Source: Deltaproteobacteria bacterium (GTDB taxonomy: Bacteria; Myxococcota; Myxococcia; Myxococcales; SZAS-1). Taken from it: DNA of 64,000 nt. Where the stretch lies: the NCBI GenBank assembly GCA_018266075.1, contig JAFEBB010000012.1:62001-126000 (forward strand). Reading direction: 5' to 3'. The number at the start of each line of letters is the position of its first letter. Within the stretch, counting starts at the first letter, position 1. Below the pieces are notes generated by a model that worked only from the letters and a program-made list of their open reading frames with translations, made no database searches and was not told the DNA's origin. Made by a program: the position numbers and the translations under genes. This document shows, one piece after another, positions 1 to 64,000 of the stretch.

Positions 1-102
1 CGTCCGCGGTTTCCGCTGGTCCCCCAAAGGGTCTACGGCGCGAACATCCGTCCCGAACGAGCGAATCAGGCCGTCCCAGCGACCGCGCGGCGCCGACGCC
101 AT
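1..102 (-). CDS. Hypothetical protein, N-terminal part only (cut by window start)
   Basis: An ATG at 100-102 on the minus strand overlaps the TGA of the upstream gene as TGATG, the usual sign of translational coupling. The frame then stays open for 34 codons to the window edge and begins M-A-S-A-P-R-G-R-W-D-G. Too little is present to assign a family. It probably forms an operon with the small Cys-rich protein before it. The open frame could still be chance in GC-rich DNA. Confidence 0.4.
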   Translation of the reverse strand, partial: MASAPRGRWDGLIRSFGTDVRAVDPLGDQRKPRT

Positions 103-323
103 CACGCTTCGCGGCGGTGGCGCTCCACGGCATCGGAGAGGCGCACGGCGTAGTCTTTCGCGCGGGCACGTCGATCGTTCTGGGCGATCACATCGTCTGA
201 AACCTGGGGCGGCAAGCGCGCGGTGGTGCAGCTCGCGCACAGCGGCCGACCGCGTGCATCGCACCATTGCCAGGGGACTCCGGATTCTCGAGGAGTGCCA
301 CACGCGCTGCAGGAATGTCGCAT
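102..323 (-). CDS. Small zinc-ribbon-like protein
   Basis: A 73-residue protein starting MRHSCSACGT. It has two CxxC knuckles, CSAC near residues 5-8 and CASC near 28-31, separated by W-rich sequence (VPWQWCDARG). This spacing is typical of a small treble-clef or zinc-ribbon fold, so a structural zinc site is likely. The basic C-terminal half could be helical. The frame runs upstream to 419, but this start places the first knuckle close to the N-terminus, as in other small zinc-ribbon proteins. No clear Shine-Dalgarno is visible. Its stop overlaps the next start. Function is not recognised. Confidence 0.5.
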   Translation of the reverse strand: MRHSCSACGTPRESGVPWQWCDARGRPLCASCTTARLPPQVSDDVIAQNDRRARAKDYAVRLSDAVERHRREA

Positions 324-504
324 CGGGTCGGAGGTGGCGGCGCCACGGATTGCGGCGTGGCCACGCTTGGACAACGAACCGATTGGAAATCGGAGGCGCA
401 CGGCCTTCTCCGTTCTCACCGCATCGGCACGACGCCGCCGTCGCTGCCACTTGGCACGAAGGCTGGGTCAACCGAGGCGCTGGGGCGGGCTGGGCGAACG
501 TGCT

Positions 505-680
505 TCAGCGACCCCGGACGAGGGACAGCAGTCCGGCCACGGTCATCACGCCCTCGATGAGCCGCACGAACACACGCTCGGGCAGCCGGTCGACCAGGCG
601 CCGGCCAGGGTGGAGGCGACCCATGGGCCCGCGGCGACGAGGAGCGCAGCTTCCGGCCCGATGTGGAGGATCGTTGGCAT
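505..680 (-). pseudogene. Decayed TauE/SafE-type permease C-terminus
   Basis: Two adjoining minus-strand frames together read like the end of a TauE/SafE (sulfite exporter family) membrane protein. One frame from 680 gives a hydrophobic stretch (HIGPEAALLVAAGPWVAS). A shift near 600 leads into a frame reading RRLVDRLPERVFVRLIEG followed by a final hydrophobic helix and a stop at 505-507. The LPERVFxRL-then-helix pattern is characteristic of TauE C-termini. There is no start and no N-terminal half, so this is a remnant. The flanking stretches 324-504 and 681-848 hold nothing else I can support. Confidence 0.35.
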
Positions 681-848
681 GAGGCGCGGAGGCTTCTCGC
701 TCCTAAGGGATGACCGTCACGTGGGCGAGCTCTCGCGATGGTGGCGGTGCCGCCCCCGCCCGGTTCATGCGCCGCTGATTTGCTCACCCTGCCGGTTGGC
801 GCTACTCAACCCAAGCACAGCTTCAAACGGCATCGCCCGGCACTCCCC

Positions 849-1430
849 ATGCAGACCTCCGCCGCGTTGTTCTTCACCGTCTTCGGCGTGATCTTCGTCG
901 CTGAGCTGCCCGACAAGACGGCGCTCGCCGCCCTCATCCTCGCCACCCGCCACCGCGCGCTCCCCGTGTTTCTGGGGGCGGCGCTCGCACTCATCGTCCA
1001 AAGCATCATCGCGGTGATCGCCGGCGCGTTCATGGCGCGCTTGCCCACGCGCGTGGTCCACGTGGGCTCGGGGCTCCTGTTCATTGGGTGCGCGATCCTG
1101 ATGTGGATCCGCAGGCACGAGGAGGAGGAGGTCACCACGAAGGTGGAGGAAGAGGCCGGCTTCTGGAGCGCGCTCTGGACGGTCTTCATCGTGGTCTTCG
1201 TGGCCGAGTTCGGCGACCTCACCCAGATTGGCACGGCAGGCTTCGCGGCCAAGTACAACGCCTGGCTCACGGTCTTCCTGGCCTCGAGCCTCGCGCTGTG
1301 CTCGGTGGCGGGCCTGGCGGTCGTGGTGGGAAACCGTGCGGGCAAGCTCCTCGATCCCACGCTGACCCAACGGGTGGCAGCCGTTGTGTTCGCAGGTGTG
1401 GGCGTGTTGCTCGCGGTCGGAGTCTTCTGA
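849..1430 (+). CDS. GDT1/TMEM165-family cation transporter
   Basis: A 193-residue integral membrane protein with two repeated halves of the GDT1 (UPF0016) family, known in other organisms for Mn2+/Ca2+ exchange with protons. The signature acidic motif appears as ELPDKT near residue 17 in the first half and EFGDLT near residue 118 in the second. Each half has about three hydrophobic helices, separated by an acidic loop (RRHEEEEVTTK). The first half has P where most members have G, a mild deviation. ATG 849 is chosen because it directly precedes the first transmembrane helix; the longer frame from 738 adds an unlikely Pro-rich leader. Located in the inner membrane; likely manganese homeostasis. 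Confidence 0.85.
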   Translation: MQTSAALFFTVFGVIFVAELPDKTALAALILATRHRALPVFLGAALALIVQSIIAVIAGAFMARLPTRVVHVGSGLLFIGCAILMWIRRHEEEEVTTKVEEEAGFWSALWTVFIVVFVAEFGDLTQIGTAGFAAKYNAWLTVFLASSLALCSVAGLAVVVGNRAGKLLDPTLTQRVAAVVFAGVGVLLAVGVF

Positions 1431-1694
1431 GGGGCGCGTCCACGGCCGTCCTTCGTAGGCCGAGCAAGGAACTGTGAACACCCGTTGCCCATCCCGGTCT
1501 TGTCTACGGGTTGGCACCTCTGGATACCGGCCCCATTCCGCCCGGCGCTCGGTCCGCTGACAGGTGGGGGCGAGCTGACCGCTGTTGCGGCACGACTGCG
1601 GAAGGCACGTCGGCTTCGAATCAGGTTGGCGCAACGGGGGAAGGCTTTCGAGTGTCTTGGGTCGGGTGAGAGCGCCGGGGGCGAGGGTGTTGAC

Positions 1695-2378
1695 GTGGCC
1701 AACGCGCCATTCAATCGCGATCTGCTCGCGTCCCTCGCAGAAGCCCACCTCACAGGGCTCGCCCAGGTGCTGGCCGTCGGCTCTCCCGGGGCGAGGCGCG
1801 AGCTGTGGGTGAGGTCGGGCAGTCTTGTCGGCACCCGCTCAGAGTTTGTTGAGGACCGGCTTGGGGACTTGCTGGCCGCACGAGGCAAGCTCGACCCGGA
1901 CCTGGTCGGCTCCATTGGCGCGGTTGCCCGGGCCTCTCACCTCAAGCTCGGTGAGCTCCTCATCCTCGAGGAGCTGATCACGGCCTCCGAGCTCGCCACC
2001 GCGCTGGACGAGCAGGTGCGCGTGGTCTTCGCCCGTGCGCTGTCGACACCAGGGCCCGTCGCGGTCTCCGACGCGGGGAGTGCAGCAACGGAGCACACGG
2101 TTCGGTTCTCCATCGGAGAGACGATGTTGGCAGCGTTTCGACTGGACGTTCCGTTGGAGGTGGTCAGCGGGTTCGTGCACGCGATGCTCGACGAGTCGGT
2201 CAAGCTCCACGCGACGGCCGCACAGCTCGACGCCCTCAAGCTGCGTCCCGCAGAGCTTCGGCTGGTCCGTCAGCTTGGTACCGGAGCCTCCGGGCTGGCT
2301 TCTACCGATCTCCCGGCGCGGACCGAGCAGGAGATCCGACTGCTCGGGGCGCTGGTGGCGTTGGGGCTGCTCGCCTAG
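1695..2378 (+). CDS. PATAN/DUF4388-like protein
   Basis: A 227-residue soluble protein. The middle reads like the PATAN/DUF4388 class common in Myxococcota: a short beta segment (LWVRSGSLVG), then ERLGxLL-type helices (EDRLGDLLAARGKLD, then LKLGELLILEELI, then ELATALDEQV). Related proteins combine this with signalling domains, but none is present here. The start is uncertain. The frame is open from 1485, but GTG 1695 has a GAGGG eight bases upstream and begins at the first conserved-looking helix. The 264 bases before it show no gene. Role probably regulatory, not defined. Confidence 0.6.
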   Translation: MANAPFNRDLLASLAEAHLTGLAQVLAVGSPGARRELWVRSGSLVGTRSEFVEDRLGDLLAARGKLDPDLVGSIGAVARASHLKLGELLILEELITASELATALDEQVRVVFARALSTPGPVAVSDAGSAATEHTVRFSIGETMLAAFRLDVPLEVVSGFVHAMLDESVKLHATAAQLDALKLRPAELRLVRQLGTGASGLASTDLPARTEQEIRLLGALVALGLLA

Positions 2379-2452
2379 CTCGAGCCTCGCGCCTGGCGCG
2401 GACCTGGTCGGAAGCCAACGTTCAATGCGCGGCCGGCGGTGACCGCGTCACT

Positions 2453-2629
2453 TCAGTTGAACGAGATTCCGAGGCTCCTGAACCGTCGTTCAATCTCCGC
2501 AGACTCAATCTTCTTCCGTTCTCGCGGCAGAGCCGCATCGGGTGTGGTTGCATCCTTCAGGGCGCGGCTCTTCTGTCCACACGCCGGCGCGGCGTCCCTC
2601 GATGGCCTCGGAAATTCGCGCGGCGTCAT
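2453..2629 (-). CDS. Small coupled ORF, 58 residues
   Basis: The ATG at 2627-2629 overlaps the TGA of the upstream His/Met-rich gene as TGATG. The product is Arg/Pro-rich at first and ends in a charged, helical-looking tail (RERKKIESAEIERRFRSLG). That tail does not look like a random frame. It has no signal peptide and no recognisable family. If translated, its level is tied to the upstream metal-binding protein. Confidence 0.4.
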   Translation of the reverse strand: MTPREFPRPSRDAAPACGQKSRALKDATTPDAALPRERKKIESAEIERRFRSLGISFN

Positions 2630-3222
2630 CAGCCGTGCGGGTGATTCATCATCTCGTGCATCATCGGACAGCCCTCGCGGTTCATCCGCGCGGCGTGCTC
2701 CTTGGCGTGCGCCTGGAGCGACTGGAGCTGCGCAGGATCCTTCGGCTTGAGGGTGAGGCGCGCACCGCCCTCGATGTCCTCGACCGAAGCGGTCGCGGCG
2801 TGCATCACCTTCATCTCCGCGGCCATCTTCTCGTCGCCCATCGGCTTCGCTTGTCCACCCGGGCCTTGCCCAGCCGCGGGGGCGGACGACCCACCCATCA
2901 TTCCGTCCTGGCCGTGCATGTGGTTGTGCATCTCCGCCATCTGCCGCACGCGGTTGCGAAGGTCCGCCACGTCGCCCGTGGTCGTCTTGAAGTCGAGGGC
3001 AACCCCGCCCGCGACGTCCGTGGCCTGAACCGTCGTGCCCGAGACCGCCATCGGACACATCTCGGCCATCTTCTCCGTGCCGTGCTTGCCAGCGTGGTGT
3101 GGACTCGTCGTGTCCGTCGTCGGGCTCGATGGCGACGGTGACTCGGCCGTTGCAGCGAGCGCTGTGCACCACACGCTCCCAGCCATGGCGATGACTGCAC
3201 CCAGGAAGGTTCTCACTTTCAT
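2629..3222 (-). CDS. Secreted His/Met-rich protein, probable metal binder
   Basis: A 197-residue protein with a signal peptide (MKVRTFLGAVIAMAGSVWC, then an Ala cleavage region) and a good ribosome site, GAGAGGGG, before ATG 3222. The mature part is studded with Met and His: SPHHAGKHG, EMHNHMHGQDGMMGG, CPMMHEMMNHPHG. Two Cys-Pro-Met motifs (MCPMAV and GCPMM) resemble soft-metal sites. Between them lie two similar blocks, TDVAGGVALDFKT and EDIEGGARLTLKP, suggesting an internal duplication. The neighbours are copper-type genes, so periplasmic copper or silver binding is the best inference. It is divergent from ftsH across 216 bases, which must hold promoters for both. No family recognised. Confidence 0.7.
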   Translation of the reverse strand: MKVRTFLGAVIAMAGSVWCTALAATAESPSPSSPTTDTTSPHHAGKHGTEKMAEMCPMAVSGTTVQATDVAGGVALDFKTTTGDVADLRNRVRQMAEMHNHMHGQDGMMGGSSAPAAGQGPGGQAKPMGDEKMAAEMKVMHAATASVEDIEGGARLTLKPKDPAQLQSLQAHAKEHAARMNREGCPMMHEMMNHPHG

Positions 3223-3438
3223 GGTCGATCCCCTCTCGAAATCCGGCCAACAACGAAGCACCGCTCGTGCCATCGAGTTGCCGGCCCTCCGGTCGATCGT
3301 GCTGGCATCCCCCGAAGGACTCATCCAGCGCTGAAGCGCACCCCGTGCGCATCGCCCGTTCGCTGCGCAAGCCGTGCACTGAACCGGCTGCGTGGAGCGC
3401 GTCCCCGATATGGCGGCCGGCTTGCACTGCTCGAGCGC

Positions 3439-5358
3439 ATGCCCACCATCCGAAACGAATCCGAGCGGGCACCGCGCAAGCCCGACCCGCGCCGGGAGCC
3501 CATGAGCCTGGTGCCCGGGCCCAGCCGGCTCACGAAGCTGTTGGCCATTTCGCTCCTGCTTGCGCCGCTCGTTCACTCCTTCGTCATGAACACCGGTCTG
3601 GTGAAGATGGCCCGGCCGCTCACCTACACGGCGTTCAAGAGCGAGGTGATCGCGGACCACGTGAAGTCCGCGCAGGTCGCGCCGACGTGGATTCGCGGTC
3701 AGATCCAGGGCACGGGCGACAAGCAGCCCGTCGCCTATGAAACCCACCGCGTGGACGATCCGAAGCTGCTCGAGGACCTCCAGGCCCACCACGTCGACGT
3801 GGACGGGACCAGCGGGGAAGGCACCTTCGACAAGCTCTTCGGCTGGCTCGTACCCGTGGCCATTCCGCTGATCCTGCTCTTCTTCGTCGGTCGGGCCATG
3901 TCCCAGCGGCAAGGTGGCATGGGCTCGATGATGGCTGCGGGCCAGAGCAAGGCGCGCGTCTACATGGAGAAGGAAATCGAGGTGCGCTTCACCGACGTCG
4001 CTGGCGTGGACGAGGCCAAGGTCGAGCTGCAAGAGGTCGTCGAGTTCCTGAAGACGCCCGAGAAGTTCGCGCGGCTCGGCGGGCACGTGCCCAAGGGCGT
4101 GCTGCTGGTCGGCCCGCCGGGCACCGGCAAGACGCTGCTCGCACGCGCTGTCGCAGGCGAAGCGGGCGTGCCGTTCTTCAACATCAGCGGCAGCGAGTTC
4201 GTGGAGATGTTCGTGGGCGTGGGCGCCGCACGGGTGCGCGACTTGTTCACGCGCGCCAAGGAGGCTGCGCCCTGCATCATCTTCATCGATGAGCTCGATG
4301 CCCTCGGCAAGGCGCGCGGCGCGGGCCCCATGGCCCACGAGGAGCGCGAGCAGACGCTCAACCAGCTGCTGGTGGAGCTCGACGGCTTCGACCCGCGCGT
4401 GGGCGTGATCCTCATGGCAGCCACGAACCGCCCGGAGATCCTCGACCCGGCGCTGCTGCGCGCAGGACGGTTCGATCGCCAGGTGCTCGTCGACCGCCCA
4501 GACAAGGCCGGCCGGCTGGCCATCCTCAAGCTCCACGCGCGCAAGATTCGAATCGAGAACGAGGCCGAGCTGGACGCACTCGCGGGGCTGACTGCGGGGA
4601 TGGCAGGCGCCGACCTGGCCAACGTGATCAACGAGGCCGCGCTGCTCGCCGCGCGACGCGGTCGCGAGATGGTGGGCAAGAGCGAGCTCTCCGAAGCGGT
4701 GGAGCGCATCGTCGCGGGCCTGGAGAAGAAGAGCAGGGTGCTCCGACCCGAGGAGAAGGAGCGCGTCGCGTTCCACGAGGTGGGTCACGCGCTGTTGGGG
4801 CTCGCGTTCCCGGGGCTCGGTGCGCTGCAGAAGATCTCCATCATCCCGCGCGGGATCTCGGCGCTGGGCTACACGCTCCAGGTGCCCACCGAGGATCGGT
4901 TCCTCATGACCAAGCCCGAGCTCGAGCACAAGATTGCCGCGCTGCTCGGCGGTCGCGTGGCGGAGGAGCTCATCTTCGGTGAGGTCTCCACCGGCGCTCA
5001 GGACGACCTGCAGAAGGCCACGCGGCTCGCGCGAAGCATGGTGGTCCACTACGGGATGGGCGAGGCGCTGGGTCTGGCCACGGTCGAACCGCGGCATGCG
5101 GGGTTTGTGGAGCTTGAAGGTCCCGAGGCGCTCGGCCCGAAGCTCGCTGCCGCCGCGGATGATGAAGTCCGCAAGATCCTCGACGAGCAGCACGAGGTGG
5201 CTCGCAGGATCCTCACGAAGCAGGTGGCCACGCTCCGCGAGGCGGCCCAGCTGCTGTTGGCACGAGAGACGATCACCGGCGAGGAGATCGCGGCGCTCGG
5301 CTCAAACCACACAGTCCCACCCGATGGGCAGGCCAGCGACGGGGCAGCCGCACTCTAG
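3439..5358 (+). CDS. ftsH: ATP-dependent zinc metalloprotease FtsH
   Basis: A 639-residue membrane-anchored AAA+ protease, normal length for FtsH. In order: a first transmembrane helix near residues 30-50, a short periplasmic part, a second helix ([16 protein letters not shown]), then the AAA domain with Walker A GPPGTGKT at 225-232, Walker [10 protein letters not shown] from 280, the second region of homology ([21 protein letters not shown]), and the zinc site HEVGH at 446-450 with a later acidic ligand in [10 protein letters not shown]. Most FtsH proteins have HEAGH; the Val should be harmless. ATG 3502 is an alternative start with GGGAG upstream. FtsH degrades misfolded membrane proteins; here, among metal-resistance genes, it is probably an accessory paralogue. 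Confidence 0.95.
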
Positions 5359-5522
5359 CCGGACGCGATGGTCTTCCCTCGCGTCGCGCTCGCGGACGCG
5401 CAGCGCCTGCAGCTCCTCGTGGCCCGCCGCGTAGAGCATGCGCGCAGTCAGCGCCAACTCCACGTTCCCTCGAACCCGCCGCAGGCACTCGAGATGCAGA
5501 CGGGCGGGTGTGGAGGTGCACC

Positions 5523-6044
5523 ATGAAGACGCTCTCGAAGTGGCTCTGCCTCGCTGTCCTGTCCGGCGGGTGCTCAGGGGCCACGGCAACGGCCCCCGAC
5601 TCGACGGCTCTGGACCGGACCGCACAGGCACTTCATACGGCTGTGGCCACACACCGGGCCAACGCGGCGGGCGCAGCGACGCCGGCCGACTGCAAGACGG
5701 AGCTCGACCGCTACCAGGCCCAGGTCAGCCCGATGGTTGGTCAGCTCGAAGACGGTGGCGCCGCCTTCGACGCTTGCATGGACGACCTGGGCCACCCCGC
5801 GGGCGCCGACCTGGGCCAGACCTGCGTCTCGATGCACGACGAGCTCGCTCAGTACGCATCGCAGGCCTGCACCTTCACGGACATGACCCGGAACCGCCAG
5901 CTGGATGGGCAGCACTGCGATCGCATGGACACGTTCGCCGCGCACGTGCGCGACCGAGTCCAGGACATGGACCACATGGGGCCCGGCGGAGGAATGATGG
6001 CGACCGGCGCAGGGTGCAGCCCGATGACGGGCATGACGCGCTAG
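5523..6044 (+). CDS. Met-rich lipoprotein
   Basis: A 173-residue lipoprotein with a lipobox ending LSGGC near residue 19, preceded by GGAGG before ATG 5523. The mature part is helical with several Cys (ADCK, DACMDD, QTCVSM, QACTFT, QHCDRM, AGCSP), which could form disulfides. The tail is Met-rich (MDHMGPGGGMMATG, then PMTGM). The composition matches the His/Met-rich protein at 2629-3222 and suggests a copper- or silver-binding envelope protein. It follows ftsH by 164 bases with no clear gene between, and is convergent with the multicopper oxidase operon, ending 15 bases from its stop. No family recognised. Confidence 0.65.
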   Translation: MKTLSKWLCLAVLSGGCSGATATAPDSTALDRTAQALHTAVATHRANAAGAATPADCKTELDRYQAQVSPMVGQLEDGGAAFDACMDDLGHPAGADLGQTCVSMHDELAQYASQACTFTDMTRNRQLDGQHCDRMDTFAAHVRDRVQDMDHMGPGGGMMATGAGCSPMTGMTR

Positions 6045-6059
6045 CCCAGCGGGCACCGC

Positions 6060-7265
6060 TCACGGCCGCTCCACGGGGTGCGCCTCCGTGCCTGGAGGCG
6101 CTTGGTACCAACCCGGATCCTGGTCGCCGTCGAGGTGCTCACGCACCTTGAGCAGCGTGAACATCCCGCCCATGCCCACCGCGCCGTAAGGCCCTTCACC
6201 CGCCATCATGGGCAGGGTGTTCGTGGGGCCGCCCATGTGCATCTCCTCCATCTCGGCCATGCCCTCCTTCCCCATGGCCATGTAGCCCGGCAGCAGCGTG
6301 CGAACCTTCGCTTCGACGCCCTGCTGATCGACGCCGGTCATGTTCGGCAGGTCGTGCGCCATCTGGTTCATGGCGTGGTGGTTCTTGTGGCAGTGCATGG
6401 CCCAGTCGCCCGGGTTGTCGGCCACGAACTCGATGTCCCGCGTGGTCCCCGGGGGCACGTTCACCGTGGTCTCCGGAAGCTGCGCCGCGGGGGGAATCGG
6501 TCCGCCGTCGGTGCCTGTCTCCACGAAGTGCAGCCCGTGGATGTGGATGGGGTGGCTGTCCATGGAGAGGTTCGCGATGCGAACGCGCACCCTTTCGCCC
6601 TTCTGGGCCAGCAGCGGTGTGGTGCCGGGATACGCGCGGCCGTTGAAGGTGAAGACGTTGAAGTCGCTCATGGTGGCCGGGTTCGGCCGCGAAGCCCCCG
6701 GCGGCACGTCCCACTCGTGCAGGAAGATGGCGAAGTCGCGATCGATGCGCTGCTTCTCGGCCTTGGGGTGGATGATGAAGAAGCCCTCCATGCCCAGCGC
6801 CATCTGCGTCGTGTCATCGACGTGCGGGTGGTACATCTGCGTGCCGTGCTGCTTGAGCGTGAACTCGTAGGCGTAGGTCTCGCCGGGCTTGATCCACTTC
6901 TGGTTCACGCCGGAGACGCCATCCATGCCGTTGGGCAGGATCACCCCGTGCCAGTGGACGCTGGTGGGCTCGGGCAGCTTGTTGGTGACCAGGATGCGGA
7001 CGCGGTCGCCCTCGATCGCCTCGATGGTCGGTCCGGGTGACTGGCCGTTGTAGCCCCAGGCATCGATGACCATGCCCGGAGCGATCTCCTTCTTCACCGG
7101 CTCAGCGATGAGGTGGAACACCTTCACGCCGTGGTCCAGGGTCCACGGGAGTGAGCTGCCGTTGGGCGTGACGGTGCCCACGTAGTTCGCGCCCGATGAG
7201 AAGGGCTTGGCCGCACTGCCGACGGAGGGAACGACGAGCAGGAGTGCGATGAGCAGGCTCTTCAT
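6060..7265 (-). CDS. Secreted multicopper oxidase
   Basis: A 401-residue exported oxidase with a signal peptide (MKSLLIALLLVVPSVGSA). Two cupredoxin domains carry the copper motifs in order: HWHG in SVHWHGVILPNG, HPH in MYHPHVDDT, then HPIHIHG and HCHKNHHAMNQM, which supplies the type 1 Cys and a Met candidate for the axial position. Trinuclear and type 1 sites therefore look complete. The tail is Met-rich (MGKEGMAEMEEMHMGG), common in copper-tolerance oxidases such as CueO. At 401 residues it is closer to two-domain oxidases than to three-domain CueO. It probably oxidises Cu(I) in the periplasm. Its ATG overlaps the stop of the TolC gene as ATGA, so it is the last gene of a three-gene operon. 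Confidence 0.92.
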   Translation of the reverse strand: MKSLLIALLLVVPSVGSAAKPFSSGANYVGTVTPNGSSLPWTLDHGVKVFHLIAEPVKKEIAPGMVIDAWGYNGQSPGPTIEAIEGDRVRILVTNKLPEPTSVHWHGVILPNGMDGVSGVNQKWIKPGETYAYEFTLKQHGTQMYHPHVDDTTQMALGMEGFFIIHPKAEKQRIDRDFAIFLHEWDVPPGASRPNPATMSDFNVFTFNGRAYPGTTPLLAQKGERVRVRIANLSMDSHPIHIHGLHFVETGTDGGPIPPAAQLPETTVNVPPGTTRDIEFVADNPGDWAMHCHKNHHAMNQMAHDLPNMTGVDQQGVEAKVRTLLPGYMAMGKEGMAEMEEMHMGGPTNTLPMMAGEGPYGAVGMGGMFTLLKVREHLDGDQDPGWYQAPPGTEAHPVERP

Positions 7266-8695
7266 GGGGTCCTCGAGGTCGACGTCGCGGCGAGCTGCGG
7301 CGCTGGGAGGTTGGTGCTGGCGGTCGGCGCGCTCTCGGGCGCGGGCATGCGGCCGCCGAGCGTGCGCTCCAGGTTGGTGCGCGCGAGCCAGTAGTCGCGA
7401 ACGGCGTCGAGGTAGTCGCGATACGCCGCGACCTCGCTCTGCTTGGCCTGGAGCAGGCCGAACACACCGAGCAGCATGGCGTTGTAGTGCTGCTGCGAGA
7501 GCTTCACGGCCCGTTCGCGCAGCGGCAGGAGCACCTGGCGGTAGTGCTCGGCGACGGAGCGTGCCGCGAGCAGCCGGCTGCTGGCCACGCGCACTTCGGA
7601 GCGGATGTCGATGGCCAGCTCGTCCTGCTTCGCGCGCGCCTGGCGAAGCTGAGCCTCCAGCTTGGCGATCCGCGCCTGGTGCTGGTCGAAGATGGGCAGC
7701 TCCAGGCTCAGGGTCGGCCCCACGACCTTGTTGCCCTCGGGATCCCGCTCGGCTTGAACGCCGACGTCCAGGTTGGTGAGCAACCGCGTCCCCGAGGCCA
7801 GAGCCAGGGCCTGTGCCACGGATTCGGTCTCCGCGCGCGTGGCGGCGAGGTCCAGCCGCTGGCGAATCGCGGCCGACTCCAGGTGCTCCAGCGCGACCTC
7901 TTGCGCGGGCAGCTCGGGCAAGGGCGCCGCCACCTTCCACTCGGCCTCGTGGCCCCAGACGCCGAGCAATCGGGTGAGCGACTCGCGGGCCTCAACGGTC
8001 TCCAGCTCCGCGCGGGCGAGGTCGAGCCGCGACTGCTCGTACATCGCCTGGCGACCGGTGAGCTCCAGCTCGCTGATGTTTCCTGCGGTGTACTGGCGCT
8101 GGGCCAGCTCGGCCGACGCGCTCTCCGCCTCGACGATGGCGCGCCAGAGCTCGGTCGCCTGCTGCGCGCCCTGGACTCGCACGAAGGCGCCGCGCACGTC
8201 GAACGCGAGCTCGAGGACCGCGGCACCCACGCTGAGCTTGGCGCGCTCCAGCTCGCGCTCGGCGAAGCGCTTTCGCAACGGAAGGGTGAAGAGGCTGAGG
8301 AAGTCTTCGGTGAGCGAGCCCGCGAGGGAGTTGCCGCCGGTCGCGCCGACGTTGAAGCCGATGCTCCCCGCGAACGAAGGGTTCTTGAGCAGCCCGGCCT
8401 GGACCAGGTCTGCCTGCGCGACGCCCACACTCTCGTAGACCTGCTGCAGCTTGCGGTTGCGGAGCAGGGCGACCTGCACCGCGGCGTCTGTGGTGAGGTC
8501 CTTGGCGAGCAGCTCGCGCACGCGCCGATCGACCTCTTCGTCGTCGGGTGAGTGCTGGTCCCAGTCGGGCGCCTGGCCACCTCGGGCCTGAACGAGCTGG
8601 GCCACCTCGGCGTAGCCCTGCTTCGGCGAGGTCGAGGCGCAGCCGGTCACCGTGACCAGTGCGATGGGCGTTGCCCAGAGGAGCGCCGGCCTCAT
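7262..8695 (-). CDS. TolC-family outer-membrane efflux lipoprotein
   Basis: A 477-residue outer-membrane channel protein of the TolC/CusC family. It begins with a lipobox (TPIALVTVTGC) and has two outer-membrane-factor repeats rich in heptad helices, for example LLRNRKLQQVYESVGVAQAD and, in the second half, LEAQLRQARAKQDELAIDIR. These helices build the periplasmic barrel. ATG 8695 overlaps the upstream stop (ATGA), and its own stop overlaps the oxidase start, so the three are translated together. No RND pump or adaptor gene sits beside it, which is unusual for a CusC-like channel; the nearest RND system, at 19258-24829, has its own TolC. Confidence 0.88.
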   Translation of the reverse strand: MRPALLWATPIALVTVTGCASTSPKQGYAEVAQLVQARGGQAPDWDQHSPDDEEVDRRVRELLAKDLTTDAAVQVALLRNRKLQQVYESVGVAQADLVQAGLLKNPSFAGSIGFNVGATGGNSLAGSLTEDFLSLFTLPLRKRFAERELERAKLSVGAAVLELAFDVRGAFVRVQGAQQATELWRAIVEAESASAELAQRQYTAGNISELELTGRQAMYEQSRLDLARAELETVEARESLTRLLGVWGHEAEWKVAAPLPELPAQEVALEHLESAAIRQRLDLAATRAETESVAQALALASGTRLLTNLDVGVQAERDPEGNKVVGPTLSLELPIFDQHQARIAKLEAQLRQARAKQDELAIDIRSEVRVASSRLLAARSVAEHYRQVLLPLRERAVKLSQQHYNAMLLGVFGLLQAKQSEVAAYRDYLDAVRDYWLARTNLERTLGGRMPAPESAPTASTNLPAPQLAATSTSRTP

Positions 8696-9045
8696 GGCCC
8701 ACCTCGCCGAACCATCTGCATTCCGCACCGCGGGCACTTCCCGGGATGGTCCGACGTGACGTCCGGGTGCATCGGACACGCGTAGACCGCGGAGGCCTGA
8801 CCCGCATCGGGCGTGGCCATCGGATCCATTGCACTCGAGCCCTCGTGGTGGTCTTGCGCGGGACCCGCATCGGGCGGCGCCGACTGCTGAGGGCGGGCCT
8901 CGCGCGTCAGCGCCGTGGATGGAGGCGGCAGCGCAGCTTCGGTCGCCACAGGGTTGGAGGGATCCTTCTCGGGTGGAACTTCAGGGACGGTCGCGGCACA
9001 GCCGCCGACCGCCAGGGCCAAACAGGCCCAAGCCAGATGACGCAT
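8692..9045 (-). CDS. Lipoprotein with heavy-metal-binding domain
   Basis: A 117-residue lipoprotein: signal peptide and lipobox (LALAVGGC), a Pro/Ala/Glu-rich linker, then a C-terminal heavy-metal-binding domain (HMBD). The domain reads YACPMHPDVTSDHPGKCPRCGMQMV, written here as key residues: CPMHP near 90, CPRCGM near 105. In other bacteria this motif occurs at the N-terminus of CusB-type adaptors and copper ATPases and binds Cu or Ag. Here it stands alone on a lipid anchor. It is first in the operon with the TolC channel and oxidase (ATGA overlap), so it likely collects copper for the oxidase or the channel. Confidence 0.85.
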   Translation of the reverse strand: MRHLAWACLALAVGGCAATVPEVPPEKDPSNPVATEAALPPPSTALTREARPQQSAPPDAGPAQDHHEGSSAMDPMATPDAGQASAVYACPMHPDVTSDHPGKCPRCGMQMVRRGGP

Positions 9046-9166
9046 CGAGCACCAGGAGCGGCGCTGAACATGATCAAAGCGCGTGCCGGTGCACGCACTT
9101 GGCTTCAGCGCATGGGAAGCCTGCCGAGGGCACGCGAGCGCCCTCGAGCCATCGCCTCAGCGGCGC

Positions 9167-9535
9167 TCAATTCAGCAGGGGCCTGTTGCGTTGGAGCGGC
9201 GGCGGTGAGGTCGCGTTCTCATCGGCGACGACCCGCAGCTGCGCCGACGCCGCGTACCCATCGGCGGGGAGCTGGACGACCGAAAGCTGCAGCTGTGGAG
9301 CTGGGAGCGAGCGGGCGTCGCTCGCGACCGGGAGTCGTTCGGCCGGCGCGCGCACGGTGCAGCAGGTGGCGCGCAGCGCAGACTGGCTATCCTTGTTCGC
9401 CTTGGCGCAGTGGGCGCACGCCGCGTGCTGCGACGGCACCACCCGCCCGTGGCACTCGATCGTGGCCATGGCCGGCACGGCCGACCAGGCGGTGAACGCG
9501 AAAGCCAGCGCGATGGCGAGCGGGCGGGAAGTCAC
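9167..9535 (-). CDS. Exported Cys-rich small protein
   Basis: A 122-residue protein with a signal peptide (LAIALAFAFTAWSAVPAMA). The mature N-terminus is Cys-rich, with IECHG, CAHCAK and TCC; CAHCAK has a CxxC spacing and could be a redox or metal site. The C-terminal half is ordinary and ends in NRPLLN. The start is GTG at 9535; no strong ribosome site is seen. It lies 121 bases upstream of the metal-binding lipoprotein on the same strand and could be in the same transcript. Family not recognised. Confidence 0.55.
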   Translation of the reverse strand: MTSRPLAIALAFAFTAWSAVPAMATIECHGRVVPSQHAACAHCAKANKDSQSALRATCCTVRAPAERLPVASDARSLPAPQLQLSVVQLPADGYAASAQLRVVADENATSPPPLQRNRPLLN

Positions 9536-9584
9536 GCGGGGATGGTAGCGACCGGGTCTCGTGGCCGCAAACGCAAGCTCTGCG

Positions 9585-9809
9585 CTACTGCGCGTCGGGC
9601 TCGCCCATCAACCCCATGTCGGCGTGCTCGAGGATGCGGCAGTGGTATCCGGGGTTATCGAGCGCGGTGCGCAGCTCGACCGCCGAGCCCGTCGTAACCA
9701 TCACCGTGTCCTTCCACCCGCGGGCCGCGCTGTCGTCGGTCGGCAGGCTTCCCGGCGCCGTGACCAACTGGAAGCGCTGGCCGTGGATGTGGGACGGGTG
9801 CACCTCCAG
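9585..9809 (-). pseudogene. Multicopper oxidase C-terminal remnant
   Basis: The frame reads like the last cupredoxin domain of a three-domain multicopper oxidase: HPSHIHGQRFQLV, then RGWKDTVMV, then DNPGYHCRILEHADMGLM. In working enzymes the last motif is HCHILEHxxxGMM; here the second His of HCH is Arg, and residues before it are missing, so copper ligands are lost. Nothing upstream restores the first domains: the frame beyond 9809 turns into low-complexity Arg/Ser sequence. This is a decayed relic beside an intact oxidase operon. Confidence 0.7.
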
Positions 9810-9948
9810 GTCCGTGTTCTGGGAGCGGCTTCGGCCTCGGGCTGGTGACCGTGAAGCCGCTCCAGGTCCAAGATCAGCCGGAGCAGGGCTCCCTGTTGTC
9901 GGGGCGTACAACTGGAGGGCCTGCTCGGCCCCACCTGGTTAGTTCGGG

Positions 9949-10303
9949 TTGCGTCGCTCGAGCACACGCCGCCGCCGATTCCGGCGCACCACCGACGCGC
10001 TCAAAGCCGAGGGCCTCGGCGTGCTCACCACCATCGACGTCCAGGACACGCTCCAGAAGAAGCTCGACGCCAACTTTCGCAGGTTCGTGATCCACGGCGC
10101 GTGCAGCCCCGTGCTCGCGCAGCGCGCGCTCACCGCCGAGCTGGGCGTGGGCTTGCTGCCATGCAGTGTGACCGTGTTCCAGGGCGACGGCGACAGCGTG
10201 GTGGTCCAGGTGGTGAAACCCGCCGCCATGTTCGAGGTCATCCAGAAACCGGAGCTGGAGCCCGTTGCCCGCGAGGCCGACGAGCGGCTGAAGCCGCCAA
10301 AAT

Positions 10304-10323
<20 letters not shown>
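9949..10323 (+). CDS. DUF302-family protein, N-terminus doubtful
   Basis: From about residue 15 the frame matches the DUF302 family: TDALKAEGLGVLTTIDVQ, then FRRFVIHGACSPVLAQRAL and GLLPCSVTVF. The two Cys are those usually seen in DUF302. Members are small proteins often found with sulfur or metal genes; biochemistry is unclear. The first beta strand expected before FEEA-like sequence is absent, replaced by Arg-rich sequence. The only start in frame is TTG 9949, so the gene may be N-terminally truncated like the oxidase remnant next to it. It overlaps the end of the convergent ATPase gene by 20 bases. Confidence 0.6.
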
Positions 10324-12745
<2,422 letters not shown>

Positions 12746-12947
12746 GGCGGGGAGGCTGGGAAAGCAAGAGCGGGGCCCGCCTCCTGCCAACCCGGCACGC
12801 CTCCAGGGTGGATCAAACTTGCCACAGGGTGGCTCAAAACGAACCACCGGCGTGCACCTGGGTTTGCAAGGTGGTGATCAGCTTCCAGCTCAAGTTGGTC
12901 GCGGTCTTGCTACGCACTCCCCTCCGCGCGAGCTGGGGGACAAGCCG

Positions 12948-14270
12948 ATGCCGAACGGAGCGCTCTCCAGGCCTGGGGCCTTTCGACGCCGCGTCGCCCG
13001 GCAGCTCACGCTCATCGTCCTGGGCTTCGTGGCCCTCGGCGCGCTCAGCGGGGTGCTGATCGCTGCCATGGGGCGGCGCGTGCGTCACATCACCGCGGAG
13101 ACCGCACCGGACCTGAGCAACCTCTCCAGCCTGGCGGCCACGGACCTCGACGTCTCCCTCGCCGTGAGCTCGCCCAGGCCCGTCGCGGATCCGGGGAGGC
13201 GCGAGCGGCTCCTCAGGGATGCTGCGCGACTGGAGGCGCTGAGCGCAGAGCTCGCGTCGTCGGAGCACCCGAACGCCGTGGCCGCGCAAAGGTCGGTCGC
13301 GAGCGCCATACGCACGTGGCTTTCGGCGGGGCCGGAGCAGGAGGCCGCGCTGCGCGAGTCGTTGCGGAGCGCGCTGGGCGCTGCGAGCCAACCCACCGAG
13401 GAGGCCCTCGCGGCAGAAGTCTCCCAAGCGGTCCAGGACGACCGCGCCGCGCGGCAAACACTCGCCTGGCTCGCCGTGGGATGCGTGCTCTCGGTGGCGC
13501 TCGCTGCGCTCGCCGCATCCAGGCTGCTCAACACCCTGCTCGAGGCGCTGGAGGAGTTCGAGCGAACCCAGATGCTGCGGCGGGCCGAAGCAGAGTCGCG
13601 CGCGGCCGAGCTGGACCGCTTCGCGTCCACCGTGGCCCATGACCTGCGCGGACCGTTGACGTCGGTGTCGCTCGCCTTGCAGCTCGCGGCCCGCGAGCTG
13701 CGCACGCCCCGGTTGCGCGCGGCCGTGGAGACCGGGCAGAGGACCATCCGGCGCCTCGACGAGATGATCCAAGAGCTCCTTTGCTTCGCCCGGAGCGGCG
13801 GCCAGCCCGATCCAGGTGCCCACGCAAACGTGGCCGAGGTGCTCGCGCAGCTCGACCAGGAGCTGCAGCCGCGGGCGGAGGCCCAGCACGCTCACCTGCA
13901 CGTGAAGCGTGCGGACCCGATGGAGGTGGCCATGGGGCCGTCGGCGCTGCGCTCGGTGATCGCCAACCTCGTGGAGAACGCGATCAAGTACCTGGGCGCC
14001 TCGCCCACCCGAGAGGTCGAGGTCGACGCCGCCGCGACCCCGGACGCGGTGGAGATCCACGTCGTCGACACGGGGCAGGGAATTCCCCCCGACAAGCTCG
14101 AGGAGATCTTCCGGCCGTTTCGCCGCGCGACGCAGGCAGGCAGCGGCTTCGGGCTCGGGCTGGCCACCGTGAAGCGGCTCGTGGAGGCCTATGGCGGCCG
14201 GGTGCGCGTGGAGAGCGAGGTGGACAAGGGCTCGGTGTTCACCGTGCTCCTCCCGCGCGCGCACGGGTGA
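12948..14270 (+). CDS. Membrane sensor histidine kinase
   Basis: A 440-residue kinase. A first transmembrane helix (LTLIVLGFVALGALSGVLI) leads to a periplasmic sensor of about 110 residues, then a second helix (LAWLAVGCVLSVALAALAA). The cytoplasmic part has the dimerisation helix with His near residue 230 in AHDLRGPLTS, then the ATPase domain: N box NLVENAIKYL, G1 DTGQGIP and G2 GLGLATVK. A GGGGGA ribosome site precedes ATG 12948. No response regulator is adjacent. It is divergent from the proton ATPase and might control it; that is inference. It resembles the kinase at 44518-45933 in layout (AHDLRGPLT). Confidence 0.9.
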   Translation: MPNGALSRPGAFRRRVARQLTLIVLGFVALGALSGVLIAAMGRRVRHITAETAPDLSNLSSLAATDLDVSLAVSSPRPVADPGRRERLLRDAARLEALSAELASSEHPNAVAAQRSVASAIRTWLSAGPEQEAALRESLRSALGAASQPTEEALAAEVSQAVQDDRAARQTLAWLAVGCVLSVALAALAASRLLNTLLEALEEFERTQMLRRAEAESRAAELDRFASTVAHDLRGPLTSVSLALQLAARELRTPRLRAAVETGQRTIRRLDEMIQELLCFARSGGQPDPGAHANVAEVLAQLDQELQPRAEAQHAHLHVKRADPMEVAMGPSALRSVIANLVENAIKYLGASPTREVEVDAAATPDAVEIHVVDTGQGIPPDKLEEIFRPFRRATQAGSGFGLGLATVKRLVEAYGGRVRVESEVDKGSVFTVLLPRAHG

Positions 14271-14291
14271 GCGGGGCGAAGGAGGTTCGCG

Positions 14292-15200
14292 TCACTTGAG
14301 ATCGATGATCGGCGTCGCCTTGCCCTCGTCGGCGATGAGCACCTTGGCGTTGCTGGACCGCGCGAGCGCGTCCATGGCCTTGATGCGCTCCAGCTTGAGC
14401 ACGGCCTCCGTGAGGTGGGTCTGCACCGCTTGCTCGTACTCGGCGGTGGCCTTGGCGTCGATGCGCTTGGCCTCGGCGGCGCCCTGGGCACGACTCACGA
14501 CCTGCTGCGCCTCGGACTTGGCCCGCGCCTGCTCGCGCTCGTTCGCCGCCTGGGCTTCGAGGGCCTCGCGCTCCACCTGGGCCTTGCTCTCGATGAGGTG
14601 CTGCTCGGCCTCCTGCTTGGTCTTCTCGATGATGAACTTCATCTTCAATGAGCTCTGCTCGGCCTCGAGCTTGTTGTTGATGGCCTGCTGAATGGCCACG
14701 GGCAGGGTGACGTTGCGGATGAGCACCGCCTCCAGCTCGATGTGCCGGCCCTTGATCACCTTGTCCACGCCCTCGCGGATCTCGCGCTCGATGGCGTCGC
14801 GCTGGGTCGAGTAGATCTCCTCGGGCTGATAGCGGCCCACGACGCGCCGGGCCTGCGAGCGCAGCGTGGGCCCGAGCAGCACCGAGTAGTAGTGGAGCCC
14901 CAGGTCCTTGTGCAGCGCCACGACCTCTTCAGGGACGATGTGGTAGCGGATCGAGGCGTCGAGCTGGATCTGCAGCCCGTTGGCGGCGAGCACCTCCAGC
15001 TGCTCGTCGCGCTCCTGCGAGCGCGTTTCGTAGACGGTGGGCCGATCGAAGAAGCCGATGGTGTACTGCCCTTCGTTGTAGACGGTGTTCTTCACGCCGT
15101 CGGTGGTCCAGAGCACGCCGACCTGTCCGGAGTCGACGGTGAGGGTCGAGCAACCTGTGCCGAGCATGAGGGGAACCACCAGCCAGGACCAACGGTTCAT
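14292..15200 (-). CDS. SPFH/prohibitin-domain lipoprotein
   Basis: A 302-residue protein of the SPFH (stomatin/prohibitin) family with a lipobox (PLMLGTGC), so likely tethered in the envelope. The SPFH core runs through VGVLWTTDGVKN, LDASIRYHIVPEEV and VLLGPTLRSQARRVVGRY. It is followed by a long Ala/Glu/Lys coiled coil (KQEAEQHLIESKAQVEREAL), as in HflC and prohibitins, which assemble into rings. GGAGGC precedes ATG 15200. The barrel-like gene upstream ends 28 bases before, so they form an operon. The lipid anchor in place of a transmembrane helix is a variation. Confidence 0.85.
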   Translation of the reverse strand: MNRWSWLVVPLMLGTGCSTLTVDSGQVGVLWTTDGVKNTVYNEGQYTIGFFDRPTVYETRSQERDEQLEVLAANGLQIQLDASIRYHIVPEEVVALHKDLGLHYYSVLLGPTLRSQARRVVGRYQPEEIYSTQRDAIEREIREGVDKVIKGRHIELEAVLIRNVTLPVAIQQAINNKLEAEQSSLKMKFIIEKTKQEAEQHLIESKAQVEREALEAQAANEREQARAKSEAQQVVSRAQGAAEAKRIDAKATAEYEQAVQTHLTEAVLKLERIKAMDALARSSNAKVLIADEGKATPIIDLK

Positions 15201-15228
15201 GACTGCCTCCAGTGCCGAGCGCTCCGGC

Positions 15229-15903
15229 TCAGCGTGAATTGCCACCTGATGCGAGGGTGAACTCCAGACCCAGCTCTGCGGTAAAGGCGTGCACGGTCTC
15301 GCCGTGAAGGAACGAGACCCAGTCGCGTGCCGAGAGGGAGAGCGCGAAGACCGGTCCGAACGGCACGAGCGCGCCCAGCGCTGGACCGCCAGCCACCGTC
15401 ACCGAATCGCCGAGCAGGCCCGGGGCGACGAGGCCCTCGCCCTCGTACCAGGCCAGGCCGAACTGCGCCTCGATGAAGGGCTCGATGGGGAGCCCCGGGA
15501 ACGCGTAGCGCGCGCCGCCGGTGAGGAGGTTCTGCCGGGGCGTGGGAAGCAGCAGCGCCGGTGAGCCCAGCGCGTCGAATCGAGAGAGGAGGGCCAGGCC
15601 GTTTCCGAAGGCGAAGCCCGCGTGCGCGCCGATGGCGAGGCCGACCTGCGGATCGAGGGCGGGCTGGGGCACGCTCCACTGCGGGCCGAAGTCGAGCCCG
15701 ATGAGCCAGCCGCGCTGGGCGCCGCCGCCGAGGTGCATGCCCGGGCTCCGGAAGCCTGGGACCAGCTTGGCGTCCTGGGTCGACGCGAGGAGCCGAAGAG
15801 GCTCCGGCGACGCGAGCGAATCCTCGAGAGCGTCGGCGCGCGCCACGCCCACATCGCCGAGCAGAGCGATGCACGCTGCCACCTGGAGCAAGGCTCTCGG
15901 CAT
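15229..15903 (-). CDS. Exported beta-barrel-like protein
   Basis: A 224-residue protein with a signal peptide (MPRALLQVAACIALLGDVGVARA). The rest alternates hydrophobic and polar residues with Gly and aromatic turns (GWLIGLDFGPQWSV, GLAIGAHAGFAFGNGLAL, YAFPGLPIEPFIEAQFGLAWY) and ends near ELGLEFTLA, the pattern of an outer-membrane beta barrel. No named family. It precedes the SPFH lipoprotein by 28 bases on the same strand. The segment 15904-16074 between it and the next minus-strand gene shows no other gene. Confidence 0.6.
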   Translation of the reverse strand: MPRALLQVAACIALLGDVGVARADALEDSLASPEPLRLLASTQDAKLVPGFRSPGMHLGGGAQRGWLIGLDFGPQWSVPQPALDPQVGLAIGAHAGFAFGNGLALLSRFDALGSPALLLPTPRQNLLTGGARYAFPGLPIEPFIEAQFGLAWYEGEGLVAPGLLGDSVTVAGGPALGALVPFGPVFALSLSARDWVSFLHGETVHAFTAELGLEFTLASGGNSR

Positions 15904-16074
15904 GGTGCCTCACGCGGCATCCCAGTCGCGCGAAGCGCGAAGGGAGTCGATGGACGCTCGAGCAATTGGCGGGCCACGCGCTTCGCTTCGCGTTTCTGCG
16001 GGTTCTGCGCGCGCAGCGCCCCTCACGTGGACTGCTTCGGACCACCGGCGTGCGCACGCGTGGACCGGAATCGC

Positions 16075-16548
16075 TCAGGTCGTGCCCGAGGTTCCGCCGC
16101 CCGAGTCGTCCCCGGAGGTGCCGGTGGTGCTCGGGTCGCTGTTGGGGTCTGCGTTCCCGTCGTCGTCGCTGGCGGCGGTGCCCTCGTCGGTCGCCGCTGA
16201 TCCACAGTCGAACCCACAGTCCGAGACGTCGCCGGATCCGTCACTGGCAGGGGCGGGAGCCGCACCGGTGCTGCCCACGCAAGTGCCGAGCTCACACGTC
16301 TCGTCGGCCGCGCAGCAGGTGCCGGCGCAGACATCGGCCTCGGCGCAGCAGGTGCGGACCTGGGCGTCGCTGGACGTCTCCAGGCACGACTGGCTCGCGG
16401 GACAATCGCGGTCTCCGCGGCACTCGCCGCCGCACGCGCAGAGCTGCGCAGCCATCAGGACCATGGCCGCCGTGAGAAAGCGGAGGCTCGGAGGCCGGGG
16501 CGGGGTGAGCTCGAAGTGCTGCTTCTGCATGTGCGCGCGCGCGTTCAT
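16075..16548 (-). CDS. Cys-rich lipoprotein with acidic Ser/Gly tail
   Basis: A 157-residue protein: a long basic leader, a hydrophobic stretch (FLTAAMVLMAAQLCAC) ending in a lipobox-like LCAC, then a tight Cys-rich module (GECRGDRDCPASQSCLE, RTCCAEADVCAGTCCAADETCELGTC). This pattern recurs in Myxococcota surface lipoproteins; disulfides are likely. The tail is low complexity, rich in Asp, Ser and Gly, ending GTSGTT. ATG 16548 is used; ATG 16530 or the Met nearer the hydrophobic stretch are alternatives. Similar Cys modules occur in the 35642 and 37360 genes. Function unknown. Confidence 0.55.
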   Translation of the reverse strand: MNARAHMQKQHFELTPPRPPSLRFLTAAMVLMAAQLCACGGECRGDRDCPASQSCLETSSDAQVRTCCAEADVCAGTCCAADETCELGTCVGSTGAAPAPASDGSGDVSDCGFDCGSAATDEGTAASDDDGNADPNSDPSTTGTSGDDSGGGTSGTT

Positions 16549-16885
16549 CGTCTGATGGGCCGAGGCCCGACAGCGGGCCCGAAGCGGAGGCGGCGCGGTC
16601 CATGGCTTCCACGGGCTGCTGGTGAGGGCAGGCGGCGAGAGCCCCGTGCGTCGATGGAAGGCACGGTCTCGAGGCGTCGGGCGCATGGTCGCCAGCAAGG
16701 CAGGATCTGAGCCAACCGGACGCCAGCGCGAAGTCCGGCGATTGCATGAGCGCCGCGCCTCCAGCTGGTCGATTCCGATCCTCGCTGGTGCAAGGCGAGC
16801 CACTCGGGGCGCTCGCCCCTCCAGGAAACGCAGGTGGCACGTGGCGTGCTCACGCCCTCGCCGGACGCCCCGTTTGGAGGCCGCG
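16549..16885. other. Gene-free divergent gap
   Basis: This 337-base stretch separates the minus-strand Cys-rich lipoprotein from a plus-strand small membrane protein. The open frames here have no convincing composition or family. It must hold promoters for both sides. A GGAGG at 16876-16880 is the ribosome site of the gene at 16886. I see no other structure. Confidence 0.5.
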
Positions 16886-17140
16886 ATGCCCGATTCCCCG
16901 AGCGAGCCTGATGAGGAGCAGAAGCTCGAGGCGCTCCGGCGAGCGTTCGGGCGCGGGGACGCACGCACCGTCCGCCGAGATGGCGAGGCGCTGCTCGCGA
17001 CCCCGCTCTCGCCCGAGGGCGAAGCCGAGGTTCGCGAGCTCCTTCACCGCACCGCGCTCGATCCATTCACGTCGGGCGTGGTGCTCGTGATGGCGCTGGT
17101 GATTTCGGCGATCATCTTCGCGCTGGCGCTTCGGAGCTGA
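16886..17140 (+). CDS. Small tail-anchored membrane protein
   Basis: An 84-residue protein with a GGAGG ribosome site before ATG 16886. The soluble part is charged and helical (SEPDEEQKLEALRRAFGRGD, EGEAEVRELLHRTALD). A single C-terminal hydrophobic helix follows (GVVLVMALVISAIIFALAL), so it is probably tail-anchored in the inner membrane with its N-terminus in the cytoplasm. The LEALRRAFxxGDxxxVRR pattern recalls TPR-like helical repeats, but only one unit is present. Function unknown. Confidence 0.6.
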   Translation: MPDSPSEPDEEQKLEALRRAFGRGDARTVRRDGEALLATPLSPEGEAEVRELLHRTALDPFTSGVVLVMALVISAIIFALALRS

Positions 17141-17305
17141 CGTCGCGCGCGCCGCTGGATCGAAACCGACCAGCGCGCGCACCCCGTGAGCGGCATCACG
17201 CACCCAACCTCGCGACGGCTCGTGGGTCCAACGGGCGAAGGCCGTGCGCCCCTTCTTGCACCGTCGAGACAACGCGCGGCGCCTTCGTCGCGCGAGGAGG
17301 CTCGC

Positions 17306-18076
17306 ATGCGCTCGATGCTCGTCGGGTTGGCTCTCGCCGTGGTCGCCCTCGGACCGCTCTCGGCTCGCGGAGAGGAGCGCGCTCTCAATCTGCAGCTGCC
17401 CGTCTCGCCGCCACCTGCCGACGTTCCTGCTCGCACGGAGCCCGACCCTGCGCTTCGCGTCGCGCTGAAGCAGTATGCGCTCCAGCACGTGGGACTCGAG
17501 GACGTCTACAGCAGCGATGACGACGGCGGCGGCAGCTATTCGATGCAGCCGTACGTTGGGAAGTACCACCGGCTCCTCGAGCCCGATGCGTTCTTCGAGC
17601 TCGTCGGCCGCGAGGACCTCGCGAGCTCGTATCGCACGGGCTCCGTGATTCGGACCGGGCTCCTGGTGAGCTCGGTCCTGGTCTGGCTCGGCGGCGGGGC
17701 GGTGGGCGTGGCGCGGCTCACCTCCGGGAGCAGCCCGAGCGACTGCTCCACCGCCGGCCAAGACTTCGACGCCTGCATCCAGAAGGCAGACCAGGACGAG
17801 GGCAACCGCATCCGCGACGGCGTGCTCATCGAGGTCGGCGCGGCGCTCGTGGGCTCGGGGCTGCTCGTGGCCGGGCTCGTGTACGACCAGAATCCCGCGC
17901 CCGCCTCGGAGATGCGCCAGCTCGCCGACGAGTACAACGAGCGTTTGCGCGCGCGGCTCGGCCTGCCCGAAGACGACGAGCGGATGGGAACTGCGCTCAA
18001 GATCCTCGAGTCGATGCAGGTCACGCCGTACGCGAACCCGAATGGCGGCGGGCTCGCGGTGCGCGGCGGCTTCTGA
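17306..18076 (+). CDS. Exported protein with two hydrophobic segments
   Basis: A 256-residue protein with a signal peptide (MRSMLVGLALAVVALGPLSARG) and a strong GAGGAGG ribosome site. Two later hydrophobic stretches (TGLLVSSVLVWLGGGAVGVA and IEVGAALVGSGLLVAGLVYD) flank a loop with two Cys (DCSTAGQDFDACIQ), probably disulfide-bonded. The C-terminus is a charged helix (RQLADEYNERLRARLGLPED). This arrangement is seen in many Myxococcota envelope proteins, without known function. It is convergent with the lipoprotein at 18082, leaving only five bases between stops. Confidence 0.65.
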   Translation: MRSMLVGLALAVVALGPLSARGEERALNLQLPVSPPPADVPARTEPDPALRVALKQYALQHVGLEDVYSSDDDGGGSYSMQPYVGKYHRLLEPDAFFELVGREDLASSYRTGSVIRTGLLVSSVLVWLGGGAVGVARLTSGSSPSDCSTAGQDFDACIQKADQDEGNRIRDGVLIEVGAALVGSGLLVAGLVYDQNPAPASEMRQLADEYNERLRARLGLPEDDERMGTALKILESMQVTPYANPNGGGLAVRGGF

Positions 18077-18081
18077 GCGCG

Positions 18082-18501
18082 TCAGTCGCTCTGCTCTGGA
18101 GCGAGCGCGTCCTCGTTGAGGAGCGTGGTGCTCGCGAGCGGCGCCGAGGTGACCTCCCCTCCGCGCACGACGAATTGACCGGTCCGCAGGTGGCCCTGGG
18201 TGTCCTTGGTCACGATGACGTAGTCGCCGGTCGAGAGCTGGAGATCGGCGCTGTCGCGCCGGACCTCGCCCACGGGTTGGCCGGCGCCGTCGTAGAGCTG
18301 CCAGGCCGCGGTGGTGCCGGGACGCGTCGAGTGCGGGTTCTTGGGAAACCCGGTTACCAGCAGCTGGCCCACGCTCGGGGCAGGGAAGTGGATGGGGCGA
18401 TCGTCGGAGAACGGCGGCGCGCGGACGGGCAGTCCGGACGCATTCGAGAGCGCGCAGCCGCCAGACAGCACGGCGAGCGCGAAGATGAGCTGGGTGCGCA
18501 T
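18082..18501 (-). CDS. Small lipoprotein
   Basis: A 139-residue lipoprotein with lipobox LAVLSGGC and GGAGG before ATG 18501. The mature part looks beta-rich and could be one Ig-like or SH3-like domain (GQLLVTGFPKNPH, AAWQLYDGAGQPVGEV, TGDYVIVTKDTQGHLRTGQFVV). No family recognised. Confidence 0.6.
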   Translation of the reverse strand: MRTQLIFALAVLSGGCALSNASGLPVRAPPFSDDRPIHFPAPSVGQLLVTGFPKNPHSTRPGTTAAWQLYDGAGQPVGEVRRDSADLQLSTGDYVIVTKDTQGHLRTGQFVVRGGEVTSAPLASTTLLNEDALAPEQSD

Positions 18502-18690
18502 GAGACCTCCGGGAACGGAGGGCGCGAAGCAAGCGTTGCGCCATTCCATTGCGCGAGGCAGCGCGAGTCGATGGGGCGCGCGCGTGTCTCGAAATGGGCC
18601 GCTCATTGGTCGGAAACGATCCACCTCGACGCTCACGGAGTCCCTCAAGGCTTGGCTCGCCGCGGGCAGCAACACGCACAGCGCGTCGAT

Positions 18691-18849
18691 TCACTGCGCC
18701 TGTCGCACGAAGCTCTGCTGGATCCACGCGAGCACGCCGCCCACCGGTCCGAAGAGCAGCCCCACGCAGAGCATGGGGAAGTCGTCGACGGGATGATGGC
18801 CGTGAGGGGCGTGCCGGATCCGTCGCCGGAGCACGCGCGAGCGACTCAT
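18691..18849 (-). CDS. Possible 52-residue membrane peptide
   Basis: A short minus-strand frame starts MSRSRVLRRRIRHAPHGH and ends in a plausible transmembrane helix (MLCVGLLFGPVGGVLAWIQ) plus a polar tail. A basic N-terminus followed by one helix is a normal small membrane protein pattern, but no ribosome site is visible. It abuts a cyclase pseudogene on the other strand, so it might be a relic of something larger. The rest of 18502-18847 holds no gene I can support. Confidence 0.25.
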   Translation of the reverse strand: MSRSRVLRRRIRHAPHGHHPVDDFPMLCVGLLFGPVGGVLAWIQQSFVRQAQ

Positions 18850-19238
18850 GCAGGGCGAGCCTGCAATCGCAGTCGGAATCGGCATCCACTCCGGCGAGCG
18901 TGGCGGGCAACCTCGCCACACCGGAGCTCATTGAGTACACGGTCATCGGCGACACCGTGAACCTCGCGTCGTGGCTGGAGAGCGTCATCAAGCAGCACCA
19001 CGTGGATCTCGTGCTCTCGGGATCGACGTACGAGGCAGTGCGCGAGCGCTTCAGTGGCCGCAAGCTTGGCGATGAGCCGATCCGCGGCAAGGCGCAGCCC
19101 GTGGAGGTCTTCACCATCGAGGGGCCGCACAGGGCGCGAAGCCCGAGCTCAAGGCCTCGTAGTGTGGTCGATTCTGCACGCGCATGGCGCGTTTTGATCC
19201 ACGCGCGGCGCCCTCTCGCCCGAGCCGGGATGGCATGA
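18848..19238 (+). pseudogene. Class III nucleotidyl cyclase remnant, frameshifted
   Basis: Two plus-strand frames join to give the C-terminal half of a class III adenylate/guanylate cyclase domain. The first frame gives AIAVGIGIHSGER. After a one-base shift near 18897-18900 the second gives VAGNLATPELIEYTVIGDTVNLASWLE, key block EYTVIGDTVN, and continues to QPVEVFTIEG. In intact enzymes GIGIHTGxVVAGN is continuous. The metal-binding Asp half of the domain and any N-terminal sensor are gone. After about 19124 homology stops and the frame runs on to 19238. Confidence 0.75.
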
Positions 19239-19257
19239 CGTGTGCTCCACCCGGGGC

Positions 19258-20394
19258 ATGCCGTCGCCCTCCTCGACCAAGGTCGTGCCCATTTCCATCG
19301 CCTCGCTGGTGGCGATGCTCCTCGTGGGGCTCTTGCTCATGCGCATGCGCGCAGACGCGAGGACCAACCAGGTTGCGCTCGCCGACAGCGCCAAGCCCGT
19401 CACCGTCGTTCGCGCGCGCGCCTCGCAGTTCCAGCCCACGCGGGCGTACGTGGGCACGCTCGAGCCCTGGATCGAGGCCAAGATCGGGCCGCAGTTCGTC
19501 GCCGCATACGTGGACACGGTGCTCGTGCGTCCTGGCGCCGTGGTGAAGAAGGGCGCGGTGCTGGCCACCCTCGATTGCCGAAGCGCGAACGCGACCGCGC
19601 AGGCCATTGAGATGCAGGCGCGCTCGCTCGACGCGCAGCAGCGCGCGCTCGCCGACGAAGCACACCGGGTCTCTTCGATGCTCGACGGCGGCTTCGTCTC
19701 GCCCACAGAAGCCGAAGGCAAGACCGCGCAGAGCGAGGCCAAGCAGGCCGACCTGCTCGCGGCGAAGGCCAAGCTCCTCGACACGTCGCTCGCGGTGAAC
19801 GACTGCGTGCTGCGCGCGCCGTTCGACGGCGAGGTCGCGAACCGCTGGCTCGATCCCGGCGCGTTCGTGCGACCGGGCGAGGCCATCGTGTCCGTGGTGG
19901 ATCGCGCGACCGTGCGCTACGTGGCCGATGTGCCCGAGGACGACTTCGACGCCGTGCCGCCGGGAAAGTCCGGCGCGCTTCACGTGCTCGCGAGCAAGCA
20001 GGACCTTCAGGCCACCATCGCGCGTCGGGCGCCGTCGGCGGATCCGGGCACGCGCACGGTGCGCATCGAGGCCGACATCTCCGATCCCGATCGCCGCATT
20101 CCCGTGTTCACCACGGGTGAATTCACCATCGGCGTGGGCGAGCCGAAGAAGGCCATCGAGCTGCCGCTCGCGAGCGCCACCATTCGCGGACAAAAGGCCG
20201 TCGTGTACGTCGTCGCGAACGGCGTCGCGAAGGTCACGCCGCTCGCGTACCAGGGAGAGCTCGGCGGCAGCGTCTTCGTGGAGCCCAACCTCGCGGCCGA
20301 CGCGCTCGTGGTCACCGAGGGCCGCGCGCTCTTGAGCGACGGCGACAAGGTCGACGCGAAGATCGACGAGCCCGCGCAGGAGGTGCGTCGGTGA
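19258..20394 (+). CDS. RND efflux periplasmic adaptor (HlyD/AcrA family)
   Basis: A membrane-fusion protein of about 378 residues. After an N-terminal membrane anchor (IASLVAMLLVGLLLMRM) come the first lipoyl half (VDTVLVRPGAVVKKGAVLATLD), a helical hairpin rich in Ala/Gln/Glu, the second lipoyl half (CVLRAPFDGEVANRWLDPGAFV) and beta-barrel parts (VRYVADVPEDDFDAV). No metal-binding extension is present, so drug or organic-solute export is more likely than metal. ATG 19258 is used; GTG 19240 is six codons upstream. The stop overlaps the pump start as GTGA, the first link of a tightly coupled operon running to 27603. Confidence 0.9.
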   Translation: MPSPSSTKVVPISIASLVAMLLVGLLLMRMRADARTNQVALADSAKPVTVVRARASQFQPTRAYVGTLEPWIEAKIGPQFVAAYVDTVLVRPGAVVKKGAVLATLDCRSANATAQAIEMQARSLDAQQRALADEAHRVSSMLDGGFVSPTEAEGKTAQSEAKQADLLAAKAKLLDTSLAVNDCVLRAPFDGEVANRWLDPGAFVRPGEAIVSVVDRATVRYVADVPEDDFDAVPPGKSGALHVLASKQDLQATIARRAPSADPGTRTVRIEADISDPDRRIPVFTTGEFTIGVGEPKKAIELPLASATIRGQKAVVYVVANGVAKVTPLAYQGELGGSVFVEPNLAADALVVTEGRALLSDGDKVDAKIDEPAQEVRR

Positions 20395-23300
20395 CGCGCC
20401 TCTCGCTGAAGAATCCGATTGCCATCTTGATGGTGTGCATCGCGCTCGTGGTCTTCGCGTGCGTGGTCACGCCGCGCATGGCCATCGACACGTTTCCGGA
20501 TCTCACGCCGCCCGTGCTCGTGGTGGGCACGCTCGCGCCCGGCCTGGGCGCAAAGGACGTGGAGAAGACGCTCACCTGGCGCATCGAGAAGTACGTGAGC
20601 GCGACGCCTGGCGTCGATCACGTGCAGAGCATCTCGCGCAACAACCTCAGCATCGTCTGGGTGTGGATGGCGTGGGGCACGGACTTGAACGCCGCGCAGA
20701 CGCTGGTGCAGCAGCAGACCGCGTTCGCGATGGCCGCCGTGCCCAAGTCACTCGGTGTGTTGCCGCCGTTCGTGCTGCAGTACGACCCGTCGAACGCGCC
20801 GGTGGTGCAGGTCGTGGTGCGCGGCGGCGGGCTCTCGGGGCCGCAGCTCTACGACTACGCGCTCAACAACATCGAGCCGCAGCTCGAGGGCATTCCGGGC
20901 GTCGCGAGCGCAGCCATCAACGGCGGGCGGCAGCGGCAGATCAACGTCGTCGTCGATCCCGTGCGCGCGCAAGCGCGCGGCGTGACGGCCGAAGAAGTGG
21001 CGGCGGCGGTGAAGAACGCGAACGCGCTTCTTCCATCGGGCGAGCTCATCGCGCACAAGTTCGACGCGAACGTGTACTCGAACGCGATTCCCGAGCGCGT
21101 GAACACCATCGGCGAAGCGCCGGTGAAGGTGGTGAACGGGCACCCGGTGCTCATCCGCGACGTCGCAAAGGTGGAGGACGGCGGCTCGCCACCCACGCAG
21201 TCGGTGTCCGTCGACGCGAAGAACGCCGTGTACCTCAACGTCCTCCGCATTCCCGGCGGCAACACCATCGCCATCGTCGACGCGGTGAAGGCGAAGATCG
21301 CCGCGCTGCAGTTGCCGCCCGGCGTCGAGGTCATCCCCGTCTTCGATGCATCGACGTTCGTGCGCAACGCGTACACCGGCCTCAAGCGCGAGGTGATTCA
21401 AGCGCTCGTGCTCATCGGTCTCGTCATCCTGCTCTTCCTGCAGAGCTTGCGCGGAACGCTGATCGTGTCCGTCGCGATTCCGCTCTCGTTTGCGATCACG
21501 CTCATCGTGCTCTCGGCCACGGGCAACACGCTCAACGCGTTCACGCTGGGCGGCCTCACGCTCGCGATGGGACGACTCGTCGATGACGCGGTCGTCGTCC
21601 TCGAATCGATCCACCGACATCAACGCGCCGGCATGAGCGTCGGCGAAGCTGCGCTCAAGGGCGCGAACGCGGTGGCGCTGCCGGTGCTCGCGTCGACGCT
21701 CACCACCATGGCCGTGCTGCTCCCGGTGATCATGCTCGCGGGCCTGGCCAAGAAGCTGTTCGCGCCGCTGGCGATCACCGTCGCGGTGGCGATGATTGCT
21801 TCGTACTTCGTGAGCATGTGCGTGACGCCCGTCGCGTGCCGGTACTTCCTCGGGCACGCGGAGCACAAGGGCTTCGCGTTGAAGGTGCAGCACGTCATCG
21901 ACCGACTCGCGGATGGCTATGCGAGCGTGCTCCGTCGCGTCGTCGTGTGGCGGTGGGCGGTCGTGGCGGGTGCGGCCGCGCTCGTCGCAGGAAGCGTGTG
22001 GGCCGCGACCCGCTTGCCCGCGACGTTCTTCCCCGAGATCGACGAGTCGATGGAGCGCGTGTACGTGCGGCTCGCGCCGGGCACGTCGCTCGAAGACGCG
22101 GCCGCGAAGATCAACGCCATGGGCCAAACGCTCGCGCGCGAGCTTCCCAAGGGAACGGTGAAGCTCGTGGTGGGCAACGTGGGCTCGCCGGGAAATGCGC
22201 GCAGCGCGATGACCAGCCCGAACTGGGGCCCGCACATGGGCTTCATTCGTCTGGAGCTCGTTGATCCCGAGTCGCGCACGATGTCGCAACAGGAGATCGC
22301 CGACCGCTCGCGCGAGATTCTCGTGAAGAACTTCCCTGGCGTGGACTTCTTGCAGTGGCCGGGTGGGCTGGTGGCGAGCGTCTTCGCCAACGGCTACTTC
22401 GCCCCCATCGTGCTCGAGGTGCGCGGCGACAACCTGGCGCAGCTCGCGCAACAGTCGAACGCGGTGGCCGAGGTGGCGCGCAAGGTGAAGGGCGTGCGCG
22501 ACGTCGAGAATCTGCTGCAGCTCGATTATCCCGAGATCCACGTCGAGACGCAGCGCACGGAAGCGGGGCTGGTGGGCGTGTCCGCGCGCGACGAAGCGCA
22601 GGCCACGCTCGACGCCACGCTCGGCAACATCAACGTGCCCAGCGTGTGGATCGATCCCAACAACGGGCAGTCGTATTACGTGGTCACCTATTACGATCAG
22701 GATGCCGTCGGCGACGCGAACGCATTGCGGCAGCTGCCGGTTCGCATTGATCGCGCGCATCCCGTCCGGCTCGGCGCGTACGCGAACGTGCGTCGCTCCG
22801 TGGGTCCGGTCGCCATCGAGCGCAACCAGCTCGACCGCGCCGCGCACGTGGAGATGCAGGTCGAGGGGCGCGACATCGGCACCGTCTCACGCGACCTCGA
22901 AGAGGCGCTCCACAACGACCCGCGCACGCGGAACGTGAAGTTCAACTTCGTCGGTCAGGTCGACTTGATGCGCACCACGTTCGGCGGCTTGGGCTTGGCG
23001 CTCGGGCTCGCGGTGATGGTCGTCTTCATGATCATGGCGTCGCAGTTCAAGTCGATCCGCCTTCCGTTCGTGATGCTCTTCACCATCCCTGTTTCGCTCA
23101 TCGGCATCGTGCTCGCGCTGATGGCGGCGGGGCAGGGCTTCAGCATCACCGCGCTCATGGGCGTGCTGATGGTGATTGGCATCGCGGTGTCGAACGGCAT
23201 CCTGCTCGTGGATGACGCGAACGTGCGGCTCGAGGGCGGCGTGGTCGACAAGCTCGAAGCGGTGATCGAAGCCGCGCGCTCGCGCTTCGTGCCCATCATG

Positions 23301-23522
23301 ATGACCAGCCTGGCCACGGTGATCGGCCTGATTCCCACGGCGATGGCGCTCGAGTCCGGCTCGGAGGCGAACCAACCGCTGGCGCTGGCGGTGGTGGGCG
23401 GTCTCACCTCGTCGACGTTCCTCTCGCTGTTCCTCGTGCCGGTGATGTTCCTGTTCCTCGCGAAGAAGCCCGAGCCCGCGAGCGAGTCGCACGCCCATGC
23501 GCTCGTGGAGAGCCCGACGTGA
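20391..23522 (+). CDS. RND efflux pump inner-membrane subunit
   Basis: A 1043-residue RND transporter of AcrB/MdtB length. It begins with the first transmembrane helix (NPIAILMVCIALVVFACVV) and the typical DTFPDLTPP turn. Helix 4 carries GRLVDDAVVVLE near residue 398. The paired Asp is the proton relay of drug-type (HAE) pumps; heavy-metal (HME) pumps have one Asp. The second half has the matching helix region (ITALMGVLMVIGIAVSNGILLVDD). It takes substrate from the periplasm and outer leaflet and passes it to the TolC channel encoded next. GTG start overlaps the adaptor stop; the pump stop overlaps the TolC start. Confidence 0.95.
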   Translation: MTRLSLKNPIAILMVCIALVVFACVVTPRMAIDTFPDLTPPVLVVGTLAPGLGAKDVEKTLTWRIEKYVSATPGVDHVQSISRNNLSIVWVWMAWGTDLNAAQTLVQQQTAFAMAAVPKSLGVLPPFVLQYDPSNAPVVQVVVRGGGLSGPQLYDYALNNIEPQLEGIPGVASAAINGGRQRQINVVVDPVRAQARGVTAEEVAAAVKNANALLPSGELIAHKFDANVYSNAIPERVNTIGEAPVKVVNGHPVLIRDVAKVEDGGSPPTQSVSVDAKNAVYLNVLRIPGGNTIAIVDAVKAKIAALQLPPGVEVIPVFDASTFVRNAYTGLKREVIQALVLIGLVILLFLQSLRGTLIVSVAIPLSFAITLIVLSATGNTLNAFTLGGLTLAMGRLVDDAVVVLESIHRHQRAGMSVGEAALKGANAVALPVLASTLTTMAVLLPVIMLAGLAKKLFAPLAITVAVAMIASYFVSMCVTPVACRYFLGHAEHKGFALKVQHVIDRLADGYASVLRRVVVWRWAVVAGAAALVAGSVWAATRLPATFFPEIDESMERVYVRLAPGTSLEDAAAKINAMGQTLARELPKGTVKLVVGNVGSPGNARSAMTSPNWGPHMGFIRLELVDPESRTMSQQEIADRSREILVKNFPGVDFLQWPGGLVASVFANGYFAPIVLEVRGDNLAQLAQQSNAVAEVARKVKGVRDVENLLQLDYPEIHVETQRTEAGLVGVSARDEAQATLDATLGNINVPSVWIDPNNGQSYYVVTYYDQDAVGDANALRQLPVRIDRAHPVRLGAYANVRRSVGPVAIERNQLDRAAHVEMQVEGRDIGTVSRDLEEALHNDPRTRNVKFNFVGQVDLMRTTFGGLGLALGLAVMVVFMIMASQFKSIRLPFVMLFTIPVSLIGIVLALMAAGQGFSITALMGVLMVIGIAVSNGILLVDDANVRLEGGVVDKLEAVIEAARSRFVPIMMTSLATVIGLIPTAMALESGSEANQPLALAVVGGLTSSTFLSLFLVPVMFLFLAKKPEPASESHAHALVESPT

Positions 23523-24829
23523 TCCACCTCGTGCTCCTCGCGACGCTGGCTGCCGAGCCCCAGGCGCTGAGCCTGGATGAGGCGCTGCGCCAGGCCGTCG
23601 CTCACCAGCCCGAGCTTCAGGGCGCGCGCTTCGATCGCGAGGCCTCGAATGCCGTGCTCACCCAGGCGCGGTCGATCGAGTACCCCCAGGTGCACGCGGA
23701 CACGCAGCTCTTCGGCGCCACCGAGAACAACACCGCGGCGAGCTACCTCTCGCCCGGGGACTTCGTGCGCGTGGGCACGCGGCCGCACCCGGAGTCGGCG
23801 CTCTCCGACGCCACGCCCTTCGTGAGCTCGCTCGCGGGCATCGGCGCGCACTACGACGTGCTCGACTTTGGCTTCACCAAGGGCACCGTGGGAGCGGCCG
23901 AGGCGGGCCTCGAGGCCACCACGCAGCGCGAGCACCAGACGCTTCAAGATGTGCTCCTGCGCGTGTCGACGGCGTACTTCGGAGCGCTGGCGTCGCAGCA
24001 GGCGCTCGGGCTCGCGGAGGACGCCCTCAAGCGCGTGCTCACCCACGACGCCTACGCGAAGGCTGGCGTCAAGAGCGGGCTCAAGCCGCCCATCGACGAG
24101 ACGCGGAGCGAGGCCGACGTGCAAGCGGCCAGGCTCGGGGTGATCCGCGCGCAGAACGCGCTGCAGGTGGCCCGCGCCGCCCTCGACAACGCCATCGGCT
24201 GGGTGCCGCCCACCAACTACCAGCTCGCCGCGCCTGCTGCAGACGAGCGGCCCGTCCCCGAGCTCCAGGCGGCGACCGACCAGGCGCTCACCGGCCGCTA
24301 CGACCTTCAGGCGTTGCAAGCGCAGGAGCGCGCCATCGAAGGGCAGCGCACCGCCGCGTACAGCGGGCACTTCCCCCGGCTCCTGGCGACCAGCTCGGTG
24401 AGCCTGCGCGGCTTCGACGAGCCGCCGGGCACCTTCAACTACGACCTGGGGCTCGTGCTCAGCGTGCCGCTCTTCACCGGCTTTGCCGTCAGCGGCGCCG
24501 TCGAGGAGGCCGACGCCCGGCTGGCCGCGCTCAAGGCCCGCGAGGTGGCGCTGCGCGATGCCATCGGTTACGAGCTGCGTCAGAGCAGCGAGACGCTGCG
24601 CTCCGCCCGCGAGGCGGTGAAGGCCTCGGCCGCGCAGGTCACCGCGGCCCAGGCATCGCTGAAGCAAGCCGAGGTGCGCTACGAGCAGGGGCTGGGCAAC
24701 ATCGTGGAGCTCACGGATGCCGAGGCGCAGTTCGACGTGGCCGGGCTCGGCCTGGTGCAGAGCCAACTCGACGCCGCGATCTCCCGGGTCCAACTCGACT
24801 ACGCTCTGGGGCAGCTGCGCGCGCCGTGA
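23519..24829 (+). CDS. TolC-family outer-membrane channel
   Basis: A 436-residue outer-membrane factor. It starts with GTG overlapping the pump stop (GTGA). A short signal peptide (MIHLVLLATLAAEP) is followed by the two TolC repeats: SLDEALRQAVAHQPELQGAR opens the first, and TDQALTGRYDLQALQAQERA opens the second. The end motif YEQGLGNIVELTDAEAQ is typical of TolC proteins. It completes the tripartite system with the adaptor and pump. It lacks a lipobox, unlike the TolC lipoprotein at 7262-8695. Confidence 0.9.
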   Translation: MIHLVLLATLAAEPQALSLDEALRQAVAHQPELQGARFDREASNAVLTQARSIEYPQVHADTQLFGATENNTAASYLSPGDFVRVGTRPHPESALSDATPFVSSLAGIGAHYDVLDFGFTKGTVGAAEAGLEATTQREHQTLQDVLLRVSTAYFGALASQQALGLAEDALKRVLTHDAYAKAGVKSGLKPPIDETRSEADVQAARLGVIRAQNALQVARAALDNAIGWVPPTNYQLAAPAADERPVPELQAATDQALTGRYDLQALQAQERAIEGQRTAAYSGHFPRLLATSSVSLRGFDEPPGTFNYDLGLVLSVPLFTGFAVSGAVEEADARLAALKAREVALRDAIGYELRQSSETLRSAREAVKASAAQVTAAQASLKQAEVRYEQGLGNIVELTDAEAQFDVAGLGLVQSQLDAAISRVQLDYALGQLRAP

Positions 24830-24847
24830 GGCCAGGAAGGGCAGGCG

Positions 24848-26281
24848 ATGATCACCAACCGGCTCGCCGCGCGCATCGTCCTCGGGTACGTCGTGGTCAT
24901 CGGCGCCGTCGTGCTCGCGGCGCTCCGCAGCCAGCACGCGCTCGCGACCGCGCAGGCGACCGCGCAGCACCTCTCCGATCGCAGCGTGCAGGGCATCGAG
25001 CTCGCCGCCGAGCTCGAGGCGCTCACGCACGAGCGCGCGTACGTCTCCAACTTCCTGCTCTCACACGACGCGAAGTACCTCGCCGAAGCCGGTGAGCACC
25101 ACGCGCAGCTCGAGGTCTGGATCGCGAAGATGGACGACTTCTCGAGCACCGCCGACGAGCGCGCGCTCATCCTCGCCATGCGCGGGCAGTACCTCGCGTA
25201 CACGTCGCAAGGCGACGCGGCGATTCGGCTCTCGCGCTCGGGAAAAGACGACGACGCGCGCGGCGTCTTCTTCGACATGAAGGCGGACCTCGACGGCCTG
25301 GTGGCGAATGGTCAGAAGCTCTTTGCGCTCGCGCGCCGCGACATGCAGGCCCGACGCGAGGCCGCGGACGCGGAGATCACCGTCGAGCGCAACCGCATCT
25401 TCTGGCTCACCGCGCTCGGCGCGGCGGCGTCGCTGCTCGCGGGCTTCCTCCTCGCGCGCTACGTGGCTCGCCCCATCAACAAGCTCGTGCTGCGGCTCGG
25501 CAGTGAAGGCGGCGAGGCCCAGCTCCAGTTCAAGGGCGACGAGATCGGCTTCCTCGAGTCGCAGGTGAACGCGCTGCTCGAACGGGTGCGTCGGCAGGAG
25601 CGCGCGCTGCAACAAGCGGAGAAGCTTTCGGAGCTGGGCGAGATTGCCGCGGAGATCGCGCACGAGACCCTCAATCCGCTCGCGGGCGCACGCGGCATGC
25701 TCCAGGTCTTGCGTCGCGGCGCGGTGTCTTCGGAGCAGCTTCCGGCCGAGCTGACTGCGGTGGAAGGCGAGCTTCGGCGCGTGGAAGAGATCGTGCGGCG
25801 GTTGATGCGCTACGCACGGCCGCTCGAGCCGCGCACGCGCCAGGTGCCGTTGCGCGGGGTCATCGAGCGCGTGCAGCGCGCGGCCTCGGCGAACCCGGCC
25901 GCGAAGGGACGAAGCGTGGAAGTCTCGCCGCTGCCCGAGGTGGAGTGGACGCTGGATCCCGAGCTCATCGAGCAGGTCCTTGTTAACCTCGTGGTTAATG
26001 CGTTCGAGGCGTCGCCGGAGGGTGGTCGCGTGGAGCTCCAGGCCTCGGTCGATGACGGCGCCCTGCGCTTCGAGGTCCGCGATCACGGACCGGGCATTGC
26101 CCAGGACGCGCGCGAGCGCCTCTTCCGGCCGTTCTTCACCACCAAGCCGCACGGCAACGGGCTGGGGCTCGCGGTGAGCCGCAACATCGTGCTCGAGCAC
26201 GGCGGCCGCATCGAGGCCTCGGGCGCCCCGGGCGGCGGCGCGATGTTCAAGGTGACGTTGCCTCGGGCGGAGGCGCCATGA
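24848..26281 (+). CDS. Membrane sensor histidine kinase of the RND operon
   Basis: A 477-residue kinase. An N-terminal helix (IVLGYVVVIGAVVLAALRS) precedes a helical periplasmic domain like the four-helix-bundle sensors of chemoreceptors (HLSDRSVQGIELAAELEALT). A second helix (WLTALGAAASLLAGFLLARY), a HAMP-like linker and the H box IAHETLNPLAG follow, with His near residue 272, then N box NLVVNAFEAS, G1 RDHGPGIA and G2 GNGLGLAVS. The H box has ETLNPL where NtrB-like kinases usually have EIRNPL. The codons of VNLVVNA use rare GTT and AAT, forming a TAACC-N4-GGTTA dyad at 25984. Its stop overlaps the regulator start (ATGA), so they are partners. Confidence 0.92.
   Translation: MITNRLAARIVLGYVVVIGAVVLAALRSQHALATAQATAQHLSDRSVQGIELAAELEALTHERAYVSNFLLSHDAKYLAEAGEHHAQLEVWIAKMDDFSSTADERALILAMRGQYLAYTSQGDAAIRLSRSGKDDDARGVFFDMKADLDGLVANGQKLFALARRDMQARREAADAEITVERNRIFWLTALGAAASLLAGFLLARYVARPINKLVLRLGSEGGEAQLQFKGDEIGFLESQVNALLERVRRQERALQQAEKLSELGEIAAEIAHETLNPLAGARGMLQVLRRGAVSSEQLPAELTAVEGELRRVEEIVRRLMRYARPLEPRTRQVPLRGVIERVQRAASANPAAKGRSVEVSPLPEVEWTLDPELIEQVLVNLVVNAFEASPEGGRVELQASVDDGALRFEVRDHGPGIAQDARERLFRPFFTTKPHGNGLGLAVSRNIVLEHGGRIEASGAPGGGAMFKVTLPRAEAP
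25984..25997. repeat. TAACC-N4-GGTTA dyad, copy 1 (exact)
   Basis: TAACCTCGTGGTTA lies in the histidine kinase N box, in codons GTT AAC CTC GTG GTT AAT. GTT and AAT are rare in these genes. Confidence 0.55.
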
Positions 26282-27603
26282 GCCGGCAGGTGGTGGTCGT
26301 CGACGACGAGGAGCTCATCGGTCGCTCGCTGCGGCTCGCGCTCGAAGCCGAGAGCTACCACGTGGCCGTCGCGAATTCGGCGAAGGCCGGACGCGCGCTG
26401 CTCGAAGGTGAGCCGCCGGATCTCGCGATCCTCGACGTCCGGCTCGGCGACGGAAGCGGACTCGATCTGCTCCGCGAGGCGCGCGCGCGGGTGCCCGCGA
26501 TGCAGGCCATCGTCATCACCGCGCACGGCGACGTGGACTCGGCGGTCGAAGCGTTGCGGCTCGGCGCGTTCGACTTCATCCGCAAGCCCTTCGAGCTCGA
26601 GGAGGTCGTGGCCGCGGTGAACAACGCGCTGCGCACCGAGCGGCTCGAGGAGCGCGTGGCCTATCTCGAGCGCGCCACGCGTGCGCCCGGGTTGGTGTTC
26701 CAGTCGGCGGAGATGGCGAAGGTCGTGGAGCAGGTGCAGAAGCTCGCCACGCAGCCCGTGCCGGTGGTGCTCGTGCGCGGCGAGAGCGGGACCGGAAAAG
26801 AGCTCGTGGCGCGTGCGCTGCACGATGGCAGCGAGCGTCGGCGCGGGCCGTTCGTGGAGCTCAACTGCTCGGCGCTGCCCGAGCACCTGGTGGAGAGCGA
26901 GCTCTTCGGACACGAGCGTGGCGCGTTCTCGGATGCGCGCGAGCAGAAGAAGGGCCTGGTGGAGCTCGCCGACGGCGGCACGCTCTTCCTCGATGAGATC
27001 GGCGATCTGGCGGCCGCCGCGCAGGCCAAGCTGCTCAAGTTCGTCGAGACGAAAGAGTTTCGACGGGTGGGCGGCACGCGCCAGCTCAAGGTGGACTGTC
27101 GCATCGTCGCGGCCACGCACCGCGATCTCTCCGACGCCCAGCGCTTCCGGCAAGATCTCTACTTCCGCCTCGCGGGCGCCACGCTCGCGCTGCCGCCGCT
27201 CCGCGAGCGCGGCGAGGATGTGCTCCTGCTCGCGCGCCACTTCCTGGAGCAGCTCGCGCGCGAGTTCCGCAAGCCGCTCACGCGCTTCACGCCCGAGGCC
27301 GAGGCGCTGCTCGCGCGGCACACGTGGCCGGGCAACGTGCGCGAGCTGCGCGCGGCCGTGTCCTTCGCGGCGCTGATGGCGGAAGGCACGGAGCTCGGGG
27401 CGGAGAACTTCGCGGGGCTTGTCCGCGGGGCGCAGACCGATCCGCTCGCCGACTCGCGCACCGGCATCCGGCCGCTCGAGGAGATCGAGCTCGCCTATTG
27501 CAAGCGGGCGCTCGCGCTCTGCGGCGGCAACAAGGTCATGGCCGCGGAGAAGCTCGGCATCTCGCGGCACACGCTCGCTCGCAAGGTCGGTGAGGGCGAT
27601 TAG
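26278..27603 (+). CDS. NtrC-type response regulator with altered GAFTGA loop
   Basis: A 441-residue regulator: receiver domain with phospho-acceptor Asp53 in ILDVRLGDGSG, AAA+ domain with Walker A GESGTGKE from residue 168 and Walker [12 protein letters not shown], and a C-terminal Fis-type helix-turn-helix (NKVMAAEKLGISRHTLARK). The sigma-54 contact loop reads GAFSDA at 215-220 where NtrC proteins have GAFTGA. Ser for Thr is mild but Asp for Gly is not usual. It may remodel sigma-54 holoenzyme poorly or act differently. It is coupled to its kinase and is the last gene of the RND operon, which it probably controls. Confidence 0.93.
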   Translation: MSRQVVVVDDEELIGRSLRLALEAESYHVAVANSAKAGRALLEGEPPDLAILDVRLGDGSGLDLLREARARVPAMQAIVITAHGDVDSAVEALRLGAFDFIRKPFELEEVVAAVNNALRTERLEERVAYLERATRAPGLVFQSAEMAKVVEQVQKLATQPVPVVLVRGESGTGKELVARALHDGSERRRGPFVELNCSALPEHLVESELFGHERGAFSDAREQKKGLVELADGGTLFLDEIGDLAAAAQAKLLKFVETKEFRRVGGTRQLKVDCRIVAATHRDLSDAQRFRQDLYFRLAGATLALPPLRERGEDVLLLARHFLEQLAREFRKPLTRFTPEAEALLARHTWPGNVRELRAAVSFAALMAEGTELGAENFAGLVRGAQTDPLADSRTGIRPLEEIELAYCKRALALCGGNKVMAAEKLGISRHTLARKVGEGD

Positions 27604-27702
27604 CTGCCCCGGCTGGAGCGTGCGCCCCGACGATGTGCTTGGCCTGTGACTGGCAGTGTTCCTACACTCGCTCCCGGCCGTCACCCTTTCCCGGAGCCGT
27701 GC

Positions 27703-28554
27703 ATGCTCGCCGCCTCGATCGCCGCCCTGGTCCTCGCCACCACGACAAGCGGGCTCGACACCGCTCGAATCGAGAAGCTCACGGGCGCTCAGGGCGCGAG
27801 CGGCGCCGACGGCGTGTTCCGCGTCTCCGTTCCGCGCAGCGAGCTCGACGTGTACGCGGGCCAGATTCGCGTCACGCCGCCGATGGGCATGACGGCCTGG
27901 GCGGCCTTCAAGAAGGCCGACAAGGGCGACGTGGTCACCGGCGAGCTGGTGCTGCTCGAGGAGCAGCTCGCGGCGGCGGAGTCGGCGGCCGTCGAGGGCG
28001 GGCTCGAGGTGAGCGGCGTGGACCACCACTTCGTGGGCGAGTCGCCGCGGCTCATCTTCGTGCACTTCAGCGGGCAGGGTGAGGAGGCCGCGCTGGCCAC
28101 TGCGGTGGGCAAGGCCTTCGACGCCGTGCGCGCCAAGGTCGAGAGCTCCGGCCCGCAGCTCGCGCAGCTCGAGACCACCCACAAGCCGCTCGACTTCAAG
28201 AAGCTCGAGGCCACGCTCGGCTCGGGCAAGGTCGTCGACGGCGTGTTCCGCATCGAGCGCGCGCGCCCCGTGAAGCTGCGCGGCCAGACCGTGGGCGCGG
28301 AGATGGGCGCGGCGAGCTGGGCGGCGCTGGCCGGCTCCGATGACGCCGCCGCGGTCTCGGGCGCGTTCGCGGTGCAGGAGGCGGAGCTCGGCGCGGTGCT
28401 CAAGTCGGCGCGCGCGCAGGGGCTCACGGTGACGTCGATCGAGGCGCCCTTCGCTGGCGAGCAGCCGCATCTCCGACTCGTGCACTTCTGGGCCACGGGC
28501 ACGTCGGACAAGCTCGCAGCCGCGGTGAAGAGCGGGCTCGCGCAGCTCAAGTAA
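27703..28554 (+). CDS. Exported DUF1259 tandem-domain protein
   Basis: A 283-residue exported protein. After a signal peptide (MLAASIAALVLATTTS) come two copies of the DUF1259 (LppY/LpqO) domain. The first has GVFRVSVPRSELDV, FKKADKGDVVTGELVLLEEQ and VDHHFVGESPRLIFVHFSG. The second has GVFRIERARPVKL, GSDDAAAVSGAFAVQEAEL and IEAPFAGEQPHLRLVHFWATG. Mycobacterial members are lipoproteins with no settled biochemistry. ATG 27703 is chosen because the upstream extension is not signal-peptide-like. A TAACC-N4-CGTTA dyad lies across its stop codon. Confidence 0.8.
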   Translation: MLAASIAALVLATTTSGLDTARIEKLTGAQGASGADGVFRVSVPRSELDVYAGQIRVTPPMGMTAWAAFKKADKGDVVTGELVLLEEQLAAAESAAVEGGLEVSGVDHHFVGESPRLIFVHFSGQGEEAALATAVGKAFDAVRAKVESSGPQLAQLETTHKPLDFKKLEATLGSGKVVDGVFRIERARPVKLRGQTVGAEMGAASWAALAGSDDAAAVSGAFAVQEAELGAVLKSARAQGLTVTSIEAPFAGEQPHLRLVHFWATGTSDKLAAAVKSGLAQLK

Positions 28555-28565
28555 CCATTTCGTTA
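28552..28565. repeat. TAACC-N4-GGTTA dyad, copy 2 (one mismatch)
   Basis: TAACCATTTCGTTA starts with the stop codon of the DUF1259 gene; the longer symmetry is GTAAC-N6-GTTAC. Confidence 0.5.
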
Positions 28566-28654
28566 CACGACGAGCTCTCTTCCCCGCGCGAGACGGGCTG
28601 CGAAGCGTCCCCCTGGGGAAAAGGGGCAGAGCTGGGGTTTCGCGGGTCGGGCGC

Positions 28655-30205
28655 TTAGAGCACGTTCACGTCGAGCCGCATCGAGCCCATCGTGCCGCCG
28701 AGGCTGTCCACCCAGATGAAGTAGTCGCCCGCGGGCAGCGGCAGCGTGGCGATGGACACGGGGTCGACGCCGCCGTCGAGCGAGTAGCCGCAGCCGAGCT
28801 CCTGCGCGCTGGTGGCGCCGGCGTCGTCGAAGTTGTTGATGCACGGTGCGGAGCGCACCGAGAGCACCGGCGCGGCGGTGCTGCCGTTGACCGGCGTGAG
28901 CGTGGCGTGGATGCCGTTCGGCGCGCCGTTGGGCAGGTGCACGCCGTACACCACGTCCGGGCCGTTGCCGTGGCCGATGGTGTTGCCCGTGCCGGTGCCG
29001 TCGTCGAAGGAGCAGGCGCCGGTGGGCGAGGTCACGGTGTCGTTCTGGGCGCCGCTGGTGTCCACGGTCACGGATGCGTTGCCCGCCGTGCCGCCGCTCA
29101 GCGAGAGGAAGATGACCCCCGAGCAGTCGTCGTTGGCCACCGGCTGGCTGAGCGACACGTTGAGGTCGTACTCGCCCGAGCCCGCGCCGCCCACCAGGAA
29201 CTCGGTGGTGCCCGTGACGCGCAGGTTGTAGACGCCCGGCGAAAGCTTGTCCGGGCCGAGGATGCCGCCGACGAGGAAGCCGTCGGCGCACTCGTCCTCC
29301 ACCTCCGACGCGCCACAGCCCTGGGTGAGAGAGAGGTTCACCGAGCCGCCGTCGAGGCTGCCCACGCTGGCGTTGAGGATCACCGGCTGGTTCACCGAGA
29401 ACGTGAAGTTCGCCGTGGGGCCGCCGGCGCCCGTGCCCAGGAACGGGTCGGTGCACAGGGCCGAGGTGAAGGTCGGGTCGCCCTCGGTGTTGCCGAACAC
29501 CTCCTGCGAGGTGCCCGGGCCCGTGAGCCTCGCCAGCGGAGTGAAGCCGCTGCAGCCGCCGGTGGTGCCGGTGGTGCCCGTCGTCGAGGTGCCCGTCGTA
29601 CCCGTGGTGGTGCTGGTGCTGGTCGTCGACGAGGACGAGGTGCCCGTCGTGGTCGTGGTGGTGCTCGTGCCGGTGCTGCCGGTGGTGGTCGTCGTCGACG
29701 TGCCGGTGCTGGAGCCGCTGTCGGTCGACGCGGCCGTGGTGGTGCCGCTGCTGGAGCTGCTGCTGCCCGTCGTCGACGCCGTCGAGCCGGTGGTGTTGCT
29801 GGTCGTGGTCGACGACGCGGTGGAGCCCGTGCTGCCCGTGGTGTCGGTGGAGGTCGTGGCCGACGTCGAGCCGGAGCTCGCGCCGTGCGTCGACGCGCCC
29901 GTGCTGCCGCTCGCGTTGCCCGTCGACGCGCCGGTGGACCCGCCCGAGCTTGCGCCGCTGGTGGTCGGGCCGTTGCCGCTGCCTGCGTTGGTGTTGCCCG
30001 GGAGCTGGCAGCTGCCGAGTACGCACGCCTGCAGGCCCGTGCACGCCGTGCAGGCCGCGCCGTTGAGGCCGCAGTGCGCCGCGCTGTCGCTCTGGCAGAC
30101 GCCGCTGGCGTCGCAGCAGCCGCCGCATGAGGAGCTGTCGCACTTGCTGCCGCAGCCGGCGAGGAGCAACGCAGCGAGGGCGGTGAGGATGGCAACGCGG
30201 TTCAT
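28655..30205 (-). CDS. Large lipoprotein with Ser/Thr linker and PPC-like repeats
   Basis: A 516-residue lipoprotein: lipobox ALLLAGC with GGAGG before ATG 30205. A Cys-rich head follows (KCDSSSCGGCCDASGVCQ), then a low-complexity Ser/Thr/Gly linker of about 150 residues, then beta-rich domains. The last reads like a pre-peptidase C-terminal (PPC) domain: APVLSVRSAPCINNF and LPAGDYFIWVDSLGG. An earlier unit has VYNLRVTGTTEFLVGG. PPC domains usually follow secreted enzymes, but no catalytic domain is seen. Probably a surface-exposed protein held off the membrane by the linker. Convergent with the DUF1259 gene. Confidence 0.75.
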   Translation of the reverse strand: MNRVAILTALAALLLAGCGSKCDSSSCGGCCDASGVCQSDSAAHCGLNGAACTACTGLQACVLGSCQLPGNTNAGSGNGPTTSGASSGGSTGASTGNASGSTGASTHGASSGSTSATTSTDTTGSTGSTASSTTTSNTTGSTASTTGSSSSSSGTTTAASTDSGSSTGTSTTTTTGSTGTSTTTTTTGTSSSSTTSTSTTTGTTGTSTTGTTGTTGGCSGFTPLARLTGPGTSQEVFGNTEGDPTFTSALCTDPFLGTGAGGPTANFTFSVNQPVILNASVGSLDGGSVNLSLTQGCGASEVEDECADGFLVGGILGPDKLSPGVYNLRVTGTTEFLVGGAGSGEYDLNVSLSQPVANDDCSGVIFLSLSGGTAGNASVTVDTSGAQNDTVTSPTGACSFDDGTGTGNTIGHGNGPDVVYGVHLPNGAPNGIHATLTPVNGSTAAPVLSVRSAPCINNFDDAGATSAQELGCGYSLDGGVDPVSIATLPLPAGDYFIWVDSLGGTMGSMRLDVNVL

Positions 30206-30272
30206 TGAGGCCTCCAGCGGGACGCGTGCCTCTACATGGCAAGCGCCGCGTCGCACAAGGCCCAGACGGGTG

Positions 30273-31934
30273 TCACCCGGCGCTGAAGAGATGGATGGTC
30301 ACGGTGGACAGCTCGCCCGGCGGAAAGCGCGCGGTGTGCCGCGGGTCTGGCGTGAGGCCCGCCTCGCGCGCGCAGGCCTCGAAGACATCGGCCTCGACGG
30401 TGAGCTGATCCGAGAAGCCGTGAGTCGCGTCGTAGCCGGTCGCGAGCGTGCGCCCGAGGTTCGAGGCGGCGAGCGGCGCGGGCAGGGTGTGCAGCTCGAG
30501 CACCAACAGCCCGAAGCGCGCCACGTACGGCGCCCAGCGGCGGAAGTGCTCGACCAGGTTCTCCTCGAGCTCGGCATTCGGCAGTGCGCGTCCGCGCCAG
30601 GCGAACGCGCCCGTGGATCGAGCCACGCGCTTCTTTGCGGCCTCGGCGTCGCGAACGCCGGTGTACGGCCGGTTGTGATCCAGGAACGAGCGCACGTGCA
30701 TGCCCTCGGCCATGGTCACGCCGTGCTCTTTCAAGGCGAGCGCGAGCGCGTCGGGATCGTTGATGTCGCCGAAGACGACGCGGTGGGCGATGCCCGCAGC
30801 CTGCAGCGTGGCCGCGGTGGCGTGGCGCGCGTCGGGGTTGTAGTCGGCGCCGATCATCAAGAGCGGCGCGGTGCCGCGCTGAATGGCCGCGCCGCGCGGC
30901 GTGCGATCCCAGATGACCTCCCACAAGTGCTTCAGGAACGTGCCGTCCCCCGAGCCCATGTCGCAGATGAACTTCGGCTGTTGCTCGATGGGCCGCGAGA
31001 AGATCTCCACGACGATCTCGTCGATCTTGCGGAAGTAGGGCGTGTGCGCGGCGCCGCTGGCCTTCACGTTGAGCGCGCGCTGCACGTGCGTCTCGTTGCC
31101 CTTCGCGTCGCGAACGAAGAGCGCGGCCGGATCCCCGCCAAAGATGAGCTCGTCGAGCCGCGCCAGCAGCGGCAGGTACGACACGGGCACCCCGTACGCC
31201 CACGCGCGCGAGCTGCCGAACGCGAAGAGCCCGCGCGAAGTGGCCTCGAGGTGCGGACCGCGCTTCTGCACCCAGCCGAAGCTCTGCAGGAGCTCGAAGG
31301 CGGCGTCGAGCGCGGCGCGATCGCCGGAGATGCTGCCCAGATCGAGCGCGGGGTTGTCTTCGGTGAAGCGGTCGAGCACGCCCGCGTTCTTGAGCGCGAT
31401 CACCGTCGGCCCGGCGAGCAGCCCGTCGAGGTGGTGGCGAACCTGCGTAACAGGATGGTTAATGTCGTCGGAGCTCGGCAGCTCCCAGCCGCGGAGCGCG
31501 CGCGCCACCAGCTCGGGAAACGGAATCGGTGTCGCCCGGGCAGCGCCGCCGAAGAGCAGGGCAGGCATGCGCGTGGCCGCAGGCAGGAACGCAACGGCAT
31601 CCCGATAGTGGTCCGCGAGCGCCATGGCCAGGTCGCCGCGCACCGTGGGCACGTAGGCGAGATCGTCGGTGGCGGGTGTGCCCCTGGCCTCGACCCAGCC
31701 CTGCGACGCGAGCAGCCGCATCGCGACGTGCACGTAGCCGCGATGCCCGCCGACGAGCGCCACGATCTGCTTCATCGACATCCGTCGCCGCGCGAGCAGC
31801 GCCGGAATCGCGCCGCGTGCGTGAAGCGCCCAGAGCGGCGGGCCCACGCCGATGCCGTCGTCGTGCCGGAAGATGCGTCCGCGCACCTCGTCCTTGTCCT
31901 CGCGCGTCAGCTCGGAAGGCTCGGCGATGCTCAC
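30273..31934 (-). CDS. Class I SAM-dependent methyltransferase, AprA-like
   Basis: A 553-residue enzyme with the SAM-binding motif FICDMGSGDGTF in its second half, then ADYNPDAR and FGDINDPDAL for the adenosine side. The N-terminal 250 residues are winged-helix-like dimerisation parts. The opening (RGRIFRHDDGIGVGPPLWALH) recalls the methyltransferase of AprA-type polyketide loading modules, which in those systems methylate acyl carrier-bound substrates. Here it stands alone with no polyketide genes nearby, so the substrate is unknown. GTG start at 31934. A TAACA-N4-GGTTA dyad lies within codons for INHPVT, spelled with rare ATT, CCT and GTT. Confidence 0.75.
   Translation of the reverse strand: MSIAEPSELTREDKDEVRGRIFRHDDGIGVGPPLWALHARGAIPALLARRRMSMKQIVALVGGHRGYVHVAMRLLASQGWVEARGTPATDDLAYVPTVRGDLAMALADHYRDAVAFLPAATRMPALLFGGAARATPIPFPELVARALRGWELPSSDDINHPVTQVRHHLDGLLAGPTVIALKNAGVLDRFTEDNPALDLGSISGDRAALDAAFELLQSFGWVQKRGPHLEATSRGLFAFGSSRAWAYGVPVSYLPLLARLDELIFGGDPAALFVRDAKGNETHVQRALNVKASGAAHTPYFRKIDEIVVEIFSRPIEQQPKFICDMGSGDGTFLKHLWEVIWDRTPRGAAIQRGTAPLLMIGADYNPDARHATAATLQAAGIAHRVVFGDINDPDALALALKEHGVTMAEGMHVRSFLDHNRPYTGVRDAEAAKKRVARSTGAFAWRGRALPNAELEENLVEHFRRWAPYVARFGLLVLELHTLPAPLAASNLGRTLATGYDATHGFSDQLTVEADVFEACAREAGLTPDPRHTARFPPGELSTVTIHLFSAG
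31448..31461. repeat. TAACC-N4-GGTTA dyad, copy 3 (one mismatch)
   Basis: TAACAGGATGGTTA lies in the methyltransferase gene. On the coding strand: ATT AAC CAT CCT GTT ACG, several of these codons being rare. Confidence 0.5.
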
Positions 31935-32064
31935 GCAACAAGCTTAACGCCGGCGGACATCCATGCGCGCGGAGTGCCCGGCCTTGTCGTGCGCGCGACG
32001 CAGCGCCATGGCCAAAGCGTGCTAACTTCGCCGTCGTCTGGGCCGGCTTGAAAGGTTTCGAGCC

Positions 32065-32379
32065 ATGTCTCCCCGTCCGAAGAAGAAGCGAATCCTCCGC
32101 GCGCCGCGACCCTTGCTGCTGGCGAGCAGTGGCCTGGCAGCCGTCGCGTTCGGCGCCAACCTCGCTTGTGGCAGCGTGGTCACCGGCACGGTGGCTTGCA
32201 ACGCTCCCGACTGCGTGGGCCCGTTGGGAACGCCCATTCAGGACGGCGGCGACGCGGGCCCTTCGGGCGTGCAGTACTGCGGCATCCCCGACGGCGGCGC
32301 GCTCCCGTGCTACCCCGACGGCGGCCTCATGCCGGAAGGCCCCACCGACGGCGGCATCGACGGCGGCGACGGCGGATGA
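32065..32379 (+). CDS. Small exported Asp-Gly-Gly-rich protein
   Basis: A 104-residue protein with a basic leader (PRPKKKRILRAPRP), a hydrophobic helix ending near LACGS, and a short mature part with Cys pairs and several DGG repeats (QDGGDAG, PDGGAL, TDGGIDGGDGG). LACGS could be a lipobox. This composition is typical of Myxococcota lipoproteins. Its TGA overlaps the start of the ferritin-like gene as ATGA, so the two are co-translated. Function unknown; I infer it anchors or partners that protein. Confidence 0.6.
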   Translation: MSPRPKKKRILRAPRPLLLASSGLAAVAFGANLACGSVVTGTVACNAPDCVGPLGTPIQDGGDAGPSGVQYCGIPDGGALPCYPDGGLMPEGPTDGGIDGGDGG

Positions 32380-33173
32380 ATCGCGGGTCGGAGGTCTTCG
32401 AGCTCGCGCTGCACGGCGGCGCTGCCGAGCATCGCTACCGGCGGATGCGTCCGGAGATCGAGCGGCTTCATTGGGACAAGCTCGACGCGCGCGATGCGAC
32501 TTCGAAGGAACGCGACGTCGCCCGGCAGCAGTGGACCGCGGGCTCGCTGCAGGAGTACGCGACCGCTTCGGCCCACGCGGCGACGCTTCACCTGCTTCTT
32601 CGTGTGCGCGCGCCGCTGGATCTCACCGGCATGGCCGCGGCGTTCCCGCTCGACGAGATCGCGCACGCCGAGCTCTGCGCGCGCGTGGCCAATGCGCTCG
32701 GCGGCGGCGCGGCGGTGAGCTATCGGCCGGACGTGGCGCTTGCCGGCGCCGCACAGGGCGAGCCGCTGGCGGTGCTCGCGGACCGCGCGGTGCGCGACTT
32801 CTGCATCTCCGAGACGCTCGCGCACGCGCTGCTGCAAGCGGCCGCGCGCGCGCCCGGACCTGCGCTGCTCCAGAAGGTCCACGCGACCATCGCGCGCGAC
32901 GAGGCGCTGCACGGCCGCTTTGGCTGGCTCTTCCTCGAGTGGGCCGGCCCGAAGCTGGTTCGCGCGTTGAAGCAGAAGCTCGCCGAGTCCGCCGAGGCGA
33001 CGCTGAAGGCGCATCGGCGTGCGTGGGCGAACCGCTGCGCGCTCGACGATGCGGCCTGGTCGCGCTGGACCGTCTGCGGCACGCTCGGACGCGAGCGCTA
33101 CGTCTCGCTCGGCGAGCGGGCCATCGCGCGGCGGATCGTGCCAGCGCTGCGGCGCGCAGGCATCGAGGTCTGA
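32376..33173 (+). CDS. Ferritin-like diiron protein
   Basis: A 265-residue soluble protein with the four-helix diiron pattern. Metal ligands appear in order: Glu60 (SLQEYA), Glu94 and His97 in DEIAHAE, Glu146 in SETLAH, Glu176 and His179 in RDEALHG. That is two copies of E...ExxH, as in ferritin-like oxidases and monooxygenases. The C-terminal third is basic and helical (KAHRRAWANR). There is no signal peptide. Expressed with the exported DGG protein before it. It could be an oxidase, hydroxylase or iron handler; the sequence does not decide. Confidence 0.8.
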   Translation: MNRGSEVFELALHGGAAEHRYRRMRPEIERLHWDKLDARDATSKERDVARQQWTAGSLQEYATASAHAATLHLLLRVRAPLDLTGMAAAFPLDEIAHAELCARVANALGGGAAVSYRPDVALAGAAQGEPLAVLADRAVRDFCISETLAHALLQAAARAPGPALLQKVHATIARDEALHGRFGWLFLEWAGPKLVRALKQKLAESAEATLKAHRRAWANRCALDDAAWSRWTVCGTLGRERYVSLGERAIARRIVPALRRAGIEV

Positions 33174-33218
33174 CGGTTTGCGTGGCCACCGCGCCCGCGG
33201 ACGCTTACCGTCTGGTCC

Positions 33219-34094
33219 ATGGACCCCACGCTCCAGAGCCTGGTGAAGCAGCTCGACCTCGAGCCGCTCGAGGTGAACCTCTTCCGCGGCCAGTCGGCAG
33301 ACCTCGGCGGCAAGGCCGTCTTCGGCGGGCAGGTCGTCGGGCAGGCGCTGGTGGCCGCGAGCCGCACCGTCGAGGGCCGCGCGCCGCACTCGCTGCACGC
33401 GTACTTCCTGCTGCCTGGCGACGTGGCGGCGCCCATCGTCTACGAGGTGGACCGCATCCGCGACGGCAACAGCTTCACCGCGCGCCGGGTGCAGGCCATC
33501 CAGCACGGCCGGCCGATCCTCTCGATGATCGCGTCGTTCCAGGTGCAGGAGCAGGGCATGGAGCACCAGCTGCCCGTGCCGAGCGTGCCCCCGCCGGAGC
33601 AGCTCAAGTCCTACGTGGAGCTGCGCCAGAGCTGGCTCGACGAAGCAGGGACCGTTCACCCGCGGGTGCGCGAGTCGCTGAACCGGCCGCTGCCCATCGA
33701 CTTCCGGCCGGTGAACCCGTGGAACCCGCTCAAGCCCACCGTCGCAGAGCCGCAGCAGGCGATCTGGTTCAAGACCATCGATCGCGTGGGCGACGACCCG
33801 ATGCTGCACCGCTGCCTGCTCGCGTACGCGTCGGACTTCAACTTGCTGGGGACCTCGCTGCGGCCGCACGGCCAGAGCTGGTACAGCCCGGAGATGGTGG
33901 TGGCCAGCATCGACCACGCGCTCTGGTTCCACCGCGACCTGCGCGCCGACGAGTGGCTGCTCTACGTGATGGACTCGCCCTCGGCGCAGGGCGCGCGCGG
34001 CATGAATCGAGGGCTCGTCTTCGATCGCGCGGGCAAGCTGGTGGCCACCGTGGCGCAGGAAGGGCTGATGCGCCGGGTGCCTCGTCGGGGCTGA
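33219..34094 (+). CDS. tesB: Acyl-CoA thioesterase II
   Basis: A 291-residue TesB-family enzyme, normal length (about 286 in E. coli). It has the double hot-dog layout: the first half contains [25 protein letters not shown] and [11 protein letters not shown], the second [22 protein letters not shown] and [12 protein letters not shown]. Asp in YASDF fits the catalytic Asp of TesB. It hydrolyses medium- and long-chain acyl-CoA to free acid and CoA in the cytoplasm. It starts 45 bases after the ferritin-like gene and may share its transcript. Confidence 0.93.
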
Positions 34095-34118
34095 CGTCCG
34101 GCGTACAGCCTTGGGCGA

Positions 34119-34132
34119 CGCAACCGGTTGCG
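34119..34132. promoter_or_regulatory. 14-bp perfect palindrome, candidate operator
   Basis: CGCAACCGGTTGCG is perfectly self-complementary. It lies in the 68-base gap after tesB, about 30 bases upstream of the NtrC-type regulator start at 34163. Position and symmetry suit a dimeric repressor or autoregulatory site; no known operator is recognised. Confidence 0.35.
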
Positions 34133-34162
34133 CATTTTCCCCTGGAGGACGAGGCTGGCTGC

Positions 34163-35527
34163 ATGAACGCGATCCCCATGCACGTGCTGGTGGTCGACGA
34201 CGAGCGGAACATCCGCGCCACCCTCGCGCTCGCGCTCGAGGCCGACGGCTGCACCGTGGTGCAAGCCGGCACGCCCGACGCCGCGCTCGCCGCCGTGACG
34301 ACGGCGCACTTCGATCTGGCCTTCGTCGATTTGCGATTGGGAACGCAGAGCGGGCTCGACCTCTTGCCGCGGCTGCTCGCCGAGTCGCCGCGGACCGACG
34401 TGGTGATGGTGACCGCCTTCGGCACCATCGACGCCGCCGTGGAGGCCATGCGACGCGGCGCCCGCGACTTCCTCACCAAGCCCTTCACGCCCGCGCAGAT
34501 CCGGCACATCGCGGATCGCTCGCGCGAGCGGCACGCGCTCGAGTCGCGCGTGGTGACCCTGCAGGCCCAGCTCGCCGAGGCCGCGCCGGACGTGGACGTG
34601 GAGCTCGACGCGCGCGCGCCTGCGATGCGCGCTGCCTTGGAGTTGGTGCGCAAGGCCGCCGAGCACGACGTGGCCGTGCTCATGCTCGGCGAGAGCGGCA
34701 CGGGCAAGAGCGTGGTCGCGCGTGCGCTGCACCAGCTCAGCGCTCGCCGCGAGCGTCCGTTCGTGGTCGTGAATTGCCCCACGCTCTCCGAAGACCTCCT
34801 GGCGAGCGAGCTGTTCGGCCACGTGAAGGGCGCGTTCACGGGCGCGGTGCGCGATCAAGCGGGCCGGGTGGAGGCGGCCGACGGCGGCACGCTCTTCCTC
34901 GACGAGATCGCCGAGGTGCCGCCCAGCCTTCAGGCCAAGCTGCTCCGCTTCCTGCAGGACAAGCAGTTCGAGCGGCTCGGCGACTCTCGCACCCGCCACG
35001 CCGATGTGCGCATCCTCGCGGCCACCAACCGCAAGCTCGACGCCGAGGTCGCGGCCGGCCGCTTCCGCGAGGACCTCTACTTCCGCCTGAACACGGTGGA
35101 GGTGACGCTGCCGCCGCTGCGCGACCGGCCCGAAGACGTGCTTCCGCTGGCGCGGCGGTTCATCGAGTTCCTCGCCAGGAGCATGCGCCGGCCCACGCCG
35201 GATCTGTCGGACGAGGCCGCGCAGGCGCTGACGGCGTATCGCTGGCCGGGCAACCTGCGCGAGCTGCGCAACACGCTCGAGCGCGCGATGATCCTCGCGC
35301 CGGGCTCGGTGCTCGGGCTCTCGGCGCTGCCGGCCAAGCTCGCGGGTGCGCCCACGCCGACGACGTCGGTGCAGCTCGGCGGCGACTTCAGCCTCGAGCA
35401 GGTGGAGCGCGAGCACCTGTTGCGGGTGGTGGCCCGCGCCGAGAGCCTGGATGAGGCCGCGCGCATCCTGGGCATCGACGCCTCGACGCTGTACCGAAAG
35501 CGCCGCCGCTACGACGCCGAGGGGTAG
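34163..35527 (+). CDS. NtrC-type response regulator
   Basis: A 454-residue sigma-54 activator: receiver domain ([13 protein letters not shown]; phospho-acceptor in LAFVDLRLG), AAA+ domain with Walker A GESGTGKS, canonical GAFTGA in [13 protein letters not shown], Walker [12 protein letters not shown], and a short Fis-type helix-turn-helix at the end ([19 protein letters not shown]). Unlike the regulator at 26278-27603, its GAFTGA loop is intact. No kinase gene is beside it. ATG 34163 is used; ATG 34178 is also possible. It should activate sigma-54 promoters after phosphorylation. Confidence 0.93.
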
Positions 35528-35641
35528 GCAACGATTGCCCCGAATCCGCCGACAACGATGGGGCCACTGAATCGACCCGGCTCCCCAGCCGGACTAGACT
35601 GACAATCTGTTCGCCGGCGGCCGCCCGGCGGGGTCCTCTGC

Positions 35642-37363
35642 ATGCACCGCATCCTCGTCTGCCTCGCGCTGGCCGCGCTCGTGCCCGCCTGCGGCTCCAC
35701 CACGGCCAAGCCCGGCGTCGACGGCGGCCATCCCGCTTGCACCGACGGCGGCAGCCACTGCGTGAACACCATCGGCAGCGGCGGCACCACCGGCGGCAAC
35801 CTGGTGCAGTGCCACAAGGACTCGGACTGCTCGGTGGGCGTCTGCGAGCCGTCCAACGACGGCAAGAGCTACTGCATCGCCCAGTGCGCCATCGACAGCG
35901 ACTGTGCGTCCGGCGAGATCTGCAACGCCCGCGGCCAGTGCGTGCCCCGTCCGGCCACGTCGACTTCGACCACCGGGACCACGGGCACCACCGCCACCAC
36001 CGTGAGCACCAACGGCCCGAGCACCACCGGCACCAGCGGCCCCTCGACGACCACCCACTCCACGGGCACGTCCGGGACCACGACGACGTCCGCCAGCGCC
36101 ACCACCGGCGGCCAGACCACCGGCACCAGCGCCACGCACACCACCAGCACCAGCGGCACCTCCGCGGCCACGTCCGGCACCACCAGCAGCCTCACCACCG
36201 GCACCTCGGGCACCGGCGCGACGTCGACATCGACCTCGTCGAACACGGGCGCCACCAGCGGCACGAACACCTCGACGACGTCCACCTCGGCGAGCGCGAC
36301 CACCGGCTCGGGAACGACGACGTCCACCGCGGCCAGCACGACCACGGGCGGCACCACCGGCTGCGTGTCGGGGAGCTGCCCCTCCGGCCAGGCCTGCGAC
36401 TTCGCGTCGGGCACCTGCGTGGCCCAGTACGGCTCCGGTCCGCTCGGCGGGACGTGCACCACCCAGGCCGACTGCGCCAGCGGCTACTGCCAGTACTTCG
36501 CCGACGGCACCTACCACTGCGCCCAGACCTGCTCCGGCAGCAGCGAGTGCCCCACCAGCTACCTCTGCGCGGACCAGGGCGGCTCGGGCATCTGCCTCGA
36601 CGAGAGCGCCTTCGGGAACTTCAGCGTGGGCACGGTGGGCGAGGACCAGACCTGCACCCGGCCCTCGAACGACACCACGTCGCAGTGCCACTCGATCTTC
36701 TACTGCAACGCCTCGGCCGGGCAGCAGGGCATCTGCACCGACAGCTGCGGCTCGACCTCGGAGTGCGAGCAGACCTCGCAGTCCACCAGCGACAGCTGGA
36801 TCTGCGTGGAGAACGGCTCGCCCCGAATCCCGTACTGCTGGTTCCCGCCCACGCCTTCGGCCGCGCAGTGCACCGGCGCCTCGACCGACTGTGGCGGCGT
36901 GGGCGGCGCTTGCAACAACGGCTACTGCGACGTGGGCAACGGCTGCGTCGACGACACGCAGTGCCGCCACAGCCTCTGCCTCAAGGGCAACCGCAACTTC
37001 TGCTCCGAGCCCTGCTGCAGCTACTGGAACTGCCCGGGTGCCACCACCTGCCTCGCGGTCTGGGGCGATGACGACGGCGGCGAGGTCTTCCGCGCCTGCG
37101 TCGACGAGCCCAGCAACGCCAGTGGTTACATTGATGACCCGTGCAACCCGCAGAACGGCGGCAACGACTGCTTCACCGGCTACTGCATGGCCTACGACGC
37201 CTACAACCCGAGCTCCACCAACGGCTACTGCACCTCCACCTGCTGCACCGACGCCGACTGCGCCGACAGCTACGCGGGCACGCACTGCGTACTCGAGGAC
37301 AACCTGGTTCGCGACCCGGGCGGTGGCTTCACCGGCCTCATGGGCGTGTGTGTGAAGCAATGA
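35642..37363 (+). CDS. Cys-rich lipoprotein with long Thr linker
   Basis: A 573-residue lipoprotein: lipobox LAALVPAC, a Cys-rich head (CHKDSDCSVGVCEPSNDGKS, then CAIDSDCASGEICNARG), a Thr/Ser/Gly linker of about 140 residues near positions 105-245, then more Cys-rich repeats. The repeats follow a pattern C-x-x-x-x-D/E-C-x(3-5)-Y/L-C (ADCASGYCQYFADGTYHC; SSECPTSYLCADQGG). This is common in Myxococcota surface proteins. Likely a disulfide-rich extracellular adhesin or scaffold. The next lipoprotein overlaps its stop (ATGA). Confidence 0.75.
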   Translation: MHRILVCLALAALVPACGSTTAKPGVDGGHPACTDGGSHCVNTIGSGGTTGGNLVQCHKDSDCSVGVCEPSNDGKSYCIAQCAIDSDCASGEICNARGQCVPRPATSTSTTGTTGTTATTVSTNGPSTTGTSGPSTTTHSTGTSGTTTTSASATTGGQTTGTSATHTTSTSGTSAATSGTTSSLTTGTSGTGATSTSTSSNTGATSGTNTSTTSTSASATTGSGTTTSTAASTTTGGTTGCVSGSCPSGQACDFASGTCVAQYGSGPLGGTCTTQADCASGYCQYFADGTYHCAQTCSGSSECPTSYLCADQGGSGICLDESAFGNFSVGTVGEDQTCTRPSNDTTSQCHSIFYCNASAGQQGICTDSCGSTSECEQTSQSTSDSWICVENGSPRIPYCWFPPTPSAAQCTGASTDCGGVGGACNNGYCDVGNGCVDDTQCRHSLCLKGNRNFCSEPCCSYWNCPGATTCLAVWGDDDGGEVFRACVDEPSNASGYIDDPCNPQNGGNDCFTGYCMAYDAYNPSSTNGYCTSTCCTDADCADSYAGTHCVLEDNLVRDPGGGFTGLMGVCVKQ

Positions 37364-37659
37364 GAACGACCCTCTACGCGTTTGGCATCGCCTGCTGCGT
37401 GGCGCTCGCCCTCCTGGCGGGCTGCTCGAGCAACAGCAGCTGCACCAACATCACCCGCACCGCGTGCGACCCCGACGCGGGCTCGAGCTGTCCCACCAAC
37501 TTCGGCTGCGTGGCCGTGCAGGACGCCATCGATCCTTGCCCGTCGGGCGCCGCGGGCTGCTGCTTCCAGATCTGCAGCACCGACTCCCAGTGCCAGAACA
37601 GTGAGCTCTGCACCGCGAGCGGCGTGTGCGCGCAGGGGCGCTGCTTCGACGGCGGGTGA
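37360..37659 (+). CDS. Small Cys-rich lipoprotein
   Basis: A 99-residue lipoprotein with lipobox LALLAGC. The mature part has about a dozen Cys in the same style as the preceding protein (TACDPDAGSSCPTNFGCVAV, CCFQICSTDSQCQNSELC). The ATG overlaps the stop of the larger lipoprotein (ATGA), so the two are made together and may interact. It is convergent with hslO, whose stop lies seven bases away. Confidence 0.7.
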   Translation: MRTTLYAFGIACCVALALLAGCSSNSSCTNITRTACDPDAGSSCPTNFGCVAVQDAIDPCPSGAAGCCFQICSTDSQCQNSELCTASGVCAQGRCFDGG

Positions 37660-37666
37660 AGCGTCG

Positions 37667-38560
37667 TCAGTTGCGCTCGGTCGGCGCGGGGAAGATGAGC
37701 CCCAGGAGCTCTTCGCCCGAGAGCTGGTAGTGCGCCCCGCAGAACTCGCAGGTCGCCTCGGCCTTGCCCTCTTTCTCCCAGAGGTCGGCGATCTCCTCGC
37801 GGCCCATGGCGGTGATGGCCCGCAGCGCGCGCTCGCGGGAGCAGCTGCAGCGGTACACCGCCGGGTGCTCGTCGATGAGCTTGGGCAGCTCGCCGCCAAA
37901 GAGCGGGGCCAGGTTCTGGAGGAGCGCGTCGTCGGTGAGCGCGGCGCCGTCGAGCCAGCCCTCGCGGAGCCGCTGGGAAGCCTCGGCCAGCTTCTGCCGA
38001 TCGCCGTCGGGGAGCGCCTGGACCAGCAGGCCAGCCACCATGCCGAGCGCATCGCCGTCGTCCGGGCGAACCGTGAGCGCGATGCCCGTGGGCACCTGCT
38101 CCGACTGCTCGAAGTAGCGGTGCAAGAGGTCGGCGATCTCCGTGTCGCCCGCGGCCACGGAGAGATCCACCATGCCGCGGTAGACCTCGCCGGCCACGTC
38201 GCGGAGCACGGAGACGTAGCCCTTGCGCCCGAGCGCGCCGTTCGCCCGGAAGGGCCCCGAGCGCCCGGGGAAGTCCACCTGGGCGTTCTTGATGTAGCCG
38301 CGCACCTCGCCGCTCGGCTTGGCGTCAGCGAAGATGCCGCGTACCGGGCCGTCGCACTCGATCTGCAGATTGAGCCGCGAGTCGCCCTTCTGGAGCGCGC
38401 CCAGGAGCAGGCCGGAGGTGAGCGCCTGGGCGAAGAGCCCGGCCGCCGTGGGGTAGGCCTTGTGCAGCTCGCGCCCGCGCCGGGCCACGCCGGTCGCCGA
38501 CGCGAAGATGAGCTGCAGCTTGCTCTCGGGCAAGTACGCCCGCACCACCCGATCGCCCAT
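37667..38560 (-). CDS. hslO: Redox-regulated chaperone Hsp33
   Basis: A 297-residue Hsp33, normal length. The C-terminal zinc-thiol switch is complete: Cys238 and Cys240 (CSC) and Cys271 and Cys274 (CEFC), 30 residues apart. In E. coli these bind zinc when reduced and form disulfides under oxidative stress, activating the holdase. The N-terminal domain has typical blocks (GLFAQALTSGLLLGALQKGD, GEVRGYIKNAQVDFPG). Confidence 0.96.
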   Translation of the reverse strand: MGDRVVRAYLPESKLQLIFASATGVARRGRELHKAYPTAAGLFAQALTSGLLLGALQKGDSRLNLQIECDGPVRGIFADAKPSGEVRGYIKNAQVDFPGRSGPFRANGALGRKGYVSVLRDVAGEVYRGMVDLSVAAGDTEIADLLHRYFEQSEQVPTGIALTVRPDDGDALGMVAGLLVQALPDGDRQKLAEASQRLREGWLDGAALTDDALLQNLAPLFGGELPKLIDEHPAVYRCSCSRERALRAITAMGREEIADLWEKEGKAEATCEFCGAHYQLSGEELLGLIFPAPTERN

Positions 38561-38666
38561 GGCAAACCTCGAACCTCAAGGGTACACGCCCGCTGCCGCG
38601 CGCGCAGGTGAAGCTGCGTCGAGCGGGCGAGCGGGCGTGGCCTCGGCGAATTGCGCCGCGCGTTGC

Positions 38667-39128
38667 CTAGAACGGGATGTCGTCGTCGGAGCGGCCGCTG
38701 GCGGCGGGGCCCTCGGCGTCGAGGTTCGGCGGCGGCGGCCCGAAGTCGTCGGCGCCGGCGTTCTGCGGGCGGGGCGCGCGGTTGGCGTCGTCGCGCGAGC
38801 CGAGGAAGACCACCTGGTTCGCCACGATCTCGGTGGTGTAGTTCTTCTTGCCTTCCTTGTCGGTCCAGTCGCGCGTCTGCAGGCGGCCCTCGACGTACAC
38901 CTTGCGGCCCTTGGCCAGGTACTGGCCGCAGAGCTCCGCGACCTTGCCCCACACCACGATGCGGTGCCACTCGGTGCGCTCGTTCTTGTTGCCGGTGGCC
39001 TTGTCGGTCCAGCTCTCGGAGGTGGCCACGGAGAAGTTGGCAACGGCCTGGCCGCCGGAGGTGTAACGCACCTCGGGGTCGCGGCCCAGGTTGCCCAGCA
39101 CGATCGCCTTGTTGACGGAGGAAGCCAT
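38667..39128 (-). CDS. ssb: Single-stranded DNA-binding protein
   Basis: A 153-residue SSB. The OB fold opens with [20 protein letters not shown] and has the family blocks [20 protein letters not shown] and [14 protein letters not shown] Pro/Gly-rich linker leads to the acidic tip DDDIPF, which in other bacteria recruits replication and repair proteins. AAGGCGAG precedes ATG 39128. Confidence 0.97.
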
Positions 39129-39235
39129 GTCTCGCCTTTCGTATGGCCTGACCACCACGGTCAGGCTCCAATGTTGGGTGCGTGTATAGCAGCCGACCCT
39201 GACATCGCAAGGCCCCGGATCCGGATCCGCGCGGA

Positions 39236-39646
39236 TCAGACGAGGTCGAGCATCACGTACAGGCAAACGCCGGTGGCGATGACGTAGAGCCACGCGCCGA
39301 ACGCCACCGGCCCGACCTCTTTGTGCGCCGCGAAGCTCCCGCCGAGCCCGAGCGCCAGCGCGGCCACGATGAGCGGCACCGACGCCACCGCGAAGCCGTC
39401 GTGCGTGAGGAACACCAGCCAGTACACGCCGCGCCACGCGCCCACGCCGCGAAAGGGCGTGAGCCCGTAGCGCACGATGCGCGTCACGAAGGGGATCAGG
39501 AAGAGCGCCGAGCTCGCGAAGGCCGCGAGCATGAAGCGTCGATGGCGATCGAACTGGCGCGCGCGGGCAGCGCGGTAGCCGAGGATCGCGAAGACGCCGG
39601 CGAGGCTCGTGAGCAGGACATCGGCCAACGCCAGGGCAGCGCGCAT
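39236..39646 (-). CDS. DUF420 membrane protein
   Basis: A 136-residue membrane protein with four hydrophobic helices. It matches DUF420: [42 protein letters not shown] and a final [20 protein letters not shown]420 proteins in Bacillus (CtaM/YozB) are needed for cytochrome oxidase function, with His residues proposed to bind a cofactor; the matching His are present (HRRFM and LTHDG). ATG 39646 starts directly before the first helix; the frame upstream is not membrane-like. No oxidase gene is in this window. Confidence 0.8.
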
Positions 39647-39741
39647 CGGCCCCGAGGATGGACCGGTGTGACCGAGGCCACAAGGCTGCCCCGAGCGGGT
39701 GCAAAGAAAGATTTCCCATCCGGCGTGCGTCGGCGGTCCCT

Positions 39742-39753
39742 CCGTTCGAACGG
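39742..39753. promoter_or_regulatory. 12-bp palindrome touching a ribosome-binding site
   Basis: CCGTTCGAACGG is a perfect palindrome ending inside the CGGAGG ribosome site of the gene at 39762. A bound dimer or an RNA hairpin here could block translation or transcription of that gene. Confidence 0.3.
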
Positions 39754-39761
39754 AGGCTGCC

Positions 39762-40463
39762 ATGCGAAAGCAGATTCAGACCTGGCTCCTGTGCCTGTAC
39801 GCCTTCACGATGCTCACGGGCTTCCACCACCATCACCACATCGGCGGAACGAGCGGCGGCGGGGGCTGCGGTGGCGTGCCGGAGCCGTCGTCGACCGAGA
39901 GCTCGCACACCTCGAGCTCGCACGGGTCGGCCTCGAGGTGGCGGCTCGACGGCGAGCTGGTGGTGCTTTCGGACGGCGGCGCCAACGCAGAGCTGATGGT
40001 CTCGGACGCGCAGCTCGGCACGCCGATCGTCGGCGCGGAGGTGCTCGTGAATGATCTCGCGGTCCCGGAGATCGCGCCCGGGCACTACGGCGGCCCCATG
40101 CCCGCACCGGCGCCTGGCTCGACCGTCGAACTGGTCGTGAACGGCGGCTGGCCGGTGCAGCTCAGCGGCGTCATGCCGGCGTCCGCGGAAGGCGTCGCGG
40201 TCGAGGGCGATCGGGTGACGGCCTCGCTGGGTGCGGATGCCGACGGGGTCATCGTTCGCGAGTCGTCGGCCGACGGCGGCAGCGACGAGGTGACCGTGCC
40301 ATCGCCCACGGCGGACGCCGGCATTGACGTGGTCCTGCCCCCGATGCCTGCGCGCGACGAGGTCGAGGTCGACGTGGTGAACCGCGCGGTCGGCCTGGAC
40401 GCGGACCTCGGCGAGGTGGACCTCACCGACGCCCGCGCGGTCTCCCAGGTCCTGCTTCCTTAA
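39762..40463 (+). CDS. Exported protein with natural His5 cluster
   Basis: A 233-residue exported protein. A signal-like start ([20 protein letters not shown]) is followed at once by [18 protein letters not shown], so the His cluster would sit at the mature N-terminus with a Cys nearby. The rest is beta-rich ([36 protein letters not shown]) with an acidic C-terminus. Metal binding at the His cluster is a reasonable inference. CGGAGG precedes ATG 39762. Its TAA overlaps the stop of the convergent esterase gene in the four bases TTAA. Confidence 0.6.
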
Positions 40464-41530
40464 GGCTTGGGGTGCGCCAGGAAGAACTGCATCGCCAGCT
40501 GGCCCACCACGAACTGGTTGGCATCGGCGCAGCCGAACTGGTCGGGCAACGGTCCCACGTCGGTGCCGCCGGGGAAGCAGTGCCCGCCGAGGATCGTGCT
40601 GTCCGCTTGATAGTCGTGCTCCCAGAACTCGAACGGCGTGCCGCTCGGTGAGAGGTAGCGCGTGGCGATGTGCGCGGCGTCCTGCTCGATGACCGTGCCG
40701 GTGCCGTCGTTCCAATAGCCGAGGGCCGCGTCGCGCTGGGGAAGCGCGGTGGTGTCGAAGTTGACGATGTTGTCGTGGTGGCCGTGCACCTGCATCACGG
40801 GAAGCTCCGCAGCGGGCGCGTCGGGCGCGATGAAGGTGCAGCCGCCCACGCCGCCCGCGCTGATCGGCGCGACCGACGCAAAGAGCGTGGTGTGGCCGCA
40901 GATGAGCCACCAGGTCATGCCGCCGCCCTGCGAGAAGCCCATGGCGTGCACGCGCTTGGGATCCACGGCCATGGCCGTCATCGCGGTCTGGACGAAGGCG
41001 AGCAGCGGCGGACCGTACGTGTCCGCCGGATCCCACGAGGGGATCGCGCCCGGCGCCGTCGGCTGGGCCACGATGTAACCATTTTGCTTTCCGAGCGCGC
41101 GCATGTTGGTGCCCAGATCTTCCTGATCGGCGTTCATGGTGAAGCCGTGCGTGTCCAGGATGAGCCCGCAGCCACCCGACGCGCACGCGGTGGGAATCTC
41201 CACGTCGTACCGGATGCCGCCCTCGCAGCTGAACTGGTGGTGGCCCGCGCTCACGTCGGTGAAGCAGCCTGAAGGCGCCACCGTCGCGCCGCTGGTGCCG
41301 GTGCTGCTGCTGCTCGTGCTCGTGCTCGTGCTCGTGCTGCTGCCCGTCGTCGAGCTGCTGCTGCCCGTGCTCGAGTTGCCGCTCGTGCTGCCGGAGCCGC
41401 TCGAGCCCCCCGAGGTCCCCGACGCCGAACCGCCAATGCCCGCGCTGGTGTGCGTCGGGGTCGATGCGCCGCCGCAGCCGACGAGGATCACGACCGCGAG
41501 GCAGGTGATGGACGTTCGCACGGCGCGCAC
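40460..41530 (-). CDS. Secreted alpha/beta-hydrolase lipoprotein, PHB-depolymerase-like
   Basis: A 356-residue lipoprotein with lipobox VVILVGC, a Ser/Thr/Gly linker of about 65 residues, and an esterase domain like poly(3-hydroxybutyrate) depolymerases and feruloyl esterases. The nucleophile elbow is GFSQGGG, the oxyanion region [11 protein letters not shown], and an Asp/His pair is suggested by [10 protein letters not shown] and [10 protein letters not shown]. The substrate is probably an ester polymer or plant wall ester outside the cell. Starts are GTG (41530 or 41521). Its stop overlaps that of the convergent gene. Confidence 0.8.
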
Positions 41531-41601
41531 TCTACGGCGGGCGCACCGCGTCCTGCACCTGGTTGGAAAACGGATGGTTCATCCGCCGCAGTGCGCCATC
41601 G

Positions 41602-41653
41602 GAAACTGCGGGCGCTCTGTCAGAGCGTCGGGCTAGGGTGCGCTCGCAGTTTC
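41602..41653 (+). promoter_or_regulatory. Nested inverted repeat before the 41677 gene
   Basis: GAAACTGCG at 41602-41610 is matched by CGCAGTTTC at 41645-41653. Inside it, CGCTCTG at 41613-41619 is matched by CAGAGCG at 41621-41627. Transcribed, this forms a 9-bp outer stem with a 7-bp inner hairpin, ending about ten bases before the GGGAGGG ribosome site. It could be an RNA control element or a protein site. Confidence 0.5.
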
Positions 41654-41676
41654 AAATTTCCGGGAGGGAAATACAC

Positions 41677-42312
41677 ATGATTCGCAAGTTGATCGTTGGA
41701 AGCGTGATCTCCGCGTTTGCGGCCTCGGCCTACGCTGCGGCGCCTGCTCCGGCTCCTGCGGCCCCCGCACCCGCTCCGGCGGCGGCGCCTGCTCCGGCAG
41801 CACCCGCCGCGGCTCCGGCGGCTGGAGCTCCGGCTGCCGGCGCTCCGGACATGACCAAGATGGGCCCGGCCTCGCGCGTTCCCAAGAACGAGAAGGCCGA
41901 CAAGAAGGAGCTCGACGCGTACTTCAAGGCCAACGAGGAGGCGAGCAAGAAGGGCGACGTGAACGCCATGGCCGACATGGTCGACTTCCCCGTCACCATG
42001 GCCACCGACGACTCGAAGGGCGTGTACTCGTCGAAGGAGGTCAGCCGCGACGACTACATCAAGATGATGACCCCCTTCATGGAGATGATGAAGAACCCGC
42101 CCAAGGGCATGAAGATGACCATGACCGGCCAGTGCTTCATCCTGTCCGACGACCTCGCCTCCTGCGAGGGCGCGAACACCATGACCATGGGCAAGAACAA
42201 GACGAAGACCAACTCCCAGATGCTGATGGTCCGCAAGGACGGCAAGTGGAAGGCCAAGACCATGGTCGAGGCCGGCTGGGGCGACATGATGGCTGCCAAG
42301 CCCGCGAACTAA
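41677..42312 (+). CDS. Exported protein with Ala-Pro spacer and NTF2-like domain
   Basis: A 211-residue exported protein with GGGAGGG before ATG 41677. The signal peptide (MIRKLIVGSVISAFAASAYA) is followed by about 35 residues of Ala-Pro repeats, a rigid spacer that may cross the periplasm or wall. The domain after it (KKELDAYFKANEEASKKGDVNAMADMVDFPVTM) looks like an NTF2/SnoaL-type fold with helix, then LMVRKDGKWKAKTMVEAGW at the end. Lys- and Met-rich. Role unknown. A long inverted repeat sits upstream and a strong terminator downstream, suggesting a separate, well-expressed unit. Confidence 0.7.
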   Translation: MIRKLIVGSVISAFAASAYAAAPAPAPAAPAPAPAAAPAPAAPAAAPAAGAPAAGAPDMTKMGPASRVPKNEKADKKELDAYFKANEEASKKGDVNAMADMVDFPVTMATDDSKGVYSSKEVSRDDYIKMMTPFMEMMKNPPKGMKMTMTGQCFILSDDLASCEGANTMTMGKNKTKTNSQMLMVRKDGKWKAKTMVEAGWGDMMAAKPAN

Positions 42313-42329
42313 GCGGCACGGCACATCCC

Positions 42330-42380
42330 GGCCCGCATCGGACGGCACCCGCCGTCGGGGGCGGGCCGTTTCATTTCTTG
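42330..42380 (+). terminator. Strong intrinsic terminator
   Basis: A nested hairpin: GGCCCGC (42330-42336) pairs with GCGGGCC (42361-42367), and inside it GACGGC (42341-42346) pairs with GCCGTC (42351-42356). A T-rich run (GTTTCATTTCTTGTT) follows directly. It lies 18 bases after the stop of the 41677 gene. Confidence 0.8.
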
Positions 42381-42394
42381 TTACTTATCAATTC

Positions 42395-42943
42395 ATGAGC
42401 CCCGATGCCCCCAGCCTCCGCTACTGGCGCGCCATGGTGGGCGCGTGGCAGAGCCCGTTTCGGCTGCGCATTCCGAACTGGACCGTGTTTCAGCGCGCAG
42501 ACCTGCGTCCGATCGATCGCGCGCAGGTGGTGTCGCTCACGATGATGAAGTGGTTGTTCGTGCCGCCGCACATGCGAACGACCGTCGCCTTCGACGAAGC
42601 GGCGCAGCGCGTGCACCACACCACGCGCATCTCCAAGCTCGGCGTGACGCTCTTCCGCAGCGAGGAGTGGATTGCCTTGAACGACGACGGCTGCACGGGC
42701 GTCTTCACCGGCACCTGGGCGAGCGCGGCCACGCTCTGGCGCGACCAGCCCTGGCCCGAGTCGCGCGTGGAGATCGACCCGGACGGCGACGGCGCCAAGT
42801 ACGCCTTCACCTGGCTCGGCCAGCCCATGCGCCAGGCCACGCGCAAGATGCCGGAGGGCCTCCTGCTCAGCCAGACGACGGCGTTCTCGAGGGCGGCCGC
42901 GGTGCTGCGCCGCGTGCCGGAGACGTTCGGCCCGCAGTTCTGA
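42395..42943 (+). CDS. Hypothetical protein, 182 residues
   Basis: A 182-residue soluble protein without signal or transmembrane segments. It reads like a lipocalin- or SRPBCC-like ligand domain in composition: WTVFQRADLRPIDRAQ, HHTTRISKLGVTLFRSEEWI, GTWASAATLW. I cannot name the family. No Shine-Dalgarno is visible; the start lies just after the terminator of the previous gene, so it must have its own promoter or a leaderless transcript. Confidence 0.55.
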   Translation: MSPDAPSLRYWRAMVGAWQSPFRLRIPNWTVFQRADLRPIDRAQVVSLTMMKWLFVPPHMRTTVAFDEAAQRVHHTTRISKLGVTLFRSEEWIALNDDGCTGVFTGTWASAATLWRDQPWPESRVEIDPDGDGAKYAFTWLGQPMRQATRKMPEGLLLSQTTAFSRAAAVLRRVPETFGPQF

Positions 42944-43003
42944 AGCGAGCGCATTCGCGGGCAGGGGCGAGCGAGTTCGCGCGGGCCGAGTACAGTTGCG
43001 GCG

Positions 43004-43687
43004 ATGGCCGAGGCCCAACCGCACGCGCGTCGCGATCAGCCGCTCGTCATTCGCGTCACGCACTGGCTGAACGTGCCGCTGCTGGCGCTGATGGCCATGA
43101 GCGGCTTGCAGATCCTCGTCGCCTATCCCTACCTCGGGCCGCGCGGCGCGATGTACCGCTGGTGGCCGCTGCAGGGCTTCGTTCCGCCCGACCTTCTGCG
43201 CGCGGGTGGCTGGCTCGCGGGCGCGCGCGCGCTGCACTTCTCGACCATGTGGCTCCTGGCGCTGAACGGGCTGGTGTACCTGGTCTTCGTGCTCGCGAGC
43301 GGCGAGTGGCGGCGGCGCACGTTCTGGCCCAAGCGCGACACGGGCAACGCGGTGGGCACGGCGCTGCACTACCTGCGCATTCGACCCGCGCCGCCGCAGG
43401 GCTTCTACAACGGGCTCCAGCGGCTCGCGTACACGAGTGCCATCGGGCTGGGCGTGCTGCTGGTGCTGAGCGGCCTGGCGATCTGGAAGCCGGTGCAGTT
43501 CGACGTGCTCGCCGCGATCCTCGGCGGCTACGACAGCGCCCGGACGCTGCACCTCCTCGCGCTCATCGCCATCGCCGTGTTCGTGGTGGTGCACGTGGTG
43601 ACGGTGCTCCTCCACCCGAAGACGTTCCCGCCCATGCTGACCGGAGGTCCCGAGCGTGTCCCGTCGCGCGATGATCAGCAGGCGTGA
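43004..43687 (+). CDS. Cytochrome b561-like membrane subunit
   Basis: A 227-residue membrane protein with four helices and heme-ligand His candidates: VTHWLNVPLLAL in helix 1, ALHFSTMWLLAL in helix 2, ARTLHLLALIAI in helix 3 or 4, and VVHVVTVLLHP near the end. This is the pattern of the bacterial cytochrome b561/thiosulfate reductase b subunit, which passes electrons from quinol to a periplasmic enzyme. The next gene starts within its last 32 bases and encodes a molybdoenzyme, so the pair forms one complex. Confidence 0.88.
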   Translation: MAEAQPHARRDQPLVIRVTHWLNVPLLALMAMSGLQILVAYPYLGPRGAMYRWWPLQGFVPPDLLRAGGWLAGARALHFSTMWLLALNGLVYLVFVLASGEWRRRTFWPKRDTGNAVGTALHYLRIRPAPPQGFYNGLQRLAYTSAIGLGVLLVLSGLAIWKPVQFDVLAAILGGYDSARTLHLLALIAIAVFVVVHVVTVLLHPKTFPPMLTGGPERVPSRDDQQA

Positions 43688-44420
43688 ATTGCTCGTGGGC
43701 GCCGGCGCGCTGCTCGCGGGCTGCGACACGCAGCGGCCGCAGCGGGGGCTCCTGGGGTCCGTCGAGCGCTTCAACGGCAAGGTGCAGGCGGCGCTCTTCT
43801 CGCCCACGCACCTCGCGGAGACGGCCAGCGAGCGAGCGCTGACGCCGCTCGCGGCGTTCCCGCAGTACAAGATCGGATCGGAGTTTCCCGACGTGCCCGC
43901 GGGCTGGGTGCTCGAGGTGGGCGGGATGGTGGCGAACCCCGTCCGGCTGGAGCTGCCCATGCTGCAGAAGCTCGGCGGGACGGAGCTGCGCGTTCGCCAC
44001 CACTGCGTCGAGGGCTGGAGCGCGGTGGCGAGCTGGCAGGGCGTCCGCGTCTCCGAGCTGCGCGCGCTGGTGAAGCCCGCGCCTGAAGCGAGGTTCGTGG
44101 AGTTCGTCTCCTTCGAGGCGGCGCCCGAGCGGGAGTCCGCGGCGCCCGACGCCAAGGCCGGCCCCGGGGCGCCCGCAGCGCTCGCGCGCACGTACACCTC
44201 GTCGTGGGATCTGGAGAGCGCGCTGCACCCGCAGACGCTGCTCGCCTATGGCATGAACGGCCAGCCGCTGCCGCTCGAGCACGGCGGACCGCTGCGGCTC
44301 TACTCCGCGGTGAAGCTCGGCTACAAGATGGTGAAGTGGCTCGCGGCCGTGCGCTTTCTGCCAGAGCCCACCGGCGGCTACTGGGAAGACCAGGGCTACG
44401 AGTGGTTCGCGGGCGTCTGA
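43656..44420 (+). CDS. Sulfite-oxidase-fold molybdoenzyme, probable Tat lipoprotein
   Basis: A 254-residue oxidoreductase of the sulfite oxidase/MsrP fold. The twin-Arg leader (MISRRELLVGAGALLAGC) has a lipobox, so it is likely exported folded by Tat and then lipid-anchored. Cys117 in RVRHHCVEGWS is the expected molybdenum ligand; YKIGSEFP and GMNGQPLPLEHGGPLRL are typical for the fold. Starts with GTG 43656, with GGAGG eight bases upstream, overlapping the cytochrome gene. It receives electrons from that cytochrome; the substrate (a sulfoxide or similar) is not shown. Confidence 0.88.
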   Translation: MSRRAMISRRELLVGAGALLAGCDTQRPQRGLLGSVERFNGKVQAALFSPTHLAETASERALTPLAAFPQYKIGSEFPDVPAGWVLEVGGMVANPVRLELPMLQKLGGTELRVRHHCVEGWSAVASWQGVRVSELRALVKPAPEARFVEFVSFEAAPERESAAPDAKAGPGAPAALARTYTSSWDLESALHPQTLLAYGMNGQPLPLEHGGPLRLYSAVKLGYKMVKWLAAVRFLPEPTGGYWEDQGYEWFAGV

Positions 44421-44517
44421 ACACCCGCAACGCCGCGAGGCCTGTCGATCCGCCGGGGCGTGCGCACCCTTGATGGGGGCCCGTTCGTTCGAGCGTGGGC
44501 ATCGAGGTCAGGCGCGG

Positions 44518-45933
44518 ATGCTGGAGCGGCCCAAGCGCGAGCAGCAGACCAGGCGTTGGATCCTGGGCGCTTTCCTCGCCGCGATCGTGGCGACCTTCCT
44601 GGCCACGAACGCGGTCGCCGTGCTCGGGATGAGGCGGTTGCAGCAGGGCAACCGCCTCATCGTCGAGGACGCGCTCAAGAGCATCGAGCTCGTCTCCCGC
44701 GTGGCCCTCGACATCGACCGGGCGCGGCTCTTCGTCGACGACCACATCCTGGAGAAGGACCGCTCCAAGATGCTGGATGACGAGCGGCGGCTGGCCGACG
44801 TGAACGCGGACTATGCCGCCACCGCGCGCGCGTACGAGCCCATCGCCCACTTCGCCGGCGAGCACGAGGCCTGGGAGCGACTTCAAGACGAGGTGACGAA
44901 GCTCCAGGCGCCGCTGGGGGTCGTGGTCGAGCGCTCGCGTCAGAACGACGATCAGGGCGCGTTCATCGGCATGGACGCGCTCAACGACCGGTTCGACGCC
45001 ATCGACCGCGACGTCGGCACGCTCATCGCCATCAACCGCGACGAGGCCCAGCGCCAGGTGGTGGAGGTGACGGCGCGGCAGCGCACGGAGCAGCTCTACC
45101 TGGCGCTCACCACGCTCCTGGGCCTCTGCGTCTCGGTGCTGCTCGTGACCCGCGTGAGCCGGCTCATCTCCCGGCGCGAGTCGGAGATCTGGAAGCTCGC
45201 CGAGGCCCTCGAGGAGCGAAACCGCGAGCTCGACTCGTTCGCCGGCCGGGTGGCGCACGACCTGCGCGGGCCGCTCACCGCAGTGAGCCTGGCGTCGGCG
45301 CGGCTCGCCGAGCAGGCGCGGGAGGATGGCGCGGCGGTGATCCTCAAGCGCGGCGTCTCGCGCATGGAGCTGCTCATCAACGACCTGCTCATGCTCTCGC
45401 GCATCGGCGGCGAGGTGCGCGACAACGTCTGCGAGCTCGACGCGGTGGCGGAGGCCGTGGTCGAAGAGCAGGCGCCCGCGCTCGTGGCCCAGGGTGGCGC
45501 GCTCCGCACCGCGCTCGCGCCCGCGTGGGTGCGCTGCACCGAGGGGCTCTTGCGACAGGTGCTCTGGAACCTCGTGGACAACGCCGTGAAGTATCGGCGC
45601 CCGGACGTGCCGCCCGAGGTCGCGCTGGAGGGCCGCGTGGTGGGGCGGGTCTACGAGCTGCGCGTGGTGGACAACGGCATGGGCATGAGCCCGGAGGACG
45701 CGCGCCGCGCCTTCGAGCCGTTCTTCCGCGCCGAGCGCAGCCGCGAGCTGGTGGGCACCGGCCTCGGGCTGGCCATCGTGAAGCGCGTGGTGGAGGCCCA
45801 CGGCGGCGAGGTGACGCTTGAGTCCAAGCTGGGCGTGGGATCGGCGTTCGTCATCCGCTTGCGATTGGCCAACACCGGGCCAAGGCCGGAAGCACCCGAG
45901 CCGGCGCCGCGGCCCGTGTCGCACGACGCCTAA
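44518..45933 (+). CDS. Membrane sensor histidine kinase
   Basis: A 471-residue kinase. A first helix (WILGAFLAAIVATFLATNA) precedes a helical periplasmic sensor (SIELVSRVALDIDRARLFVD), then a second helix (LALTTLLGLCVSVLLVTRV). H box AHDLRGPLTA with His near residue 247, N box NLVDNAVKYR, G1 VDNGMGMS and G2 GTGLGLAIVK are present. ATG 44518 is chosen; the frame is open from 44470. It ends on CTAA shared with the convergent alpha-2-macroglobulin operon. It may sense envelope state together with that operon; this rests on position only. Confidence 0.9.
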   Translation: MLERPKREQQTRRWILGAFLAAIVATFLATNAVAVLGMRRLQQGNRLIVEDALKSIELVSRVALDIDRARLFVDDHILEKDRSKMLDDERRLADVNADYAATARAYEPIAHFAGEHEAWERLQDEVTKLQAPLGVVVERSRQNDDQGAFIGMDALNDRFDAIDRDVGTLIAINRDEAQRQVVEVTARQRTEQLYLALTTLLGLCVSVLLVTRVSRLISRRESEIWKLAEALEERNRELDSFAGRVAHDLRGPLTAVSLASARLAEQAREDGAAVILKRGVSRMELLINDLLMLSRIGGEVRDNVCELDAVAEAVVEEQAPALVAQGGALRTALAPAWVRCTEGLLRQVLWNLVDNAVKYRRPDVPPEVALEGRVVGRVYELRVVDNGMGMSPEDARRAFEPFFRAERSRELVGTGLGLAIVKRVVEAHGGEVTLESKLGVGSAFVIRLRLANTGPRPEAPEPAPRPVSHDA

Positions 45934-48137
45934 CGATCAGCTCCATAGGCGCTCTGGAGCAGCGCGCGGTGATCGAGCGGGCCGCGCTTGGCGGCCTCGA
46001 GGTCCAGGCCCTCGCCGTGGCCGCGGCCGTGGCCGTGGAAGCGCACCTCGCTGCCCACCAGCTCCGCTGCGTCGGGACACGCGGGCAGGTGCAGCGGGTT
46101 GCGCAGCCGCTCGCAGGGGAGCTCGGCGCGATCCTCGAAGACGGCGTCGCCTTCGGCGCTGCGCACCGTGAAGTGCACACGCTCGCTCGAGAAGCCCAGC
46201 GTGAGCGGCGTGGCGCCCAACGCCTGGGCCACCTTCGGCAGCGCGCGGACCTCGCTCCACGGCTCGTCGCCGCCTTGCGAGAACGTGAGCCAGCCTGCGC
46301 TGGAGAGCGCGTCGTCGTTGAGCGCTGCGGCGTCGCCGGGCTCGGGCCGAAGCGTGCCGCGGAAGGCCTGGCAGTGGGTGGTGTCGCAGAGCGGCCGGCC
46401 AGGATGGCGGCTCGCGGCGGCGTTGTGCGCCACCGCGCGGGCGAGGGCGGCGCGCGGCTCACCGGCGAGCTGGGAATCTTCCGCAGCGAGCACGCCAGCC
46501 ACGTAGAGCCCGAGCCGCGTGCCGAAGATGAAGCTCGAGCCCTCGCGCGCGCGGCGCTGGCGCTCGGTCGGCGGCGGCGCGCCTTCGACCGGCACGTAGG
46601 CGGGCGGCGGGCTCCAGCGGAAGCTGCCGGCGTAGGGGCGGCCGTCCTTGGGTCCACCGGGAAAGCTCAGCATCCACGGCGCGCCGAGGCAGAGCGCTTC
46701 GCCGTCGCGCGTGAGCGCTTCCAGTTGCGTCGCCGCGCCAGCGAGACGTGGGTCGTCCTTCGTTGCCAACACGGAAATCCCCGGGCAGCGCGCCTCCACC
46801 TGCTCCGGCGGCACCAGCCCGAGCACCTGCACTTCGGCGTGGGAGAGCTCGTGCTGGCTGCGCAGCGGCTCGAGCACGTCGGCGAGCTCACCGGCGAAGC
46901 TGCGCGGCTGGCGACCCTTGCGCGCAATGACCACCACCACGTCCTGATCGATCGCGACGATGAAGCCGAGCTCGGCGCGCGAGTCGGCGTCGCGGACGGT
47001 GCCCGTCTTGAGCGCGACGCCCCGCAGCCTCGGCGACGCGGGCAGGCCCGAGAGCGTCCCGCGCTCGGCGTTGTGGCGAAGGATGTCGACGACGCCCGGA
47101 CTCGACGCGGCCAGCACGCGATACGCCTGGGCCAGCGCGAGCGGCGTGAGCTTCAAGGTCGGTCGAAGTCCGATGGCCTCGCTTCCGTCGGCCGGCAGCC
47201 GCGACAGCCCGAGCTTCTGCAGGATCGGTCCATACGCGCCGAGCTTGGGCATGTCGGGATCGCGCGCGGCCCAGTCGAGGAAGTAGCCATTGCACGAGCG
47301 GAGCAGGGCGGTCGGCAGATCCATCGTCCTCGGCGCGTCGTCGCCGCACGACCACTCCTCGCGCTTGGCGTCGACGGGCAGCACGGGCGCGTTCGCGAAC
47401 GCCGCCGCCGCGAGGAACGGCTTCAACGTCGAGCCGAAGGGCAGGGGCACGTTCGCGTCGCCCTGGAGCTGCAGGACCTCACCCGAGTGCCGGCTCAAGA
47501 CCACGAGCGCATCACCTTCGTTGAGCGGAATCGCGGCGAGCTCGTCGACGGTGAGCGGAATCCAGCGCGCGCCATCGGCGCATCGCCGCAGACGAACCGC
47601 GAGCACCCGGGGCAGGCCGTGATCCATCGGCGCGTTCGCGAGCAGCCGCGCGAGCGCGCTTCGTGCCGCGCGGTTGTCGAGCGAGCGCGACGACGCGAGC
47701 TGCCGCTTCGCCGCGCCCATCGACAAATACGCGCCGTCGTTCCAAGCGGCCAGCTCGCCGCTCTGCGACAGCGCGAAGCTCTCGTGAAAGAGCGCGTCGT
47801 CGCTCGCGGCGGGACACGCGGCCCAGAGCAGTTGATGCGCGAGCTCGTGTCGAAGCGCGACCACCATCTGCGTCGTGAGCGTCCCGTCGTGCGACGACCG
47901 AAGTTGGATGACGCCGATTCGGCTTGCCCCTGCGCGGTCCGGCGCGAGGTCTACGCCGCGCTCGATGCGAAGTCGCGGCGGCTTGGGCTGCGTTCCGGTG
48001 ACCGCGCTCCACGTCTCCGCGAGATCTCGCCAGCCCGCGTTGGCCTCGCGCGCGAGGGGCGCCGCAGGCTCGAGCCCGGGCGCGAGCTCGATCGACGGAG
48101 CGGCCGCGATGGCCAGCGCGAGCACCAGCGGCGACAT
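45930..48137 (-). CDS. DUF2300-type secreted protein with peptidase-, transpeptidase- and SpoIID-like parts
   Basis: A 735-residue secreted protein (signal MSPLVLALAIAAAPS), last of the operon; its ATG directly abuts the macroglobulin TAG. Three signatures are read. Residues 90-130: HELAH at 97-101 with HESFALSQSGE after it, like gluzincin metallopeptidases. Residues 230-410: Ser236-x-x-Lys239 (GSTLKPF), Ser281-Cys-Asn283 and Lys377-Thr-Gly (LKTGT), the triad of penicillin-binding transpeptidases. Residues 540-735: SpoIID-like CDTTHCQAF at 584-592 and a GHGRGHGEG end motif. In E. coli the equivalent gene is yfaQ (DUF2300), about 550 residues as I recall, so the N-terminal 190 look added. Substrates unproven; cell-wall work is likely. 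Confidence 0.8.
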   Translation of the reverse strand: MSPLVLALAIAAAPSIELAPGLEPAAPLAREANAGWRDLAETWSAVTGTQPKPPRLRIERGVDLAPDRAGASRIGVIQLRSSHDGTLTTQMVVALRHELAHQLLWAACPAASDDALFHESFALSQSGELAAWNDGAYLSMGAAKRQLASSRSLDNRAARSALARLLANAPMDHGLPRVLAVRLRRCADGARWIPLTVDELAAIPLNEGDALVVLSRHSGEVLQLQGDANVPLPFGSTLKPFLAAAAFANAPVLPVDAKREEWSCGDDAPRTMDLPTALLRSCNGYFLDWAARDPDMPKLGAYGPILQKLGLSRLPADGSEAIGLRPTLKLTPLALAQAYRVLAASSPGVVDILRHNAERGTLSGLPASPRLRGVALKTGTVRDADSRAELGFIVAIDQDVVVVIARKGRQPRSFAGELADVLEPLRSQHELSHAEVQVLGLVPPEQVEARCPGISVLATKDDPRLAGAATQLEALTRDGEALCLGAPWMLSFPGGPKDGRPYAGSFRWSPPPAYVPVEGAPPPTERQRRAREGSSFIFGTRLGLYVAGVLAAEDSQLAGEPRAALARAVAHNAAASRHPGRPLCDTTHCQAFRGTLRPEPGDAAALNDDALSSAGWLTFSQGGDEPWSEVRALPKVAQALGATPLTLGFSSERVHFTVRSAEGDAVFEDRAELPCERLRNPLHLPACPDAAELVGSEVRFHGHGRGHGEGLDLEAAKRGPLDHRALLQSAYGADR

Positions 48138-51100
48138 CTACTGCGCCGCGCTCGGGGCGATGGTGAGCGTCGCCGCGGCGGTGCGGCCGTGCACCGCCTG
48201 AGCGTACATGTCCTGCACGGTCGCGGGCGGCGCGTTGAAGGTGCCGGGGAACTGCGCGCGCATGACGTAGCCGATGTGCCGCGGCGTGTCGCTCCACCAC
48301 GTGGGCTCTTCGAAGAAGAACGTGGCGTGCTCCGGCGAGAGCGAGCGCCGCTTGAGCGCCTCGTGCGCGAGCGGCAGGTTCATGGGCGGTCCGCGATAGG
48401 TCTTGTCATCGATGAGCGGCGTGAAGCCCGCGGGCACCGGATCGTCGACCACGTAGTACGCCGAGCGGAACGACTTCGCGGCGTCGCCGTCGTGCGCGTT
48501 CAACGTCAGCTCCACGTACACGTCCTCGCCCTGGGCAATCGAGTCGCCGGCCTTGATCGGCGCGAGCGCGCCATTGCGCAGCGCGAAGTAGGTGCGCTCG
48601 AGCGACATGCCGTTTGCGTCTGCGGTCACCGACGCGAGCGGCGTGCGCACCCGCGCCTTGATCGACGCGACGCCTTCGAAGTTTCCAACATGGACATGCG
48701 TCACCGTGGGCGCGAGCTTGCCCGCGAGCCCGAGCCCGCGCGGCTCCAGCTCGACCGCCGTGCCCGCGGCATCGGCAGTGACCGGCGGCATGGCCTTGAG
48801 CTCCTTCGCGTCGCGCTCGATGAGCCAGAGGCTGTGCAGGATCGCCGTCGAGCGATCGAACGTGGACAGGTCGCGGCCATTGGCGAGCAGTTGCACGATG
48901 CGCGCGCGGGCCTGGGCCACATCGAGCGAGCCGTACGACGCCGCGTGCGTGAGGATGGCGGTCATGCCGATGTCGCGCAGCGGGTAGCTCCAGAAGAAGT
49001 CCGCGTGCGGCGTGTAGACGGCGTTGGAGAGCAGCGCCCGCTGCGCTTCGCCCACGAGCGTTGCCACCTTGGCCTTGTAGTCGGGCTCGTTGGCGACGCC
49101 GCTCTCTTCGGCCGCGAGCACCGCCATCGCGAGCGCGTAGGTGTCGCCGGGCTGCAGCTTGTCGACCAGCGCGCGGGCCCGCGGCGCCTCCCTCGCGCCA
49201 TTGAGCCGCGCGAGCACGTACGCGCGCGTGGGCTCGAGCGAGGGCGGCACGTCCTGCTTCGCGAGCCACTCGGTCGACTCGCGGATGCGCACGTCTTCGC
49301 GTGGGACGATGCCCGCCTCGACGGCGTAGCTCAGCCCATCGAGCGCGATCATGGTCAGCGCGGGATCCGGCTGCGAGTAGCCGTTGAACCAGGTGAAGCC
49401 GCCGCCCTTAACCTCCAGGTTAAGAATTCGCTGGACCCCTTGGGCGGCGCGGCTCTGCGCCTCGGCAAGCAGCGCGCGGCTCTGCGGGTCGAGTTGCGCG
49501 AGCGCGCCCGACTTCTCGAGCGTGCGGTACAGCGCGATGTTCGGGACGGTGCTCGACGTCAGCTGCTCCAGGCAGCCATATGGATACTCGAGCAGGTCTT
49601 CGACATTGGTCAGCGCGACCTCGACCGTCGTCGGCTGCAGCGTGAGCTCGCTCGACATCACCACGGCGCCCGGCGGCAGCTTGAGATCCAGATCGCCGCC
49701 CTTCCAGGCCACGGCGCTCACCGTCTCTTCGATCGTCGCGGGCCGCACGGGCAGGTGCTTCACGTCGCGCAGCGGCTCCTTGCCCTGCAAGAGGAACGAG
49801 ACGTCCGCTTTGCCGTCGCTGCCGGCCTTGAGCTCGAAGGGAAAGACCTTCTCCGAGCCGCTCGTGAGCGAGACGTCCGCGACGGCTGCGTTGATCTGCG
49901 CCGCGCCCGCACCCGACACGTTGAGCTTGTAGCTCACGTTGCCCTGGTTCACCGCCACGCGCAGGCTGCCGGTCGCAGCGTCGCCCGCGCGGAGGAACTG
50001 GGGCAGCGAGGCGACGAGATTTACCGCGCCGCGGCTCGCGAACTCGCCCGTGCCCTCGCCGAAGCGGCCCGACGCGTCGGCGGCGACAGCGGTCACCGTC
50101 CACAGCGTCTGATTGGAGGGCAGGGTGAAGGTGATGCGCGCGTGGCCATCGGCGTCGGTGCGCACGTCGGGATCCCAGAACGCGGTGTCGCGCTCCTTCT
50201 CGTTGGGCTTGTGCGTGGGCGGCTTGATGGCCGCGAACTCGGTGTGCGGCAGCAGCCCGAGCTTGCGCGCGAGGACCTCACCGTAGCCGTAGCCCTGAAA
50301 CTCCGCGCTCTGGAAGGTGGCGACGTTGTTGCGGCTGAGCGGATAGAAGAAGTCGACGATGCCCGGGCGGAACTCGCTCTGGATCGCGTACACGGCCTTG
50401 TCCACGACGCCCACCGACACAGCCGCTTGCACGCCGCGTCCGCGCGAGTCGGTGACGGTGAGATCGATCGACTGCTCGCCGAGCGGCGTGGCCTCGGCGC
50501 GCATCGGCTGCACGAGGACGTTGAGCGTGCGTGTGCGCGGCACGATTCGGAACGACGTGGTCCGCTCTTCCCAGCGGCCGCTGCTCGTCGGGTACGCGAT
50601 CGACGCGTAGACAGCGCTGCCGAAGCGCTCTTCGATCGGGAATCGCTGCACGAGCGTGGTGCCGCTCACGTTCACGAGTTGCGTGGAGTAGATGCCGCTG
50701 CCGGAGAGCGTGATCCACACCGGGCCCTCGTTGCGGCCGTCGGCACCCCAGCTCTGCGGAAAGAGCGCCGCGAGCTCTGCGGTCTGGCCAGGTTCGAGCG
50801 CGCCGCCGAGTGCCTGCAATGTGAGATTTGCCACGCGCGCCACGGCCTCGCCCTTCTCGCCGAGCACGAGCGCGCTCTCTTCGCCGGTCCACGGGTGGCC
50901 GTTCTTGTCGGTGAGCGTGACGCGAGCGATGAGCGAGCCGACGTTCGTCGTTGGCAGCTTGCCGCGCCAGATGCCCTGGTCATCGGTGGTGAAGGTCTCG
51001 CTGCTGAGCGTGCGCTCGTGCTCGTCGGCGTCGCGCAGCACGAGGTCGAGCTTGCCCGCGATGCTCGGCGAGGCCTTGCCGGACAGCGTGGTCGAGCGGA

Positions 51101-52832
51101 TCGAGAGCTGCGCGTCGGAGCCCTGCTTGAGCACCTTCGCGCTCGGGACGATCGCGCCGAGCACCTCGGTCGGCGAGAGGAAGAGCGTGCGCGCGACGTT
51201 GGCGAAGGTGCCCTGGTCGTCACGCGCGCGGACGGTGACCGTGTACTTCCACGCGCGCCGCTCGTCGCCGGGCTTGAGCGCGGGCACGTCGATCTTGATG
51301 TCCGCCTCGCCGTTGTCGTCGAGCTTGGCCGCGCTCTGCCACGGGTCTTCGCCGTTCGTGCCGCGCGCCTCGAGCGAGGAGAAGAGCCGCTCGGGCGCGG
51401 ACAGGCCACCTTCCTTCGACGCCTCGGTGCCGTACGTCACGTTGCTGCCCTTGGCGCCGAGCCCGGAGTCATCGACCCACGCCGGCGCGTCGAGCAGCGA
51501 GCGATAGAGGAAGTACTCGTACGCGGTGTTCTTGGCCGCGCCGCCGGCGTAGCGCCGCCCGCGGACGTGCAGGGAGATGCTCCCGCCGGGCTGCACCGTC
51601 TCCTGATCGCCCACCAGCTCCACATAGAACGTGGGCTTCACGTACTCCTGCACGCGCAGCTCGGCGTTCTCGTGCCGGCCATCGAGCGTAGCGTCGAGTC
51701 GGAGCACGCCGGTGTCGAGGTCCTTGGGCACGTCGAGCGTGCCGTGGAAGCAACCGAACTCATCGACGCTCGCCTTGGTTGTAACTGTTCGGTTATCTGC
51801 GGTGAGGAGGTCGACGCTCACGCTGCGATTCTTCGGCGTGAACAAGCGCGCGAGGAACGAGTCCGGCTGGCGCACCACGCCTCGGAAGCCGACCTTGTCG
51901 CCGGGGCGATAGATGGGCCGGTCCGCGTAGATGAACGCGTCGGGCACGATCGCGAGCGTGGAGTAGAAGTCGGTGTCGACGACGGCGAGGTCGTTGTTCG
52001 CGCGCGCGGTGAGGAGCACGCGCGGCTCGTTGGTCTTGAGGTGCAGCTCGCCGTGCGCGTCGGTGGCGCCGCTCGGGCCCTTCGCCGCGCCCAGGTACAT
52101 CTGCACCTGCGCGCCGCTCACGGGCTTCATGTCCGGGCCGGCGACGCGGACCAGGATCTCGCCGTCGGACTGCTTGGCCTGCACCTTCAAGTCGGTCACG
52201 GAGAGCACGACCTGGCCCTCGACCTTGCCCTGCACGACCTGCAGCACGTACAGGCCCGCGGGCAGCGGCGCGAGGTTCACGCGGCGCTCCTGGTAGCCGC
52301 CCTCGCCGCCGAAGAACGCGGTGAACCCGGGGACGTTGAAGTCCTTCACATCGCCGCCAAGGTCGAGGTTGAGCCACTCGCGGTGGATGAGCTTCATGCC
52401 CTCGGGCAGGTTCACGAGCTTCTCGGGGCCCTCCTCGAGCTTGGACACGGGCTTCGACTCCGCGCTCGGCGTGCGCTTGGGGAAGCCGCCAATCGACGTG
52501 CGCCACTCGGCGCCGAGCGCGTTCATCAGGAACGTGCCCGGCTCGCGGATGGCGTTCACGCCCTTGGCCGCGTAGCGACCCGGGTTGGCGATGGTGGTCG
52601 GCTGCTCGTAGGCGCGGCGCAGGTTGCTCTGCGCGAGGATGAACGGCTCGAGCGGATCCGGCTGGAGCACGCGCAGCTCCACCGGCTCGCGGCCCTCGAA
52701 GGCCACGTCGACGGCCGCCGACTCCTGCGTGCCATAGCTGCGCGGCACGGTGATGTAGAGCGGCTTGGCGAAGGCAGAAGCGCTTGCCCATGCAACGATT
52801 GCGAACGCAACGATTCGAGTCGCGATCTTCAT
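48138..52832 (-). CDS. Bacterial alpha-2-macroglobulin with CLEQ thioester
   Basis: A 1564-residue periplasmic protein with a signal peptide (MKIATRIVAFAIVAWASASAFA) and GGGAGGG before ATG 52832. It has the macroglobulin layout: MG domains with FIYADRPIYRPGDKVGFRG near residue 300, then FWDPDVRTDADGHARITFTLP, then the thioester domain. Cys1087-Leu-Glu-Gln1090 (YPYGCLEQLTS) gives a reactive thioester, followed by alpha-alpha toroid repeats (GYSQPDPALTMIALDGLSYA). Eukaryotic and bacterial relatives trap proteases that cleave a bait region. The clusters of this type (yfaS) are distinct from yfhM-pbpC. Two TAACC-N4-GGTTA dyads lie in it. Confidence 0.95.
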   Translation of the reverse strand: MKIATRIVAFAIVAWASASAFAKPLYITVPRSYGTQESAAVDVAFEGREPVELRVLQPDPLEPFILAQSNLRRAYEQPTTIANPGRYAAKGVNAIREPGTFLMNALGAEWRTSIGGFPKRTPSAESKPVSKLEEGPEKLVNLPEGMKLIHREWLNLDLGGDVKDFNVPGFTAFFGGEGGYQERRVNLAPLPAGLYVLQVVQGKVEGQVVLSVTDLKVQAKQSDGEILVRVAGPDMKPVSGAQVQMYLGAAKGPSGATDAHGELHLKTNEPRVLLTARANNDLAVVDTDFYSTLAIVPDAFIYADRPIYRPGDKVGFRGVVRQPDSFLARLFTPKNRSVSVDLLTADNRTVTTKASVDEFGCFHGTLDVPKDLDTGVLRLDATLDGRHENAELRVQEYVKPTFYVELVGDQETVQPGGSISLHVRGRRYAGGAAKNTAYEYFLYRSLLDAPAWVDDSGLGAKGSNVTYGTEASKEGGLSAPERLFSSLEARGTNGEDPWQSAAKLDDNGEADIKIDVPALKPGDERRAWKYTVTVRARDDQGTFANVARTLFLSPTEVLGAIVPSAKVLKQGSDAQLSIRSTTLSGKASPSIAGKLDLVLRDADEHERTLSSETFTTDDQGIWRGKLPTTNVGSLIARVTLTDKNGHPWTGEESALVLGEKGEAVARVANLTLQALGGALEPGQTAELAALFPQSWGADGRNEGPVWITLSGSGIYSTQLVNVSGTTLVQRFPIEERFGSAVYASIAYPTSSGRWEERTTSFRIVPRTRTLNVLVQPMRAEATPLGEQSIDLTVTDSRGRGVQAAVSVGVVDKAVYAIQSEFRPGIVDFFYPLSRNNVATFQSAEFQGYGYGEVLARKLGLLPHTEFAAIKPPTHKPNEKERDTAFWDPDVRTDADGHARITFTLPSNQTLWTVTAVAADASGRFGEGTGEFASRGAVNLVASLPQFLRAGDAATGSLRVAVNQGNVSYKLNVSGAGAAQINAAVADVSLTSGSEKVFPFELKAGSDGKADVSFLLQGKEPLRDVKHLPVRPATIEETVSAVAWKGGDLDLKLPPGAVVMSSELTLQPTTVEVALTNVEDLLEYPYGCLEQLTSSTVPNIALYRTLEKSGALAQLDPQSRALLAEAQSRAAQGVQRILNLEVKGGGFTWFNGYSQPDPALTMIALDGLSYAVEAGIVPREDVRIRESTEWLAKQDVPPSLEPTRAYVLARLNGAREAPRARALVDKLQPGDTYALAMAVLAAEESGVANEPDYKAKVATLVGEAQRALLSNAVYTPHADFFWSYPLRDIGMTAILTHAASYGSLDVAQARARIVQLLANGRDLSTFDRSTAILHSLWLIERDAKELKAMPPVTADAAGTAVELEPRGLGLAGKLAPTVTHVHVGNFEGVASIKARVRTPLASVTADANGMSLERTYFALRNGALAPIKAGDSIAQGEDVYVELTLNAHDGDAAKSFRSAYYVVDDPVPAGFTPLIDDKTYRGPPMNLPLAHEALKRRSLSPEHATFFFEEPTWWSDTPRHIGYVMRAQFPGTFNAPPATVQDMYAQAVHGRTAAATLTIAPSAAQ
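49409..49422. repeat. TAACC-N4-GGTTA dyad, copy 4 (exact)
   Basis: TAACCTCCAGGTTA lies in the macroglobulin gene. On the coding strand: CTT AAC CTG GAG GTT AAG. Confidence 0.55.
51782..51795. repeat. TAACC-N4-GGTTA dyad, copy 5 (one mismatch)
   Basis: TAACTGTTCGGTTA lies in the macroglobulin gene. On the coding strand: GAT AAC CGA ACA GTT ACA, several rare codons. Confidence 0.5.
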
Positions 52833-54415
52833 GAGTGGAACCCTCCCGCGACGAGCGCGTTGCCCTGCGCTGTGCCGGTCAATCCGAACGTCGGCAGCTC
52901 CTCGAGCTTCTGGCGCGCGGCGTCGATCTCCTTGGGCACCGCGGGCGCGCGGCCGGCGGCTTGCGACTCGGCGTTCCACGCGTCGAGCGTGACGCCCGAG
53001 AGCAGCGCGCCGAGCTGAATCGAAAGTCCGACTGACTGCGGCTGGCGCAGGCCGGCGACCACCGGCGCCGCGGAATTGGCCAGCGCGGGCTGCTTGCCGT
53101 CGCAGGTGCGCTGGATGCGATCGAGCAGCGCCCCGGAGGATGCGTAAACCAATTGGTTACAAATCGTCCCGGTGCGCATGGTGTTGTTGCCGCTGAAGGC
53201 CTGCTTGAGCGACTCGGCGTCTTCCTTCTTCGACCAGAGCAGCGCGACGTCCGTGTTCGCCTTCGCATCGCCGTGCGGCACCCAGACGATGGCCACCTGG
53301 CGCGTCACCGTGGGCGCGTTCGACTTGCCGGCGAAGAAGGTCTTCAGCGTCTCCGGGTCGAGCGTCTTGGGGAGCTTGAGCTGCGCGGTGAGCAGCACCG
53401 GCGCGTCGACGGGGATCGCCTTCAGCAGATCGTCCGAGAGCGCGGCCACGTCCACGCGGCCTGGCGTCGCGAGCTCGCCGGCGATGCCGCGCGGCACGAG
53501 CTTGTCGCCCTCCACGCCGAACGCGAGCCGCGGCTGCGGGCCAAGCCCCATCAGGCTGGTGAGCACCACCGCGTCGTGGCCCAGTCCCGGTGTGGCGATG
53601 GTGAGCTCGAGGTCCGCGCCGGGCGTGCGCGTCGCCGCGGGGATCTTGGCGCAGAGGCCCTGGAGCACGGCCGTGGGGTTCTTCGCGATGGCGAGCCCGC
53701 TCGGCCCGAGCGACGCGTACATCGCCTGGTTCGCGAGCACCCAGCGCTGGATCTCGAAGTGGCGCGTGACCGGCGGCGCGCCGCCGTCGGTGGGCGCGGG
53801 CGCGTCACCCGGGCACGCCTCGGCGAGCTGCACGCCGTGGCCCGCGGCCTTGGTCAGCGCCTCGAACGCGGCCTGCGCGCCGGCGCCCGGCTGCGGCACG
53901 AGGACGACCGGCGTGCTGGTGGCCTGGCTGCCGCTGAACCACACGATGCGCGAGGGCGCGTCGAGCAGCTGGCTGGCGACGTAGTCGATGACCTGGCCCT
54001 TGAACGACGCGGCCACGTCCTCGCCCTTGGTACCCCAGAAGCCGGCCCACGGCCCCACGAAGCCCTGACCGAGCGGCTGCTGGAGCGCATCCTGGAGCCA
54101 CGCGTTCTGCTTGATGGCGCCGTGGAGCTTGGCCGGCTCGTACACATCGACGATGTACGAGGGCACGCTCGGCGGCGCGGTGACGTCGATCTCCAGCTTC
54201 TGCGGCGCGGCGGGGATCGCGTTCGCTGCGGGCGTCTGCACGCTGGTGCCGTTTGCGCCTGGCGCAGGCGGGTGGTAGCCCGCCGGCGGCGTGAGCTTCG
54301 TGATCGGCGAGACGTCCTTCGGCCCTTCGACGTCCTTCAGCGCGTAGATGAGCGGCACCGCGAGCACCGCGATCACCACCAGCGCGATGGCCGTCTTGCG
54401 ATCAGTGGGGTTCAT
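52829..54415 (-). CDS. DUF2138-like membrane-anchored protein
   Basis: A 528-residue protein with one N-terminal helix (KTAIALVVIAVLAVPLIYAL), a Pro/Ala-rich spacer, then a large periplasmic part (YIVDVYEPAKLHGAIKQNAW, LDAPSRIVWFSGSQATSTPV). By order and length it corresponds to E. coli yfaA (DUF2138, about 560 residues); the sequence match is my recollection, not a search. Three Cys pairs may bond (AEACPGD, GLCAKI, ICNQLV). Its TGA overlaps the macroglobulin ATG (ATGA), so it is co-made and probably anchors the complex. A dyad of the TAACC family lies in codons for CNQLVY. Confidence 0.7.
   Translation of the reverse strand: MNPTDRKTAIALVVIAVLAVPLIYALKDVEGPKDVSPITKLTPPAGYHPPAPGANGTSVQTPAANAIPAAPQKLEIDVTAPPSVPSYIVDVYEPAKLHGAIKQNAWLQDALQQPLGQGFVGPWAGFWGTKGEDVAASFKGQVIDYVASQLLDAPSRIVWFSGSQATSTPVVLVPQPGAGAQAAFEALTKAAGHGVQLAEACPGDAPAPTDGGAPPVTRHFEIQRWVLANQAMYASLGPSGLAIAKNPTAVLQGLCAKIPAATRTPGADLELTIATPGLGHDAVVLTSLMGLGPQPRLAFGVEGDKLVPRGIAGELATPGRVDVAALSDDLLKAIPVDAPVLLTAQLKLPKTLDPETLKTFFAGKSNAPTVTRQVAIVWVPHGDAKANTDVALLWSKKEDAESLKQAFSGNNTMRTGTICNQLVYASSGALLDRIQRTCDGKQPALANSAAPVVAGLRQPQSVGLSIQLGALLSGVTLDAWNAESQAAGRAPAVPKEIDAARQKLEELPTFGLTGTAQGNALVAGGFHS
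53146..53159. repeat. TAACC-N4-GGTTA dyad, copy 6 (one mismatch)
   Basis: AAACCAATTGGTTA lies in the DUF2138-like gene. On the coding strand: TGT AAC CAA TTG GTT TAC. Its centre AACCAATTGGTT is a perfect 12-bp palindrome. Confidence 0.5.
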
Positions 54416-54974
54416 GCGCCCACTCCTTGAGTCGATAGAAGCCGAGGAAGGCCGGGTTCTCCGGCACCGGGCGCCACTCGAGCGGCGCATTCACTGCCAG
54501 TGAAGTCAGGCTGCCGCCGCGCAGCGCCGCGCCGGGCTCGCCCGGGTGGTAGAGCACCATCGCGCCGTGCGCGGGATCGCGGTCGTGCACCACGAGCATG
54601 AGGTGAAAGACCTCGGCGCCCGGCTCGCCCTGGCGAAACGCGACGAGATCGCCGGTCTGCACCTGCGCGCGAGCCTCGGCCCCGCGGCCCAGCAGCGCGA
54701 AGTTGCCGGCGAGCAGGTTCTCCGCGTCGGCGAAGTCGCTCGGCTTGCCGAAGCGATCGCGCCAGAGCGGCGTCGCGCGCGCGGGCTCGAGCTGCTTCCA
54801 CGCCTCGCGATAGACGAAGCGCACGAAGCCCGCGCAGTCGCGCTGCTCGGGCGTCCACGCGGGATCGAAGTGATCCACCTGCGCGAGCGCGTGGGCAGCG
54901 ATGGCCTGTCGCACGAGCGCAGGGTTCGCCGGCGGGGCGCCGAGCGCCAGAAGCAGCAAGGGCAGGGCGCGCAT
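54402..54974 (-). CDS. DUF1175-family protein (YfaT-like)
   Basis: A 190-residue exported protein (signal [15 protein letters not shown]). It matches DUF1175 well: RDCAGFVRFVYREAWKQLEP, TGDLVAFRQGEPGAEVFHLML, MVLYHPGEPGAALRGG and a final WRPVPENPAFLGFYRL. The Cys in RDCAGF followed by the His in VFHLML resembles an NlpC/P60-type Cys-His pair, so a papain-like hydrolase is possible. The next gene starts 14 bases before its end; its own ATG overlaps the DUF2135 stop (TGATG). Confidence 0.85.
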   Translation of the reverse strand: MRALPLLLLALGAPPANPALVRQAIAAHALAQVDHFDPAWTPEQRDCAGFVRFVYREAWKQLEPARATPLWRDRFGKPSDFADAENLLAGNFALLGRGAEARAQVQTGDLVAFRQGEPGAEVFHLMLVVHDRDPAHGAMVLYHPGEPGAALRGGSLTSLAVNAPLEWRPVPENPAFLGFYRLKEWAHEPH

Positions 54975-55876
54975 CAGTCGCCCATCCCGTAATCGCCGAC
55001 GGAGCTCTCGCCCTTCTGCACGGCGGCCGCGGCGTCGTCGAGGTTCTTGGGCCAACCGGCGGTGGGCGCGGGGTCTTGGCTGGGCACGTAGATCTGGCCG
55101 TGCTCGCCGTCGAGGACGTTGACCCACGCGAGCACGCGCGTGGTGCCGCGCGTCGCCAGGGGGATCTGCACGCGCCGCTTCACCTCCTGCGGCGTGCCCT
55201 CGAAGAGCGTGACGTTCAGCGTGGCGAGCGTGTGCGCCTTGTCGCCGCTGGGCCAGTAGTTGGTGGCCACCAGGAACACGCCCTTGGGCGGCGCGCGGTG
55301 GACGTAGAGGTACGGGCCGTACGCCGGCTGGTCGAAGTCACCGCCTTGCTCGTTCAAATAGAAGGTGCCGCCCGACGGGCTCGAGGTGTTGGCCCAGTAC
55401 ACATGATACATTTTGGTTACATCGATGGTGCCATCGGCCTTGGTGCTCGCGTCGGTGGGCTCGTAGATGTGGAGGTCGGTGTAGACGCCGTCGGTGTCGC
55501 TGGTAAGCACGGCCTTCATTCCGACTGGTGGGATCTGCGCGTAGCTGGTGGCCTGGGCGCTGCCGGTGCCGCCCTTGTTGGTGGCGCTCACGGTGACGAC
55601 GTTCTTGCCCGAGGCGGCGGGGAACGCGCGCGAGAACTTCCCGTCGGCGGTGCGCATCAGGTAGCGGTCGCCGTTGATGGACACGACGATGGGATCGACG
55701 GTCTTGTCGCTGCACTCGCCGGCGACAGTGAGCATGCGGCCCACGGTCCAGCCGCCGGGCGGCGAGGTGAGGGTGACGGTGGGCGCCCTCGTGCCCTGGC
55801 CGATGGGCACGCCCACCTGCCTCTCGGTGGGCGGCGGTTGGACCGCCAGCGCGAGCGTGAGCACGACGTGGAGCAC
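54974..55876 (-). CDS. DUF2135 protein with Ig-like domain (YfaP-like)
   Basis: A 300-residue exported protein, first of the operon. Start is GTG 55876 with GGAGG just upstream, giving a compact signal peptide ([13 protein letters not shown]). An Ig-like domain ([30 protein letters not shown]; key start [10 protein letters not shown]) precedes DUF2135: [53 protein letters not shown]2135 is the C-terminal part of E. coli yfaP and of von Willebrand-type partners. In E. coli the order is different, so genes have been shuffled within a conserved set. Confidence 0.85.
55406..55419. repeat. TAACC-N4-GGTTA dyad, weak copy 7
   Basis: ATACATTTTGGTTA lies in the DUF2135 gene; one half matches fully and the other poorly. 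It is an AT-rich patch in GC-rich sequence. Confidence 0.3.
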
Positions 55877-56282
55877 GCGTCCTCCGGACGATTGGAGCCC
55901 GCACGTTACAGGAATCGCGCCAGCGCAGATCCTTGGAACTTCAAGGGGGCGGCTGTCGTCGGAGGGCCGCGCTGTGGCTCGGCGACCGCGGCGACCGGGC
56001 ACGGCTGGCGACTCACACCGTCACTTGCACCGCGAGGACTCACGATCGCCGGACTCGAGGAACGTGCCGGGCCGTAGGTCTTGGCGCCGCCGTTCACGAG
56101 CAGGGTGCCATCCGGTCGCAGGACGACGTTCTCTGGGTTTGACATTGCTCGGGCCCCGAATTCGATAGTCCCGGGATTGTGAAAACGAGAGGGCTCATGG
56201 TTGTCTCGCAGGACCTCGCCAGAGAGCGGCGCGCTGCGCAGCCCCGTGCTAGCCTCACGCGGCCACCTGCGACGGAGCCGCC
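55877..56282. other. Divergent promoter region with a doubtful ORF
   Basis: This 406-base gap separates the macroglobulin operon from the phosphoesterase gene and must hold both promoters. A minus-strand frame (55906-56145) starts MSNPENVVLRPDGTLLVNGG, which looks protein-like for about 25 residues, then turns to low-complexity sequence. It may be a relic of a gene start. I see no other gene. Confidence 0.4.
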
Positions 56283-57626
56283 ATGCGCAAGCTCATCCTC
56301 CTCACCGCGATGCTCTGTGCCTGCAGCGGCAAGAGCCCCACCACGAGCGACGGCGGTCCCACCGACGGCGGCGCGACCGACGCCGGAGTCGACGCCGGCA
56401 GCTGCGATGGCGCGTGCCCGCAATCGCTGATTCAGCACGTGGTGGTGATCATTCAAGAGAACCATTCTTTTGATTCATACTTTGGAAACTATTGCACCGC
56501 GGCGGCCGGCTCGAACCCGACCTGCACCAGCGGGCCCGGCTGCTGCGAGGCCGCCCCCGCGACCGACCCGAGCGGCTCGGCGCCCGTCGTGCTCGACGAC
56601 ACCCAGAACGCGAGCACCAGCCCCAACCACGAGCAGGACTGCGAGCTCGCCGAGATGAACGACGGCGGCATGGACCACTTCGTCAGCGGCGGCGGCAACG
56701 GGTGCTCCGCGAGGGCGAACTTCGCGGTGGCCAATGCCGCGACCCTGAGCACCGGCTACTGGGCCTGGGCCACGCAAGGCGCCTTGGCCGATCACTGGTT
56801 CCAGTCCCTCGCCGGAGCCAGCGCCTCGAACGACATGTATCTCGCGCGCGCTGGCTACGTGTTCACCGACAACTCGTTCGAGACCCACTCAAAGGGCTCA
56901 ACGTGCGCGAACATCGCTGGAATCGCGCAACAGACCTACTCGGATGCGACCATCGGTGACTTGCTCAGCGACGCCGGCGTGACCTGGGCGTTCTACGCCG
57001 AGGGCTATCAACAAGCCGTGGCGACCGATCCTGCGTGCGAGCCAATCCCTCCGGACTGCCCTGCGCGCCTGCCGCTCTATCCTTGTCTCTATGACCCGAC
57101 GGACGTGCCTTTCGAGTTCTATTCACAATGGCAAGACGATCCGGTCCACATGCGCGACTTCAGCCAGCTCGCGGTCGACCTCGTCGCCGGTACGTTCCCT
57201 TCGGTCGTGTACGTGAAGGGCCTCGGCTACCACACCGAGCATCCCGGCGCCGGCACCACCATCACCGCAGGCGAGCAGTTCGTCCAGAGCGTGCTCGATC
57301 TGGTGAGCAACTCGAGCTACGCCCAGAGCACGCTGGTGATCATCACGCCCGATGAGAGCGGCGGCTACTTCGACCACGTCTCGCCGCCGAGGCCGAACAC
57401 CGCCGACGGCCAGCCTTATGGGCCGCGCATCTTCACCATCGCCTACGGCCCCTTCGCGCGCGCGGGCGGGATCGCCCACGGGCAGTTGGAGCATGCGTCG
57501 ATTGTGAAGTTCATCGAGTGGAACTGGCTTCGCGCCGACGGCCAGCTCGGCTTGCGAGACACCACCGCTCACAACATTGGTGAACTGCTCGATGCCTCGA
57601 AGACCGGCGTGACGGTTCCACAGTAG
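56283..57626 (+). CDS. Phosphoesterase (phospholipase C/acid phosphatase family) lipoprotein
   Basis: A 447-residue lipoprotein (lipobox TAMLCAC, then DGG repeats) of the PF04185 phosphoesterase family, which includes phospholipase C and AcpA. Near the start of the domain IQENHSFDSYFGNY carries the Asn and nucleophile region; the Asp-Glu/His set continues with PDESGGYFDHVSPP and LEHASIVKFIEWNW. Secreted enzymes of this type hydrolyse phosphate esters or phospholipids. The codons for NHSFDSYFGNY are unusually AT-rich (CAT TCT TTT GAT TCA). GGAG precedes the ATG. Confidence 0.9.
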   Translation: MRKLILLTAMLCACSGKSPTTSDGGPTDGGATDAGVDAGSCDGACPQSLIQHVVVIIQENHSFDSYFGNYCTAAAGSNPTCTSGPGCCEAAPATDPSGSAPVVLDDTQNASTSPNHEQDCELAEMNDGGMDHFVSGGGNGCSARANFAVANAATLSTGYWAWATQGALADHWFQSLAGASASNDMYLARAGYVFTDNSFETHSKGSTCANIAGIAQQTYSDATIGDLLSDAGVTWAFYAEGYQQAVATDPACEPIPPDCPARLPLYPCLYDPTDVPFEFYSQWQDDPVHMRDFSQLAVDLVAGTFPSVVYVKGLGYHTEHPGAGTTITAGEQFVQSVLDLVSNSSYAQSTLVIITPDESGGYFDHVSPPRPNTADGQPYGPRIFTIAYGPFARAGGIAHGQLEHASIVKFIEWNWLRADGQLGLRDTTAHNIGELLDASKTGVTVPQ

Positions 57627-57676
57627 CGGTGCGCTTCTCGGATCGGCCGATCGGCCATTCGGTCTAGGCTCTCCGG

Positions 57677-59257
57677 ATGCCCACGCCCATCGACGTGCTC
57701 ATCGTCGGCGCCGGCCCCACCGGCCTGATGCTCGGCTGCGAGCTCGCGCTTCGGAAGGTTCCGTTCCGCATCATCGACAAGACGCCGGAGCGGGCCGGCA
57801 CCTCGCGCGCGCTGGCGGTGCAGGCGCGCACGCTGGAGGTGCTCGCGCGGCACGGGCTCGCGGAGCAGATGCTCGCGAACGGCCGCACCAGCCTCGCCGC
57901 GCGCGCGTTCGTGGGGCGCAAGCAGGTCACCTCGGTGAAGCTCAGCGACATCGGCGTCGAGGACACCGCGTATCCCGTGGTGCTCATCGCCTCGCAGGTG
58001 GTGACGGAGCGTGCGCTCGAGGGCCGGCTGCGCGCCTTGGGCCACGAGGTGGAGCGGCCGGTGGAGCTCACCAGGTTGGAGGTCAATGGAAAGGCGCGCT
58101 GCGTGCTGCAGACGCCTCGCGGCGAGGAGGTCGTCACGCCGCGCTTCGTGGTCGGCTGCGACGGCGCGCACAGCGCGGTTCGCAAGCAGGGCGGCTTCAG
58201 CTTCGAGGGCGACGCGTACGAGAACGGCTTCATCCTCGGCGACGTGAAGGTCGACGGTGACCTGCCGCCGGGCGAGATCCTCTTCTTCATTGCCAAGGAC
58301 GGCCCGCTGGTGGCGCTGCCGCTGGTGGGCGAGTCGCGCTACCGAATCATCTCCGTTCGCGCGATGGCCGAGAACGAAGGCCCGCCGCAGCTCGAGGAGC
58401 TCCAGCGCCGCATCGACGAGCGCTCGCCCATTCCGGTGAAGCTCTCCGACGCGGCGTGGCTCACCCACTTCCGCCTGCACCACCGCATCGCGGATCGGTT
58501 CCGCCGCGGGCCGCTCTTCCTCTGCGGCGACGCCGCGCACATCCACAGCCCCGCAGGCGGGCAGGGCATGAACACCGGCATCCAGGACGCGTTCAACCTG
58601 GGCTGGAAGCTCGCGCTCGCTTGCCGCGGGATCGGCGGCGAGACGCTGCTCGAGAGCTACGCCGAGGAGCGGCGGCCGGTGGGGCTGCAGCTCTTGAACA
58701 CCACGGATCGCATCTTCAGCGGCGCGACGACGCCGGGGCTGATGGGCGTGCTGCGCACGAGGCTGGTGCCGAAGCTCGCGCCGTGGGTGCTGGCGTCGAA
58801 GTCGCGGCGCGCGCTGCTCTTCCGCTTCATCTCCGAGCTGCGCATCAGCTACCGCGACAGCTCCATCGTCTCCACGGGAACCAGCTTCGGGCTCCAGGGC
58901 GGCGATCGCGTGCCCGATGGACCGCTGACGCTGCCCGACGGAACGCCGTCGACGCTGCACGTTCAGCTGCAAGGGCCGGCGCCCAAGCTGCTGGTGTGGT
59001 CGGACGCGCCGCCCCCGGGGCTCGCTGCAGCGGCGGGCGCGATTCGCGATGCGCTGGGCGGGGAGCTGGGCGTCATCGAATTCTCGAACGCCCCGCGCGC
59101 GGGCGCGTGCGTGCCGAGCGCGGTGCTCCAGTCGCGACTCGGGGTGCGCGGCCTGCGGATGGATCTGGTGCGACCGGACGGCCACCTCTCGGCGCGAACG
59201 GACAGCCTCGATCCCACGCCGCTCTTGCTGCACCTGCGGCGGATTCTCCGCAGCTAA
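57677..59257 (+). CDS. FAD-dependent aromatic monooxygenase
   Basis: A 526-residue flavoprotein of the phenol/resorcinol hydroxylase family. FAD binding is shown by LIVGAGPTGLMLGCELAL (GxGxxG), GCDGAHSAVRKQ and GDAAHIHSPAGGQGMNTGIQDAFNLG (key GDAAH). The C-terminal 120 residues would be the thioredoxin-like domain of this family (LHVQLQGPAPKLLVW). It uses NADPH and oxygen to hydroxylate an aromatic ring or act on a polyketide; the substrate is unknown. Its TAA overlaps the convergent STAS-like gene stop (CTAA). Confidence 0.9.
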   Translation: MPTPIDVLIVGAGPTGLMLGCELALRKVPFRIIDKTPERAGTSRALAVQARTLEVLARHGLAEQMLANGRTSLAARAFVGRKQVTSVKLSDIGVEDTAYPVVLIASQVVTERALEGRLRALGHEVERPVELTRLEVNGKARCVLQTPRGEEVVTPRFVVGCDGAHSAVRKQGGFSFEGDAYENGFILGDVKVDGDLPPGEILFFIAKDGPLVALPLVGESRYRIISVRAMAENEGPPQLEELQRRIDERSPIPVKLSDAAWLTHFRLHHRIADRFRRGPLFLCGDAAHIHSPAGGQGMNTGIQDAFNLGWKLALACRGIGGETLLESYAEERRPVGLQLLNTTDRIFSGATTPGLMGVLRTRLVPKLAPWVLASKSRRALLFRFISELRISYRDSSIVSTGTSFGLQGGDRVPDGPLTLPDGTPSTLHVQLQGPAPKLLVWSDAPPPGLAAAAGAIRDALGGELGVIEFSNAPRAGACVPSAVLQSRLGVRGLRMDLVRPDGHLSARTDSLDPTPLLLHLRRILRS

Positions 59258-59649
59258 TCCGTAGATGGCGCGGGCACTCTGCCGCGCGCGATGCCCACCA
59301 GCCTGCGGCACGCCTCGTCGATCGTGTCGCAGAGGAAGAGATCGCTCCGCCCGGTGAGGATGACCACCGAGCGGAAGATCGCCTTCTTCAGTCCGGTGAT
59401 GCCCACCACCGCGGCCGCGCGGATGTGCGGCCGATTCCCGCGCACGTACTCCCGCAGGAGCGCGACGTTCTCCGAGTTGAAGTTGACCTGGCTGAAGTCA
59501 TTCACCACCAGCGCGCCGCGAGGCGGGTACGCGCGAATCAACGTCGCGAACCCGTCGAGGCTTGCTTGGGAGTCCTCGATCGCGACGTTCGAGTAGTCGA
59601 GGTGGAGGATCGACACGCCGTCGATGACTTTGACTTCGGCGCTGCTCAT
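59254..59649 (-). CDS. STAS-like domain protein
   Basis: A 131-residue soluble protein. The layout VKVIDGVSILHLDYSNV, then RGALVVNDFSQVNFNSEN, then AAAVVGITGLKKAIFRSVVIL resembles SpoIIAA/STAS-like folds, which bind partners in stress and sporulation signalling. No phosphorylatable Ser is certain. GAGGA precedes ATG 59649. It is second in a pair with the 59665 gene. Confidence 0.6.
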   Translation of the reverse strand: MSSAEVKVIDGVSILHLDYSNVAIEDSQASLDGFATLIRAYPPRGALVVNDFSQVNFNSENVALLREYVRGNRPHIRAAAVVGITGLKKAIFRSVVILTGRSDLFLCDTIDEACRRLVGIARGRVPAPSTD

Positions 59650-59664
59650 GGCGTCCTCGAGCGC

Positions 59665-60057
59665 TCAGTTCTTCAGCGCGATGGCCCGGCTGATGAACGG
59701 CACCAAGACCTGGGCGTCCGGGCTCAAGATCCGCCGCTGCGCGCGGGTGAGCACGCGCACCGTACCCGCCACGTGCGGCACCTCGACGATGCACGGTCCC
59801 AGCGTCTCATCGAGCTTCCAACGTCCGCCGTGCGCCAGGGCGCGCACCGTCTCGCCCAGGTAGGCCGCGAGCATCACCGACACGTTGCGGAAGTCGTCGT
59901 TGGCGATGGTGCGCATCGGGCCGTCGTGAAAGAGCGCGTCGAGCTTGGCCACGCTCGCCAGGTCGTGCTCCAGGCGCACGTGGAAGTGCTTGTCCACCAC
60001 GGACACGAATTCCCGGTCGAGGAAGGCCATGTCCTGTGTAACCGAGCGTTCGTCCAT
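59665..60057 (-). CDS. Hypothetical protein, 130 residues
   Basis: A 130-residue soluble protein with a helical N-terminus (MAFLDREFVSVVDKHFHVRLE) and a beta-rich end (GPCIVEVPHVAGTVRVLTR). I do not recognise it. It lies 15 bases before the STAS-like gene and is divergent from fabH, so the two probably form one operon. A GTAAC half-site lies in its first codons. Confidence 0.55.
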   Translation of the reverse strand: MDERSVTQDMAFLDREFVSVVDKHFHVRLEHDLASVAKLDALFHDGPMRTIANDDFRNVSVMLAAYLGETVRALAHGGRWKLDETLGPCIVEVPHVAGTVRVLTRAQRRILSPDAQVLVPFISRAIALKN

Positions 60058-60155
60058 GCCGTCGAGAGCCTAAGCCATCTGGCGCATTGCGTCTTTCCGA
60101 GCGGGACGCATCGCGTTATGTGGCGGGGATTGCATCTCATTTGAGGGCCGACACC

Positions 60156-61214
60156 ATGCGCACCCAGTTTCGCGGAACAGGCTTCGTCACCGGCGAGCAC
60201 AAGGTCACCAACGCCGACATGGCCAAGGTCTGCGACACCAGCGACGAGTGGATCAAGGAGCGCTCGGGCATCGAGCAGCGCTACTTCGTGGGCGACAACA
60301 TCGGCACGTCGGACCTCGGCGTCGAGGCCGCCAAGAAGGCCATGGCCGAGGCCGGCGTGACGCCCGCGGACATCGACTACGTGGTCTTCGCCACCATGAC
60401 GCCCGACTACTACTTCCCGGGCTCGGGCTCGCTGCTGCAGGCGAAGATGGGGATGGGGAACATCCCCGCGCTCGACATCCGCCAGCAGTGCACCGGCTTC
60501 ATCTACGGGCTCCAGGTCTCCGACGCGCTCATCCGCTCCGGCGCGGCCAAGAAGCTCCTGCTGGTGGGCGCGGAGATCCACTCCGGCTTCATGCCCTGGA
60601 CCAAGCAGCAGTGGGACGTGGTGCTCGGCAAGAGCACCGAGGACATCCCCGCGAAGGACCGCGAGTGGGCCACCAAGTTCCGCGACCGCACCGTGCTCTT
60701 CGGCGACGCGGCGGGCGCGGTGGTGCTCACTGCGGGCGAGGGCGACACGGGCCTGCTCGGCTTCAAGCTCCACGCCGACGGCTCGCAGGCCAAGAGCCTG
60801 TACGTGCCCAGCGGCGGCTTCGCGTTCCGGCCGTACTTCACCCCCGAGCACTTCGCCGAGGGCCGCCACGTGCCGCACATGGAGGGCCGCGACGTCTTCA
60901 AGATGGCCGTGACCAAGATGCCGCAGGTGGTGGAGGAGATCCTCGGGGAGCACAACCTCAAGGTCTCGGACATCTCGCTCTTGATTCCGCACCAGGCGAA
61001 CCTGCGCATCTCCGAGGGCGTGCAGAAGAAGCTCGGCCTGCCCGACGAGAAGGTCTTCAACAACATCCAGCGCTACGGCAACACCACCGCGGCGACCATC
61101 CCCATCGCGTACCACGAGGCCAAGGCCGCCGGCCGCATCAAGAAGGGCGACCTGGTGTGCTTCGTGGGCCTGGGCGCGGGCTTCCACTGGGGCGCGGCGC
61201 TGATGCGGGAGTAG
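60156..61214 (+). CDS. fabH: 3-oxoacyl-ACP synthase III
   Basis: A 352-residue FabH. The catalytic triad is visible: Cys112 in QQCTGFIYG, His279 in IPHQANLR and Asn309 in YGNTTAATIP. GDAAGAVVL is the family block before the His. FabH condenses acetyl-CoA or branched acyl-CoA with malonyl-ACP to start fatty acid synthesis. ATG 60156 with GAGGG nine bases upstream is chosen over ATG 60087. The sequence is slightly longer than E. coli FabH (317), with extra loops near ALGKSTEDIPAKDREW, so a starter-specific or secondary-metabolism role is possible. It is alone, without an acyl carrier gene. Confidence 0.92.
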   Translation: MRTQFRGTGFVTGEHKVTNADMAKVCDTSDEWIKERSGIEQRYFVGDNIGTSDLGVEAAKKAMAEAGVTPADIDYVVFATMTPDYYFPGSGSLLQAKMGMGNIPALDIRQQCTGFIYGLQVSDALIRSGAAKKLLLVGAEIHSGFMPWTKQQWDVVLGKSTEDIPAKDREWATKFRDRTVLFGDAAGAVVLTAGEGDTGLLGFKLHADGSQAKSLYVPSGGFAFRPYFTPEHFAEGRHVPHMEGRDVFKMAVTKMPQVVEEILGEHNLKVSDISLLIPHQANLRISEGVQKKLGLPDEKVFNNIQRYGNTTAATIPIAYHEAKAAGRIKKGDLVCFVGLGAGFHWGAALMRE

Positions 61215-61292
61215 GCAGTCCGAAGACCCGCCGGTTCGGACGTCCTCGGCGATTGGGCTTTCGGACGGTATGATGGGGCCAGCGGAGACTGC

Positions 61293-61856
61293 GTGAGTCG
61301 AGTCAAGGGCACGGCGATCTCGGGGCGGCTCAACTACGCGCGGCGCCGCGGTGGTGAGGAGGCCGTGAAGGCCATCGTCGCGGGCATCACCGACCGCGAG
61401 GCCCGCGAGCAGCTCGCCGACGGCAAGGCGCTCAAGAGCAACTGGTACCCCTTCAGCGCGCTCGTCGACATCACCGTCGGCATCGACAAGTTCTTCGGCA
61501 AGGGCGACCTCTCCATCGTGGCCGAGGTGGGCGGCGACGTGGCCGAGGCGGATCTGAACGGCGTCTACAAGCTGTTCTTCGCCATCGCCAGCCCGCAGTA
61601 CCTGATGGACAAGGCCGCGAGCATCTGGCGCAACTACTACGACTCCGGCGAGCTCCTCGTCATCGAGCGCGCGCCGAACCTCGCCGTGCTCGAGCTCCGC
61701 GACGTGGCCACGCCGCACCGGGCGCACTGCCTGAGCGTGCAGGGCTGGATGCACCGCTCGCTCGTGCTCTGCAAGTGCAAGGACGTGCACGTGGACCACA
61801 GCGAGTGCCGCGCGCTGGGCAGCAAGCGCTGCGTGTTCAAGGGCAGCTGGAGCTGA
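61293..61856 (+). CDS. DUF2378 (TIGR02265)-family protein
   Basis: A 187-residue protein of a family known to be expanded in Myxococcota. Typical blocks are GTAISGRLNYARRRGGEEAV, KSNWYPFSALVDIT, VGGDVAEADLNGVYKLFF and ASIWRNYYDSGEL. The end (HSECRALGSKRCVFKGSW) resembles the Cys-rich end of V4R ligand-binding domains. Start is GTG 61293. The role is unknown; relatives occur with signalling genes. It supports the Myxococcota assignment. Confidence 0.85.
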   Translation: MSRVKGTAISGRLNYARRRGGEEAVKAIVAGITDREAREQLADGKALKSNWYPFSALVDITVGIDKFFGKGDLSIVAEVGGDVAEADLNGVYKLFFAIASPQYLMDKAASIWRNYYDSGELLVIERAPNLAVLELRDVATPHRAHCLSVQGWMHRSLVLCKCKDVHVDHSECRALGSKRCVFKGSWS

Positions 61857-61863
61857 GCCGAGC

Positions 61864-62520
61864 TCAGTGCTCCGCCTCGGCCTGCGCGCCGCGGTGCGAG
61901 AAGAGCGGGTTGTTGTCGTAGCTGGGCTGGACCACGCGTCCCGGGTTTCCGCCCACGAGACATCCGTCGGGCACGGTGCGCGAGAGCATGGTGCCGTTGC
62001 TCACCGTGACGCTGTTGCCCACGCGAATCGCGCCGGAGAGCACCGAGCCCGTGCCGACCCAGACGTCGTCGCCGATGACGGGGATGCCCGGCGCGAGCCG
62101 TTGATGGCCGACGCCGATGGTCACGTTGTGGGTGATGCTGAAGTTCCGGCCGATGCGCGTGGGCCCCACGAAGATGTTGCTCGCGTGACCGATGTAGAAG
62201 CCCGGGCCGACCTCGGCGTTGAGCTCCACGTGGTGCACCAGGCGCATGCCGTAGCTCAGCGCCTGCGCCAGCGTGAGCAGCGGCCGCACCAGCACGGGAT
62301 GCTCGCGGAGCTGCCGGCGCGCGTAGCGGTGCAGTCGGTAGGCGGCCACGCAGTGCAAGCCGAAGTGCCGCGTCCACAGCCAGGCGCGCTGACGGAGCGG
62401 CGGCGTGGGGCTGCCCAGCTCGATGGAATAGAACTTCGCGAGGTCGGCGCGGAAGGCGTCCTCAATCGGGATGCTCTCCAGGCCCGGGCTGCGTGACGGA
62501 TCGACGACGTTGTTGCTCAT
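61864..62520 (-). CDS. Serine O-acetyltransferase-like enzyme
   Basis: A 218-residue enzyme with the left-handed beta-helix hexapeptide repeats of CysE and related acetyltransferases: YIGHASNIFVGPTRIGRN, IGDDVWVGTGSVLSGAIRVG. The His of the active site is in FSITHNVTIGVG. An N-terminal helical part (AFRADLAKFYSIELGS) matches the CysE entry region. Could be serine acetyltransferase for cysteine synthesis or a sugar acetyltransferase; helical N-terminus favours CysE-like. ATG 62520 is used. Convergent with the DUF2378 gene, seven bases between stops. Confidence 0.8.
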   Translation of the reverse strand: MSNNVVDPSRSPGLESIPIEDAFRADLAKFYSIELGSPTPPLRQRAWLWTRHFGLHCVAAYRLHRYARRQLREHPVLVRPLLTLAQALSYGMRLVHHVELNAEVGPGFYIGHASNIFVGPTRIGRNFSITHNVTIGVGHQRLAPGIPVIGDDVWVGTGSVLSGAIRVGNSVTVSNGTMLSRTVPDGCLVGGNPGRVVQPSYDNNPLFSHRGAQAEAEH

Positions 62521-62674
62521 GCCGCTGCGAGCTGCGCGCCGCGTGCCACTCGAGCTTGCGCTTCGTGGTTTCGGCCGCCGCGCGACGAGGTGCCGCTGTG
62601 TTTTCGCGTGCGCGCGAAAGCCTTGCGCCATTGCCTGGGCCCGCGGCGGTGGCGAACGTCGGGGGGGAGGTCGA

Positions 62675-63754
62675 ATGCGAGCATCGGCGTTTCGCCGGCG
62701 GGCCGCGTACCTGGTGGTGCTCGTCGCCGCGACGGCGCTCCTGCTCGCGGTGACCTTGCCGCTCTGGAAGCCGCTGCTCCTGGCCGCCGTCTTCGCGGCG
62801 GTGTTGCGGCCCGCGCAGCGTTGGCTCGCGTCGAAGCTGGGCGAGCGGCCGGCGTGGGCCGCGGGCATCCTGTGCTTCGGCGTGGTGGTGCTCTTGCTCG
62901 TGCCGCTCGGCGGGCTGGTGGTGCTCTTCCTGCGCTGGGCGCCGCAGGGCGCGACCATGCTCGCGCGCGCCGCCAAGCCCGACGCGCTCGCGCACACCGT
63001 CGACACGCTCCCGCCGCCGCTCGCGGCGCTGGGACATCGACTGCTCGCGCGCGGCGCCGAGCTCGCGTCCATGGCCACCGCGCAGCTCGGGCCGCTGACG
63101 GCCGCCGTCGGCCGCGCGCTGTCGACGACGTCGGGGCTCGTGTTCGCCGTGCTGTTGATGCTCATCGCGCTCTTCGTGCTGCTGCTCCAGGCGCCGGCGC
63201 TGGTGGACTGGCTCGCGAAGGTGTCGCCGCTGGGCGCGCGGCGCACGCGCGAGCTCATCGACGAGGTGCGGCGCACCGGAGTGAGCACCGTGGTCGCCGA
63301 CGGGGTGACGGCCGCGGTTCAAGCGGCGGTGGCCACGGTGGGCTACGTGATCTTCGATGCGCCGGTGCCCCTTCTCCTCGGCGCTCTCACGTTCGTGGCC
63401 GCCTTCATTCCCACCATCGGGACGGCGCTCGTGACCTTCCCCGCGTGCTTCTTGCTGGTGCTGCTCGGTCGGCCCTGGGCGGCGCTGGGGCTTCTCGCCT
63501 ATGCGCTGCTCGTCGTGGGACTGGTGGACAACGTGGTGCGGCCGTACCTCATCCACGGCGCGACCGCGATGAGCGGGCCGGCGCTCTTCTTTTCGATCCT
63601 GGGCGGCATCTTCACCTTCGGCGCGATGGGGATCATCGTCGGGCCGCTGGCCCTCTCGTTCTTCCTGGCCGTGGTGCGCATGGGCGTTCGCGACTTCGCG
63701 CGGCGCCCGCCGCGGGCGCTGCCCACGGCGCCCGTCCAGCCGCCGCTGCAGTGA
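62675..63754 (+). CDS. AI-2E family transporter (PerM/YdiK-like)
   Basis: A 359-residue membrane protein with about eight helices of the AI-2E transporter family. It begins with RRAAYLVVLVAATALLLAV, has a long soluble loop (GARRTRELIDEVRRTGVSTV) and ends with the characteristic FVAAFIPTIGTALVTFPACF, then RPYLIHGATAMSGPALFFSI (key VVRPYLI) and ILGGIFTFGAMGIIVGPL. Members export quorum molecules, ions or unknown solutes. GGGGGGGAGG precedes ATG 62675, which is preferred over the longer frame. Confidence 0.9.
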   Translation: MRASAFRRRAAYLVVLVAATALLLAVTLPLWKPLLLAAVFAAVLRPAQRWLASKLGERPAWAAGILCFGVVVLLLVPLGGLVVLFLRWAPQGATMLARAAKPDALAHTVDTLPPPLAALGHRLLARGAELASMATAQLGPLTAAVGRALSTTSGLVFAVLLMLIALFVLLLQAPALVDWLAKVSPLGARRTRELIDEVRRTGVSTVVADGVTAAVQAAVATVGYVIFDAPVPLLLGALTFVAAFIPTIGTALVTFPACFLLVLLGRPWAALGLLAYALLVVGLVDNVVRPYLIHGATAMSGPALFFSILGGIFTFGAMGIIVGPLALSFFLAVVRMGVRDFARRPPRALPTAPVQPPLQ

Positions 63755-63814
63755 CCGCGGGTCGACGCGCCTCGGGCGCGCGCGTTGCAAGACGCCGCGC
63801 GACGGAGGTGGCCC

Positions 63815-64000
63815 ATGCACTTCTTCAATCGCCAGGAGGCCGGCGCGGAGCTCGCCTACCGGCTTCGACGGCTGGGTGATGCGCATCCTTTGGTGCTGGG
63901 GCTCTCGCGCGGGGGAATGCCGGTGGCCGCGGAGGTGGCGCTCTCCCTGCGTGGAGAGCTCGACGCCTGGGCGGTGGAGAACGTGCCCGCGCCCGGCTCG
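63815..64000 (+). CDS. Phosphoribosyltransferase, N-terminal part (cut by window end)
   Basis: The frame opens after GGAGG with MHFFNRQEAGAELAYRLRRL and continues PLVLGLSRGGMPVAAEVALS, then LDAWAVENVPAPGS. The block LVLGxxRGGxPVAAEVA is the start of the PF00156 phosphoribosyltransferases often found as stand-alone proteins in bacteria. The usual VVRKVGAPG appears here as AVENVPAPG. The nucleotide-binding loop lies beyond the window. 62 codons are seen. Confidence 0.75.
   Translation, partial: MHFFNRQEAGAELAYRLRRLGDAHPLVLGLSRGGMPVAAEVALSLRGELDAWAVENVPAPGS

Follow-up and report, generated by a model that had tools for sequence, protein, structure and literature searches.

A predicted secreted protein with gluzincin, transpeptidase and SpoIID-like modules encoded in a thioester-macroglobulin operon of Myxococcota

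Results and discussion

A three-module protein with a YfaQ/MagC-like core

The window, the whole stretch of 64,000 nucleotides analysed here, carries on its minus strand (as do all features given below) a gene at 45930..48137 for a 735-residue protein in which an N-terminal gluzincin domain is followed by a YfaQ/MagC-like core, namely a penicillin-binding-type transpeptidase domain and a SpoIID-like lytic-transglycosylase region. This three-module architecture is secure, whereas the function is inferred: with a probability of about 0.55, the protein would be a secreted multi-enzyme of the YfaQ/MagC kind, acting in the editing or repair of peptidoglycan under envelope attack and encoded in a thioester-A2M (alpha-2-macroglobulin) operon. 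The features that appear to be new are an intact gluzincin domain at the N-terminus, complete conservation of the catalytic residues, and a partner macroglobulin that bears a thioester. An earlier note on this DNA knew of no description of the combination, which needs narrowing: the pairing of transpeptidase and SpoIID domains in YfaQ was published in 2025, and it is the metallopeptidase that goes unmentioned in the passages of that report that we found (PMC12282094).

The open reading frame is real and its bounds are exact, the earlier note having left only its strand unstated. It begins with ATG immediately past the macroglobulin stop codon, and its Myxococcota relatives are 42-51% identical to it. 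The AlphaFold2 (AF2) model of the whole protein reached a pLDDT of 85 and a pTM of 0.75. In every full-length orthologue the N-terminus is hydrophobic, compatible with a Sec signal peptide, and all ten cysteines are invariant, a pattern expected of proteins that are exported and disulfide-bonded or that bind metal. The protein is predicted to be secreted into the periplasm.

Conservation of the predicted active sites

Conservation was counted in an alignment of 40 Myxococcota sequences of the family. Sixteen predicted catalytic or metal-binding residues were invariant in 40/40: H97, E98, H101, E119, S236, K239, S281, N283, K377 and G379, together with E553, H578, C584, H588, C589 and H707. Invariant columns overall amounted to 125 of 735, so that the 16 motif residues are enriched with p ~2e-13 (~2e-11 when matched for residue type), values that measure enrichment only, as the sequences share ancestry and the residues had been picked for being motifs. 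HELAH (97-101), S236xxK239, S281-C-N283, K377-T-G379 and CDTTHC (584-589) all lie exactly where the earlier note had placed them, and its view that domains of three predicted kinds are joined in one protein is supported by the invariance of these residues and by the modelled penicillin-binding protein (PBP) and gluzincin folds. The same invariance bears on the idea of a pseudo-enzyme scaffold, whose domains would bind wall components without catalysis. The degenerate sites of enterobacterial YfaQ indicate that decay of the core can occur, but invariance of all catalytic residues in three domains is unexpected for a scaffold, and we consider this reading very improbable for the Myxococcota family.

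The N-terminal gluzincin domain

Residues 20-204 (47526..48080) adopt a gluzincin fold in the AF2 model, which for this domain alone gave a pLDDT of 91 and a pTM of 0.88. The matches listed for this model in the VIA structure comparison were all M1-type gluzincins, the best with Z 10.6 and 3.5 A over 171 residues, and the M1-type fold as modelled takes in residues 1-201. The zinc motif HELAH (47835..47849) thus lies within a peptidase fold in the model, and the possibility of a non-peptidase fold, raised in the earlier note, is not borne out. The "later Glu" of that note is best placed at E119 of the sequence LFHE (47781..47783), the likely third zinc ligand, 18 residues past H101 and so near the M1 pattern, which is HExxH-x18-E. 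An invariant HExxH with a downstream Glu in a modelled gluzincin fold points to a gluzincin metallopeptidase. The M1 aminopeptidase catalytic domains of ERAP2 and tricorn factor F3 resemble residues 10-199 in fold and in HExxH...E; however, identity to these enzymes is only ~12-14%, and the GxMEN exopeptidase motif, which precedes HExxH in M1 aminopeptidases, is absent from the translation of the window protein, which argues against an M1 aminopeptidase proper. A Pfam scan of the domain gave no family above cut-off. In a sequence search of the PDB its top matches, plausibly due to chance, were a HERC2 fragment and designed helical repeats, and an IrrE zinc hydrolase appeared at E 0.98.

The transpeptidase domain

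The second domain spans residues 206-432 (46842..47522), identified by a PF00905 match and by the model fold. When it was scanned by itself, PF00905 was matched at E 2e-5, exceeding the cut-off. Residues 206-426 of the AF2 model have the fold of a PBP transpeptidase (Z 21.7; 2.7 A over 211 residues to PBP4), in agreement with what had been expected of this part. The motifs SxxK, SxN and KTG follow in proper order in 40/40 sequences: S236-x-x-K239 (47421..47432) aligns with the GSxxKPF motif of PBP1A, S281-C-N283 lies at 47289..47297, and K377-T-G379 at 47001..47009, where position 378 is T in 38/40 and S in 2/40. The profile of the domain, compared with the PDB by sequence alone, retrieved nothing at E <= 0.1, so the transpeptidase claim is carried by the fold, the single-domain Pfam match and the sister protein described below. 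That the domain might instead be a beta-lactam-recognising sensor or a hydrolase is suggested by the presence of OXA-57 among the Foldseek matches (TM 0.60 on target) and by its compactness, since with ~225 residues it does not reach the length of the matched PBP domains. Against this, it carries the SxN motif, its best structural matches are PBPs (Z ~21), and it is fused to SpoIID and encoded in an A2M operon; a sensor or hydrolase is the least probable of the readings that we weighed.

The SpoIID-like region

The remainder of the protein, residues 433-735 (45933..46841), was assigned by comparing its profile with the PDB, where three SpoIID chains were the sole matches at E <= 1, the best at 3e-4. 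Scanned alone, the region scored 17.2 bits with PF08486, below the 23 required by the gathering threshold. In the HMMER alignment with SpoIID of Clostridioides difficile (5i1t), E553 (46479..46481) is the equivalent of E101, for which a catalytic role has been reported (PMC6221140), and H578, C584, H588 and C589 (46371..46406) correspond to the zinc ligands H134, C140, H145 and C146. The earlier note had further named a C-terminal GHGxGHG; this is present in the window protein but is not family-wide, since its first His (H703) varies among the 40 sequences, and the form shared by all is GxGxGHGxG (residues 702-710; 46008..46034), which aligns with GYGHGVG of SpoIID. Catalytic Glu, zinc ligands and GHGxG are therefore all present, as expected from residues of a SpoIID lytic transglycosylase. 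Unlike the window protein, C. difficile SpoIID is a single-function sporulation enzyme, unfused to PBP or peptidase domains.

The macroglobulin operon

The gene is the last of five, in the order DUF2135, DUF1175, a protein of ~530 residues, thioester macroglobulin and the three-domain protein. The same order, with A2M directly upstream, recurs in those full-length homologues that have sufficient flank. The macroglobulin of 1564 residues (48138..52832), recognised by synteny and by the Pfam domains MG2, A2M, TED and bMG10, bears the thioester motif C-L-E-Q at residues 1087-1090 (49563..49574), and CxEQ was found in 40/40 homologous A2M proteins of the loci examined. The window operon is therefore not of the type II (MagD/YfaS) kind, in which A2M lacks this motif; CxEQ is likewise absent from the A2M of the Citrobacter yfa operon. 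DUF1175 (54402..54974; PF06672, E 4e-26) is YfaT/MagB-like and NlpC/P60-like (PF00877, 4e-4) with conserved Cys47 and His124, and matched E. coli YfaT in hhalign with 98.7% probability and E 3e-16. DUF2135 (54974..55876; PF09906, E 4e-5) matched E. coli YfaP in blastp at 5e-11. The 528-residue protein (52829..54415), in place in 35 other loci, holds a MagA/YfaA-like position and had no Pfam match; the hhalign comparison with YfaA (DUF2138) was not significant, and homology to it is not supported. The joint encoding with A2M, DUF1175 and DUF2135 is that of YfaQ/MagC-type operons, and the window operon is related to the envelope-defence operons yfa of E. coli and mag of P. aeruginosa.

This setting bears on two other readings. 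According to one of them, the substrate of the gluzincin domain would be not peptidoglycan but the adjoining macroglobulin, processed at its bait region or in another way, or else proteins that have been trapped, making the protein an A2M activator as well as a wall enzyme. The strict adjacency of the gene to A2M and the processing of MagD from 165 to 100 kDa in P. aeruginosa speak for it. However, the sister protein of other A2M operons is entirely without a gluzincin domain, and according to the running text of the P. aeruginosa report deletion of magC had no pronounced effect and MagB and MagE were implicated, so that a legend in it that reads otherwise may be in error (PMC5764988). We regard this reading as rather unlikely. 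According to the other, the protein is a secreted offensive lysin, digesting prey walls with several activities per chain. Many Myxococcota are predatory, the family is found in this phylum, and the protein combines glycan- and peptide-cutting modules; but the gene has a fixed place in an operon whose macroglobulin traps proteases, a YfaQ-like core occurs in non-predatory E. coli, and a transpeptidase is expected to rebuild and not to destroy, all of which makes a predation enzyme improbable.

The sister protein and YfaQ

Some myxobacteria harbour a second type of operon (loci L090, L091, L092 and L099), in which genes for DUF1175, A2M and DUF2135 are followed by that of a canonical transpeptidase-SpoIID protein. 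Like the window protein, this sister has canonical SxxK/SCN/KTG motifs and the SpoIID Glu, CDxTHC and GHG; unlike it, the sister lacks an HExxH domain and both of its domains far exceed the Pfam cut-offs (PF00905, 3e-24; PF08486, 2e-23, 83 bits). It aligns with window residues 207-711 (probability 98.5%, E 1.5e-15), which implies that the core of the window protein has the YfaQ/MagC architecture.

E. coli YfaQ (b2226, "tandem DUF2300") shows the same order of a transpeptidase-like and then a SpoIID-like domain in a single chain, is predicted to be exported, and has the same operon partners A2M, DUF1175 and DUF2135. In profile comparison it matched the window family at E 2e-5 for the transpeptidase part, and the two are also linked through the sister protein. 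In contrast to the intact sites of the window protein, enterobacterial YfaQ has SCG in place of SxN, KTW in place of KTG, and no SpoIID zinc site. The earlier note described YfaQ as shorter, but the difference is not simply one of length: YfaQ too bears an HExxH, strongly conserved and located at the C-terminus (520-524), opposite to that of the window protein. The proposal that the peptidase part is a myxobacterial addition consequently stands in part: related genomes encode a sister with the same core and no HExxH, but YfaQ has one of its own.

That a single HExxH domain has been circularly permuted between the myxobacterial protein and YfaQ was considered and kept only as a possibility, given that hhalign reached only E 0.09 over 15 columns and the profile-to-sequence score was not above that of shuffles keeping HEYLH (z 0.7-0.9).

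Among systems in which a PBP is encoded beside a thioester A2M, as in the window, is that of PBP1c with type I A2M, for which a partnership of protease trapping and wall repair has already been proposed (PMC5764988); PBP1c differs from the window protein in being a bifunctional glycosyltransferase-transpeptidase, and BiPBP_C had no match in the window's genome. MagC of P. aeruginosa (PA4490), compared here by published operon context, belongs to an A2M operon tied to envelope defence, the macroglobulin of which, MagD, is of type II and without thioester, unlike that of the window.

A possible role in wall repair

The Myxococcota family bears on what MagC/YfaQ does in bacterial macroglobulin systems. 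P. aeruginosa is shielded by its mag operon from peptidoglycan-targeting T6SS effectors, protection having been demonstrated with magD and not magC (PMC12663445), and yfaQ deletion made cells wider and clustered with mepS and mepK deletions (PMC12282094). Against a wall-repair role speak the lack of observed stable complexes between MagC and MagD in P. aeruginosa and the report that MagD was not markedly affected by magC deletion (PMC5764988). By analogy with such distant operons with type II A2M, we favour editing and repair of peptidoglycan for the window protein. Once hostile proteases and wall-degrading effectors had broken through the envelope, the proteases would be trapped by the macroglobulin, and the three-domain protein would edit and reseal the peptidoglycan. 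Its SpoIID domain might clip glycan ends that are damaged or denuded, and its transpeptidase domain might re-crosslink or trim stem peptides; the peptide cleaved by the gluzincin domain might be a cross-link of the wall or might belong to a partner, for instance the macroglobulin. More tentatively, gluzincin peptide cleavage, DD-transpeptidation and lytic transglycosylation could all be performed by a single exported enzyme, which would serve an immune operon with a thioester macroglobulin as its repair arm. In this reading, HExxH modules were attached to the same transpeptidase-SpoIID core on two independent occasions, at one end in myxobacteria and at the other in enterobacteria, or else a single module moved between the ends.

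The three modules and the operon setting suggest that a bacterial "innate immune" system may have an arm that repairs the cell wall. As every predicted active site is intact in the Myxococcota family, the repair idea is directly testable with active-site mutants. The family also links two systems that published work treats apart, one pairing thioester A2M with PBP1c, the other being the multi-gene mag operon with its type II A2M. The family further predicts that the enterobacterial protein, used for phenotyping so far, has partly lost its catalytic core and keeps its C-terminal HExxH site, within its best conserved stretch.

The designation "tandem DUF2300" is not evidence of an internal duplication, since the two PF10062 stretches of YfaQ are unlike each other, and it looks like an artefact of the model; PF10062 had no match in the window protein and none in 40 related genomes. 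A search of viral contigs for YfaQ relatives returned none, and tblastn against plasmids placed them in Escherichia and Citrobacter only.

Results

The reading frame of the window protein (45930-48137, minus strand) is coding by its codon usage score, starts with an ATG directly after the stop codon of an alpha-2-macroglobulin (A2M) gene and encodes 735 residues; all the residues that an earlier note had picked out were found in the translation at the positions named. The whole protein gave only weak Pfam matches, below the curated cut-offs (PF00905, E 0.002; PF08486, E 0.028), and zero matches in an NCBIfam scan, while its transpeptidase region scanned alone passed the PF00905 cut-off (24.3 vs 22.1 bits).

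An AlphaFold2 model of the whole protein, built from an alignment of 28 sequences (mean pLDDT 85, pTM 0.75), supported the transpeptidase-like signature proposed in that note: in it, residues 206-426 match the transpeptidase domains of PBPs, with E. faecalis PBP4 at Z 21.7 and 2.7 Å over 211 residues. The metallopeptidase-like signature fared likewise: for the N-terminal 201 residues modelled alone (pLDDT 91, pTM 0.88), which include HELAH, the best structural matches were all M1-type gluzincins, and the match to ERAP2 278-496 (Z 10.6, 3.5 Å over 171 residues) exceeds the noise level of Z 7-8 quoted by the tool. All the matches belong to one family, but at 12% identity the predicted resemblance is one of fold. 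When the C-terminal region was searched against the PDB as a 21-sequence profile, exactly three sequences appeared at E <= 1, all SpoIID (best 3e-4). In the alignment with C. difficile SpoIID, E553 falls on the catalytic E101 and H578/C584/H588/C589 fall on H134/C140/H145/C146, which bind zinc; the roles of these SpoIID residues were tested in PMC6221140. This alignment is consistent with the SpoIID-like signature.

A genome scan returned 34 loci, 29 of them relatives, nearly all myxobacterial, and a search of the phylum gave matches in 102 of 195 genomes, some of them no more than weak SpoIID-like ones. One record, titled Comamonas sp. KCTC 72670 (L001), lies near Myxococcus both by sequence, where the two group together, and by the order of the operon; the title is probably wrong.

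Across 40 aligned sequences, which are 42-51% identical to the window protein and at least 39% identical to one another, the residues of the metallopeptidase-like (H97, E98, H101, E119), transpeptidase (S236, K239; S281, N283; K377, G379) and SpoIID-like (E553; H578, C584, H588, C589; H707) sites were invariant, as were all ten cysteines; KSG replaced KTG in two sequences. In the proposed GHGxGHG motif, H707 is thus constant, but H703 of the supposed first GHG varies. Because only 125 of the 735 columns are invariant, the enrichment of motif residues is large (p ~2e-13, indicative only, given that the sequences are related).

The transpeptidase part of E. coli YfaQ matched the family profile over the SxxK-to-SxN stretch (E 2e-5); its SpoIID and HExxH parts, each compared alone, were below significance. 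Some Myxococcota carry a second A2M operon type (DUF1175, thioester A2M, DUF2135), which in four genomes also encodes a sister protein of ~600-670 residues (L090 11738-13738; likewise in L091, L092 and L099). This protein has canonical transpeptidase (3e-24) and SpoIID (2e-23) domains, both far over the Pfam cut-offs, and lacks HExxH. Residues 207-711 of the window protein align with it (98.5%, E 1.5e-15), and so does YfaQ, in two colinear blocks (E 2e-4 and 1e-3). These proteins therefore have the transpeptidase-SpoIID core in common, with the gluzincin domain as an extra of the window's family. The suggestion that the peptidase part is a myxobacterial addition agrees with the sister core devoid of HExxH, but YfaQ has its own HEYLH, located near the C-terminus whereas the myxobacterial gluzincin domain is N-terminal. 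HEYLH lies within the best conserved 25-residue stretch of YfaQ (92% vs 50% overall, E. coli vs Citrobacter). YfaQ has SCG at the SxN position and KTW at the KTG position, and the zinc site of SpoIID is missing from it. The PF10062 ('Tandem DUF2300') stretches of YfaQ (L035 2149-3798) fall in its transpeptidase (84-205) and HExxH (412-532) parts; no mutual similarity was found between them, so this model seems to merge unrelated regions.

Two relatives (L079 8675-9715; L080 7296-8786) have kept nothing but the SpoIID part, whose active-site residues are retained; in L080 a trace of the start of the transpeptidase survives ('SRHSGE'). No A2M was recognised within their fetched flanks, and this reduced form suggests that the SpoIID domain works as an independent enzyme. 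Broken second copies with only the SpoIID part, bearing a split frame or an in-frame TAG (L081 10858-11684; L082 4940-5488), occur in genomes that also contain an intact copy.

Discussion

The three-domain observation is real: the protein is well conserved, and the picture is more coherent than the sequence alone could reveal. The earlier note knew of no description of the combination; the transpeptidase-SpoIID core is in fact already known from YfaQ, for which a transpeptidase-like and a SpoIID-like part are described in PMC12282094, whereas the intact three-domain form and its thioester-A2M operon appear undescribed among the open-licence papers searched.

The same paper reports wider cells for the E. 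coli yfaQ deletion, with a profile like those of mepS and mepK deletions. The P. aeruginosa mag operon guards against peptidoglycan-targeting T6SS effectors, as demonstrated via magD (PMC12663445), and a repair partnership of A2M and PBP1c has been proposed (PMC5764988). In the latter paper, the Figure 6 legend has a 100-kDa MagD form absent in the magC deletion, contrary to the text, which reports no pronounced effect of this deletion and names MagB and MagE. This literature, together with the intact active sites, suggests that the window protein most likely edits and reseals peptidoglycan in the periplasm during envelope attack, while A2M would trap proteases alongside; no biochemical characterisation of a member of this myxobacterial family was found in the open-licence papers searched. 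The least certain step is the gluzincin substrate, which might be cross-link peptides, A2M or another partner.

The operon reads, on the minus strand, DUF2135 (YfaP-like), DUF1175 (YfaT/MagB-like), a 528-residue protein, A2M and the window protein gene. This order is kept in full-length relatives with flanks long enough, and A2M lies directly upstream in 12/12 divergent genomes examined. Sequence comparison gave the 528-residue protein no tie to YfaA. The window A2M retains the thioester C-L-E-Q (CxEQ in 40/40 homologous A2Ms examined), unlike the Citrobacter yfa-operon A2M. In the literature, thioester A2Ms are PBP1c partners and those of six-gene operons lack the thioester (PMC5764988); the window operon combines features of both classes. 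The window's genome has five A2M loci, six further PF00905 and two further PF08486 loci; a BiPBP_C (PBP1c) match was not detected in it. It also has an additional DUF1175/DUF2135 locus (L089, G000:C20:45500-62500) with a large protein that lacks CxEQ and no YfaQ-like gene recognised adjacent.

The window DUF1175 protein (54402-54974, minus strand) is NlpC/P60-like and clearly homologous to E. coli YfaT (98.7%, E 3e-16). Its Asp-Cys47 (30/30 covering rows) and His124 (31/31) are conserved, with the same DC and H in E. coli YfaT, which questions the inactive status given to DUF1175 in a 2023 classification (PMC10318531).

Follow-up and report, generated by a model that had tools for sequence, protein, structure and literature searches.

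The minus strand of the window (the whole 64,000-nucleotide stretch of myxobacterial DNA analysed here) carries an alpha-2-macroglobulin gene packed together with four others, which raises the question of what kind of operon this is and what its products might do in the cell envelope. Comparable gene clusters are the mag operon of Pseudomonas and the yfa cluster of E. coli. Both the mechanism of these systems and the reason why MagD protects against effectors that cut the cell wall were stated to be open in the 2025 literature (PMC12663445).

A myxobacterial mag/yfa-type operon

Five genes run head to tail on the minus strand from 55876 to 45930, each overlapping or abutting the next. Gene 1 (54974..55876, 300 amino acids) begins with GTG at 55876, ends with a stop at 54976-54974 and encodes a DUF2135 protein, the counterpart of MagA/MagF and YfaP. 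Its stop overlaps the ATG of gene 2 at 54974 in the sequence TGATG; gene 2 (54402..54974, 190 amino acids) encodes an NlpC/P60-like DUF1175 protein that corresponds to MagC and YfaT. The end of gene 2 at 54402 overlaps by 14 bases with gene 3 (52829..54415, 528 amino acids, ATG at 54415), the product of which is a remote homologue of DUF2138/MagB/YfaA. An ATGA joins the end of gene 3 at 52829 to the start of gene 4 at 52832 (48138..52832, 1564 amino acids), which encodes the alpha-2-macroglobulin, the counterpart of MagD and YfaS. The TAG of gene 4 (48140-48138) is followed without a gap by the ATG at 48137 of gene 5 (45930..48137, 735 amino acids), which encodes a protein with HExxH, transpeptidase and SpoIID elements, the counterpart of DUF2300/YfaQ/MagE. 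None of the five reading frames contains an internal stop, and GC3 lies between 0.88 and 0.93 in all of them. The unit is bounded on the gene 5 side by a convergent histidine-kinase gene (44470-45933) and on the gene 1 side by a divergent phosphoesterase gene (56283-57626). The 3' ends of gene 5 and the histidine-kinase gene overlap by four bases (45930-45933 of the window). The original prediction, made from the letters of this DNA, had placed the genes and described their coupling correctly throughout.

The macroglobulin gene adjoins genes for DUF1175 and DUF2135, as is characteristic of mag/yfa operons, and the five-gene unit is a conserved operon of this type in its myxobacterial version. 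By inspection, the N-termini of all five products resemble signal peptides or membrane anchors, and the site at which they act is therefore likely to be the periplasm.

Conservation of the gene set and of gene order

Among 195 Myxococcota genomes, DUF1175 was found in 87, the window type of gene 3 in 79 and gene 5 in 84. All 79 genomes with gene 3 also possess DUF1175 and gene 5, in keeping with the co-occurrence that the original prediction called for, while the eight genomes that have DUF1175 but not gene 3 comprise seven with only the canonical type of operon described below and one with a fragmentary contig. All five genes are present in 26 of the window-type loci that were read (n=29); the other three lie at a contig edge, with gene 5 absent or reduced to a fragment. 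A single order, namely DUF2135, DUF1175, DUF2138-like, A2M and DUF2300-like, was observed in 29/29 of these loci, whereas the canonical order elsewhere is DUF2138-like, DUF1175, macroglobulin, DUF2135 and transpeptidase/SpoIID. The original prediction was of a conserved set in a variable order. This is so in comparison with E. coli and between lineages, but order is fixed within the lineage of the window, and shuffling among myxobacterial loci of the window type was consequently rejected.

DUF1175 is missing from more than half of the Myxococcota genomes in the sample. The window genome belongs to the same taxonomic order as Archangium. The system is present in most of the genomes sampled from the family that contains Archangium (f7), and absent from the listed genomes of two families of the same taxonomic order (f2 and f3). 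When genomes were scanned with a DUF1175 alignment, 560 relatives were returned, 80 of which were kept; these belong to Acidobacteriota, Deinococcota, Spirochaetota, Thermotogae, KSB1, Pseudomonas, Massilia and others.

The Pseudomonas operon (magABCDEF) has the order DUF2135, DUF2138, DUF1175, macroglobulin, DUF2300 and DUF2135. Mapping the published PAO1 deletion primers (PMC5764988) onto the loci of P. citronellolis and P. oryzagri established which mag gene is which: magE corresponds to the DUF2300 gene and magF to the second gene for DUF2135. The families of the Pseudomonas operon are common to the window, the order of which is closest to magABCDE, differing by an exchange of B and C and by having no second DUF2135 gene (magF). 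The E. coli genes yfaA-yfaT-yfaS-yfaQ-yfaP belong to the same five families and form a single cluster on the minus strand, ordered 2138-1175-A2M-2300-2135 as opposed to 2135-1175-2138L-A2M-2300L in the window. Canonical operons in other Myxococcota, Acidobacteriota and Geothrix share DUF2138-like, DUF1175, CXEQ-bearing A2M, DUF2135, transpeptidase, SpoIID and HExxH components with the window, but differ in gene order and in the HExxH module, which in other lineages is C-terminal, fused to SpoIID, or encoded by a separate gene. In Deinococcota, in contrast to the five genes of the window, we encountered only a three-gene core of DUF1175, a CXEQ macroglobulin and a small protein with HExxH that carries a hypothetical-protein annotation, located on plasmids or chromosomes (L159:7899-13712 and L160:7809-13793 on Meiothermus and Deinococcus plasmids; also L083, L085 and L086).

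The macroglobulin retains a thioester motif

The gene 4 product has a signal peptide and contains MG2, bMG10, TED, A2M and BRD domains, all above the Pfam cut-off. The thioester motif GCLEQ is located at residues 1086-1090 (49563..49577, minus strand); neither this motif nor the enzyme motifs of gene 5 described below featured in the original prediction. CXEQ is present in all 27 complete macroglobulins of the window type, in 62 of the 63 other non-proteobacterial mag-type copies and in three of five proteobacterial ones, amounting to 92/95 of the complete mag-type macroglobulins examined. The three that lack it are those of E. coli, Citrobacter and the second operon that the window genome itself carries on contig C20; yfaS of E. 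coli MG1655 is a pseudogene. No markedly hypervariable bait-like stretch was seen in 17 aligned window-type macroglobulins.

The “Type II” macroglobulins (MagD, YfaS) have been described as lacking CXEQ (PMC5764988), and gene 4 does not conform to this description. It possesses the CXEQ of the Type I (YfhM-like) proteins, but has neither the adjacent pbpC nor the grouping with YfhM by which that class is also recognised. In the tree the window-type macroglobulins form one clade (branch value 100) and the mag-type proteins stand apart from Type I (99), although long branches make it uncertain where within the mag-type proteins the window clade belongs. The yfhM-pbpC pair has CXEQ and the coupling to a transpeptidase in common with the window system, but no DUF1175, DUF2135 or DUF2138, and PBP1C carries a glycan-polymerising transglycosylase domain where the gene 5 product has a SpoIID domain instead. 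The MagD-type proteins of P. citronellolis, P. oryzagri and Massilia have CXEQ too, in the form YPYGCVEQ (genes at L156:10219-15102, L157:9844-15120 and L154:9796-15111), unlike P. aeruginosa MagD as reported (PMC5764988). The lack of a thioester is not a trait of the whole mag system.

Several genomes, including that of the window, also have a canonical mag operon elsewhere. In the window genome it lies on contig C20 (42000-60000, L039) in the order DUF2138-like, DUF1175, macroglobulin and DUF2135, with a downstream open reading frame of 1043 amino acids that has no Pfam match; of the 63 mag-type macroglobulins that are neither proteobacterial nor of the window type, the one encoded here is the only one without CXEQ. 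Two more macroglobulins of this genome, on contigs C83 and C54 (L037, L038), carry CXEQ, and the gene on C54 is directly followed by one for a PBP1C-like protein (Transgly and Transpeptidase). Counting those of the window, C20, C83 and C54, the genome therefore encodes four macroglobulins, of both classes.

The DUF2135, DUF1175 and DUF2138-like partners

The gene 1 product, which has a signal-peptide-like N-terminus, matches DUF2135 (PF09906, 4.3e-5, above the cut-off) and a Glucodextran_B/Ig-like domain (PF09136, 3.5e-8), and is retrieved at 2.4e-6 with E. coli YfaP as phmmer query. The gene 2 product matches DUF1175 (PF06672, 3.7e-26), with a sub-threshold NLPC_P60 hit, and aligns with the MagC structure 7bk8 at 2.1e-7. 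DUF1175 has been classed as inactive (PMC10318531); work cited in that paper describes DUF1175/MagC as an NlpC/P60-like protein that interacts with (binds) peptidoglycan. Despite the inactive classification the Cys and His residues are conserved: Cys47 (in the motif DCAG, codon at 54834..54836, minus strand) and two His columns are invariant among nine aligned homologues.

The gene 3 product has one N-terminal membrane helix (about residues 6-27) and gave no match, to DUF2138 or otherwise, in Pfam, NCBIfam and PADLOC scans. Its counterpart in the canonical loci retrieves DUF2138 proteins of Pseudomonas and Massilia at about 1e-6. When the gene 3 family was compared by hhalign with a profile of canonical and DUF2138 sequences, the score was 63.6 (E=4.1e-7, 345 colinear columns), against a maximum of 20.6 for 60 column-shuffled profiles and 14.9 for the reversed profile. 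A direct hhalign comparison of window gene 3 with DUF2138 alone (six DUF2138 rows) was not significant (0.18), and the link therefore rests on the intermediate canonical family. Profile-profile homology through this intermediate, together with operon position, supports gene 3 as a remote DUF2138/MagB-type partner. An AlphaFold model of window gene 3 made with a distant-homologue alignment had a pLDDT of 38.5, too low to use, and that of canonical gene 3 (pLDDT 68.7) gave no credible match in the PDB (full-length TM-scores about 0.1).

The five families originally named are supported, though by different means. Pfam confirms DUF2135, DUF1175 and the macroglobulin, whereas the DUF2138-like and DUF2300-like assignments have no Pfam match and stand on profile comparison. 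The products of the genes ending at 54974 and 52829 had been singled out as those for which family matches should be sought; the first has its Pfam match (DUF2135), and the second has none in Pfam but is placed by its profile (hhalign E=4e-7).

The fifth protein combines wall-enzyme and metallopeptidase motifs

Pfam gives no DUF2300 match for gene 5, and its Transpeptidase (0.002) and SpoIID (0.028) hits are both sub-threshold; a sequence search of the PDB returned no match. Proteins from related loci have strong Pfam matches to Transpeptidase (1.6e-26) and SpoIID (3e-24), and YfaQ itself exceeds the Pfam SpoIID cut-off (7.2e-6). A gene 5 profile of 27 rows aligns by hhalign with the canonical transpeptidase-SpoIID proteins at 3.5e-27, the latter align with YfaQ and its relatives at 1.5e-11 over both domains, and iterative searches connect YfaQ and window gene 5 in both directions. 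On these comparisons the gene 5 product is the DUF2300/YfaQ/MagE-type partner, and the designation “DUF2300-like” holds at the level of profile-profile homology only.

The motifs of this protein, all on the minus strand, were followed through 26 aligned copies. Towards the N-terminus lies a gluzincin-like zinc motif, HELAH (residues 97-101, 47835..47849), in which H97, E98 and H101 are invariant, as is Glu119 downstream (47781-47783). The transpeptidase motifs comprise SxxK (STLK, residues 236-239, 47421..47432), with invariant S and K; SxN (SCN, 281-283, 47289..47297), also invariant; and KTG (377-379, 47001..47009), which is KTG in 25 copies and KSG in one. The SpoIID core consists of Glu553 and CDTTHCQ (584-590; together 46368..46481), invariant throughout, and is followed by GxGHGxG (GRGHGEG, 704-710, 46008..46028), present in 25/25 copies that reach it. 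Across the alignment the catalytic and signature columns are invariant, apart from the x positions, which vary, the KSG already mentioned and a single gap. The protein is a putative penicillin-binding transpeptidase, as it carries SxxK, SxN and KTG, and a putative SpoIID lytic transglycosylase on account of its Glu, CTTHCQ and GHG, although the Pfam score alone is sub-threshold. HExxH with a downstream Glu points to a gluzincin metallopeptidase at the motif level only, with no match to a Pfam family.

The corresponding proteins of E. coli (YfaQ), Pseudomonas, Massilia and Citrobacter keep SxxK and a C-terminal HExxH but read SCG for SCN, with KTG, CTTHCQ and GHGxG lost, whereas window gene 5 keeps all of these motifs. 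From their sequences YfaQ and the Pseudomonas MagE-type proteins appear to be decayed relatives of the gene 5 product. HExxH is at the N-terminus of window gene 5 but at the C-terminus of the Pseudomonas MagE-type proteins. Comparison of the N-terminal with the C-terminal module gave a profile score of 48.6 (shuffle maximum 22.6), which fell to a background value of 22.4 once HELAH was masked; common descent of the two modules was dropped, and the likeness is taken as one of motif. The Pseudomonas MagE-type protein begins with a Sec-like signal, which does not fit the cytoplasmic location suggested in PMC5764988.

That YfaQ combines a transpeptidase with a SpoIID domain was already published in 2025, and yfaQ deletion was reported to give wider cells, resembling mepS and mepK (peptidoglycan hydrolase) mutants (PMC12282094). 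That paper makes no mention of a macroglobulin, nor do the passages concerned mention an HExxH motif; new here are the HExxH element, the tie to the macroglobulin family as a whole and the finding that the motifs are intact outside Proteobacteria.

A variation in the arrangement of gene 5 is observed in Geothrix and relatives (L132-L153) and in Spirochaetota (L129-L130), whereby it is split into a transpeptidase gene and a SpoIID gene; the Geothrix SpoIID protein has an HExxH motif at its N-terminus. Two Myxococcota genomes (G141 and G142) match the SpoIID half of gene 5 only and have no DUF1175 match, possibly representing a relict or a separate use of the domain.

A possible guard of the cell wall

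We think it marginally probable that the operon encodes an exported envelope guard, anchored in the inner membrane, in which a macroglobulin trap is coupled to peptidoglycan remodelling in defence of the wall; its activity, assembly and defensive role we infer. Gene 3, with its single N-terminal helix and likeness to MagB, would anchor the complex or the macroglobulin in the inner membrane, and the macroglobulin would act as periplasmic bait and trap, such that cleavage by an intruding protease exposes the thioester for covalent bonding to the attacker. The MagC-like DUF1175 protein would keep the complex on peptidoglycan, while the gene 5 product may repair or remodel the wall on the spot, SpoIID cutting glycan strands and the transpeptidase re-linking peptides. 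The least certain step is that of the HExxH module, which would most simply be a peptidase, acting either in maturation of the macroglobulin or in the removal of cleaved material. Deletion of magE left P. aeruginosa MagD unprocessed (PMC5764988), a hint, to be taken with caution, that would fit a maturation peptidase. On this reading the proteobacterial counterparts of gene 5 have given up some of their active sites, and the thioester has gone from some macroglobulins.

P. aeruginosa MagD protects against VgrG3 and Tae1, type VI (T6SS) effectors that cut peptidoglycan (PMC12663445), a finding that would be accounted for by a trap linked to enzymes that remodel the wall; an equivalent trap-and-repair idea was put forward earlier for Type I macroglobulins with PBP1C (PMC5764988). 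Counted against this model are the inactive classification of DUF1175, the lack of a markedly hypervariable bait-like stretch and the background score of the masked HExxH module, as well as the make-up of the published complex. The original prediction had argued for one physical complex. This is plausible by analogy, as MagA, MagB, MagD and MagF of P. aeruginosa purify together, but no stable complex of MagD with either MagC or MagE could be demonstrated (PMC5764988).

The same literature can be read in favour of a pure periplasmic protease trap, in which the other four proteins fold, anchor or stabilise the macroglobulin and the wall domains of gene 5 serve for localisation. MagD, anchored by MagB, traps a protease (TEV), loss of MagB or MagE lowers MagD (PMC5764988), and CXEQ is retained. 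We nevertheless regard this as unlikely, given that localisation alone needs no near-invariant SxxK, SxN, KTG, SpoIID Glu and HExxH, and that what MagD is known to protect against is wall-cutting effectors and not proteases (PMC12663445). Somewhat less likely still is a module for wall growth or morphogenesis, with the gene 5 product shaping the sacculus and the macroglobulin acting as scaffold or sensor of envelope stress; the wider cells of the yfaQ mutant and its resemblance to peptidoglycan hydrolase mutants (PMC12282094), together with the fixed gene set in the Archangium family, are consistent with it, whereas a thioester in nearly all copies, a patchy occurrence across phyla, with many Myxococcota lacking the system, and the protection that MagD affords against attackers (PMC12663445) are not.

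It was also suggested originally that the operon guards a predator against its own secreted proteases. Its occurrence in most sampled genomes of the Archangium family would suit this role, but we consider it highly improbable: the thioester-bearing system also occurs in Acidobacteriota, Deinococcota, Spirochaetota and Pseudomonas, more than half of the Myxococcota sampled are without DUF1175, two families of the same order (f2 and f3) lack the system in the listed genomes, the macroglobulin is predicted to be periplasmic while secreted proteases act outside, and the phenotype tested in P. aeruginosa is resistance to type VI effectors that attack peptidoglycan (PMC12663445).

With regard to origin, the envelope-guard model can be extended, more tentatively and at somewhat below even chances, to an ancestral mag system that was a self-contained trap-and-repair machine, comprising a covalent macroglobulin with an active transpeptidase, SpoIID lytic transglycosylase and metallopeptidase, from which the Type II systems of E. 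coli and P. aeruginosa have partly decayed. Partial decay would explain why the partners look like proteins of unknown function, and the ancestral machine would likewise account for the protection by MagD against wall-cutting effectors.

The association of both bacterial macroglobulin classes with a penicillin-binding transpeptidase at the genetic level suggests a common theme. In the myxobacterial version the motifs are intact where those of the model organisms have decayed, and thioester capture, transpeptidation, glycan cleavage and metallopeptidase activity are thus each open to assay and mutation. Since the window system keeps a thioester together with apparently intact wall active sites, the proposed link between macroglobulin trap and wall repair becomes testable.
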